NCBI GenBank assembly: GCA_021850985.1
Contig: JAJZJX010000017.1
Span: forward strand, 1 to 38,854
Direction: 5' to 3'
DNA: 38,854 nucleotides
DNA from: a bacterium
GTDB taxonomy: Bacteria > SZUA-79 > Acidulodesulfobacterales > Acidulodesulfobacteraceae
Positions 1 through 38,854 of this stretch are shown piece after piece (the stretch's first letter is position 1; each line of letters opens with the position of its first letter). The notes below the pieces were generated by a model that did no database searches, was not told the DNA's origin, and saw nothing but the letters and a program-made list of their open reading frames with translations. Position numbers and translations under genes: made by a program.

Positions 1-136
1 CTCATTCTTGCAAAGATTCGGGCTTATTTAGCCCAGGCAACTGTTCGAGCTTTATTTAATATGCGGCCGGCAGCGAAAAACGCTGACTCACGAACTTATA
101 ATAGTTCTTGATTTATTCCTTTCTGCTGCCGGCCTT
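1..136. ncRNA. Candidate structured RNA or GC-rich inverted-repeat block
   Basis: In an otherwise AT-rich stretch, this segment holds several nested inverted repeats. GGCCGGCAGC at 65-74 pairs perfectly with GCTGCCGGCC at 125-134. AGCG/CGCT (72-84) forms an alternative hairpin. GAAC/GTTC (92-107) forms an inner hairpin, and GGGCT/AGCCC (20-34) a short one. GC-rich pairing islands in AT-rich genomes often mark structured RNAs. I match no known RNA family (not tmRNA, SRP RNA, RNase P or a common riboswitch), the strand is undecided, and the block may continue left of the window. A mobile-element end is an alternative. Confidence 0.3.
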
Positions 137-364
137 TACTGCTAAAACTTTATATAAATTTTAAATCCTAATGCATTTATTTTGCCTATTACGCATTATA
201 GCAATTAGGCGGAGTAATTTTCAATTAATTATGCGATTTTAATCTTATTTAACTTTTTGCGGCGGCTTAATTATCCCCGCCCACCCACCCTTACATCTTA
301 AAATAAATATATATATTAAATGATAATACGGATATTATACAAGATTTATTTATTTGCTTACTGC

Positions 365-396
365 CGACTGCGTTTAAAGCGGTCGAGAGTTTTTTT
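365..396 (+). terminator. Possible rho-independent terminator
   Basis: CGACTGC (365-371) pairs with GCGGTCG (379-385), including one G-T pair, around a 7-nt loop. A run of seven T follows at 390-396 after a short GAGAG spacer. The spacer makes it weaker than a textbook terminator. It would end a plus-strand transcript coming from the left, possibly the structured block at 1-136. Confidence 0.4.
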
Positions 397-874
397 ATCC
401 ATACCGTAAAAATTTCAAATAAAGGTGTCAGCTTTTATTCTTTCTTCTTGACTTATTATATTTAATACTTTTTCTGTTTCAGGCAGCCACATCTTTAAAC
501 ACTCCAAATAAAAAATCCATAAACCAGTTTTCTCCGCCATTTAGTTTTACAGTTTTCGCAAGGGGTCTTACATATTGCGTGGTAAATGACGCTAATACCG
601 ATGCAAAGAGGACTGAAGCGGACAGTAGCGGCACTTGCATTTCAAAAATAGATGGCGTTAGAACTACAGAGCGGTCCAAATTTAATGAAGGGAATACTAA
701 TTCAATCAAATTTTGATATAATTAAATGGATTAAAGTTCAATGCATAAAACTATAACAACTTCATTATCAACGTTTAGGTGAAAACGATACTATTACCGG
801 AACGGATTATGCAGGTTCGGACGGGAATATAGAAAATGTCACGGCAGGCTGGCACCGCTATTTCGTATTAGTTA
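397..874. other. Stretch without a recognisable gene
   Basis: No convincing gene is seen. A minus-strand reading frame at 479-709 (76 codons, TTG start, partly hydrophobic) has no family I recognise, no clear ribosome-binding site and an in-frame stop just upstream. On the plus strand, 757-870 encodes a short protein-like stretch containing GTDYAGSDGN and TAGWHRYF without a start codon, which may be the decayed end of an old gene. Both are more likely remnants than functional genes. Confidence 0.35.
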
Positions 875-1723
875 TTAAATTATCTTGTGTTCTTTTACCT
901 TAATAACAGTAAAATTTTTATTTGTAAATATGCCGTTATTTTCGTCGTAAACTTGTATTATTTTAAGGTCGGAAATTAATATATCGCCCTTACCAAAACG
1001 TTCTATAGATTTTACGACTTTATCCAAAAATTCATAATCTTCTATATTTGCGGATATTTTAAAACCTTCGTAAACAAATTCCCATTTTCTTGTTTTATCG
1101 AAAACCAGTTTGACTATTTCTAATGCGGCATTTTCCTTAATGACAATCTTTTCTTCCTCTAAAAAGATATCGTTTTCGGCAATCATATCGGAAAATTCAT
1201 CTCTTTTAACGGTAAACCTTTCTACGTCAATATTAAGCGGTTCTATCGTAAATCCATCGATAGACGGTTCTTCCGAAATAGATTCAAATGTTTTCTGGAT
1301 ATACTCGTTTACCTTTTTGTTTTTACTGTAAATTTCAAAAACGTTCTTATTGACCGTAATGTTCCCGTTAATAATCACTTTATCGTCTTTTTTTTCTATA
1401 GTATCCGGTTTTTTACCTTTAAGTTTTTCTTTAAGATATAAAACTCCGGTTAAAATAGATAATATAGTTGCTACGGATTGGACATCTTTATCGGCAATAA
1501 AATCGACGATATCGCTAATCAATTTATGAGCGAGATTAAGGCTTATTATAAAACTCCCTTTTTCTACCGCCGATATATTAATCTTTAATTTTCTATCCGG
1601 CAAAACGTTTTGATTTATTTCTTCCATTATATTTGCTACGTTAAGCAAAGATGTCATCAATACATTAATATCCATTTGGTCTATGTTGCCAAGATATTTA
1701 ATTTGCATTAATTCTTTATTCAT
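875..1723 (-). CDS. Uncharacterised 282-residue protein
   Basis: I do not recognise this protein. It is soluble-looking, rich in Lys, Glu and Ile. It has an amphipathic N-terminal part (residues 1-60, helices around NVANIMEEINQ), a hydrophobic helix near residues 85-97 (ATILSILTGVLYL), a charged linker with KGKKPDTIEKKDDK, and a beta-rich C-terminal half. No catalytic motif, signal peptide or cysteine cluster is seen. Codon use matches the rest of the window, so it looks like a maintained gene. It stands alone, with unannotated sequence on both sides, next to an ATPase-gene remnant; this suggests an accessory-region gene, but no function can be assigned. Confidence 0.75.
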   Translation of the reverse strand: MNKELMQIKYLGNIDQMDINVLMTSLLNVANIMEEINQNVLPDRKLKINISAVEKGSFIISLNLAHKLISDIVDFIADKDVQSVATILSILTGVLYLKEKLKGKKPDTIEKKDDKVIINGNITVNKNVFEIYSKNKKVNEYIQKTFESISEEPSIDGFTIEPLNIDVERFTVKRDEFSDMIAENDIFLEEEKIVIKENAALEIVKLVFDKTRKWEFVYEGFKISANIEDYEFLDKVVKSIERFGKGDILISDLKIIQVYDENNGIFTNKNFTVIKVKEHKII

Positions 1724-1932
1724 ATATAAATTTCCTTATAAATCTCCTTATTTAATATAGCGAAATTAATAATGAATTCAATTATATCAGGCTCGTTGAA
1801 TCCAAGTTTTTTAAGCATATTTATAAATCTTCAAGCGAAAATCCTTTGATTTTAAATTATTTATCGTAACTATGATTATTGTAATATATATTACTAAAAA
1901 ATGAAATATAAAAAAAATAAATAATATTCAAA

Positions 1933-2139
1933 TGGTAATTTTTTTAATGAACATCTTCTTATTGGTTCAAGCATATCTATGATGGAAACGGAAGTTTTGG
2001 GTTATAAAGCTCCTCTTCAAATTTATATTTGCAAGGAGGAACGAACTGGAACTTTGTTTAATAAACCAGGTAATTATTCAAATTAAAAAAGATTTGCCGA
2101 TATATCTTTCATTCATATATGAACGTGTTGCCGTTCAAA
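1933..2139 (+). pseudogene. Deletion-scarred remnant of the ATPase/DUF234 gene
   Basis: Three blocks match the intact gene at 4057-5496 at nucleotide level. 1933-1961 matches 4281-4309 with two differences, 1963-2017 matches 4491-4545, and about 2016-2139 matches 5014-5137 with scattered substitutions. The offsets show internal losses of about 180 bp and 470 bp. The first junction lies at a CTTCTT word present in both parent sites and the second at a CTCTT/TTCAAA-like word, as expected of microhomology deletions. The second loss is not a multiple of three, and neither start nor stop regions remain. This is a dead second copy 2.3 kb from the live gene, in the same orientation. Confidence 0.85.
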
Positions 2140-2201
2140 AGTCTTCCATTTCCTTTAAATGCGTTCTTTTTTAGAATAATTAACAAAATTCTCTCTGAGG
2201 C

Positions 2202-2231
2202 TTTCAAAAAAATAACATTGTTTTTTTGAAA
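2202..2231 (+). repeat. 11-bp perfect AT-rich inverted repeat upstream of lemA
   Basis: TTTCAAAAAAA (2202-2212) and TTTTTTTGAAA (2221-2231) are perfect complements around an 8-nt loop. The right arm supplies the TTGAAA -35 element of the lemA promoter. It could act as an operator or as a weak bidirectional terminator for whatever lies upstream. Confidence 0.5.
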
Positions 2232-2254
2232 AAGAATTATGTATATATTATAAT
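2226..2254 (+). promoter_or_regulatory. Sigma70-type promoter for lemA
   Basis: TTGAAA (2226-2231) and TATAAT (2249-2254) are separated by exactly 17 bp. The predicted transcription start lies about 65 nt before the lemA start codon. The -35 overlaps the right arm of the AT-rich inverted repeat. Confidence 0.65.
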
Positions 2255-2326
2255 GCAATTGAAATGGCAAAATAATTTATGTTTATTATTATATAATTCT
2301 TTTTTAATTTTTAATGGGGAGGATAT

Positions 2327-2896
2327 ATGGAATTTATATTCTGGTTTTTTATTATAGCGGCAGTTATCATATTTATATTCGCAATTTCTATGTATAACAA
2401 TCTTATATCCAGAAGAAACGGCGTAAAGTATGCATATGCGAGTATAGACGCGCTTCTTAAAAAAAGATTCGATTTAATTCCTAATCTTGTTTCTGCAGCA
2501 AAAGAATATATGAATTACGAAAAAAATCTTTTAAATCAGCTTACGGAATTAAGGACGTCCTTTAAGCCTGGAACAATGAACCCGCAGGAATTAGAAAGCC
2601 TTGATACTAAATCGACGGCATTAATTAAAGGAATATTCGCCGTTGCGGAAAATTATCCGGATTTAAAAGCAAGCCAAAACGTATTACAGCTTCAAGCTGC
2701 TTTGAACGAAGTCGAAGAACAGATTTCAGCTGCGAGGCGCGCATACAATGCGGCTGTTATGCAATACAACAACGCCGTAAATCATTTTCCGTCCAATATT
2801 ATAGCAAATGCATTTAATTTTCAGCCTTCGGATTCGTTTTCTATACCTGAAGGCGAAAGGCAGAACGTTGACGTAAAAGCTTTATTTAAAAATTAA
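2327..2896 (+). CDS. lemA: LemA family protein
   Basis: Residues 3-22 form an N-terminal membrane helix with the bulk of the protein outside the cytoplasmic face. After it comes the LemA signature: YNNLISRRNGVKYAYASIDA, then a run of LLKKRFDLIPNLV with heptad-like helices to the C-terminus. At 189 residues it has normal family length. A GGGGAGG ribosome-binding site sits 8 nt before the ATG, one of the strongest in the window. LemA proteins are helical-bundle membrane proteins of unclear biochemical role, often paired with TPM-domain or DUF3137 proteins. The next gene, a DUF3137 protein 35 nt downstream, fits that pairing and probably shares the transcript. Confidence 0.9.
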   Translation: MEFIFWFFIIAAVIIFIFAISMYNNLISRRNGVKYAYASIDALLKKRFDLIPNLVSAAKEYMNYEKNLLNQLTELRTSFKPGTMNPQELESLDTKSTALIKGIFAVAENYPDLKASQNVLQLQAALNEVEEQISAARRAYNAAVMQYNNAVNHFPSNIIANAFNFQPSDSFSIPEGERQNVDVKALFKN

Positions 2897-2931
2897 TATT
2901 TTAATTTAAATAATAAATAATATCTTATTTT

Positions 2932-3861
2932 ATGGACGATAACGAAAATTTTGACAAATTTATAGAAGAAACTATATTTCCGGAACTTGAACCTTTAGAA
3001 AAAACAAGGCAGGAAAAAGTTAATACTTTTTGGATCATTATTGTGTGTATAGCAGTTTTGGATATAATATTGTTTGTAATGACTCAAAGTTTATTTACAG
3101 GTTTATTTGCCTTAATAATTTCTTTGGCTGCTGCAGGTATTGCAAGAAATGCGTTATTCAAAAAATACGACGCCGATTTTTCGTCTCATGCCATAGGCAA
3201 TATAGCAAAATTCATAGATAAAAATCTAACGTATGCAAGAAACGGACATATATCTCCGCAAGAATATAAAGCAAGCAGGCTTTTTTTAAGAAGTTACGAC
3301 GGATTTACAGGAAGGGATTTGGTTTCCGGCAAATTAGACAAAACGCAGGTTAAATTTTCGTATTTATACACGTATTACGAGGAAGAAAGCGAAGATTCCG
3401 ACGGCCATAAAACTACGCATACATATACGATTTTCGACGGTTTATTTTTTATTGCCGATTTTAACAAAAGATTTAACGGAGAGGTGTATCTGTTTCCGCA
3501 TAGTTTTAATTTATTTTCTTTTTCGCCGAGAAAAGGCACTAAAAAAATTCCTCTCGAAAATCCTGAATTTAATAATTTATTCGACGTTTACGGAAGCGAC
3601 CCGGTCGTTTCTATGTATGCTATTTCAACGAGCCTAATGGATAGACTTTTAAATTTTAAGAAAAAGACTAACTCTAAGATAAATATGTCTTTAATAAATT
3701 CAACGCTTTTTCTTGCCATAAGCGGTTATAAACCTTTTAAAATACCGATATTTGAAACGGTTTACAATAAAAACCTGTATTACGGATACTTAGGACAGTT
3801 AAAATTTGCAACCGGCATAGTCGATGAGTTTAATTTAAATACGAGAATTTGGAGCGTATAG
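2932..3861 (+). CDS. DUF3137-type membrane protein, LemA partner
   Basis: The N-terminus (FDKFIEETIFPELEPLEKTR) followed by two adjacent membrane helices (about residues 32-50 and 53-71) and a large soluble C-terminal domain is the DUF3137 layout. The soluble part contains FYRDLVSG-like beta structure and an acidic loop (EEESEDSDGHKTTHTYT) before the FDGLFF segment usual in this family. It lies 35 nt after lemA on the same strand with no Shine-Dalgarno visible, so coupling to lemA is likely. The biochemical function of the family is unknown. A LemA/DUF3137 pair is a common membrane module; I infer the two proteins interact. Confidence 0.75.
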   Translation: MDDNENFDKFIEETIFPELEPLEKTRQEKVNTFWIIIVCIAVLDIILFVMTQSLFTGLFALIISLAAAGIARNALFKKYDADFSSHAIGNIAKFIDKNLTYARNGHISPQEYKASRLFLRSYDGFTGRDLVSGKLDKTQVKFSYLYTYYEEESEDSDGHKTTHTYTIFDGLFFIADFNKRFNGEVYLFPHSFNLFSFSPRKGTKKIPLENPEFNNLFDVYGSDPVVSMYAISTSLMDRLLNFKKKTNSKINMSLINSTLFLAISGYKPFKIPIFETVYNKNLYYGYLGQLKFATGIVDEFNLNTRIWSV

Positions 3862-3961
3862 TTTATTTAATTAAAAATATAAAGAATTAAATTATTAATA
3901 AATAATACAGATATAAACTGGTTAAACTGGAAATAAAAAGTCTTGCTTTTATATAAATTTT

Positions 3962-4000
3962 TTTATATACTCTAAAGTATTATACTTTATAGTATATAAA
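3962..4000. repeat. 18-bp near-perfect palindrome upstream of the ATPase gene
   Basis: Left arm 3962-3979 (TTTATATACTCTAAAGTA) and right arm 3983-4000 (TACTTTATAGTATATAAA) are complementary except for one position, around a 3-nt centre. It lies 57 nt before the ATPase start codon and about 100 nt after the DUF3137 gene. There is no T-run, so an operator or cruciform is more likely than a terminator. The binding protein is unknown. Confidence 0.5.
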
Positions 4001-4056
4001 TTACGATATAATGATATAAATAATTTTAACCGCTGTCTTTAAAAATTATTATTAAT

Positions 4057-5496
4057 ATGCCTTTCATAGATATAAAGCCGTTCATAGACAGAAAAAAGGA
4101 ATTAACTTTTCTTGAAGAAAAGTGGCTTGAGAATAAATCTCAATTAATAGTTTTATGGGGAAAACGGCGTGTAGGCAAGACGGAATTAGTTAAACAATTT
4201 ATTAAAGATAAACCCAGCATATATTTCTTTTCCGAAAATACCAGCAACAAAGACCAGTTGAGAAAGTTTTCGCTTTCTATTGGTAATTTTTTTAATGAAC
4301 CGCTTCTTAAAACCAGAGGCTTTGCCGAATGGGAAGAAAGTTTTAAGTATATAAAAGAAAAGAATAAAAAATTTGTATTAGTTATAGACGAATTTCCATA
4401 TTTAATTCAATCTAACCCTGCTATACCGAGTCTGTTTCAGTTAGCTTGGGACGAATACTGGTCTAAAAGTAATATATATCTTATACTTCTTGGTTCAAGC
4501 ATATCTATGATGGAAACGGAAGTTTTGGGTTATAAAGCTCCTCTTTACGGAAGAAGAACCGGACAATGGTTAGTAGAGCCTATGTCCTTCGATTCGGTAA
4601 GTCTTTTTAGATTCGGTAAATCTTTCGAAGACAGATTATCTCACTATGGAATAGCAGGAGGAATACCTGCTTACTGGCTGCAATTTGACGAAGATAAAAA
4701 ATTTTGCGAAAATTTAAGCGAACATGTTCTCAAAAAAGGACAGGCATTATACGATGAAGCCGAGTTTATACTCAAGGAAGAACTTAGAGAACCGCGTTAT
4801 TATTTTGCGCTTCTCCAAGCCATTGCTTCCGGCAAAAGAAAACTTTCGGAAATAGTTAATTCGACAGGTATTAACCAACCTACCGCAAATAAATATCTTT
4901 CTGTGTTATCAGATTTAAGAATAGTAGAAAGAGAAATTCCGATAACAGAACAAATGCCGCATAAAAGCAAAAAAGGCCTTTACCGAATATCCGACGAATT
5001 TTTTCAATTCTTTTTCAAATTTATATTTGTAAGGAGAAGCGAGCTGGAACTAGGTTTAATAGACCAGGTAATTATTCAAATTAAAAAAGATTTGCCGATA
5101 TATCTTTCATTCATATATGAACGTGTTGCCGTTCAAATAATATCAAAAAATACCGAACTGTTTTTTCCGTTTCGTTCAATAGGCAGATGGTGGGACAAAA
5201 ACGAAGAAATAGACATAGTCGCCTTAAACGACGAAATCGATTCCATACTTTTCGGAGAGGTAAAATGGAGCAGCAGGCCTGTCGGCATAGACATCCTGGA
5301 GAACTTAAAGCGCAAATCCAAAACGGTAGTTTGGGGAGGGAAAAATAGAAAAGAATATTACTGCTTATTCAGTAAAAGCGGTTTTACGCAAAAAATGATA
5401 GAAATAGCAAAAAAAGAAAAGATTATATTGTTTGAAGGAGAAAGGGCTGCTGTAAAATTATATAATAATACAAATAATACTAAAATAAATTTGTAA
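4057..5496 (+). CDS. Archaeal-type P-loop ATPase with C-terminal DUF234 nuclease-like domain
   Basis: This belongs to the ATPase_2/DUF234 family (archaeal ATPase superfamily). Residues 1-30 contain FIDRKKELTFLEEKW, followed by Walker A GKRRVGKT (35-42) and Walker B FVLVIDEF (D111, E112). LILLGSSISMMETEVLGYKAPLYGRR is the family's sensor region. A winged-helix segment follows (about 260-320, with LSEIVNSTGINQPTANKYLS), then the DUF234 part, which has D386, E401 and K403 in EIDIVA / FGEVKW and resembles a PD-(D/E)xK nuclease core. Family function is not established; mobility and defence links have been suggested. A partial, decayed copy at 1933-2139 shows the gene was duplicated or mobile here. 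No Shine-Dalgarno is seen before the ATG. Confidence 0.85.
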   Translation: MPFIDIKPFIDRKKELTFLEEKWLENKSQLIVLWGKRRVGKTELVKQFIKDKPSIYFFSENTSNKDQLRKFSLSIGNFFNEPLLKTRGFAEWEESFKYIKEKNKKFVLVIDEFPYLIQSNPAIPSLFQLAWDEYWSKSNIYLILLGSSISMMETEVLGYKAPLYGRRTGQWLVEPMSFDSVSLFRFGKSFEDRLSHYGIAGGIPAYWLQFDEDKKFCENLSEHVLKKGQALYDEAEFILKEELREPRYYFALLQAIASGKRKLSEIVNSTGINQPTANKYLSVLSDLRIVEREIPITEQMPHKSKKGLYRISDEFFQFFFKFIFVRRSELELGLIDQVIIQIKKDLPIYLSFIYERVAVQIISKNTELFFPFRSIGRWWDKNEEIDIVALNDEIDSILFGEVKWSSRPVGIDILENLKRKSKTVVWGGKNRKEYYCLFSKSGFTQKMIEIAKKEKIILFEGERAAVKLYNNTNNTKINL

Positions 5497-5653
5497 GATT
5501 AACGATGGTTTTAATATCGAATAACACGGCCTAAAAACAATGTTGTTTTAGAATACATTTTACTCTTCTTAATTTATAATTTAATTAAATGTTCGATTGG
5601 TCGGACGAATAATTAAAATTGTTAAATGTAAATTAACCTAACAGGAGGGTAAA

Positions 5654-6304
5654 ATGGAAAAAATGAAATTAAAAACAACAAAATTTAAACCGGCTAAATT
5701 AACGGCTTTCGCAGTTTTAATCGCAGCTGTGTTTTTATTGGGATTGTCTGCGGGCAAGGTTTACGCAAGTTCCAACTCTTATTTTAACGATTATTACGTA
5801 AGCCTTAACGGAGGTCTTGCCGAAACAAGTTTGAGCGGATTATCTTCAAAATCCGGCGGAACTTACAATATTACAATCGGTAAAAATTTTAACATGAATA
5901 AGATAATTGTCGGCGGAGGTTTATTATTGGGCTATTCTGACAACGGTTCTTATTCTTACGCCGGTGAAAGCGCAAGCCTGCATTCCGCATATTATGGAAT
6001 ATTTTTAAAAGGCGGATATGATTATCATGATTTTATGCCGTTTATTAAATTGGGTTACATAGATTACGGATTTGTAGGTACTTCCAGCACAGGTACGCAA
6101 TGTTTCGATATCGAAGGGGATACAGAATGCGACGATGTTCAGTATGTATCGAGTATGAGTTCTGAGGGCGGTTTAATGTACGGCGCAGGCTTAGAATATT
6201 TATTTAATCCGCGCTGGGGATTGACGGCGCAGTATTTCGGAGGGGCATTATCAGACAGCGATAAAGTGAACAGTTTTACAATAGGAATTGATTATAATTT
6301 TTAG
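5654..6304 (+). CDS. Outer-membrane beta-barrel protein
   Basis: A strong AGGAGGG site precedes the ATG. The N-terminus is Lys-rich, followed by a hydrophobic stretch and a likely signal-peptidase site after KVYAS (about residue 39). The mature part alternates hydrophobic and polar residues with many Gly, Tyr and Ser (for example YYVSLNGGLAETS, GGGLLLGYSDN, GYDYHDFMPFIKLGY), typical of an 8-stranded OmpA/OmpW-like porin fold. It ends in YNF, the C-terminal aromatic recognised by the BAM machinery. A surface loop has a Cys pair (CFDIEGDTEC). Exact function is unknown. The lipoprotein 17 nt downstream is probably co-transcribed. Confidence 0.8.
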   Translation: MEKMKLKTTKFKPAKLTAFAVLIAAVFLLGLSAGKVYASSNSYFNDYYVSLNGGLAETSLSGLSSKSGGTYNITIGKNFNMNKIIVGGGLLLGYSDNGSYSYAGESASLHSAYYGIFLKGGYDYHDFMPFIKLGYIDYGFVGTSSTGTQCFDIEGDTECDDVQYVSSMSSEGGLMYGAGLEYLFNPRWGLTAQYFGGALSDSDKVNSFTIGIDYNF

Positions 6305-6321
6305 GAGGATAAGAATAAAAA

Positions 6322-6723
6322 ATGAAAAAAGCAAAAATTTTATTGTTGCTTATTTTAGTATTAACAGTGTCTGCCGCCGCTCTTTCAGGCTGCGCCGCCG
6401 GAATCGGAAACGGCAGAATTGCAAATGAATCTAGTAATACTATTTCTAGAAAGATAATTAAAGGTAAAACTACTAAATCGCAAATCAGGCAGATGTTTGG
6501 AGACCCTGAAAAAACTACTTTTAACAGTAAGGGTGATTTAATGTGGACGTATGAATATCAGCATGACCATGACACTGTGGCGGCCTATATTCCTGTAGTA
6601 AATTGGTTCGCGAAAGATGTTAAAGGGCATAAAAAAACGCTTGTTATTCTATTTAATAAAAAAGGAATAGTAAAAAATTATGCCTTCAGCAATTCAGCCA
6701 ACAGTATGTCTTTTGGAATGTAA
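6322..6723 (+). CDS. Small lipoprotein with SmpA/OmlA (BamE-like) domain
   Basis: The signal peptide ends in the lipobox LSGC (lipidated Cys24). After the anchor comes the BamE-like core: a helix with IIKGKTTKSQIRQMFGDPEK, then a strand LMWTYEYQ and further strands ending in KKTLVILFNKKGIVKNYAF. The GKTTKSQIRQMFGDP-type motif is the hallmark of the SmpA/OmlA superfamily. An AGGAGG site overlaps the stop of the barrel gene just upstream, so the two are an operon of outer-membrane proteins. Whether it is BamE itself or one of the many related small lipoproteins cannot be told from sequence alone. A strong terminator follows. Confidence 0.8.
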   Translation: MKKAKILLLLILVLTVSAAALSGCAAGIGNGRIANESSNTISRKIIKGKTTKSQIRQMFGDPEKTTFNSKGDLMWTYEYQHDHDTVAAYIPVVNWFAKDVKGHKKTLVILFNKKGIVKNYAFSNSANSMSFGM

Positions 6724-6778
6724 GTTTAGTTTGCTTTGATTTGCGGCGTTAAATAAGACTGTATTATGTTAAAACAAA

Positions 6779-6828
6779 ACGGGCTGATTATATATTTTGT
6801 GTTAATTTTATAATCTGCCCGTTTTTTT
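6779..6828 (+). terminator. Rho-independent terminator of the barrel-lipoprotein operon
   Basis: ACGGGC-T-GATTATA (6779-6793) pairs with TATAATC-T-GCCCGT (6809-6822), with one T-T mismatch, followed immediately by a T-run to 6828. It is placed 55 nt after the lipoprotein stop. Confidence 0.85.
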
Positions 6829-6856
6829 ATTGGATTTTAATATTTTGAATTTTAAA

Positions 6857-6885
6857 TTGAATGCTTATTATCAATAATATATAAT
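6857..6885 (+). promoter_or_regulatory. Sigma70-type promoter for the ring-nuclease gene
   Basis: TTGAAT (6857-6862), a 17-bp spacer and TATAAT (6880-6885) lie just after the preceding terminator. The predicted start is about 25 nt before the ATG at 6917. Confidence 0.65.
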
Positions 6886-6916
6886 TGAATAAAATCTAAA
6901 AATAAATAAAATAGGT

Positions 6917-8062
6917 ATGAAAACGATATTAGTCAGCATAGTCGGCTTAAGCCCCCAGATAATTACCGAAACTTTATATTATTATTTGATAGAAAGAAAA
7001 CCGCCTTTTTGGATAGACGAAATTAGAGTTTTAACGACAAGCCCTGGAAAACAAAAAATAATGAATGCTCTTTTAGACAAAAATAGCGGCAAGTTTTATT
7101 CTTTCTGCAAAGACTATAATATAAATCCGGCAAGTATAAAATTCGATGAAAGCTCTATTACGGTGCTTGGTTCCGACGCTCCGATAGAAGATATAGTTTC
7201 CGATAAAGACAGCGCGATAATCGGGAACGAAATAGTTAAGTATATTAAAGAAATTACGCTGATTCCGGATTCTAAATGCATATTTTCGGCTGCGGGAGGC
7301 AGAAAAACTATGACCGCTTATCTTGCCTTAGCGGCACAGTTATACGCAAAAGACGACGATATATTGTGCCATATTTTAGTCAGCCCAGATTTTGAGTCTA
7401 ATAAAGATTTTTATTATATACCGCCTGAAAATCAAAAAATAGAAGTTAAAGATGTGTCGGGTAAAACTCTAAAAATTTTAGAAACTAAAGACGCTAAAAT
7501 TTTTTCCTCTGAAATAGTTTTTTTAAAATTGAGAAAACTTTTAAACATTAAAGACGACCTTTTTTACGACGATTTAGTCGGAATAGCCCAGAAAAAAATA
7601 GATTATTGCGGAGACAAAATTGTCGCTTTCGATATTAAAAATAATTCCGTTCTTTTGGGAAACAAAAAAATCACGCTCCGCCCTATAGAATTATGCATAT
7701 ATTATCTGTTCTATTATCTCAAAATTAAATGTAAAAACGATTTTTGCGGGGATTGTACCGACTGCTATCTCTCCGTGAACGACCTTTATTCGGATGAAAA
7801 TGTTAATATTATTTTAAGCGTTTACGAAAAAATTTATTCCAAAAACAGCGGACAATACGAAAGACTGGCTGAATCTTTTAAAAAACAAAGCAAGGGCGAC
7901 GAATTTTTTATGCAGAATATTTCAAATATAAACAAAAAAATCAAAAAACAGCTAAATCCATTTGAATACGCGATTTATAAGATATCCAAAACCGGAAATT
8001 ACGGCAAAAGATACGGTATATTTACGGAAAAGAGAAATATTAAAATAGATAAGAAATTATAA
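6917..8062 (+). CDS. CRISPR-associated ring nuclease, NE0113 (Csm6-like CARF) family, with winged-helix-like C-terminus
   Basis: The N-terminal 210 residues match the Cas_NE0113 family: MKTILVSIVGLSPQIITETL at the start and the diagnostic SAAGGRKTMTAYLALAAQ (about residues 124-141). The fold is a Rossmann-like CARF domain that binds and, in ring nucleases, cuts cyclic oligoadenylate made by type III CRISPR Cas10. The C-terminal 170 residues contain no His, so no HEPN RNase motif exists. Instead VLLGNKKITLRPIEL, a Cys cluster (CKNDFCGDCTDC, about 252-263) and INKKIKKQL...GKRYGIF resemble an OmpR-type winged helix. I infer a cOA-responsive or cOA-degrading regulator. No Cas10 is in the window. 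The mntA-like gene follows after 19 nt. Confidence 0.85.
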   Translation: MKTILVSIVGLSPQIITETLYYYLIERKPPFWIDEIRVLTTSPGKQKIMNALLDKNSGKFYSFCKDYNINPASIKFDESSITVLGSDAPIEDIVSDKDSAIIGNEIVKYIKEITLIPDSKCIFSAAGGRKTMTAYLALAAQLYAKDDDILCHILVSPDFESNKDFYYIPPENQKIEVKDVSGKTLKILETKDAKIFSSEIVFLKLRKLLNIKDDLFYDDLVGIAQKKIDYCGDKIVAFDIKNNSVLLGNKKITLRPIELCIYYLFYYLKIKCKNDFCGDCTDCYLSVNDLYSDENVNIILSVYEKIYSKNSGQYERLAESFKKQSKGDEFFMQNISNINKKIKKQLNPFEYAIYKISKTGNYGKRYGIFTEKRNIKIDKKL

Positions 8063-8081
8063 TTTTATAGAAGGCAGATAG

Positions 8082-8384
8082 ATGAGATTAACTGAATATG
8101 AAATTAAAGCGATTAAGGAAACATCCGTAAAAGTTTTCGGTGAAGGTTCTAATACATATATATTCGGCTCAAGAGTTGACGATACAAAAAAAGGCGGAGA
8201 TATAGATATATTTATCGAAACGGATAAAAATACGGATATTTTTGAAAATAAATTAAAGTTTTTAGTGGAGCTTGAAAAAAAAATAGGTGAAAGAAAAATA
8301 GATGTTGTTATTAAGAGCGCAGATTCAGATCAAAATTTACTCATATATAAAATAGCCAAAGCACAAGGAGTGTTGCTTAAATAA
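8082..8384 (+). CDS. mntA: MntA-like nucleotidyltransferase antitoxin
   Basis: This 100-residue protein is a minimal nucleotidyltransferase with GSR (29-31) and the metal-binding pair D40 and D42 in GGDIDIFIE, followed by RKIDVVIKS with a third Asp. In MntA-HepT systems the enzyme AMPylates a Tyr of the HepT toxin and so silences it. The stop codon overlaps the start of the next gene by one base (TAATG), giving translational coupling with the toxin. An AAGGCAG ribosome-binding site precedes the ATG. It lies 19 nt after the ring nuclease on the same strand, so it probably shares its transcript. Confidence 0.88.
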   Translation: MRLTEYEIKAIKETSVKVFGEGSNTYIFGSRVDDTKKGGDIDIFIETDKNTDIFENKLKFLVELEKKIGERKIDVVIKSADSDQNLLIYKIAKAQGVLLK

Positions 8385-8872
8385 TGAACGATGAATTGAA
8401 TGTTGACCGTTTAAGACTTCTTAACTATGTCGATGAATGCGACAGGCATATAGTTAAAATAAAGCATGCTTTATCTAAAATGAAAAATTTTATGCCGCTG
8501 ACCTTGTCCGATTTTAAATCTTTATCGGAAGACGATAAAGAACATATCGACCAGCTAATATTTAGATATTCAAAATTACAAGATGCAATGGGGGAAAAAT
8601 TATTTCCTTCGATATTAAAAAATTTAAAAGAAGATTATGAACATAAACCGTTTCGCGATATAATCGACAGACTTGAAAAATTAGAAATTATCGAAAGCGC
8701 TAATGATTGGGAAGAATTAAGAAAATCCAGAAATGTTTTATCGCATGAATATTCCTCTGAAGAAAATGAATTGGTAATAAATATTAATAATGTTTATGAA
8801 AAACTAGTTCCTAAAATATTTTTAATTTACGATAGAATTATATTATACATTGAGAATAATATTGTTAAATGA
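8384..8872 (+). CDS. hepT: HepT-like HEPN ribonuclease toxin
   Basis: The 162-residue all-helical protein has the HEPN active-site motif in RKSRNVLSHEY near the C-terminus: R-x4-H-x-Y, in which R and H form the RNase site and the Tyr is the residue AMPylated by MntA in characterised pairs. It starts on the last base of the mntA stop codon, and no separate ribosome-binding site is seen. All key residues are present, so the toxin looks intact. It is longer than many HepT proteins because of an inserted loop (EHKPFRDIIDRLEKLEII), normal for the larger subfamily. Neighbouring defence genes fit the usual island setting of these pairs. Confidence 0.85.
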   Translation: MNDELNVDRLRLLNYVDECDRHIVKIKHALSKMKNFMPLTLSDFKSLSEDDKEHIDQLIFRYSKLQDAMGEKLFPSILKNLKEDYEHKPFRDIIDRLEKLEIIESANDWEELRKSRNVLSHEYSSEENELVININNVYEKLVPKIFLIYDRIILYIENNIVK

Positions 8873-8884
8873 CGATTGGATGTT

Positions 8885-8914
8885 TTGACTTTAGTGAGGA
8901 AATTGGTTTATAAT
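8885..8914 (+). promoter_or_regulatory. Sigma70-type promoter for the Bax-inhibitor-1 gene
   Basis: TTGACT (8885-8890), an 18-bp spacer and TATAAT (8909-8914) lie about 75 bp before the start codon at 8991, between it and the hepT gene. Confidence 0.55.
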
Positions 8915-8990
8915 ATTTAATATATAATTTTTTTTGATTGACAATAATTTTGACAATAAAAAATTTTTATAAAAAAAGGAGATAAAAGTT

Positions 8991-9731
8991 ATGCCGTTTG
9001 GAAATAATAATGGGTTCGGCATGGGACCGAGAAGTTACGATTACGATATTACGCGCGGAAGGGCTATGACTCAGGAGGGTCTGTCGGATTTCTTCAGGGG
9101 AGTTTTTACGTGGATGACGATAGGATTAATGCTTACGGGTTTTATATCTTATTTCGTTGCGATGGATAAACCTTTGGTAGGCTATCTTTATTCGCACGTT
9201 ATGTTATTTTATGTTTTAATGGGAATTCAATTGGCGGCGGTTCTGGGTTTGTCTTTCGGAATAAACAGGCTGCCTGCCGATATAAGCGAAGCTATATTTC
9301 TATTTTATGCGGCTCTTACCGGAGTGACTTTTTCGTTTATTTTTTTGGTATATACTAATCAGTCGATAGAAATAGTATTCTTTTTAACCGCAGTTTCTTT
9401 CGGGCTTCTTGCATTCGTCGGCTATACGACCAAAAGAGATCTGACCGAAATGGGTAATTTTATGATGGTAGGGCTTTTTGCCATAATTATAGCTATGGTG
9501 GTAAATTTTTTCCTCCACAGTTCAACCTTAATGTATGTCGTCTCCATCCTTGGAGTAGTAATTTTCTTGGGGCTTACGGCTTACGACATGCAGAAACTTA
9601 AACAGATTTATTTGAGCGGTTCGTTTGATACGAGAAAAGAGACCGTAATGGGCGCTCTTACGCTGTATCTTGACTTTATAAACCTGTTCCTTATGCTGCT
9701 TACGTTATTCGGCGGCGGGAGAAGAAGGTAA
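8991..9731 (+). CDS. Bax inhibitor-1/YccA family membrane protein
   Basis: A polar N-terminus (about 28 residues with a Tyr/Gly-rich stretch) precedes seven hydrophobic helices. The first is in FRGVFTWMTIGLMLTGFISY, a typical BI-1 entry motif, and the last segments hold GLTAYDMQKLKQIY and GALTLYLDFINLFLMLL. The conserved Asp residues of the C-terminal di-aspartyl pH sensor are plausible in TAYDMQK and YLDF. Members act in the inner membrane, some as Ca2+ leak channels and others as modulators of FtsH-type proteolysis. A strong AAGGAG lies upstream. It is a housekeeping-type gene placed between defence genes. Confidence 0.9.
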   Translation: MPFGNNNGFGMGPRSYDYDITRGRAMTQEGLSDFFRGVFTWMTIGLMLTGFISYFVAMDKPLVGYLYSHVMLFYVLMGIQLAAVLGLSFGINRLPADISEAIFLFYAALTGVTFSFIFLVYTNQSIEIVFFLTAVSFGLLAFVGYTTKRDLTEMGNFMMVGLFAIIIAMVVNFFLHSSTLMYVVSILGVVIFLGLTAYDMQKLKQIYLSGSFDTRKETVMGALTLYLDFINLFLMLLTLFGGGRRR

Positions 9732-9784
9732 ATTCGGTCAAATTATATAAAATTTATTGCAAAAAATTAATCAGGCACCTTTTC

Positions 9785-10849
9785 CTATACGATAGACGAT
9801 ACAGTATATTTTCCGTGACCGAAAGTAGTGTTTTTCCCTATATGGACTAATTCACCGAGTTTAATTATCCAAAGATACTCAAAAGGTACTTTTTCGAAAG
9901 ATAAATCGCCTATAAAGCCGCTTAATTTCATATGGGTTTTTTGCCTGTTAGAATATCGGTCTAAGGAATACCATTTTAAAGATTTTTTTGAGATTATAGG
10001 CAAGGATTTTTCGATATAGCGGTTAAAGTCTAATTCTAACTCAAACGGCGATTCATTGTCCAACGCCTTATTATCAGATGGCCAGTTATTCGACGTCGAT
10101 TTCTTAATACCCTCATCTTGCTGATTTAAACAGTGGAAAAAATTTAAGTTCGAAATTCTTCTTAAGGCGTTTCTGACATACATATGAAACTCCGGTTCCG
10201 AAACGAGTTTTTCGTTAAACATAATCCTTGTCGGCGTTATAAATTTTAAATTAACCGAAAAATTTTCTCGGTTGCTTTCAGGAATAAAATCCTCAATAGA
10301 ATAAGAATCGTTTATAGATTTTAGTTCGTCGTTTTTATAATAATATAAAATCTCACTGTCTTTATCGTTTATGATTTTAGTAATTATAAACTTGCCTTTT
10401 TTCTGCCTTCCTATACCTTTTTTACCTGCAAGTCCGAAAGAATAAGCAAAATAAGGAAATAAAGAAATTGCCTGACCGATAAGTATCAGGGAAAACCTTA
10501 TTATTTCGTCCTTTTTATAAAAGTTTTTTTGGTCTAAAGGCGGTTCGATAATATAAGGATGCGGGACGGCTGAATAATTCCTTAATTTCTGCGAATTTGC
10601 AGGCGGGGGAGAGTCGAATATTTTTTTGAACATGCAAACTTTATCGAAACTACAGCTGCTGCATTCGCCTGTATGAGATATACACATAACATCTTTAAAA
10701 ATATGTCCGAAGACTCCCCTGAAAGTGGAGCCTTTGTATTCGGGAAGAAAAACATCGTTTTCTGCTTTAATTTCAAAGTTAAATTTTGCGGCTTTGAAAT
10801 CTTTGAAAATTTTTTTTACATCCGATAAATTATCGCTGACTTTAATCAT
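9785..10849 (-). CDS. cas6: CRISPR pre-crRNA endoribonuclease Cas6 (RAMP superfamily)
   Basis: The 354-residue protein has the Cas6 RAMP layout. An N-terminal ferredoxin-like part includes LPEYKGSTFRGVFGHIF. A four-Cys zinc-type cluster follows (CISHTGECSSCSFDKVC, about residues 56-72). Mid-protein FPYFAYSFGLAGKKGIGRQKKGKF is a Gly-rich strand region. The C-terminal Gly-rich loop GKNTTFGHGKYTV is the Cas6 signature. Cas6 cuts CRISPR precursor RNA at the repeat. No array, cas1/cas2 or effector genes are visible here, so the substrate RNA must be elsewhere, or the gene is stranded. It is convergent with the BI-1 gene and divergent from the small gene at 11066. Confidence 0.85.
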   Translation of the reverse strand: MIKVSDNLSDVKKIFKDFKAAKFNFEIKAENDVFLPEYKGSTFRGVFGHIFKDVMCISHTGECSSCSFDKVCMFKKIFDSPPPANSQKLRNYSAVPHPYIIEPPLDQKNFYKKDEIIRFSLILIGQAISLFPYFAYSFGLAGKKGIGRQKKGKFIITKIINDKDSEILYYYKNDELKSINDSYSIEDFIPESNRENFSVNLKFITPTRIMFNEKLVSEPEFHMYVRNALRRISNLNFFHCLNQQDEGIKKSTSNNWPSDNKALDNESPFELELDFNRYIEKSLPIISKKSLKWYSLDRYSNRQKTHMKLSGFIGDLSFEKVPFEYLWIIKLGELVHIGKNTTFGHGKYTVSSIV

Positions 10850-10940
10850 AAAAACAATATAGCATATTAAAAAATTTTTTAAAACTTAAAACAATGTTGT
10901 ATAAGGCGCAACTTATTTTAAATATTATATAATTTATTTA

Positions 10941-10970
10941 TTGCAATATACGTTTTTATTAATATATAAT
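10941..10970 (+). promoter_or_regulatory. Sigma70-type promoter for the small Csx3-like gene
   Basis: TTGCAA (10941-10946), an 18-bp spacer and TATAAT (10965-10970) are followed by about 90 nt of leader before the ATG at 11066. The 216-bp region between this gene and the divergent cas6 is very AT-rich and probably carries promoters for both. Confidence 0.5.
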
Positions 10971-11065
10971 TTAGATATTATTAGATACGCAGTTAAGAAA
11001 ACATAGCAAATTAATTATATAAAGCTAAAGCTTATAGTATTTAGTTTTAAAAGGGGATGCGATAA

Positions 11066-11416
11066 ATGATAGAGTTGGACTTGTCGTTAAATAACGAAGA
11101 AATATATAGAGGCGTGAAAATCGAAAGTTTCGGGGGGCGCAAATCTTTTACAGTCAATCAGGGAAATCTGGACATTATAGGCAAAAATATTACCGAATAT
11201 ATAAAAAGACGGAAAGAAGACTATAAAAATAAAAATGGAGACAAAAATTTAGAAAACGAATTAAAAAATCAAACCGCTGATTTTAACGACGTAGTAATTC
11301 TGACGGGAGCAACTGCCATTCCTGTATATCTGGTTGCATTCCATATCGTAGTTCATAGTTTTCACGAAGTGCGTTATAAAAACGAAATGTATGAAGTCGT
11401 AGCGGCAAAACATTGA
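11066..11416 (+). CDS. Small conserved-looking protein, possibly Csx3-like
   Basis: An AAGGGG site 9 nt before the ATG supports translation. The 116-residue protein has a polar N-terminal half with a charged linker (KRRKEDYKNKNGDKNLENE) and a C-terminal pattern: VVILTGATAIPVYLVAFHIVVHSF, then HEVRYKNEMYEVVAAKH. Strand, Gly-rich turn, hydrophobic helix, His-rich end and final strand recall Csx3 (ring nuclease Crn3), in which a GRGP-type turn and a His-containing helix precede the strand V-x-VYD. The N-terminus does not match well and the DPR motif is absent, so this is a weak, context-aided guess. It sits between cas6 and a CARF gene. A different small CRISPR accessory protein is equally possible. 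Confidence 0.45.
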   Translation: MIELDLSLNNEEIYRGVKIESFGGRKSFTVNQGNLDIIGKNITEYIKRRKEDYKNKNGDKNLENELKNQTADFNDVVILTGATAIPVYLVAFHIVVHSFHEVRYKNEMYEVVAAKH

Positions 11417-11425
11417 TATAATTAA

Positions 11426-11661
11426 TACCTTAAATCACCGTTAGAAACTATTAAAATTGTTTCAATATATAATAAAATCTGGATTCCCGCTTTCGCGGGA
11501 ATGACACCCGTTGAGTGAAAAGTTAAAATCACGCATTGTCATTCCCGCGAAAGCGGATATAAACATATATTTTTTTGTATGTGTTGAAAAAGCATGTCTT
11601 TTTCAACAAAAAAATATGCCGTTTATGCAGATAGATAAATTTCTAACGGTGATTTAAGGTA
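11426..11661. mobile_element. MITE with 20-bp perfect terminal inverted repeats and TA flanks
   Basis: CCTTAAATCACCGTTAGAAA at 11428-11447 is the exact reverse complement of 11640-11659, and both ends abut a TA dinucleotide (11426-11427 and 11660-11661). That pattern fits an IS630/Tc1-mariner-type MITE. The 190-bp interior encodes nothing. It has a palindromic ATTCCCGC/GCGGGAAT block (about 11474-11493), an inverted partner of that block (about 11538-11555), and a hairpin TGTTGAAAAAG/CTTTTTCAACA (11582-11609). The whole element is therefore nearly self-complementary. It lies between the Csx3-like gene and the CARF membrane-protein gene. No transposase is in the window. Confidence 0.85.
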
Positions 11662-11707
11662 ATATATAAAATTTTAATTATTTAAGCAAATTCAATAATT
11701 ATAAAAA

Positions 11708-12697
11708 ATGAATTTAAACGAAAGAATATCTTTTTACTATAATGAGCTAAAAAACTGGTTTCCGCTTGCCATATTAATAGCCTTATCGCTTATCTTAATA
11801 GGTATGATATCAATTTATTTTGATAATTTTTTAAGTATTATATTTAATAGCCCCGGAATTAAATTAATTATCGTATCCATCCTATTAATTATTACTTTAT
11901 TTTTAATCAACTGGCAAAGAAAAAAATTTAATAAAATTTCCATACCTATAGAAAGAAACTTGAGCGGAAAATATTTTAATTCATTAGTTCTGCCGTTATC
12001 TAATAATAATAAAATAACAGATGTTGATTACGATAAAGATCAAAATAAACTAATTGTCAGGTATGAAAATAATGAAATTGAAAGAATTAGTCATGATGAA
12101 TTAGAAGAAATTTTAAATAAATCGCCTAATTATGATAAAAACTCAAAAATATTTGCAAATTGGCAGATGCCATTGATTTCTATATATAGAAACGTAAAAT
12201 TAGAAAATGAAACAAAAGGTATAGAGCAGATATGGCTTATAGGTTCAGCTGATAAAAAAGGTTCAGCGAATGAAAAAGGTTCAGCGAATCAATTAAAGTT
12301 ATTTACAAAGATTTTATTTTCTTTTTTTAAAAACAAATTTGATATTTACGTTTACGATAAGAAAAATAATAAAGATATTAAATTAGAACATGAAAAATTA
12401 GATGTTATATTTTCACCTGAAAATATTAATAATATTGCGGTAGATTTTGAAAAATTTGAAGAAGTATATAAAACATTTAATGATATTATTAATAAAATTA
12501 AAGAAATTGGAGAGCAAAAGAATGAAGAAATCAAAGAACATGAGATAGCTATTGATATTACCGGCGGTCAAAAAACTATAAGTATTGCAGGAGCGCTGGC
12601 AACTATCAACCGTAAAACAAGAATAATTTACGTAAATACAAATAACAAACACGAAATAAAAGAAATAGATGCGATAGTGCAATCAGAACAAGGATAA
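11708..12697 (+). CDS. Two-TM membrane protein with C-terminal CARF domain
   Basis: Residues 18-38 and 50-68 are membrane helices, followed by a basic RKKFNK anchor. A soluble linker domain (about 80-165, beta-rich with DVDYDKDQNKLIVRYENNEIE) precedes a CARF-type Rossmann domain. That domain starts at IEQIWLIGSAD and contains the ligand-binding signature IDITGGQKTISIAGALATIN (about 282-301), a form shared by CARF proteins of type III CRISPR systems. Its parts match membrane CARF effectors such as Cam1, which bind cyclic tetra-adenylate and disturb the membrane. The assignment to that functional class is inference. No Shine-Dalgarno is seen. A MITE ends 47 nt upstream. Confidence 0.8.
   Translation: MNLNERISFYYNELKNWFPLAILIALSLILIGMISIYFDNFLSIIFNSPGIKLIIVSILLIITLFLINWQRKKFNKISIPIERNLSGKYFNSLVLPLSNNNKITDVDYDKDQNKLIVRYENNEIERISHDELEEILNKSPNYDKNSKIFANWQMPLISIYRNVKLENETKGIEQIWLIGSADKKGSANEKGSANQLKLFTKILFSFFKNKFDIYVYDKKNNKDIKLEHEKLDVIFSPENINNIAVDFEKFEEVYKTFNDIINKIKEIGEQKNEEIKEHEIAIDITGGQKTISIAGALATINRKTRIIYVNTNNKHEIKEIDAIVQSEQG
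12242..12289 (+). repeat. 18-bp in-frame tandem repeat inside the CARF gene
   Basis: GGTTCAGCTGATAAAAAA, GGTTCAGCGAATGAAAAA and GGTTCAGCGAAT follow directly, giving 2.7 copies that encode GSADKK-GSANEK-GSAN. It falls in the first loop after strand 1 of the CARF domain (about residues 179-194), where family members usually have a shorter loop. A repeat of 18 bp keeps frame at any copy number, so length variation between strains is possible. Confidence 0.85.
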
Positions 12698-12914
12698 TAA
12701 AATTATTATAAGTGTATTAAATTATTTGCAATTCAAATATCTAAGTTTGTTTTCTTTCATGCAAAGTTTGTCCGTTTTCAATATTGTAAGCGAACCTGAG
12801 TTGTAAAAAAATATTTATAATTGTTTTGTTTTGCATTATAATGAAAAATATTAAATAATATGAATAATAAAAGTAAAACTAACAGTTTATAACTTTCTAT
12901 TAATATTAAGTAAG

Positions 12915-14057
12915 ATGCTCTCAGACGACAATTTGGATTTAATAAGGTCTCAGATTGAAACTGCTTATAAGGCTACCGAAGAGCCGGTAGTAAATGAGCT
13001 GCGTAATTTTGCTAAACAAATTAAAGACAACATAAAAATTTTAAGACCTTATACTGCTACCGCAGTGTCGTTCGTTTCTGCCGACGGCGGCAATAATAAT
13101 ATAAAATTCAATCCTTGCGTGCTTGAACTTGTAAGAGTCGTGGATTCAAGGGGCGTTCAGTGCGCAATAGATCCTATTTTCGGCAATTCTAATGCGGCTA
13201 ATTTAAACGAAAGAGTTGAAAGAATTAAACCGCTAAAGCGTTTATGCGACGATTTAGGTTTAAACAAGTTAAGCGACATTTCATATCTATTGGCGGAAAT
13301 GGGGCAGCCGGAAAAGACGGCGTCGGCCGTCAAGGTTTATAGGGATATTGTAGAATGGGCTATTTTATACGATTTTTTATATAATGATTGGGGAAATAAT
13401 ACTATAATAATAAGAGAGGGTTTACTGCGGACAAAATCTATTAAAAATACAATATTTCCTAAATTGGATAAAAAAATAAAAGAAAAGTGCGAAGAGCATA
13501 AACAAAAAAGGAATATAAACGTCAACATTGTAGGGGTAGCAAAAGAAAGCGCCGTTATAAGCCGTCTTTCTCTTGCACTTGCTTTAGAAAATGTTTTTAA
13601 GCTGCCTTATCCATGCTATGTAAAAGTTCCTGAAGAAATAGAGCAGTACTGTTATAATTACGATAGGACTTGGTTTAATACTTTTAACGATGTTTCTTCA
13701 GAAGAAGAAAATCAGAAGTATGCATCTATGGGTAAATTATTTCTTGTTAAATTCGGAGAAGGTGCTTACGATCCAGTATGGCCGGTAGATATTGCCGTCT
13801 GGGACGTCGAAAATGCCGAAATGATTCTGGGGCAGCTGCTTCATGATGCAAGGCTTGGTTTTCCGATACCGGATTTTCCGCTTAGTATTCAAAATGCTCA
13901 CGGACATGCAAAAATTAACGGGATAGAAGTGGACTTAATTGAAGATATGCTGATAGAAGGAATAGGCAAGACTCTTACCGATTTAGAAAGAGAAAGTATA
14001 TACAGAATGAAATATCTGCATCGTAATTTAACTGGGGCGCGGTATAAAAATGCTTGA
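12915..14057 (+). CDS. nurA: NurA-domain nuclease
   Basis: The 380-residue protein shows both ends of the NurA fold. An RNase H-like strand FVSADGG carries the catalytic Asp57 near the N-terminus, and the C-terminal PIPDFPLSIQNAHGHAKI matches the conserved P-x-P...AH motif. NurA is a 5'-3' exonuclease/endonuclease that works with the HerA translocase, in archaea on double-strand break ends and in bacteria usually as part of defence modules. Its stop codon lies 8 nt inside herA (14050), so the two are translationally coupled. An alternative reading as a generic RNase H-like nuclease is possible, but the neighbour supports NurA. Confidence 0.8.
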   Translation: MLSDDNLDLIRSQIETAYKATEEPVVNELRNFAKQIKDNIKILRPYTATAVSFVSADGGNNNIKFNPCVLELVRVVDSRGVQCAIDPIFGNSNAANLNERVERIKPLKRLCDDLGLNKLSDISYLLAEMGQPEKTASAVKVYRDIVEWAILYDFLYNDWGNNTIIIREGLLRTKSIKNTIFPKLDKKIKEKCEEHKQKRNINVNIVGVAKESAVISRLSLALALENVFKLPYPCYVKVPEEIEQYCYNYDRTWFNTFNDVSSEEENQKYASMGKLFLVKFGEGAYDPVWPVDIAVWDVENAEMILGQLLHDARLGFPIPDFPLSIQNAHGHAKINGIEVDLIEDMLIEGIGKTLTDLERESIYRMKYLHRNLTGARYKNA

Positions 14058-16185
14058 GCTATTTGCAAAATCTGATGTAATGGGCATCTTTAAGGGTTCG
14101 GTGGAATCCGGCTACGAATTTTCTGCCGAGGTCGTTACTCCATACGAAGCGCGCATGCTTGAAAGACCGCAATTAGGCCAATTTTTATTAATAGAACTTG
14201 CTAATCCTCTTGAGGCTTCTCTTGCCAGAATAACTAATTTTGCGCCGGCCGGCCTTCTTTCCTCGGTAGAAGGCGAAGACTATATCATGGCTCTTCAAAA
14301 AAGATGGCAAACTGTACCTGATGATTTAAAAAGAGATAAGTTAAAATATAAAGTCCAGATTAAACTGTTAGGCGCCGTAAAAATAGCGCAGATTCAAGGA
14401 GCACAGGATAAAATTATTTTTATACCGTCTCTGCGCAGGATACCGCATCTTGGCGCTAAAGTTTCCTTTCCAAGCGATGAAGTATTAAGGGAACTATGTT
14501 CGTTAAGCCAAGGGGAAACAGATCTAGGCAATTACGTGCTTGGCGAATTTATATATTCCGGTAAAAACGAAAACACAAACACTGGCGGAAATTCCGGCGG
14601 GCAGGATTATCTTTCTAATTTTCAGTATATAGAGCCTAATCTTAACGTTAAATTTAATATAAATAATCTTGTTTCTAAAAGATCGGTCGTTTTTGCAAGA
14701 GCAGGTTACGGAAAATCAAATCTTATTAAATATCTGGTTTCGGAACTCTACAAAGATAACGGAAAGTATGCCGTAACTGACAAAAATAAAAAAGTAGGGA
14801 CGTTAATATTTGATCCCGACGGAGAATATTTTTGGCCCGATAATAAAAACAGACCGGCTTTATGCGATGTGCTGCATTTAAAAGACAACATTGCGGTTTT
14901 TACTAATAGGAAATCCATAAGTTCATATTACGGCAGTTGGAAGGCAGGAGACGTTAAGCTTAATATTAAATCTCTTTTGCCAAGGGACGTTATAGGTATT
15001 GCAATTTCGCCGGACAGGCAGGAGCAGCAAAATATTATAAAATTAAAAAGTTTAAAAATAGATAATTGGAAAAAATTGGTGGATATTATAGAAAAAGACG
15101 GCATGCAGGCAGACGATAAAGAGATAGCAAAGATTATGGGCTATAACAAAGATGCTGCTTCGGGTCAATCAGCCGAGATCAGCGCTGCAAAAAGCAATAT
15201 GTATAATTTAGTGAGCCATTTGCACGATCCTAACAGCAGATTGGTAGAGGAAGTTGAAATTTTACTGAAAGAAGGCAGGGTCGTAATAGTGGATATAAGT
15301 CTGCTTAGTTCAACCGCAGGTAATAACGTTGCAGGACTTATAATGAGGAATATATTTAATTTTAATCAGGAAAATTTCACCGGAGACGGCTCTTCTATTC
15401 CCGTTATTGCAATAATGGAGGAAGCGCAGAGCGTTTTAGGCAAATCTCTCTCCGAAACAAGTCCGTTCGTAGAATGGGTTAAAGAGGGCAGAAAATATGA
15501 TTTGGGCGCTATTATGGTAACTCAGCAGCCCGGTTCAATAGCTCCTGAAATATTAAGCCAATCTGATAATTGGTTCGTTTTTCACGTTTTATCTGAAGGC
15601 GACGCGTCCGTTTTGCAAAGATATAATTCCTTTTATTCAAAGGATATTATTTTAAATATTATCAACGAGCCTATAATAGGAAACTGCTATATGTGGAGCG
15701 CGCCTCTTCAGCCTTTTGTCCTGCCGGTAAGAATAAGAAGTTTTGAAAGCCTTTACAAAAAATATATAGTAAAAGAAGATAATCCACAGAGCAATAAAAA
15801 ATATGAAAATTCTCCCGCTATGCTTGTAGTAAAAAGAACCAACGAACGTATAAAATTAATGGCGGAGGAAGTATTTAAAGTTATAAGCAGCGAATTTAGA
15901 AACAATAAATTCAAAACTCAAGATTTTAACGATAAAAATAAAACCGGAATTTTAAAAGGCAGATTATATTATATAGTTCATGATATTAAGGAAAAAGAAG
16001 AGTTTAAAAACGAAATAAGAAAAGAAGACGATTTGTATAAACCGTTATTTAGCTGCATATTTGATTGTACTGAAGATGAAATTGAAATACTTCAGGGGCA
16101 GCATTTTATGAATGGTAAAGATGAAATTAAGCCTTTTGTCTGTGTGCCTACCGATAAATGGAACAAAAAAATGAATCAAAAATAA
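14050..16185 (+). CDS. herA: HerA-type hexameric DNA translocase
   Basis: The N-terminal HAS-barrel-like region (about 1-150) is followed by an FtsK/HerA ATPase. Walker A ARAGYGKSN lies at 216-224, FDPDGEY at 254-260, Walker B IPVIAIMEEAQ has E457/E458, EWVKEGRKYDLG supplies the arginine finger R481, and the sensor MVTQQPGSIAPEI is at 489-501. The segment ending QPFVLPVRI closes the ATPase core, and a 110-residue tail (about 600-711) is extra. HerA forms a ring that pumps DNA and drives NurA. It overlaps nurA by 8 nt and the following gene by 28 nt. Such tight packing points to a single complex of three proteins. Confidence 0.88.
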   Translation: MLELFAKSDVMGIFKGSVESGYEFSAEVVTPYEARMLERPQLGQFLLIELANPLEASLARITNFAPAGLLSSVEGEDYIMALQKRWQTVPDDLKRDKLKYKVQIKLLGAVKIAQIQGAQDKIIFIPSLRRIPHLGAKVSFPSDEVLRELCSLSQGETDLGNYVLGEFIYSGKNENTNTGGNSGGQDYLSNFQYIEPNLNVKFNINNLVSKRSVVFARAGYGKSNLIKYLVSELYKDNGKYAVTDKNKKVGTLIFDPDGEYFWPDNKNRPALCDVLHLKDNIAVFTNRKSISSYYGSWKAGDVKLNIKSLLPRDVIGIAISPDRQEQQNIIKLKSLKIDNWKKLVDIIEKDGMQADDKEIAKIMGYNKDAASGQSAEISAAKSNMYNLVSHLHDPNSRLVEEVEILLKEGRVVIVDISLLSSTAGNNVAGLIMRNIFNFNQENFTGDGSSIPVIAIMEEAQSVLGKSLSETSPFVEWVKEGRKYDLGAIMVTQQPGSIAPEILSQSDNWFVFHVLSEGDASVLQRYNSFYSKDIILNIINEPIIGNCYMWSAPLQPFVLPVRIRSFESLYKKYIVKEDNPQSNKKYENSPAMLVVKRTNERIKLMAEEVFKVISSEFRNNKFKTQDFNDKNKTGILKGRLYYIVHDIKEKEEFKNEIRKEDDLYKPLFSCIFDCTEDEIEILQGQHFMNGKDEIKPFVCVPTDKWNKKMNQK

Positions 16186-17444
16186 ACATGCCTTCTGACG
16201 ATAACTTTTATTACTTTCCTTTGCCGCCTGTATTTACGCAAAATATAGAAATTGAAAATCAGCTAATAGACAAATTAATATTAGAGTCATCCGAGTTAGA
16301 AAATGATATCGTCGCTTCCGTTTGCAGCGATCTTTCCGCATTAAATTTTAAATTTTCTTATGAAAATGGCAAATTTCAGTTTGAAAATAGCGCCTTGGAT
16401 TTAAATGATAAAGATTTTATAAGAAATTTAATGCTTCCAAGAAAAGAAGAAATTATACAAAAAAATACTAATTTTATATATAAAAATAGGGATATATTTA
16501 CTAAAAATATTGCAAACGGACACGATTGTCTTAATTCGGATATATCTCCCGTTATAGAAGTATGTGAAACCCAGAAGCAAAGAGATCTGTTCAGAATGCT
16601 AAGATATACTTGGTCTAGTCCTTATAGCGAATATGTTGGGAGACGGATTAAATTCATTATAAGAGATTCTGCTATAGACTATAAACCTGTAATAGGAATT
16701 GCCGCAATAGGCAGTTCAATAATAAGAATACCTGAAAGAGACGAATTTATAGGTTGGAACACCGAAACAAAAAATAAAAATATAGTATATTGTATGGATC
16801 TTTATGTATGCGGAGCAATACCTCCTTATTCTTATCTGCTTGGCGGAAAATTAATTGCTTATATGATGGCGTCAAAAGAGATTATAGAAATTTTTAAAAA
16901 TAGATATTTAAATCAGACTACTATAATAAATAAGAGACAATCTTCAAGACTTGCTGCAATTTTTACTACAAGTTTATATGGTAAAAGCTCTCAGTATAAT
17001 AGAATAAAATATAACGGCGAACTGTTATATAAAAGAATCGGACAAACTAAAGGTTATGGTACTTTTCAATTTTCAGAGCGCACAAAAGAACTGTTGAAAA
17101 ATTTATTAAAAGCTAAAGAAGGAAATGTCGGATACAAATTTGGAGACGGCCCAAATTATAAATTCAGATTTATTAAAAAAGCCCTTAAATTTTTAGAGAA
17201 TTTTGGTTTCAATCCAAATTTTATTTTAAATCATTCTATAAAAAGAGATATATATTATGTTCCTTTAGCATATAATTCTTTGGATTTTTTAAACGGACGC
17301 GCAGATGAATTAGAATATTTCAATTATAACAAAGATGATCTTATAGAATACTGGAAAAAAAGGTGGCTTGACGGCAGGAAAAATAATCCGAAAGTTATAG
17401 AAAATGTTTTATCGTTTTCTCCTGAAAATTTCAGCATATTATAA
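16158..17444 (+). CDS. DruA-like DUF4338 protein
   Basis: After a 150-residue N-terminal region that I do not recognise, the DUF4338 signature appears: YSEYVGRRIKFIIRD, GIAAIGSSIIRIPERDEFIGW (about 180-200), VYCMDLYVCGAIPPYSYLLG (about 210-229), then FTTSLYGKSSQYNRI and IGQTKGYGTFQF. DUF4338 is found in DruA of the Druantia defence system, where its activity is unknown. Here it overlaps herA by 28 nt. The ATG at 16158 was kept, but an in-frame ATG at 16188, just after the herA stop, is an alternative start; neither has a clear ribosome-binding site. Protein length (428) matches the longer DruA form. It is the last gene of the nurA-herA set, and an unrelated minus-strand operon converges on it. 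Confidence 0.8.
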   Translation: MEQKNESKINMPSDDNFYYFPLPPVFTQNIEIENQLIDKLILESSELENDIVASVCSDLSALNFKFSYENGKFQFENSALDLNDKDFIRNLMLPRKEEIIQKNTNFIYKNRDIFTKNIANGHDCLNSDISPVIEVCETQKQRDLFRMLRYTWSSPYSEYVGRRIKFIIRDSAIDYKPVIGIAAIGSSIIRIPERDEFIGWNTETKNKNIVYCMDLYVCGAIPPYSYLLGGKLIAYMMASKEIIEIFKNRYLNQTTIINKRQSSRLAAIFTTSLYGKSSQYNRIKYNGELLYKRIGQTKGYGTFQFSERTKELLKNLLKAKEGNVGYKFGDGPNYKFRFIKKALKFLENFGFNPNFILNHSIKRDIYYVPLAYNSLDFLNGRADELEYFNYNKDDLIEYWKKRWLDGRKNNPKVIENVLSFSPENFSIL

Positions 17445-17512
17445 CTAATATTATAACATTATAACTTCTTTTTTGAATTATAACGGATGAGGCACATGCC
17501 TTTAATATAATA

Positions 17513-18241
17513 TTAATATTTTCTCACTAAACCTACAAGTTCGCCTAATATTTTAACGCTATTTTCTTTAAGAATTAAAGGTTTAAAGGCAGGGTTCGCC
17601 GGCATAAGTTTAACGGTGCCATCTTTTAGTTTATAGTATCTTTTAAGAGTAGCTTCATATCCTTCGATAATAGCCGCAACAATCTTGCCGTTTGAAACCT
17701 CTTCCGTTTTTTTTAAAATGATAATGTCTTTGTCGGAAATCATATCTTCAATCATTGAATCGCCTTTAACTTTAAGAGCAAATAACTCTCCTGAATGTTT
17801 AGAGTTTAGCCAATTAGGTATAGAGATAGTTTCCCTTACTTGAATGGCTTCCATCGGATAACCTGCTTGAATGCAGCCGTATAAAGGTATGTTATAACTT
17901 GTATTTTTTTCCTCTAAAGAAACATTAATGGGGACCGACAAAGATTTGTATTTGTATCGTCCATCCTGCATGTCATAGACGCTAGTAGTATCAGCTTTTT
18001 TCAATATTGTGTTATTAACTTTAGCGTTAATATATTTTTCCGTTAAAAACAGAGATCTTTTTCTGCCTTTAATTGTATCTATTAAACCTCTGTCCTTTAA
18101 AGACTTTATATGTTTAGAAACTGTTGATTTTGAGGAAATGCCGATTCCTTGGCATATCTCATCGTAAGAAGGGGCATAGCCTTTTTTGCTTTCATAGTCT
18201 ATTATAAAATCAATAATATTTTTTTGTCTTTTGCTTATCAT
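17513..18241 (-). CDS. lexA: LexA-type repressor
   Basis: An N-terminal LexA winged helix (1-65, QKNIIDFIIDYESKKGYAPS and the recognition region GISSKSTVSKHIKSL) is followed by a 50-residue linker longer than usual, then the S24 peptidase domain. All self-cleavage elements are present: the Ala126-Gly127 bond in GCIQAGYP, Ser162 in KGDSMIED and Lys200 in ATLKRYYK. RecA-stimulated cleavage would inactivate the repressor after DNA damage. It sits 30 nt downstream of a DNA methyltransferase on the same strand, third in a restriction-modification operon. The operon promoter contains a GTTC-N7-GTTC box. It may be the cell's SOS repressor or a system-specific copy; sequence alone does not decide. 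Confidence 0.88.
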   Translation of the reverse strand: MISKRQKNIIDFIIDYESKKGYAPSYDEICQGIGISSKSTVSKHIKSLKDRGLIDTIKGRKRSLFLTEKYINAKVNNTILKKADTTSVYDMQDGRYKYKSLSVPINVSLEEKNTSYNIPLYGCIQAGYPMEAIQVRETISIPNWLNSKHSGELFALKVKGDSMIEDMISDKDIIILKKTEEVSNGKIVAAIIEGYEATLKRYYKLKDGTVKLMPANPAFKPLILKENSVKILGELVGLVRKY

Positions 18242-18271
18242 ATTAAAAACATAAATTTTCTTAATAGCGTT

Positions 18272-19096
18272 TTAATGTAAATTAACATTAAATAAATCGT
18301 CGTATTTAATAATTTTTTCTTTTTTAAAATTAAGCTTATACTCGTCAGGTATACCGCCATTATTTTTAATTCTTTTTAGTATCATATTGTAATAAATTTT
18401 ATCTATTTCTGCCGAAATATAATGTCTATTGAGCTGCTTAGTTAATAATATTTCATTGCCTGAACCTCCAAAATGAATTAAAACTATATCGCCTTCTTTC
18501 GTAGAAGCCTTCAGCAGTTTTTCCGTTAATGCGACTGGTATCTGGCATGAATGCATTGTTTTATCTTTAGATACATTTTTGACTAAATTGTAATATAACC
18601 ATGAATAAGGCATTCTGCCTTTAGAGCCGTTTAATATATTTTGTTTAATCCTTTTGTCGTTTAAATTTAAATATTCTTCAGCTACTGCATTTTTAAACCA
18701 TTGATTATTCTTAGTTTTTGTGCAATGAAGTATCGTCCTGTGTGCCGTTGTAAATCTTTTTAGGGAATGTCCAATATTTGTATTGTAAATCCAAACATAT
18801 TCATGAACATCGTAACAGGCTTTATCCAAATATTTAACCCATAAATAAGAGTTTTGTTTTGGATAATTTATAAAAAACATATTGCCTGTATCCTTTAATA
18901 CTCTATAAGATTCTTTTGCAAGCTCTATATACCATTCGATATAATTTTCAAATTTCTTGGTATATGTGTTGTTGTTGTATTTGATTCCTACATTATAGTC
19001 AGGATCGCTGTAAATCATATCCACTGAATTATCAGGTAATTTTTTCATCATTTCGATAACATCTTCGTTGTATATATTATCCAAAAAATCAATCAT
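18272..19096 (-). CDS. Type II DNA methyltransferase, beta-class amino-methylating (N6-adenine or N4-cytosine)
   Basis: The motif order is the beta class: the catalytic DPDY (31-34, in IYSDPDYNVGIKY) comes first, and the SAM-binding loop lies near the C-terminus at HFGGSGNE (208-215), followed by LNRHYISAEID. Both motifs deviate slightly from the usual DPPY and DPFxGSGTT: Pro-to-Asp in the first, and HFG for DPF plus N-E for T-T in the second. The core Asp, Tyr and Gly-rich loop are kept, so activity is plausible. It overlaps the preceding endonuclease gene by 8 nt and likely shares its recognition site. A LexA-type gene follows after 30 nt. Target sequence cannot be read from the protein. 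Confidence 0.85.
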   Translation of the reverse strand: MIDFLDNIYNEDVIEMMKKLPDNSVDMIYSDPDYNVGIKYNNNTYTKKFENYIEWYIELAKESYRVLKDTGNMFFINYPKQNSYLWVKYLDKACYDVHEYVWIYNTNIGHSLKRFTTAHRTILHCTKTKNNQWFKNAVAEEYLNLNDKRIKQNILNGSKGRMPYSWLYYNLVKNVSKDKTMHSCQIPVALTEKLLKASTKEGDIVLIHFGGSGNEILLTKQLNRHYISAEIDKIYYNMILKRIKNNGGIPDEYKLNFKKEKIIKYDDLFNVNLH

Positions 19097-19910
19097 GGAT
19101 TAGTCTCCTTCTTTCAAGTACGTACTCATTTTTTTGAATAAACTTAATTGACGTTATATCTTCAGGATTTTCGAATATATAATTGTAGAGCCTTACCTTT
19201 GAGCCTTTTGAAGTCTTTAATCTCAATAAATAACATGCAGTAAGTTTTGTTATATCGAGTTTTTTTGTTAATTTTAAATTATAATAATATCTGTAGGGAT
19301 TGTATAATTGAAAAATATTAAAATTTTTAATCCAATTAACAGAATCGACGGCGTTTTTGCCTTCAAATACAGTAACAAATCCATAATTTTCCATAGTTAA
19401 ATCGATTTCTATTTGAAGTTTTTCAAAATTCATTCGTAAATCTTTAATAAAATAATCAAAAGATATACCTCTTTTTCGTTCGCTATTATATATTTTAGGA
19501 TTGGCGGCTATATCCTGATATAAAAAATCATGAATTATCCTATGATTAAAACAAAGCGATAATACGCTGCTTTCCGAAATAGAGAAATCGTTTAAAATAC
19601 TAGGACGGTAAGGCCACTTAATGACTTCGTCTTCATTTATCGGCTCAAATTCATGAAATACTTTATTTAAACCTTTAATAAAACAATGTTTGCCTTGTCC
19701 TATATGGGCTATAAAATAATCTTCCTTTAATAAAATATCGGGATATTTTGAAGTATTGTCAAGTTTAGTTATATCATAAGGATTAGCGTTTGAAGCATAT
19801 TTTTTTAGAACTTTCTTTATTAAATCGTTACCAAAAACAAAATTGTTTTTCTTTTTACAAATTTCAAATATTTCAGCTATAATATCTTTCTTTGATTTTT
19901 TATCATTCAT
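19089..19910 (-). CDS. Probable type II restriction endonuclease
   Basis: No global family match is certain, but the protein has a PD-(D/E)xK-like core: LQIEIDLTMENYGFVTVFEGKN gives D170, then E183-x-K185, with the following FNIFQLYNPYRYYYNL helix typical of type II endonucleases in this group. The N-terminal 100 residues (KKDIIAEIFEICKK and the FVFGNDLI region) look like a winged-helix DNA-binding part. It is the first gene of the operon: 34 nt of leader from a near-consensus promoter, then an 8-nt overlap with the methyltransferase. The endonuclease-before-methyltransferase order, without a small C protein, makes the promoter's LexA-like box the natural control point. Confidence 0.75.
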   Translation of the reverse strand: MNDKKSKKDIIAEIFEICKKKNNFVFGNDLIKKVLKKYASNANPYDITKLDNTSKYPDILLKEDYFIAHIGQGKHCFIKGLNKVFHEFEPINEDEVIKWPYRPSILNDFSISESSVLSLCFNHRIIHDFLYQDIAANPKIYNSERKRGISFDYFIKDLRMNFEKLQIEIDLTMENYGFVTVFEGKNAVDSVNWIKNFNIFQLYNPYRYYYNLKLTKKLDITKLTACYLLRLKTSKGSKVRLYNYIFENPEDITSIKFIQKNEYVLERRRLIHD

Positions 19911-19950
19911 AAAAAATAGATTATGTTTTATTTATAGTATATACAGAATA

Positions 19951-19980
19951 ATTATATCGAACATTAGGCGAACATGTCAA
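19951..19980 (-). promoter_or_regulatory. Promoter with embedded GTTC-N7-GTTC LexA-like box
   Basis: On the minus strand, TTGACA (19975-19980) and TATAAT (19951-19956) are both perfect consensus, separated by 18 bp. Inside the spacer lies TGTTCG-CCTAA-TGTTCG, that is GTTC-N7-GTTC at 19959-19973, the direct-repeat form known as the alphaproteobacterial LexA box. A binding protein there would block RNA polymerase. Behind the -35 (19982-20011) is a long A/T tract that could act as an UP element. The endonuclease-methyltransferase-lexA operon starts about 34 nt downstream of the predicted start. Confidence 0.8.
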
Positions 19981-20011
19981 TAAAAAAATTAATTTTTTAT
20001 TTATTTTATTT

Positions 20012-20443
20012 TTATTGTATTATGACTTCTTCTTCGGTCGGAGCGGAATTTCTGTCGGGCATAAGGTAGCTTTTAATATCTCCGGCATTTTCAGGAGTGT
20101 TTCCTTTTACCGAAAGGATTACGTAAGAGTAAAAAGGCCAGGAAGCGTTGATATCGAAGTTTGAAGGGATTGCCGGATGGTTGGGATGGGTATGGTAAAA
20201 CCCCAGAATATCAAGGTTCTCTTTCATGCAAAATTTATCCATTTCCAATATGTCTTTCGGTTCTATCTCAAAACTGTCCCAAGTTATTTTTCCGTAGCGG
20301 TTTTCTGCAGGATAGGCTTTTACGATAATCCTGTTTTCCCCTTCGATTCTTCCGAGGAGTCCCCCGCAAGCTTCATACGGGAAAATATCGGCGGCATGTT
20401 TTTTCATTATTTCCAGTTCGTTTTTTGGAATTATAATAGCCAT
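20012..20443 (-). CDS. JAMM/MPN+ metalloprotease, sulfur-carrier processing type
   Basis: The 143-residue protein carries the complete JAMM zinc site: Glu24 in YEACGGLL, His84 and His86 in GFYHTHP, Ser94 and Asp97 in IPSNFD. This minimal bacterial form (like Mec+ or HcyD) cleaves residues after the C-terminal Gly-Gly of a ubiquitin-like sulfur carrier, so that the E1-like enzyme can activate it. The operon encodes a carrier whose Gly-Gly is followed by a NIL domain, an obvious candidate substrate. It is the last gene of the SAM-riboswitch operon, 79 nt after the cysteine-synthase-like gene. It lies in the same direction as the restriction operon that starts just beyond its stop. Confidence 0.88.
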   Translation of the reverse strand: MAIIIPKNELEIMKKHAADIFPYEACGGLLGRIEGENRIIVKAYPAENRYGKITWDSFEIEPKDILEMDKFCMKENLDILGFYHTHPNHPAIPSNFDINASWPFYSYVILSVKGNTPENAGDIKSYLMPDRNSAPTEEEVIIQ

Positions 20444-20522
20444 AGTAATCTATCCTTATGTTCCTAATTAATTTATAATTAATAGAAGTTTTTAGTTATT
20501 GTTCTATTGTTCAAAACGTTCG

Positions 20523-21461
20523 TCAAAACTCGGAAAAAACTCTAGTAGAAAGATATCTCGAACCGGTGTCCGGAAGTACCGTAACGAAATTGCCTTTATA
20601 TTTTGCCGTAAGTTTGAGTATTCCGTAAACGTTGGCGCCGGAAGAAAACCCGCACAAAATTCCTTCTTCTTTTACGAGTCTTTTTAGCGCGGCGTAACTG
20701 CCTTCCGTATCGACTTTAACGAAGTCGTCTATTATTTTATCGGCGTCGAATCCGTGGAAATTTAAAGAATAGTTATATTTCCATCCTTCGATACCGTGCA
20801 TTTCGCTGTCAGGAACGACGGCTATAATTTTTATTTTATCGTTATATTCTTTAAGCCTTTTTCCTACTCCGAGTATTGTTCCGCCCGTGCCTATGCCGGT
20901 AGCGAAATAATCGATATTTCCTCCGGTTTGCTTAAGGATTTCTACGGCGGTAGTCTCGTAATGGGATATAGGGTTGTAAGGATTATTATACTGGTCGGGC
21001 ATATAATACATATCTTTGCCGCCCCTTTCATACTCTTCGGATGCCCGTTTTATAGCTCCGTCGTGGCTTTCTTCTGCGGGAGTAAGTACTAATTCCGCTC
21101 CGTAAAGGCGCATTATTTTCTTTCTTTCTTCGCTCATATTTGAAGGCGCGTAAATTTTAACTTTTATGCCGAGAAGCGCGCCTATCATTGCATAGGAAAT
21201 GCCGGTATTTCCTGAAGACGAATCTATTATAGAGGTGTTTTCTTTTATTAAACCTTTTTCTACGGCGTTTTTTATCATATAAAGTGCAGGCCTGTCTTTT
21301 ACTGAACCTCCGGGATTAAGTCCTTCGAGTTTTGCGTATAATTTTGAACCGTGCGAGGAAGTTTTAATGATTTTATTTAAAAGGACTATTCCGGTACCGC
21401 CTATGTTGGATGCCGAATTAAACATATCGTAAATATTAAAAAGGGATTTATTTTTTTCCAT
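20523..21461 (-). CDS. PLP-dependent cysteine-synthase-like enzyme (CysM/CysK fold)
   Basis: A fold-type II PLP enzyme: the Schiff-base lysine is in GGSVKDRPA, the phosphate and substrate loop in SSSGNTGISYAM, and GTGIGTGGTILGVG near the centre. It is close to the CysM subgroup that can accept protein thiocarboxylates as the sulfur donor. The MEKNKS start at 21461 was chosen: it has a purine-rich GTGGAAAAAG ahead and a 14-nt overlap with the TusA-like gene. A longer start at 21482 has no ribosome-binding sequence. Within this operon a carrier thiocarboxylate is the likely sulfur source. The acceptor (O-acetylserine, O-phosphoserine or a homoserine ester) is not decided by sequence. Confidence 0.88.
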   Translation of the reverse strand: MEKNKSLFNIYDMFNSASNIGGTGIVLLNKIIKTSSHGSKLYAKLEGLNPGGSVKDRPALYMIKNAVEKGLIKENTSIIDSSSGNTGISYAMIGALLGIKVKIYAPSNMSEERKKIMRLYGAELVLTPAEESHDGAIKRASEEYERGGKDMYYMPDQYNNPYNPISHYETTAVEILKQTGGNIDYFATGIGTGGTILGVGKRLKEYNDKIKIIAVVPDSEMHGIEGWKYNYSLNFHGFDADKIIDDFVKVDTEGSYAALKRLVKEEGILCGFSSGANVYGILKLTAKYKGNFVTVLPDTGSRYLSTRVFSEF

Positions 21462-21696
21462 CTTTTTCCACGATAATTTCATAATCGGTGTCGTTAATTT
21501 TATTTACGGATAATACTTTATGTCCCTGTTCTTCCATGGAGCGCGGAACGTTTCTTATTGCAGGTTCGTAATCCACTATTACCCTTAAGATTTCTCCCTT
21601 TTTCATTTTTTCTAAAACAAGTTTAGATTTAACGAAAGTAAAAGGACATATTTCGCCTTTTATATTCAGTTCTTCGTTTTCTTTATATTCGGACAT
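21448..21696 (-). CDS. TusA-like sulfurtransferase
   Basis: This 82-residue protein has the TusA (SirA-like) fold with the sulfur-accepting Cys17 in EICPFTFVKSKLVLEKM. A following strand ILRVIVDYEPAIRNVPRS matches the family layout. TusA proteins carry persulfide sulfur between enzymes. The Pro after the cysteine is retained, while the second Pro of the usual CPxP motif is Thr. It lies between the E1-like and the cysteine-synthase-like genes, 20 nt after the former, and could pass persulfide sulfur to the carrier or the E1 protein. Confidence 0.85.
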   Translation of the reverse strand: MSEYKENEELNIKGEICPFTFVKSKLVLEKMKKGEILRVIVDYEPAIRNVPRSMEEQGHKVLSVNKINDTDYEIIVEKDGKK

Positions 21697-21716
21697 ATTT
21701 TTACTCCACTTTTTTA

Positions 21717-22520
21717 TTAACTTTTAAATTCGCACAGATCGCCGTATTCGATTAATTCAAAAACGGTAGGGTTTTCGCCGCACAGCGGACAAGTTTTATC
21801 CTGCCTCAGTTTCATTTCGGTGAATTTCATATCTAAAGCGTCGTAAATAAGAAGCCTTCCGTTTAAAGTCTGTCCGATGCCCAGAATAATTTTTATGGCT
21901 TCGTTTGCCTGAATAGCGCCTATTACCCCGGGAAGAACGCCAAGAACACCCGCCTCCTGACAGCTTGGGACAAGTCCGGCCGGCGGAGGAGTAGGAAAAA
22001 GACACCTGTAGCATGGACCTTCGTCAGGCAGAAAAACCGTAGCCTGTCCGTCGAACCTGAAAATAGAGCCGTAAACTAAAGGTTTTTTCATAAAATGGCA
22101 GGCGTCGTTTATTAAATACCTGGTAGGAAAATTATCGGTAGCGTCTATTATTACGTCGTATTCTTTTACTAAATCTTTAATATTGTTTATATTGATGCCT
22201 TCTTTATACGTAATAACTTTTACGTCGGGGTTAATGCGTTCTATGGCGTCTTTGGCGGAATCTACCTTGTATCTTCCAACGTCTGCGTTGCCGTGCCAAA
22301 TCTGCCTTTGAAGATTCGACAAATCGACGGTATCGTAATCGACTATACCGAGAGTGCCGATTCCCGCCGCTCCGAGGTAATATCCGCAGGGAGCTCCTAA
22401 TCCTCCCGCGCCTATAAGCAGGACTTTCGACGAAAGAAGTTTTTCCTGCCCTTCTCCTCCGACTTCCGGAAGTATAATATGCCTTGCATATCTTTTAATC
22501 TGTTCTTCGGTAAAATTCAA
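21717..22520 (-). CDS. ThiF/MoeB/HesA-type E1-like adenylyltransferase
   Basis: The N-terminus NFTEEQIKRYARHIILPEVGG is typical of MoeB/ThiF. The nucleotide loop GAGGLGAPCGYYLG and the Asp pocket IVDYDTVDLSNLQRQ follow, then DATDNFPTRYLINDAC. Two Cys pairs (CYRC and CPLC) bind structural zinc. The enzyme adenylates the C-terminal Gly of a ubiquitin-like carrier to prepare it for thiocarboxylation. Its partner carrier is the upstream gene (31 nt apart). Because the rest of the operon is amino-acid/sulfur oriented and no moa or thi genes are near, a role in Cys/homocysteine synthesis (HcyF-like) is more likely than in molybdopterin or thiamine. Confidence 0.88.
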   Translation of the reverse strand: MNFTEEQIKRYARHIILPEVGGEGQEKLLSSKVLLIGAGGLGAPCGYYLGAAGIGTLGIVDYDTVDLSNLQRQIWHGNADVGRYKVDSAKDAIERINPDVKVITYKEGININNIKDLVKEYDVIIDATDNFPTRYLINDACHFMKKPLVYGSIFRFDGQATVFLPDEGPCYRCLFPTPPPAGLVPSCQEAGVLGVLPGVIGAIQANEAIKIILGIGQTLNGRLLIYDALDMKFTEMKLRQDKTCPLCGENPTVFELIEYGDLCEFKS

Positions 22521-22551
22521 TTTCCTTTCCTCCGTTTTTTACACAAATTGA

Positions 22552-23067
22552 TCATTCTACTACGTCAAGAACAATAGGTTCTACCGTTACGCCTTTGGAT
22601 TCCAAAAATTTAACTGCCTTTTCTATATCTTTAGTTTCGCCTTCAAGTTCTATAGCTATTATCCCTATATCGTTAGATATGCTTGCGCTTCTTATATTAG
22701 TGATAACGTTGTAGTTTTTTCCGACAAGATAAATTAACGGTTCTTTAATTACTTCCTGCGGATAGTTTAGATAAAATTTTTTTTTTTCAGGCGCGCCGCC
22801 CGCTATTGCGGGAATAATGGAAATAGTATCGCCGTCTTTTACCTTTGAATTTATATTGTCTATAAATCTTATGTCTTCGTCGTTAAGATATACGTTGACG
22901 AACCTTCTTACCTGGTCGTTCTGTTCGCATATTCTTTCTTTTATTCCCGAAAAATTTTTCTCTAAATCGTTAATTACTTCGATAATATTTGAACCGTTAG
23001 ACTCCACTTCAGCTTTTCCGCCGGTTAAAGTTCTGAGCGGCGTAGGTATTCTTACTTTTATAGGCAT
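22552..23067 (-). CDS. Ubiquitin-like sulfur carrier (MoaD/ThiS type) fused to NIL domain
   Basis: Residues 1-91 are a MoaD/ThiS-type beta-grasp domain ending in PAIAGG. In stand-alone carriers that Gly-Gly is the C-terminus. Here it continues with APEKKKFYLNYP into a NIL domain (about 98-171, ferredoxin-like, seen in methionine-pathway proteins and the MetN ABC subunit). The carrier cannot be adenylated until the peptide bond after Gly91 is cut, and a JAMM protease is encoded in the same operon. A weak ATCCTCC-complementary site (AGGAGGAT) precedes the start. The NIL part could sense an amino acid or assist methionine synthesis; this is inference. Confidence 0.88.
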   Translation of the reverse strand: MPIKVRIPTPLRTLTGGKAEVESNGSNIIEVINDLEKNFSGIKERICEQNDQVRRFVNVYLNDEDIRFIDNINSKVKDGDTISIIPAIAGGAPEKKKFYLNYPQEVIKEPLIYLVGKNYNVITNIRSASISNDIGIIAIELEGETKDIEKAVKFLESKGVTVEPIVLDVVE

Positions 23068-23119
23068 TTTAATCCTCCTTTATTTTTATAATAAAATTAA
23101 TATAATCGCTTATTTTTAT

Positions 23120-24364
23120 TTACTTTTTTCTTTTAATTTTAGCGAGAACTCCTTCAAATTCTTCTAAGTTAGCTTCGATAACCGGCGCTTCTTTTAATTT
23201 TCCGTTTAAGGCTTCAAGGGTCTTAAGTCCGTTGCCGGTAATAGCAAGAACGGTTGTCTCATTTTTGTTTATATAGCCTTTTTCTATAAGTTTTTTTGCT
23301 ACGGCTACTGTAACGCCTCCCGCCGTTTCGGTAAATATGCCTTCGGTTGCGGCAAGAAGTTTCATACCCTCGACTATTTCTTCGTCGGTTGCGTCTTCGC
23401 CGTACCCGCCGGTTTTATTCATAAGGTCCGATGCATAGTAGCCGTCCGCAGGGTTGCCTATCGCAAGCGATTTTGCTATAGTATCGGGTGTTCTTACCGG
23501 TTTTATAAATTCTCTTTTTTCCTTGACGGTTGAGGTTATGGGGTTGCAACCGGTGGCCTGTGCCCCGAAAATTCGCGTATGCGGTTTTTCGTTAAGCAGT
23601 CCGCAGTAGTCGAATTCGTCTATCGCTTTTCCGACTTTTGTTATTAAAGAGCCGCCTGCCATAGGGACTACGACGTTATCAGGAGCTTTGAATCCTAACT
23701 GTTCGAGCATTTCGAAAGTAAGAGATTTTGACCCTTCGGCATAATAAGGTCTTAAGTTGATATTTACGAATGCCCAGCTGTGTTTGCCGGCGATTTCGGT
23801 GCAGAGCCTGTTCACTTTATCGTAACTGCCGTTAATTTTAACGAGATTGGTGTCGTATATAAGAGTTCCCAATACTTTGCCGGTTTCAAGATTCGACGGT
23901 ATAAATACGAAGCTTTCGTAGCCTGAGGAAGCCGCTAATGCGGCAACCGAATTTGCAAGATTGCCCGTCGATGCGCAGGCGACGGTTTTAAAACCGAATT
24001 CCCTTGCCTTTGCAATGGCTACCGAAACGACCCTGTCTTTAAAAGATAAAGTAGGAAAGTTTACGGCATCGTTTTTAACGTATATTTCTTTAACGCCGAG
24101 AGCTTTTGCGAGGTTATCGGCTTTTACGAGCGGCGTATAGCCGACGTTTTTGCCTATTTTTATTTCTCCTTTTATAGGGAGAAGTTCCTGGTAACGCCAC
24201 ATATTGGCATCTCGCGATTTTATTTTTTCTTTCGTTATTTCAGTTTTTATTTTATCGTAATCGTAATCCACTTCGAGAGGACCGAAACAATAATCGCAAA
24301 CATAAAGCGGACTGTCCGGATACTCCTTGCCGCATTCCCTGCATTTTAAACCTTTTACGAACAT
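23120..24364 (-). CDS. thrC: Threonine synthase-like PLP enzyme
   Basis: The 414-residue protein starts with a zinc-ribbon-like CRECGKEYP...CDYCFG (about 8-30), as in one threonine synthase subgroup. The PLP lysine is in FPTLSFKDRVV, followed by ACASTGNLANSVAALAA. Threonine synthase turns O-phosphohomoserine into threonine. It is the first gene after a SAM-I riboswitch and heads a sulfur-carrier operon, an unexpected place for a threonine gene unless it controls flux at the Thr/Met branch or has taken on a homocysteine-forming role. The usual G in PTGSFKDR is Leu here. Another thrC elsewhere in the genome would support neofunctionalisation. Confidence 0.88.
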   Translation of the reverse strand: MFVKGLKCRECGKEYPDSPLYVCDYCFGPLEVDYDYDKIKTEITKEKIKSRDANMWRYQELLPIKGEIKIGKNVGYTPLVKADNLAKALGVKEIYVKNDAVNFPTLSFKDRVVSVAIAKAREFGFKTVACASTGNLANSVAALAASSGYESFVFIPSNLETGKVLGTLIYDTNLVKINGSYDKVNRLCTEIAGKHSWAFVNINLRPYYAEGSKSLTFEMLEQLGFKAPDNVVVPMAGGSLITKVGKAIDEFDYCGLLNEKPHTRIFGAQATGCNPITSTVKEKREFIKPVRTPDTIAKSLAIGNPADGYYASDLMNKTGGYGEDATDEEIVEGMKLLAATEGIFTETAGGVTVAVAKKLIEKGYINKNETTVLAITGNGLKTLEALNGKLKEAPVIEANLEEFEGVLAKIKRKK

Positions 24365-24406
24365 TTTGTCTCCTTGTTTTAATTTTCCTTGTTTTAATTT
24401 ATTAAT

Positions 24407-24449
24407 AAAAAAACCTCTTCTTCCCGAAAAATAGGAAGAAGAGGTTTTT
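24407..24449 (-). terminator. Riboswitch-controlled intrinsic terminator
   Basis: On the minus strand, AAAACCTCTTCTTCC pairs with GGAAGAAGAGGTTTT around a short A/T loop and runs into seven U (A-run at 24407-24413). It follows the SAM aptamer by 12 nt and precedes thrC. The AAGAAG of the aptamer's closing stem (24459-24466 region) can pair with CTTCTT in the left arm of the terminator, giving a plausible antiterminator. SAM binding would free the terminator. Confidence 0.88.
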
Positions 24450-24460
24450 AAACTCGTTTC

Positions 24461-24568
24461 TTCTTATCTTCCAGGAATGAACCTGCGGGAATTAGCACCG
24501 ATTTTATTAGAAACTAAACGGTTGCTGCGGTTTCAAAGGGCCCGTCCCTCTACCGCTCTTGATAAGAA
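24461..24568 (-). ncRNA. SAM-I (S-box) riboswitch
   Basis: Read on the minus strand, the segment matches the S-box: P1 arms TTCTTATC (24561-24568) and GATAAGAA (24461-24468), then AAGAGCGGTAGAGGGACGGG, GCCCTTTGAAACCGCAGCAACC, GGTGCTAATTCC and GCAGG in order. The kink-turn AGAGGGA and the SAM-pocket GCAACC/GGTGC parts are intact. It is followed by a strong terminator, so this is a transcription-off switch: high SAM lowers expression of the whole thrC-carrier-E1-TusA-cysM-JAMM operon. Confidence 0.95.
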
Positions 24569-24575
24569 CATTAAT

Positions 24576-24604
24576 ATTATAGACTTGTTTAACAGTCTAT
24601 TTAA
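24576..24604 (-). promoter_or_regulatory. Promoter of the SAM-riboswitch operon
   Basis: On the minus strand TATAAT (24576-24581) lies 8 nt before the aptamer's first base, so transcription would start almost at P1. A weak -35, TTAAAT (24599-24604), is at 17-bp spacing. AGACT/AGTCT (24581-24598) forms an inverted repeat across the spacer and could be an operator. Confidence 0.6.
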
Positions 24605-24703
24605 TTATATAATTGTGAAAAAGATACGATAATATTTTAAACGGCTAAATATTTTTAACTTATTTAAATATATTGTTTTTATTATATAGCATAAATATAA
24701 AAT

Positions 24704-25483
24704 ATGTCAAATAAAAAAATAACCTTAATTTTAATTTTATTTTTTGTTTTGATGCCGGCAATTTTTCTTTCGGGCTGCGTTCCTTATATAATAGGAGGAA
24801 ATTATTCAGGACAAAGCAGACAAGGATATGCTCCTCCCCCAGGATATTACCCCCCTAAGCGCATATCTAACGACGTAGAAATAGGCGTAGCTTCATGGTA
24901 CGGACCGGGATTTCAGGGCAGACCCACTGCGAGCGGTCAAATTTACAACATGTACGATTTAACCGCCGCTTCACTTACTCTTCCTTTAGACAGTTATGCT
25001 TACGTAACGGATCTGGAAAATCACAGGAGCGTAGAAGTTTTGGTTAACGACAGAGGGCCTTATGCCGACGGCAGGATTATGGATCTTTCGTATGCTGCGG
25101 CAAGAGCTTTAAATATGGTAGGACCGGGGACTGCATTAGTAAGAGTGCAGTACTTAGGTCCAAATCCGGTTTCTTTAGCTCAATGTAAAAGATATTATAA
25201 CGCAAGCGGAATAATGCCGGCTGTACCGGCGGTAAAGCATGCTCCCGCGGTTTGCGGCTATACGCTGCAGTTTGCCGCTTACACGAGAAAAAATAAAGCG
25301 TTAAACAAAATAGCGGAAATGAAAAAATTTGTCCCCGGCGTGCATCTGATAGAAAAAAATATAAACGGATCACTTTATTATAAAGTAGTATTCGGCAGTT
25401 TTAAAAACCTGCAGGATGCCTACAATTTTGCGAAAACTATAGCAAAATACGGTTACGACGTTTATATAACAAGGTCGGAATAA
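24704..25483 (+). CDS. rlpA: RlpA-family lipoprotein with SPOR domain
   Basis: The signal peptide ends in the lipobox LSGC (Cys25). After a Pro/Gly-rich linker comes the RlpA double-psi beta barrel: EIGVASWYGPGFQGRPTASG, then VEVLVNDRGPYADGRIMDLS with the catalytic-type Asp, and a C-terminal SPOR domain (about 185-259, YTLQFAAYTRKNKALNKIAEMK). RlpA members are septal lytic transglycosylases that act on stem-peptide-free glycan, which SPOR domains bind. No ribosome-binding site precedes the ATG. It is divergent from the riboswitch operon. Whether it is catalytic or only structural is not resolved by sequence. Confidence 0.9.
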   Translation: MSNKKITLILILFFVLMPAIFLSGCVPYIIGGNYSGQSRQGYAPPPGYYPPKRISNDVEIGVASWYGPGFQGRPTASGQIYNMYDLTAASLTLPLDSYAYVTDLENHRSVEVLVNDRGPYADGRIMDLSYAAARALNMVGPGTALVRVQYLGPNPVSLAQCKRYYNASGIMPAVPAVKHAPAVCGYTLQFAAYTRKNKALNKIAEMKKFVPGVHLIEKNINGSLYYKVVFGSFKNLQDAYNFAKTIAKYGYDVYITRSE

Positions 25484-25517
25484 ATTTATTTTATTTTAAG
25501 GCTAAATGTAATAAAAT

Positions 25518-26291
25518 ATGAATATGAAAAAAATAGTCGCGGTTATACCCGCAAGATATAAATCGACAAGGTTTGAAGGGAAGCCGCTCGCTTTGATTCT
25601 GGGCAAACCTATGATAAAGCATGTTTACGAAGGAGTTAAAAAATCCGAATTGCTGTCGGACGTCATCGTAGCAACTGAGGATAAAAGAATATTCGACGCT
25701 TGCAAAGATTTCGGAGCAAACGTAGTAATGACTAAAGATACGCATCAAACGGGAACGGACAGGATAATAGAAGCCGTTCAGGATATAGATGCCGATATAA
25801 TACTAAATATACAGGGAGACGAACCGTTAGTAAATTCGGAAATAATATCGGCATTGATAAAACCTTTTAACGAAGCTGACGAAAACGTCGAAATTTCATT
25901 TACGAGCGTTAAAACGCCTATTTACGACTTTGACGAGTTTATGGATCCTAATAACGTAAAAGTCGTGACGGATAAAAAAGATTTCGGAATATATTTTTCG
26001 AGAAGCCCTATACCTTACGATAGGGAACAGGCGGGCAGACTTAAAGATATTGAGGGGATTTACGGATATAAACATCTCGGTTTTTACGGATACACAAAAA
26101 AATTTCTTTTTGAATTCGGCAAAATAGAGCAGTCTTATTTAGAAAAAAAAGAGATGCTGGAACAGTTAAGGGCGATAGAAAACGGTTATAGGATAAAACT
26201 TGAAACCGTAGATATTTCTACCATACCCGTCGATGTTAAAGACGATATTAAAAAGGTTGAAAATTTTATTTTAAAATCTTATAATAAATAA
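25518..26291 (+). CDS. kdsB: 3-deoxy-manno-octulosonate cytidylyltransferase
   Basis: The N-terminus holds VAVIPARYKSTRFEGKPLA, the CTP-binding motif of CMP-Kdo synthetase, with GTDRIIEA and DIILNIQGDEPLV following as expected. The C-terminal third contains YGYKHLGFYGYTKKFLFEF. The enzyme activates Kdo as CMP-Kdo for lipid A inner-core synthesis, showing that the organism makes LPS. Length (257) is normal. An ATG two codons on (25524) is an equally good start. It lies 34 nt after rlpA and 35 nt before rpmE on the same strand. Confidence 0.93.
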   Translation: MNMKKIVAVIPARYKSTRFEGKPLALILGKPMIKHVYEGVKKSELLSDVIVATEDKRIFDACKDFGANVVMTKDTHQTGTDRIIEAVQDIDADIILNIQGDEPLVNSEIISALIKPFNEADENVEISFTSVKTPIYDFDEFMDPNNVKVVTDKKDFGIYFSRSPIPYDREQAGRLKDIEGIYGYKHLGFYGYTKKFLFEFGKIEQSYLEKKEMLEQLRAIENGYRIKLETVDISTIPVDVKDDIKKVENFILKSYNK

Positions 26292-26326
26292 CTTATGTAA
26301 AAAAATAAAAAAGGAGCGGTAAAAAC

Positions 26327-26533
26327 ATGAAAGAGGGAATACACCCAAAAATTTATCAGGCTAAAGTTAAATGCGCCTGCGGTGAAGAATTCGTTACGGG
26401 AAGCACCGTAGAGGAAATTCATGTCGATATATGTTCAAAATGCCATCCGTTTTATACGGGTAAGCAAAAATTTGTCGATAGCGCAGGAAGAATAGATAAA
26501 TTTAACAAAAAATATGCTGGCTTAAAAAAATAA
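26327..26533 (+). CDS. rpmE: 50S ribosomal protein L31 (zinc-containing type)
   Basis: The 68-residue protein has the L31 layout: [22 protein letters not shown], then the second Cys pair [14 protein letters not shown], and the end [15 protein letters not shown]. The two Cys pairs (CAC and CSKC) bind zinc, so this is the C+ form rather than the zinc-free paralogue. AAGGAG lies at good spacing. It is embedded between kdsB and thyX. Confidence 0.95.
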
Positions 26534-26559
26534 TTATAATTTTATTCTTCCTTTTATGA

Positions 26560-27270
26560 ATGGTTAAACTTATTAATTATACTTCCAAGCCGGAAATTAC
26601 TATTGCGACCGCAGCGCGTCTATGCTACAGTTCTTACGGCATAGACAAGATAGAAGCCGATTTTAACGACGGCGAGAAAGGGCTTGAGCAGGCGAGGAAA
26701 TTAATTAAAAGAATTAGAATGTCCGGACACGAGTCCGTCCTTGAACATTCTAATTTTACTTTCGGCGTTGAAAAATTGTCGAGAAGCGCTTCCCTTCAAT
26801 TAGTAAGGCATAGAATAGCTTCGTATTCTCAAAGAAGCCAGCGGTACGTCAAGGAAGATAAGCCTAAATATCTTATTCCGGATTCGATAGCCTGCAACCC
26901 CGAATTTTTGGAAAAATATAAAAAAATCACCGAAGATATTTTTTCGCTTTACGGATATTTTATCGAAAAAGGCGTTCCTGCGGAAGATGCCAGATATCTG
27001 CTTCCAAATGCGACGGAAACACAGATTATTTTTACTATGAACGCAAGGGAACTGCTTCATTTTTTCAAACTTAGAGGATGCAACAGGGCGCAGTGGGAAA
27101 TAAGGTCGGTAGCCCGCGAAATGTTTAAATTGGTCTATCCTATAGCTCCGTCAGTTTTTCACGGAGCCGGTCCGTCGTGCGTCCGAGGAAATTGCTCCGA
27201 AGGGGAATTTTCGTGCGGCAGTCCTTCCGACGTAAGGAATTCCTGGTTAAAAGGCGGTCTCGACTTTTAA
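26560..27270 (+). CDS. thyX: Flavin-dependent thymidylate synthase
   Basis: The ThyX signature R-H-R-x2-S-x4-S-x-R is met by RHRIASYSQRSQR in the first half. VLEHSNFTFGVE and the C-terminal CNRAQWEIRSVAREMFKLV complete the FAD/dUMP site. It makes dTMP from dUMP with methylene-tetrahydrofolate and FADH2, replacing ThyA. Length (236) is normal. It follows rpmE by 26 nt and is followed by a 180-bp spacer with inverted repeats. Confidence 0.95.
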   Translation: MVKLINYTSKPEITIATAARLCYSSYGIDKIEADFNDGEKGLEQARKLIKRIRMSGHESVLEHSNFTFGVEKLSRSASLQLVRHRIASYSQRSQRYVKEDKPKYLIPDSIACNPEFLEKYKKITEDIFSLYGYFIEKGVPAEDARYLLPNATETQIIFTMNARELLHFFKLRGCNRAQWEIRSVAREMFKLVYPIAPSVFHGAGPSCVRGNCSEGEFSCGSPSDVRNSWLKGGLDF

Positions 27271-27274
27271 TATA

Positions 27275-27400
27275 ATTGCAGGATTAAGGTCGGATTGCTT
27301 TGCAAGGCGTAAAATATTCCTTAATCCTGCAATAGAAAATATTTATATATTTATTTGCCGCGTTAAGTAAAATATTTGAGCAGGCAACTTTCTATTGCAG
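27275..27400 (+). promoter_or_regulatory. Possible switch-like leader between thyX and prfA
   Basis: ATTGCAGGATTAAGG (27275-27289) and CCTTAATCCTGCAAT (27319-27333) form a perfect 15-bp stem enclosing TTGC/GCAA. The end of the right arm, CTGCAATAGA (27327-27336), is also perfectly complementary to TCTATTGCAG (27391-27400), so two pairings exclude each other. No T-run follows, so it is not a plain terminator. It could be a regulatory leader of the prfA operon or a small palindromic repeat element. Confidence 0.4.
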
Positions 27401-27452
27401 ACTTAATTGTACTATTGCTATATGCACTTAATTGCTTTGAAGGATGTGTTTA

Positions 27453-28529
27453 ATGCTTGACGATAACTTAATAAAAAAAGCCTCGGAATTATCCGAAAAA
27501 GCCGAGGAATTATATTCTAAAATACAGGAAGAAAGCGCAAAAGGTTTCAGTCCCGAAATAAAAGAATTATCTAAACAATACAATGCGATAAAAAAAACTG
27601 CGGAACAATTTTCGGAATACAATAAAACGGAATCGGAAATAAAAGATCTTGAAAATCTGATTAAAACCGAGTCCGACCATGCTCTTATCGATTTAGAAAA
27701 CGAAGAAATAAATTCACTAAAAAGCAAAGCGGATAAAATAGCCGAAGAAATTAAAGATTTCTTTTATCCCAAAGAAAATTCCCAGGATAGAGATATACTT
27801 CTTGAGATAAGAGCCGCTACCGGCGGAGAAGAAGCCGCCCTTTTTGCTCTCGACCTTTTTAAAATGTACAATAAGTACGCGTTAGCGAAAAATTTTCAAT
27901 TCGAAGCTATTTCTTTAAGCCCTTCCTCTACAGGAGGACTAAAGGAAGCCATAGTTTCGGTGAAAGGAAAAGATGCATTCCGCCTTTTGCGCAATGAAAG
28001 CGGAGTACATAGGGTTCAGAGAATTCCGGCGACGGAAACACAGGGAAGAGTTCATACTTCTGCGGCTACGGTTGCGGTCATGCCGGAAGCCGAAGAAATA
28101 GATTTAAAAATAAATCTGGAAGATTTGAGAATAGACGTTTACAGGTCTTCCGGACACGGCGGACAGAGCGTCAACACGACCGATTCGGCAGTCAGGGTTA
28201 CGCATATTCCTTCGGGATTAGTCGTTACCTGCCAGGATGAAAAATCTCAGCATAAAAATAAAGCTAAAGCCCTTAGAATATTAAGGTCGCGCCTCTTAAA
28301 CAGAATAGAAGCGGATAAAAAAAGCATAGAGGCTCAAAATAGAAAAAGCATGGTAGGGAGCGGCGACAGAAGCGAAAAAATAAGAACTTATAATTTTCCG
28401 CAAGGCAGAATAACCGACCACCGCGCCGGCATAACCATACATAAGCTGTCTTCTTTTATGGACGGAGAATTAGACGAACTTTTAATGCCTTTGGCGGATT
28501 ATATCGAATCGCAGAAACAACTGCAATAA
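27453..28529 (+). CDS. prfA: Peptide chain release factor 1
   Basis: RF1 is identified by the codon-reading PAT tripeptide in VQRIPATETQG (RF2 has SPF here) and the catalytic GGQ loop in SSGHGGQSVNTTDSAVR. It reads UAA and UAG stops. The start at 27453 was chosen over an ATG at 27444, because GAAGGA ends directly at 27443 and can serve only the later ATG, with 9 nt spacing. The resulting MLDDNLIKKA end is also like other RF1 proteins. It forms an operon with prmC, which methylates the GGQ glutamine, one nt downstream. Confidence 0.95.
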   Translation: MLDDNLIKKASELSEKAEELYSKIQEESAKGFSPEIKELSKQYNAIKKTAEQFSEYNKTESEIKDLENLIKTESDHALIDLENEEINSLKSKADKIAEEIKDFFYPKENSQDRDILLEIRAATGGEEAALFALDLFKMYNKYALAKNFQFEAISLSPSSTGGLKEAIVSVKGKDAFRLLRNESGVHRVQRIPATETQGRVHTSAATVAVMPEAEEIDLKINLEDLRIDVYRSSGHGGQSVNTTDSAVRVTHIPSGLVVTCQDEKSQHKNKAKALRILRSRLLNRIEADKKSIEAQNRKSMVGSGDRSEKIRTYNFPQGRITDHRAGITIHKLSSFMDGELDELLMPLADYIESQKQLQ

Positions 28530-28530
28530 G

Positions 28531-29460
28531 ATGACCATTTACGAATTAATTAAATACGGAGAATGCAGGCTGAAAGAAGCCGGAATACAAAATCCGTACA
28601 ATGAATCGCTCGGTTTATTGCAATATGCCCTCGGTTTAAATTTAGAAAAAATTATTGTTTCATATGAAGATAATATTTCGGATGAACAAAAACAAACTTT
28701 TGAAATATTAATAGAAAGAAGGTTTAAAAAGGAGCCTTTTGCATATATAGTTAAAAATAAAGAATTTTATTCTTTAAATTTTTACGTTGACGAATCGGTT
28801 TTAATACCGAGGCCCGATACAGAATGTTTAGTCGATGCCGCAATAGAGGAAATACGAGGACTTTACGGCATATATAAAAAAAAGATTTATGTTTTAGATA
28901 TTGGTACCGGTTCCGGAGCAATTGCGATTTCTATTGCAAAGAATTTTGATAATGTTATAATTTATGCTGCGGATAACAACTTAAAGAGTTTAGAAACCGC
29001 AAGAAAAAATATAATTAACAACGGCGTTCAGGGGAAAGTAATTCCTATTTTTTTAGACATAATCAAATTAAATGGCGGCGAAAATTTATCTTTAAATGCA
29101 AGTGCCGGAGACTTTAATTTTTATAATCTGAATAATTACGATTTAATTATATCGAATCCGCCGTATATAACTACGGAAGATTTAGCTTCTCTGAATGACG
29201 ATATTAAATTTTACGAACCCGCAGGAGCTTTAGACGGAGGCAAAGACGGACTTTTATTTTATAGAAAAATATTTGACGCCGCATCGTTTGCCTGCGAAAA
29301 AATTAAAACGCTGATTTTAGAGATTGATTATCGCAAAAAAAAAGAAATTCAGTCTTTATTTGAAGAAAAGTTTAATAATATCAATTTAAAATTTAAGGAA
29401 ATCTGTTTTATTAACGATTTAAATAATAAAGAGAGGGCGGTAAAAATTACATATGGATAA
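28531..29460 (+). CDS. prmC: Release factor glutamine methyltransferase
   Basis: The catalytic NPPY motif is in YDLIISNPPYITTEDL. The SAM loop is LDIGTGSGAIAISIAK, and an N-terminal helical domain recognising the release factor precedes it. PrmC methylates the Gln of GGQ in RF1 and RF2, consistent with its position one nt after prfA. A 20-residue low-complexity insertion (DIIKLNGGENLSLNASAG) lies just before the NPPY strand and is longer than in standard PrmC. It overlaps murA by 8 nt. Confidence 0.93.
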   Translation: MTIYELIKYGECRLKEAGIQNPYNESLGLLQYALGLNLEKIIVSYEDNISDEQKQTFEILIERRFKKEPFAYIVKNKEFYSLNFYVDESVLIPRPDTECLVDAAIEEIRGLYGIYKKKIYVLDIGTGSGAIAISIAKNFDNVIIYAADNNLKSLETARKNIINNGVQGKVIPIFLDIIKLNGGENLSLNASAGDFNFYNLNNYDLIISNPPYITTEDLASLNDDIKFYEPAGALDGGKDGLLFYRKIFDAASFACEKIKTLILEIDYRKKKEIQSLFEEKFNNINLKFKEICFINDLNNKERAVKITYG

Positions 29461-30787
29461 AATGGTCATAGAGGGGGGGTTTCCTTTAGTAGGAGAAGTT
29501 TCTATAAGCGGTTCTAAAAATGCTTCTTTGCCGATAATAGTTTCGTCTATAATGTTTGACGAGTTCGACTGCGAAATTGAAAATGTCCCCGATCTCGAAG
29601 ATGTTAAAACGATTAAAAAACTTTTAATCAGCCTCGGCGCCGTTATAAAAAAAAACGACGACGCCGATAAGCTGGTTATTAATACTTCGGGCATTAATAA
29701 TTTCGATGCGCCTTACGATTTAGTAAAAACTATGAGGGCTTCGGTTTTGGTTCTCGGTCCGCTAATCGCCAAATATAAACGCGCAAGAGTATCTCTTCCA
29801 GGCGGATGCGCAATAGGCGCAAGACCTATAGATTTTCATCTGAACGCTTTAAAACAGCTTGGAGCTACGGTCAAAGTAGATCATGGGTACGTCGAAGTTT
29901 TTGCCGATAAGCTCAAGGGCGCCGTTATAAATTTTCCTATTCCTTCGGTTACCGGAACGGAAAACGTTATTATGGCGGCAGTTCTTGCGGAAGGCACTAC
30001 TATTATAAAAAATGCGGCGAGAGAACCGGAAATAGACGATATGATTACCGCTCTTAACAACGGCGGAGCCGATATAAAAAGAATAGAGCCGTCGGTTATT
30101 TCCGTCAAGGGAGTTAAAAAACTTAACCGTTTATGCCATAGAGTACTTCCCGACAGAATAGAGGCCGGAACTTTCATGGTGGCTTCAGCCATAACGAAAG
30201 GCGATATAGTTCTTAAAAATCTTAACGTTAACCATCTGAAATCGGTCATCGATAAACTTTCCGAAGCAGGCGTGAAAATTATTATAAACTCATCCACTTC
30301 AATAAGGGTTAAAGGATCTAAAGTTATTAAAAGCGTAGATATTTCCACAGCTCCTTATCCTGATTTTCCTACGGATATGCAGGCGCAGATTATGTCTCTT
30401 ATGACGCTTTCCAGCGGATTGTGCGTTATTACCGAAAACGTTTTTGAGAACAGGTTTATGCATGTTGCCGAACTTATTCGTCTCGGAGCGAATATTAAAG
30501 TGAGAAATAATTTTGCAATAGTAAAAGGAGTTAAAAAGCTTTCGGGAGCCGAAATTATGGCAACCGACTTAAGGGCAAGCGCTTCCCTCGTTCTTGCCGG
30601 ATTAGCCTCTTCTGACGGTTTAACCACAGTTTCAAGAATATACCATCTTGACCGCGGATACGAAAGAATGGAAAAAAAGCTGACCGCTCTAGGGGCTATA
30701 ATCTCAAGGGTAAAAGCAAACGATATATCTACGGTACCCGAGGACGAATCTAGATTTAGCGACGCTGTTTGCAGTAAGACTGCTTGA
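29453..30787 (+). CDS. murA: UDP-N-acetylglucosamine 1-carboxyvinyltransferase
   Basis: The start IEGGFPLVGEVSISGSKNA carries the conserved Lys/Asn, and Cys119 in PGGCAIGARPIDFHL is the PEP-reactive, fosfomycin-targeted residue. PYPDFPTDMQAQ and DLRASASLVLAGL further on are standard. MurA commits UDP-GlcNAc to peptidoglycan. Length (444) is about 25 longer than typical because of a C-terminal tail (VPEDESRFSDAVCS). It overlaps prmC by 8 nt and precedes hisG by 25 nt, so the his genes may be read through from the prfA operon. Confidence 0.95.
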   Translation: MDKMVIEGGFPLVGEVSISGSKNASLPIIVSSIMFDEFDCEIENVPDLEDVKTIKKLLISLGAVIKKNDDADKLVINTSGINNFDAPYDLVKTMRASVLVLGPLIAKYKRARVSLPGGCAIGARPIDFHLNALKQLGATVKVDHGYVEVFADKLKGAVINFPIPSVTGTENVIMAAVLAEGTTIIKNAAREPEIDDMITALNNGGADIKRIEPSVISVKGVKKLNRLCHRVLPDRIEAGTFMVASAITKGDIVLKNLNVNHLKSVIDKLSEAGVKIIINSSTSIRVKGSKVIKSVDISTAPYPDFPTDMQAQIMSLMTLSSGLCVITENVFENRFMHVAELIRLGANIKVRNNFAIVKGVKKLSGAEIMATDLRASASLVLAGLASSDGLTTVSRIYHLDRGYERMEKKLTALGAIISRVKANDISTVPEDESRFSDAVCSKTA

Positions 30788-30812
30788 AATAAAAATATTT
30801 ATTTATATATTA

Positions 30813-31568
30813 ATGAAAATTTCTCAAAATAAAAAATATCGTAAACTCAAGAAGCTTAAAATTGCAGTTCCTAAAGGCAGAGTACTTAAAGATGCCTTAA
30901 GATTCTTAAGAGAATCCGGATATATTAAACATCCTGACGCCGATTACGATTCAAGGAAACTTATCTTCGATTACGAAGACGATGCCGTAAGTCTGCTTAT
31001 AGTAAAACCTTTAGACGTACCGACTTTCGTAGAGTACGGAGCGGCCGATGCCGGTATAGCAGGCAAAGACGTTTTACTGGAAAAACCCAGAAATATATAC
31101 GAACCCTTAGACCTTGGCATAGGAAAATGCAAGGTAGTCGTTGCGGCGCGCAAAACATTAATATTAGGAAAAAAAAATAATAATTTAAATGACGAGGATA
31201 GTTTTCCGGTAATAGACGACGATATAAAAAATAAAATATATTATTCCGGAGTAAATATCGGAGTTGCCACTAAATATGTGCGTATTGCCAGGGACTTTTT
31301 TAATAAAAAAGGCGTTTCAAACGTTCAAATCATAAAATTATACGGGAACGTAGAACTTGCGCCGATTTCCGGACTGTGCGATTTTATAGTGGATTTAGTT
31401 TCTACCGGAGAAACCCTAAGGCAGAATAATTTAATTCCTATCGAAGATATAGTTCATGTTACTTCAAGATTAATAGTTAACAGGGCAAGCCTTAAAATAA
31501 ATTCTGCGGATATTGCGGCTTTAATAGAAGATTTAAAAGAACGGGTCAATAAAAATGAGGGTATTTGA
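30813..31568 (+). CDS. hisG: ATP phosphoribosyltransferase, short form
   Basis: The N-terminal LKIAVPKGRVLKDALRFLRESG and DAGIAGKDVLLE, with the later GNVELAPISGLCDFIVDLVSTGETLRQN (PRPP site), identify HisG. There is no C-terminal ACT-like regulatory domain, so it is the short form, which normally needs HisZ; none is in the window. It is a bit longer (251) than usual because of a Lys/Asn/Asp-rich insertion around GKKNNNLNDEDSFPVIDDD. It catalyses the first step of histidine synthesis. hisD starts 14 nt before its stop. Confidence 0.93.
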   Translation: MKISQNKKYRKLKKLKIAVPKGRVLKDALRFLRESGYIKHPDADYDSRKLIFDYEDDAVSLLIVKPLDVPTFVEYGAADAGIAGKDVLLEKPRNIYEPLDLGIGKCKVVVAARKTLILGKKNNNLNDEDSFPVIDDDIKNKIYYSGVNIGVATKYVRIARDFFNKKGVSNVQIIKLYGNVELAPISGLCDFIVDLVSTGETLRQNNLIPIEDIVHVTSRLIVNRASLKINSADIAALIEDLKERVNKNEGI

Positions 31569-32850
31569 TTCAAATAAAAACGATTTTAAAAAATTTTTAC
31601 AAGAAAGAAGGCTCGGTCAGTTTGAATTTGCCGATAAAATACAGCAGGAGCTTAAAGTCATACGCAAAGACGTTATTGCAGACGGAGACGAAGCTTTAAT
31701 CTTATATACCGATAAATTCGATAAAGTCAGCCTGACGCCGGAAGAATTTTTAATAGGCAAAAAAGAAAAAGACAAGTCCGTAAATTCTTTAACTAAAGAT
31801 GAACGAAACAGCATCGAAAATACGATAAAAAGAGTTTACGACTATCACTCCAAACAAAAACTTAATACTTGGTTTTCTAACGATGCCGAAACAGGTCTTA
31901 TAACCGGACAGCTTGTATCGCCTCTTAAAAGAGTCGGTATATACGTCCCCGGTGGCAAAGCGAGCTATCCTTCATCCGTTATTATGAATGCGATACCTGC
32001 TGCCGCGGCAGGAGTTAAAGACGTTATAGCAGTTACTCCTCCGTCAAAACAGTTAAATAATTATGTTATTGCGGCTGCGGTTTTGTGCGGAATAGAAAAA
32101 ATATTTAGAATAGGCGGTCCGCAGGCTATATTCGCCCTTGCTTACGGTACGGAAACTATTCCCGCCGTAGATAAAATAGCCGGTCCGGGCAATATTTACG
32201 TAGCAACGGCAAAAAAAATGGTTTACGGCGACGTCGATATAGATATGATAGCCGGGCCGAGCGAAATTGCGATAGTGTGCGATGAATACGCCGATCCGGA
32301 ACTTGCGGCAGTTGATATGATGTCCCAGGCGGAACACGACGAAATGGCGATTTCTACCGTTATCAGCGACAGCGCCGATATTATAAAAAAAATCAAGCAA
32401 ATACTTCCTAAATTAATTAAGCGCGAAAAAAGAAAAGAAATAATAGAGAAGTCCATAAATAATAACGCATCTTTAGTAATAACGGGATCGTTAGACGAGT
32501 CTATCGATATTGCCAACGAACTTGCGCCGGAACATTTAGAACTGTATATAAAAGGCCCTTTTGATAAGCTTTTTGCTATAAAAAATGCAGGCGCCGTTTT
32601 TATGGGAGCAAATACCCCCGAATCGCTTGGAGATTATGTAGCAGGTCCGAGCCACGTGCTTCCGACCGGCGGCACGGCAAGGTTTTTTTCCCCTTTGGAT
32701 ACGGTCTCTTTTCTTAAAAGAACAAGCGTTATTTATTCGAGTCCGGATTTTTTATTAAAAAGCGCAAAAGACGTTGATTTCTTTTCTGAAATAGAAGGAT
32801 TGAGCGCGCATAACGAATCGGTAAGTTTTAGAATAAAAAAGATAAAATAA
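31555..32850 (+). CDS. hisD: Histidinol dehydrogenase
   Basis: Diagnostic segments are VGIYVPGGKASYPSSVIMNA, GPGNIYVATAKK, IAGPSEIAIVCDE and the zinc-ligand/catalytic MSQAEHDEMA. NELAPEHLELY and GPSHVLPTGGTARF lie near the end. It oxidises histidinol to histidine in two NAD steps. Length 431 is normal. It overlaps hisG by 14 nt, and hisC follows after 2 nt. Confidence 0.95.
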   Translation: MRVFDSNKNDFKKFLQERRLGQFEFADKIQQELKVIRKDVIADGDEALILYTDKFDKVSLTPEEFLIGKKEKDKSVNSLTKDERNSIENTIKRVYDYHSKQKLNTWFSNDAETGLITGQLVSPLKRVGIYVPGGKASYPSSVIMNAIPAAAAGVKDVIAVTPPSKQLNNYVIAAAVLCGIEKIFRIGGPQAIFALAYGTETIPAVDKIAGPGNIYVATAKKMVYGDVDIDMIAGPSEIAIVCDEYADPELAAVDMMSQAEHDEMAISTVISDSADIIKKIKQILPKLIKREKRKEIIEKSINNNASLVITGSLDESIDIANELAPEHLELYIKGPFDKLFAIKNAGAVFMGANTPESLGDYVAGPSHVLPTGGTARFFSPLDTVSFLKRTSVIYSSPDFLLKSAKDVDFFSEIEGLSAHNESVSFRIKKIK

Positions 32851-32852
32851 TC

Positions 32853-33938
32853 ATGTCCTCGTTTAATATAGAAAATTTTATTAAAGACAGCGTCCGTGAG
32901 CTAAAAGCTTATAAGGTCAACGAAGCAGACCAGCATAAAAAAGCTTTGAAACTTGATGCAAACGAATCTAATTATATTCTGGGCAAAAACATTAAAAAGA
33001 AATATGCCGATTATATAAAAGACACGCTGATAAATCTTTACCCCGACCCTAATTCTAAAAATCTGCTTGAATCGGTCGAAAAATTTTACGGGATTCCGCC
33101 GAAAAATTTTATTTTCGGCAACGGTTCGGATGAACTTATATCTATTATTCTGCTTAGTTTAAAAAAAGACGTTACGGTAAATATACCTTCGCCTTCTTTT
33201 TCAATGTACGAAATTATAGCTAAATATAATGATTTAAACGCAAAAATAATAAAATTAAACGATGAAAATTTTGATTTACCGGATAATATAGCGTTAATAG
33301 ACGATAAAAAACTGAAAAATTTATATTTTTTCAGCTATCCAAATAATCCTACGGGCAATCATTTTAACCGCAAAATCATATACGGTCTTTTGGAAAACAA
33401 AAACAACTTAGTCGTAGCGGATGAAGCATATATATTCTTTTCGGACGAAAAGTCATTTTTACATGAACTGCCTAAATATGAAAATTTAATAGTTTTAAAA
33501 ACTTTTTCCAAAATCGGGCTTGCAGGATTAAGATTCGGGCTCCTTTTTTCAGGCGATAAACTCATAAACGAATTTAAAAAAATAAAATTACCCTATAATA
33601 TAAATTCCTTAACGTTGAGTTCCATTGAGTTTTTTTTAAAAAATTTCGACGAATTCGAAAAAAATATAAAAAAGACCGTAAAACAGAGAAAGAATTTATA
33701 TGAAAAACTAAGCACCTTACCTTTTATTAAGGTTTATCGTTCCGACGCAAATTTTTTACTTATAAAACTTAACGATGAAAAATATAAGGTTAAATTCGAT
33801 AATTTTTTAAACGCTAATAATATAATAATAAGGAATTTTACCGGCGGCATGGAGCTTTATTACAGAATAACAGTAGGCACCGAAAAAGAAAATAAAAAAT
33901 TAATTGATTATTTTACGGAGTTATCCGAGAGTTTGTGA
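32853..33938 (+). CDS. hisC: Histidinol-phosphate aminotransferase
   Basis: A fold-type I PLP aminotransferase: KALKLDANESNYILG at the start, NFIFGNGSDELI for the phosphate loop, FFSYPNNPTGNHF, VVADEAYIFF and the PLP lysine in KTFSKIGLAGLRFG. HisC converts imidazole-acetol phosphate to histidinol phosphate. The neighbouring his genes fix the assignment over other aminotransferases of this subclass. hisB begins 95 nt later, after an internal promoter-like element. Confidence 0.93.
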   Translation: MSSFNIENFIKDSVRELKAYKVNEADQHKKALKLDANESNYILGKNIKKKYADYIKDTLINLYPDPNSKNLLESVEKFYGIPPKNFIFGNGSDELISIILLSLKKDVTVNIPSPSFSMYEIIAKYNDLNAKIIKLNDENFDLPDNIALIDDKKLKNLYFFSYPNNPTGNHFNRKIIYGLLENKNNLVVADEAYIFFSDEKSFLHELPKYENLIVLKTFSKIGLAGLRFGLLFSGDKLINEFKKIKLPYNINSLTLSSIEFFLKNFDEFEKNIKKTVKQRKNLYEKLSTLPFIKVYRSDANFLLIKLNDEKYKVKFDNFLNANNIIIRNFTGGMELYYRITVGTEKENKKLIDYFTELSESL

Positions 33939-33980
33939 TGATAATATAAGAAAAAAATATAATTGCGGCGGTTTTTAATG

Positions 33981-33989
33981 TGCTATAAT
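33981..33989 (+). promoter_or_regulatory. Extended -10 promoter before hisB
   Basis: TGCTATAAT is an exact TGN-TATAAT extended -10 in the only sizeable gap of the his cluster. No good -35 is found, which extended -10 promoters tolerate. It would drive hisB, the amidase and hisH-A-F-IE, about 40 nt before the hisB start. Confidence 0.5.
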
Positions 33990-34032
33990 GAAATAAAAGT
34001 ATAATAATATATTCTTCTAAAGGTAAATCTTT

Positions 34033-34710
34033 ATGTCGGAAAAAAATACGATAAAAAAAAAAGCAAGAAAAGGTAAATTTATAAGAAAGACTACCGAAAC
34101 GGATATAAAATTAGAATTAAATATCGACGGAAAAGGAAACTATAAAATCGATACGGGCGTTCCGTTTTTCAATCATATGCTGGAACAGTTTTCAAAACAT
34201 TCCGGTTGCGATATATCTCTTAAAGCGAAAGGCGATATAGGGGTGGATCTGCATCATCTCATAGAAGATACAGGTATAGTTATAGGGCATGCATTTAAAG
34301 AATTATCCGGCGATAAGAGAGGCATCAAAAGATACGGTTTCTCATCCGTTCCTATGGATGAATCCCTTGTTCAATCCACGGCAGATTTTTGCGGCAGATC
34401 TTTTTTCGTTTACAGATTTATGGGAGAGGATATATCTCAATCCGGCAAAGAATTTTTAAAATCTTCGTTAAGGATTTCCAAACAGGAATCGCGTGAAATA
34501 TTGGTAGATAAATTTTTTTACGTATATTCTAACGTTTTTTTCGATGCGGTTTGTAAAAATGCCCTTATAAGCCTCCATATAAATATTCAATACGGATCGA
34601 ACATACATCATATGGTCGAGGCGGTTTTCAAATCTGCGGGAAGAGCGGTTTCGGACGCCTTAGAAATCGCAGGCGATTATGGAATTCCTTCTACTAAAGG
34701 AAGCATATAA
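34033..34710 (+). CDS. hisB: Imidazoleglycerol-phosphate dehydratase
   Basis: The metal-binding motifs are present: DLHHLIEDTGI and, near the end, GSNIHHMVEAVFKSAGRA. FFNHMLEQFSKHSG and PMDESLVQ are also typical. It dehydrates imidazoleglycerol phosphate in histidine synthesis. It is about 25-30 residues longer than the usual monofunctional form, owing to a Lys-rich N-terminal extension (KKKARKGKF) and an insertion around SLRISKQESREI. There is no phosphatase domain, so histidinol-phosphate phosphatase must be encoded elsewhere. Confidence 0.93.
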   Translation: MSEKNTIKKKARKGKFIRKTTETDIKLELNIDGKGNYKIDTGVPFFNHMLEQFSKHSGCDISLKAKGDIGVDLHHLIEDTGIVIGHAFKELSGDKRGIKRYGFSSVPMDESLVQSTADFCGRSFFVYRFMGEDISQSGKEFLKSSLRISKQESREILVDKFFYVYSNVFFDAVCKNALISLHINIQYGSNIHHMVEAVFKSAGRAVSDALEIAGDYGIPSTKGSI

Positions 34711-34713
34711 AAA

Positions 34714-35763
34714 ATGAAAAATATTTATAAATTATTAATATTCTGCTTTGTGCTATTTATTTTTTCAGCAGGCGTTTTTCTGTTCAAGGCGCAAAAAACT
34801 TATGCTTTTTCACAAAATATAACTTATATTAACAGAATTTTTATAAATCATGCAGACGGTACGATAGATATTTTAACTGCCGGCAATAAGCCTTTTTATA
34901 AGAGTTATTTATTTCAAAACGGATATAAAAAATATTTTATTTTAGTTTTTGGACATGCAGTTTTGTACGGACGCGGCAATAAAATAAAAAACCCTTTTAC
35001 TGACGTATTTTCCGTTTCTTACTCTCAATTTAGCACTGCGCCTAAATATTCAGTGCATTTGGTTTTAAGGCAAAATTCTTTAAATAAGCCTGAGGTTAAA
35101 ACTTTTTCCGCGGGAAATAATAAATATGAGACGGTAATTTATGATTCAAAAGCCGAAGGGTATTCTGCTAAAAAAACAACCACCGTTAAAGCCGGTAAAA
35201 ATAATGTTTCGGTAAAAGGCATAAATTTTAACGTGTTTATCGATGCCGGCCACGGCGGAGTAGATCCCGGAGGGATAGGACCTATGGGTCTTCCGGAAAG
35301 TTTCGTCAACTTAAGCATTGCTTTAAAACTGAGAAAACTGCTTGAAGCTAAAGGAATTAAAACTGAGATAGACAGGACGTCTAACGTGTTTGTAAGTCTT
35401 CAGCAAAGAGCCGCGCTGGCTAATCGAAGCGGAGCAAATTTATTTATAGGATTATACTGCAATTCTCAGGTAGTTCCGTATCTTTATGGGACCACGACAT
35501 ATTATTTTCATAAAAATTCGTATCAATTTGCAAAATATTTAGAACATTACGTTTCGTCAACATTAAACTTAAAATATGACGGAATACTGAGGGACGATCT
35601 TTACGTATTGAGATTTACTACTATGCCAGCAGTTGTAATAGAATATGCATATATTTCAAATCCTTACGAAGAACATCTTTTAGCTTCTTCGACTTTCAGG
35701 CAAATGGTTGCCAATGCGATAGCCAATGCTATTTATAAATATTTTATAATAGATAAAAGATGA
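34714..35763 (+). CDS. N-acetylmuramoyl-L-alanine amidase-like protein (Amidase_3), one zinc ligand replaced
   Basis: A signal anchor (residues 5-25) precedes an AMIN-like beta-rich domain (about 35-120) and an Amidase_3 domain (about 172-349). Zinc and catalytic residues read: His180 in DAGHGG, Glu195 in LPESFVN, and Glu310 in PAVVIEYAYISN. The third zinc ligand, normally His in FISIHAN, is Tyr248 here (FIGLYCNS), next to Cys249. So the enzyme may be inactive, or use the Cys, or serve to bind or activate others as some degenerate amidases do. It sits between hisB and hisH, 3 nt and 10 nt apart, as part of the his operon. Confidence 0.85.
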   Translation: MKNIYKLLIFCFVLFIFSAGVFLFKAQKTYAFSQNITYINRIFINHADGTIDILTAGNKPFYKSYLFQNGYKKYFILVFGHAVLYGRGNKIKNPFTDVFSVSYSQFSTAPKYSVHLVLRQNSLNKPEVKTFSAGNNKYETVIYDSKAEGYSAKKTTTVKAGKNNVSVKGINFNVFIDAGHGGVDPGGIGPMGLPESFVNLSIALKLRKLLEAKGIKTEIDRTSNVFVSLQQRAALANRSGANLFIGLYCNSQVVPYLYGTTTYYFHKNSYQFAKYLEHYVSSTLNLKYDGILRDDLYVLRFTTMPAVVIEYAYISNPYEEHLLASSTFRQMVANAIANAIYKYFIIDKR

Positions 35764-35773
35764 TATAAATAAA

Positions 35774-36385
35774 ATGGAAAAAAAAATAGCCGTTATAGAT
35801 TACGGAATGGGCAATCTTAAAAACGTTAAAAACGCTTTTAACTTTTTAGGTTATTCGGCTAAAATAACCGGCGACTTTGAAGATATAAAAAACGCAACGT
35901 ATTTAGTACTGCCGGGAGTAGGGGGCTTTAAGGACGCTATGGCGACTTTAAAAAGAAAGGGCTTGGTAAATCCCATTAAAGATGCAATAACCGAAGGCAA
36001 GAAATTTCTTGGAATCTGCTTAGGAATGCAGCTTTTGTTTGAAACTTCCGAAGAATTCGGTTACAGCGAAGGACTTGGAATTTTTAAAGGAAAAGTAGTT
36101 AAGTTCGACGAAAATATTGTAAACTTAATTCCCCACATAGGCTGGAACGATATAGAAATATTAAAACCGTCGGAAGAGTTTAAAGGGATAGAGAATAAAA
36201 GTTTTTTTTATTTTCTTCATTCTTATTATTGCGTTCCGGAAGAAGATATTGCGGCGGCGGCTTGCGATTATTACGGCAAATTTACCGCCTGCGTTAAAAA
36301 AGATAATATTTTTGCATGCCAGTTTCATCCGGAAAAAAGCCATAAAGAGGGGCTTGCCTTGCTTAAAAATTTTATAGAAAGTTAA
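35774..36385 (+). CDS. hisH: Imidazole glycerol phosphate synthase, glutaminase subunit
   Basis: Class I glutamine amidotransferase: the nucleophile Cys is in FLGICLGMQLLFE, the His and Glu of the triad in ACQFHPEKS, and the oxyanion strand PGVGGFKDAM. It feeds ammonia to HisF. Length 203 is normal. It begins 10 nt after the amidase gene and is followed by hisA after 31 nt. Confidence 0.95.
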   Translation: MEKKIAVIDYGMGNLKNVKNAFNFLGYSAKITGDFEDIKNATYLVLPGVGGFKDAMATLKRKGLVNPIKDAITEGKKFLGICLGMQLLFETSEEFGYSEGLGIFKGKVVKFDENIVNLIPHIGWNDIEILKPSEEFKGIENKSFFYFLHSYYCVPEEDIAAAACDYYGKFTACVKKDNIFACQFHPEKSHKEGLALLKNFIES

Positions 36386-36416
36386 AAATTAAGTAAAATT
36401 AAATCTAATAAAAAGT

Positions 36417-37139
36417 ATGGTTATTATTCCTGCCGTCGATATCCTTGGTTCTAAGTGCGTAAGGCTTACTATGGGAGATTACGACGTAAAAAAAGAGTAT
36501 CAAATTTCTCCGGTTGAGGCGGCTCTTAACTGGCAAAATAACGGCGCTAAAAGGCTTCATATAGTTGATCTCGACGGGGCTAAATCCGGAAACCCCGATA
36601 ATTACGGGATAATAAAAGATATAATTAAATCGGTAAATATTCCCGTAGAGGTGGGTGGAGGAATAAGGAATAACGACGTTATAGACCTTTATTTTAATGC
36701 GGGAGCTTCTTATATAGTTTTAGGCTCTATACTGTTTAAAGATATAAATTCCGTTAAAGATTCCCTGACGAAATACAGGGGCAGGATTATCGGCGGGATA
36801 GATTTATATGACGGCAAGATAGCTATATCGGGATGGAAAGAGTACGTCGAAGTTTCTGCCGGCGAAGCCGTAAGAAGCTTAAAAGAAAAATACGGCATAG
36901 AAACTTTTATATTTACGGATATTAAAAAAGACGGTATGCTGGAAGGGGTTAATTTAAATCTAATTGCCGAACTTGCAAAATTAAAAGTCGATATTATCGC
37001 TTCCGGCGGAGTTTCCGGGTTAGACGACGTCAAAAAACTTAAAGAGCTTAATATAGACTGTTTAAAAGGCGTAATAATCGGAAAAGCTCTTTACGACGGA
37101 AGGATAGATTTAAAAAAAGCCAATGATTTATTAGGATAA
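36417..37139 (+). CDS. hisA: ProFAR isomerase
   Basis: A TIM-barrel with the N-terminal catalytic Asp in IIPAVDILGSKCVRL, the mirrored C-terminal Asp in FIFTDIKKDGM, and phosphate loops VGGGIRN and ASGGVSG. The two halves mirror each other, as in the HisA/HisF family. It isomerises ProFAR to PRFAR. hisF follows after 4 nt. Confidence 0.95.
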   Translation: MVIIPAVDILGSKCVRLTMGDYDVKKEYQISPVEAALNWQNNGAKRLHIVDLDGAKSGNPDNYGIIKDIIKSVNIPVEVGGGIRNNDVIDLYFNAGASYIVLGSILFKDINSVKDSLTKYRGRIIGGIDLYDGKIAISGWKEYVEVSAGEAVRSLKEKYGIETFIFTDIKKDGMLEGVNLNLIAELAKLKVDIIASGGVSGLDDVKKLKELNIDCLKGVIIGKALYDGRIDLKKANDLLG

Positions 37140-37143
37140 ACTT

Positions 37144-37899
37144 ATGCTTGCAAAAAGAATAATACCCTGTCTGGATATTAAGAACAACGAAGTCGTAAAA
37201 GGGATAAATTTCGAGGATTTAAAAAGCGCCGGCGATCCTGTCGCGCTTGCTAAAAAATATGACGACGAGCTTGCGGACGAGCTGATGTTTTTAGATATTA
37301 CGGCTTCAAGCGAGAAAAGAAAGACGATTTTAAAACTCGTCGAGAAGATTTCGGAAAATATTTTTATTCCTTTCAGCGTGGGAGGAGGGGTTTCAGAGAT
37401 AGAAGATATTCATAATCTTCTTAACAGCGGTGCAGATAAAGTTTCAATAAATACTGCGGCGGTTATTAATCCCGAAATAATAGACGAAGCCGCAAAAAAA
37501 TTCGGTTCTTCGACTATAGTAATAGCGATAGACGCAAAAAAGGTAGGAGACGAATATTTAGTTTTTACATATGGAGGAAAGAAAAATTCCGGTATTAACG
37601 CAATACAATGGGCAAAAGAGGTTTATAACAGAGGGGCCGGAGAAATACTTTTAACAAGTATGGATAAAGACGGAACAAAAAGCGGCTACGAAATAAATTT
37701 AACGTCTATGGTGGTTCGGAGCGTAAAAATACCCGTGATTGCTTCAGGCGGAGCAAGAGACGCAAAAGATATAGAGGAAGTTTTCGTAAAAGCCGATGCC
37801 GGCGCCGCTCTTGCGGCTTCAATATTTCATTATGAAAATTCAGGCATTATATCCATAAAAAAATATTTAAAATCAAAAGGGATTAACGTAAGATTGTGA
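37144..37899 (+). CDS. hisF: Imidazole glycerol phosphate synthase, cyclase subunit
   Basis: The HisF signature is at the start, [18 protein letters not shown], with the second catalytic Asp in [13 protein letters not shown], and phosphate loops FSVGGGV and IASGGARD. It makes IGP and AICAR from PRFAR with ammonia from HisH. Its stop overlaps the GTG start of hisIE (GTGA), giving translational coupling. Confidence 0.95.
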
Positions 37900-38651
37900 A
37901 AGAAGACGATAAAGATAATGCGGTAATAGTTGACGTATTAGACGGCGATTCGATAGAGTCGTTTTTAAAAAAAATAGATTTTTCCAAACTTAACGGTTTA
38001 ATTCCGGCGGTTGCCCAGGATTATTATACCAAAGATATACTAATGCTTGCATTTATGAACGAAGAAGCTCTCAGGAAAACTCTCGAAACCAATTACGCGC
38101 ATTATTTCTCTCGGTCTAGAAATAAATTATGGAAAAAAGGCGAAACTTCCGGACATACTCAGGCGGTAAAAGAAATATTTTTCGATTGCGATAACGACAG
38201 TATATTATTGAAAATAATTCAAAACGGCCCCGCGTGCCATACCGGTCATAAATCTTGTTTTTATTCTAAAGTAAATACTGGATTATCCTTATCCGGCAAT
38301 GTTTCGGACGATAACAAAAACGGCGGAATATTTTATTCCCTTAAACTTTTATACGACCATATAGCGAGCCGCAAAAATTCCGACCCGGAAAAATCTTATA
38401 CGGCAAAACTGTTGAAAGAAGGATATGAAAAAATAGGCAAAAAACTTCAGGAAGAATCTCTTGAACTTATTTTGTCCGTTGCAAGTAATTCGGAAAAAGA
38501 TAAAATTATCTATGAAGCGGCGGATTTGCTGTTTTTTTATACGGTTATGCTTGTCTATTCCGGAATAGATTTTTATTCCGTTATTAATGAATTAAAGAAA
38601 AGGGAAGGAATATCCGGACTAGACGAAAAAAATAGCCGCAAACAAAAATAG
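37896..38651 (+). CDS. hisIE: Bifunctional phosphoribosyl-AMP cyclohydrolase / phosphoribosyl-ATP pyrophosphatase
   Basis: Residues about 30-125 form the HisI cyclohydrolase: [38 protein letters not shown] and the metal-site DCDNDSILL...[13 protein letters not shown]. After a linker, about 150-240 form the HisE pyrophosphatase with [15 protein letters not shown] and [13 protein letters not shown]. These are the second and third steps of the pathway. The start is GTG, in the overlap GTGA with the hisF stop. An N-terminal extension of about 25 residues precedes the domain. Confidence 0.93.
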
Positions 38652-38680
38652 TTGCAAATTAATAAAAAATATAAGATACT
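38652..38680 (+). promoter_or_regulatory. Possible promoter for rpsU
   Basis: TTGCAA (38652-38657), a 17-bp spacer and GATACT (38675-38680) lie directly after hisIE. The -35 is good and the -10 is weaker (4 of 6). It would give a leader of about 90 nt before rpsU that contains a palindrome. Confidence 0.4.
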
Positions 38681-38720
38681 ATATAAGAGAAAAGTTGTGT
38701 ATAACTAAAGTGACGGCGCA

Positions 38721-38733
38721 GGAATTAAATTCC
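38721..38733 (+). repeat. Hairpin in the rpsU leader
   Basis: GGAATT-A-AATTCC is a perfect palindrome, and the flanks (GGCGC / GGCACC) extend the stem with mismatches. It lies about 25 nt before the ribosome-binding site of rpsU. There is no T-run, so it is not a terminator. A regulatory leader structure is possible. Confidence 0.35.
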
Positions 38734-38775
38734 GGCACCTTGACAATATAATAAAAAAGGAGGCGAAATTAGGTT

Positions 38776-38854
38776 TTGTCAATCGTAAAAATTAAAGAAA
38801 ACGAATCATTCGAAAATGCTTTGAGAAGATTCAAAAAATCTTGCGAAAGAGCAG
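38776..38854 (+). CDS. rpsU: 30S ribosomal protein S21, N-terminal part (runs off the window)
   Basis: Reading from a TTG codon at 38776 gives SIVKIKENESFENALRRFKK, then SCERA, matching the start of S21 ([22 protein letters not shown] in typical members). An in-frame TAG at 38770 leaves only TTG as a standard start. AGGAGG (38758-38763) lies 12 nt ahead, slightly far. The gene continues beyond the window. rpsU is often monocistronic or linked with dnaG. Confidence 0.88.
   Translation, partial: MSIVKIKENESFENALRRFKKSCERA

Follow-up and report, generated by a model that had tools for sequence, protein, structure and literature searches.

A conserved NurA-HerA-DruA gene cassette built on a TdpAB-like engine

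Gene content and genomic setting of the cassette

The window analyzed here is a whole contig of 38,854 bases, and the contig ends where the window ends. Three adjacent open reading frames on its plus strand were first called at 12915-14057, 14050-16185 and 16158-17444, and a sequence-only reading had taken them for a NurA-type nuclease, a HerA translocase and a DUF4338 protein of the DruA type. The open reading frames were found as described and profile searches assigned each family, so the trio is real. The genes of the cassette, with the probable start of DruA, and its neighbors are as follows.

9785..10849, minus strand, neighbor: Cas6 (CRISPR_Cas6, 4.8e-15; PADLOC Cas6, 1.1e-84)
11066..11416, plus strand, neighbor: weak Csx3-like protein (PADLOC Csx3, 2.5e-4)
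11708..12697, plus strand, neighbor: membrane CARF protein, Csx1/CARF-TM like (PADLOC Csx1 TM+CARF, 1.5e-21)
12915..14057, plus strand: NurA-type nuclease gene (TdpB-like), 380 amino acids; profile links to the NurA and TdpB families
14050..16185, plus strand: HerA/FtsK-type DNA translocase gene (TdpA-like), 711 amino acids; Pfam DUF87 (E 1.6e-27) and TdpA (8wet) matches
16188..17444, plus strand: DruA (DUF4338) gene, 418 amino acids from the likely start; Pfam PF14236 (E 3.8e-61)
17513-18241, minus strand, neighbor: LexA-like repressor
18272-19096, minus strand, neighbor: N6/N4 DNA methyltransferase
19089-19910, minus strand, neighbor: DUF6996/DUF6997 protein

The 8-nt overlap between the NurA and HerA genes is conserved in both sister genomes that carry the cassette (L005 and L006), but the 28-nt overlap between the HerA and DruA genes is not. 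By homolog alignment, the DruA genes of the sister genomes begin 1 and 9 nucleotides past the HerA stop codon, at the position of an internal methionine (ATG) at 16188 in the window, which makes 16158 unlikely as a start. It was probably a wrong call, the true start being 16188, from which DruA residues are numbered below. The fixed stoichiometry previously argued from the two overlaps was thus partly built on a wrong start codon and, as the longer overlap is not conserved, the overlaps are uninformative on this point. Comparison of the sister genomes indicates purifying selection on all three genes (dN/dS about 0.06, 0.06 and 0.13, respectively; overall 0.05-0.13); the cassette is therefore no chance arrangement.

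The cassette is part of a variable island of 10.3 kb that is flanked by Bax1-I and JAB genes. Besides the cassette, the island of each of the three carriers contains the Cas6, Csx3-like, membrane CARF, LexA-like, methyltransferase and DUF6996/DUF6997 genes, although the last three change position from carrier to carrier: L005 and L006 have them at other places in the island than the window does. The DUF6996/DUF6997 protein, encoded beside the N6/N4 methyltransferase, is possibly an uncharacterized restriction enzyme, perhaps that methyltransferase's own. A CARF gene also precedes the cassette in L005 and L006 and is absent around two more distant cassettes, L007 and L025, the latter having no CARF, Csx3, Cas6 or restriction-modification neighbors. 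Because the cassette occurs without them at L007 and L025, CARF, Csx3 and Cas6 were rejected as core parts: the flanking genes are defense-like, as had been noted, but do not belong to the core. Cas10 scores above the cut-off in 3/3 carriers, compared with 2/13 of the remaining genomes of the genus (p about 0.02), and the CARF genes of the island may therefore be live type III accessories.

In a close relative (G013), 182 bp take the place of the island. Since this remnant includes the tail of the CARF gene, G013 was rejected as a clean empty insertion site and appears to have lost the island by deletion. A 36-bp piece between the CARF and NurA genes (12749-12784) matches a stretch of the JAB gene at the other end of the island (20216-20251) with 86% identity; this similarity is perhaps a trace of the entry of the cassette. 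Elsewhere in the window, the region 6917-8872 contains the gene of a CRISPR-associated NE0113-type protein and, after it, a Polbeta/HepT-like toxin-antitoxin pair, of which L006 has a similar one inside its island. A SAM riboswitch (94.8 bits) is found on the minus strand at 24461-24568.

A divergent NurA nuclease and a TdpA-like motor

In HMM searches, the window NurA by itself has no match in Pfam, PADLOC or NCBIfam, including the Pfam NurA domain (PF09376), yet its relatives in L025 and L024 score above the cut-off for that domain (4e-5 and 5e-9, respectively). A profile that includes the window protein retrieves full-length homologs, nearly always adjoining HerA, and matches the TdpB of locus L071 at 1.8e-24; against solved NurA structures, the family profile matches 2ygk (5.5e-4) and 3tai (0.015). 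Residue D57, singled out earlier from the sequence, is invariant in both alignments, one of which spans nine divergent members. Other conserved residues are E147-W148 and K210, and the motif that is DGxL in most relatives takes the form EGLL (E168) in the window and in its sisters. The AlphaFold2 model is poor (pLDDT 47), so the assignment rests on sequence profiles, by which the first gene encodes a divergent NurA nuclease recognized only via its relatives.

The second gene is confirmed as a HerA translocase by its DUF87 match, with Walker A (GYGKSN) at about residues 218-223 and Walker B (IMEEAQ) at about 455-460. The best PDB match of the HerA profile is TdpA (8wet, 1.8e-75), well ahead of the repair HerA and the defense HerAs, and TdpA is again the best PDB match when the window protein is used as a single sequence (5e-21). 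The NurA-HerA pair at L071 matches TdpB and TdpA over full length (1.9e-247 and 0, respectively). By these comparisons, the NurA-HerA family of the window includes TdpB-TdpA themselves, and the engine is not new in kind. In Tdp systems, self DNA is marked with phosphorothioate, and TdpAB degrades DNA that lacks the mark.

DruA and its predicted fold

A profile search, proposed beforehand as the test of the third gene's identity, returned PF14236 over 295 of 297 positions and PADLOC DruA at 1.3e-80. Residues invariant in the alignment include W142, R152, R153, D160, R184, D185, K221, G265 and R272. A search of the AlphaFold2 model (pLDDT 79.6, pTM 0.78) against the PDB with Foldseek gave mostly acyltransferases, all weak matches, among them the nucleobase acetyltransferases NAT10 and TmcA and the acyl-homoserine-lactone synthase LasI. 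No GNAT match reaches E 1e-3 in this search (best about 0.03, best probability 0.80), and the DruA profile produced chance matches only against PDB sequences. As a result, the GNAT-like fold is suggestive and leans on one published remark, which assigns DUF4338 to the GNAT acetyltransferases (PMC10853773).

If DruA is an acetyltransferase, its substrate could be protein instead of DNA, either NurA or HerA, as an on/off switch for the nuclease, or some target in the cell. GNAT enzymes often acylate proteins, the fold matches include protein acetyltransferases, and a backup-effector role has been suggested for a DUF4338 domain fused to DndF (PMC10853773). We regard protein acetylation as unlikely, given that nucleobase acetyltransferases are among the same fold matches and that the partner swapping described below involves DNA modifiers only.

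DruA also occurs outside the three-gene set. Lone DruA genes on phage contigs L084, L086 and L090 have no NurA or HerA nearby, and that of L086 directly adjoins a DNA methyltransferase gene. A lone phage DruA would be expected of a protective DNA modifier, and a decoy role is possible too. On other viral contigs (L092:6434-15374, also L091 and L093), DruA has a second context, in which a 1198-aa DruA protein is followed by proteins of 497 and about 1285 amino acids without Pfam matches; a Hymenobacter plasmid (L020) has a similar long DruA gene. At L076:2630-4885, present in five identical copies in genome G372, a partial DruA domain is N-terminal to a Tn5-type DDE transposase (Tnp_DNA_bind, DDE_Tnp_1 and Dimer_Tnp_Tn5 domains), and many of the partial DruA matches elsewhere may be transposase fusions of this type. 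BFVD matches of the DruA model are unnamed giant-virus proteins (Faunusvirus, Yasminevirus and Dasosvirus; E 1e-14 to 1e-7).

Conservation of the three-gene set

Scanning contigs with a single DruA sequence found no locus; an alignment query found five. The set is present in the sister genomes at 79-90% identity to the window and, at about 23-31% identity and with the order DruA-NurA-HerA, in L007 from a different genus of the family. The cyanobacterium Crocosphaera has it in the order NurA-HerA-DruA (L025), and two further bacteria also carry it, L067 and L066, the latter with a frameshift that splits DruA. In L067, a NACHT-pentapeptide-repeat protein (6844-9294) is encoded directly upstream of the NurA-HerA-DruA cassette. 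A second, more distant NurA-HerA clade also has DruA: its carriers are Aphanizomenon (L023), a Desulfurococcales archaeon with the order HerA-DruA-NurA (L024), three further bacteria (L072, L073 and L075) and phage contigs L083, L085 and L087, of which L083 and L085 are identified as phage by neighboring RusA, primase, helicase and tail protein genes. The three genes are thus kept together in many distant genomes, as the sequence-only reading had supposed they might be, and in three kinds of order.

Among 386 sampled genomes, PF14236 was found in 25 and is full length in ten. The full-length DruA adjoins NurA-HerA in nine of these ten (hypergeometric probability about 5e-13) and a Druantia-like helicase in the tenth (L074). 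Genome-level co-occurrence has a chance probability of about 8e-8 for all DruA matches, or 5e-6 with the three sister genomes collapsed; G068 (a fragment) and G229 (no HerA found) were left out of the counts. We found no description of the combination in the open-access papers and family libraries consulted, and the PADLOC and NCBIfam versions used do not recognize the cassette as a system, in agreement with the earlier suggestion that NurA-HerA-DruA without the Druantia helicase was undescribed. These sequence comparisons give good support to a conserved system of three genes built on a TdpAB-like engine.

NurA-HerA is a known repair complex (PMC9960219, PMC5715905), and the cassette could be an ordinary end-resection module like archaeal HerA-NurA instead of a defense system. 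Several observations make this quite improbable. NurA-HerA genes of this family are rare and patchy, occurring in 17/386 genomes and, with DruA, in 3/16 of the window's own genus; the island that holds them is variable and reduced to a scar in G013; the set is carried on phage contigs; and the nearest solved relative of the motor is TdpA.

Exchange of the third gene

The third gene of the NurA-HerA family is a PAPS reductase, an N6/N4 DNA methyltransferase or DruA, an interchangeability that the sequence-only reading had missed. A DndC-like PAPS reductase is found beside the L071 and L015 pairs, that of L071 matching DndC and lying upstream of the pair, in the position of TdpC. The L015 locus (6900-10970), of TdpC-TdpB-TdpA-like make-up, comes from the window's genus, so both versions, that with the PAPS reductase and that with DruA, occur within this one genus. 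Methyltransferase partners were observed at L068, L069 (directly upstream of the pair), L070 and L094, and at L102 in the second clade. No partner is visible for the pair at L014, nor at L103, where the contig is short.

In the HerA tree, which carries long-branch warnings and in which L069 is labeled 'none' despite its methyltransferase partner, the window's gene falls among the methyltransferase users (98/99), apart from other DruA users, and, given the starred branches, the DruA label must have changed three times or more. The DruA tree tells a conflicting story. There, the window and L066 are joined (100/99) despite HerAs from separate clades, and the same holds for Crocosphaera (L025) and Aphanizomenon (L023; 100/99). 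Given this conflict and the position of the window's HerA among methyltransferase users, we conclude that DruA has been swapped in repeatedly, and the rebuilding of the set by exchange several times is an argument that function requires the three genes to stay together. DruA appears to replace the methyltransferase and not to be added to it, since the best match to that methyltransferase type in the complete genome G014 is a 47-residue fragment (4.5e-7). Conservation of the engine with swapping of its partner is well supported by the gene neighborhoods and trees, by which the engine has three or more interchangeable partners, DruA among them.

A proposed restriction mechanism

DruA sits where relatives of the cassette keep a DNA-marking enzyme, suggesting that DruA may itself mark DNA. 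Building on the family membership, three-gene association, common engine and third-gene exchange established above from sequence, we propose a Tdp-like restriction system in which DruA, as a GNAT-like acyltransferase, replaces the DNA-marking enzyme, a proposal that we give about an even chance of being correct. By analogy with solved relatives, the TdpA-like HerA ring would pull duplex DNA, and the TdpB-like NurA, docked on the ring, would cut the DNA fed to it. DruA, in place of TdpC or the methyltransferase, would mark the cell's own DNA, such that marked self DNA would be spared and unmarked phage or plasmid DNA drawn in and degraded. The idea that DruA is a DNA modifier draws on partner exchange and weak fold evidence, and could equally turn out right or wrong. 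Under strict self-marking, the L014 pair without a visible partner is unexplained. Phage defense by the cassette, raised as a possibility from the sequence, is likely by kinship and context.

Sharing a slot with DNA modifiers, DruA could still act as a sensor or specificity factor that recognizes a feature of invader DNA or a phage protein and licenses NurA-HerA. The adjacency data would fit any obligatory partner, and sensor subunits have been proposed for other helicase-nuclease systems. Fusion to a Tn5-type transposase fits DNA binding, and in Druantia type I DruA is encoded beside a large helicase (L016, L018 and L074), with no established marking role. We consider a sensor possible but rather doubtful, because the engine's relatives in the trees above fill this slot with enzymes known or predicted to modify DNA, because the many invariant charged residues across the fold (R152, D160, R184, D185, K221 and R272) are more enzyme-like, and because lone DruA is present in phages.

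Returning to DruA as a DNA modifier, a bolder and more tentative version is that it is a DNA-base acyltransferase installing a new self-mark, upon which a widespread form of restriction-modification is built and whose chemistry is shared by Druantia type I, lone-DruA phages and DruA-transposase fusions. For DruA, the signature of Druantia type I, no reported activity was found in the literature examined. Its exchange with phosphorothioation and methylation enzymes on one engine yields the testable prediction that DruA modifies DNA. Should the prediction hold, prokaryotic immunity would gain a new DNA modification and part of Druantia would be explained. Should it fail, the cassette would remain a conserved system of TdpAB type, with carriers among bacteria, phages and one archaeon.

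Comparison with known systems

Having DruA/DUF4338 (PF14236), the signature of Druantia type I, the cassette might be regarded as a reduced Druantia system. We find this very improbable. Druantia has the DruE helicase, and type I also DruB, DruC and DruD, all four of which the cassette lacks: no open reading frame in the 38.9-kb window exceeds the 711 amino acids of HerA, hence no DruE-type large helicase is encoded within it, and ten neighboring proteins gave no PADLOC Druantia match except DruA. Furthermore, four Druantia-I-type DruAs form one group in the DruA tree (99/99), apart from that of the window. With DruE absent from the window, identity with Druantia was rejected.

The anti-phage systems HerA-SIR2 and HerA-DUF4297 likewise combine a HerA motor with an effector, and their solved HerAs (8wiv, 8j4u and others) are distantly similar to that of the cassette. 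Their effector is SIR2 or DUF4297, neither of which was detected among the neighboring proteins with Pfam or PADLOC, whereas the effector of the cassette is NurA; most members of the cassette family also have a third gene, and their HerA resembles TdpA more closely. Archaeal and bacterial repair HerA-NurA shares both families and likely motor-nuclease docking with the cassette (4d2i and 2ygk matches). Unlike the repair pair, the cassette is patchy, mobile and accompanied by DruA, and the similarity is much lower than to TdpA. In Thermoproteales, nurA-csm6-herA clusters are located near CRISPR arrays (PMC3396285), placing NurA-HerA next to CARF-type genes; the window similarly has CARF, Csx3-like and Cas6 genes upstream, although no DruA was reported for those clusters (PMC3396285) and CARF genes are optional in the window's family.

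The closest comparison is with TdpABC, the DNA-phosphorothioation defense system of thermophiles (structures 8WET, 8WFD and 8Y1K), which shares the engine of a TdpA-like HerA and an adjacent TdpB-like NurA in a compact three-gene operon. The window's HerA is a distant relative of the L015 member, which has a Tdp-type partner (27% identity). Where TdpABC has TdpC, a DndC-like PAPS reductase, the window has DruA, and Pfam searches found no PAPS reductase among the scanned neighboring proteins. As TdpC and DruE are both missing, we class the cassette as a variant of the Tdp type, neither TdpABC proper nor Druantia.
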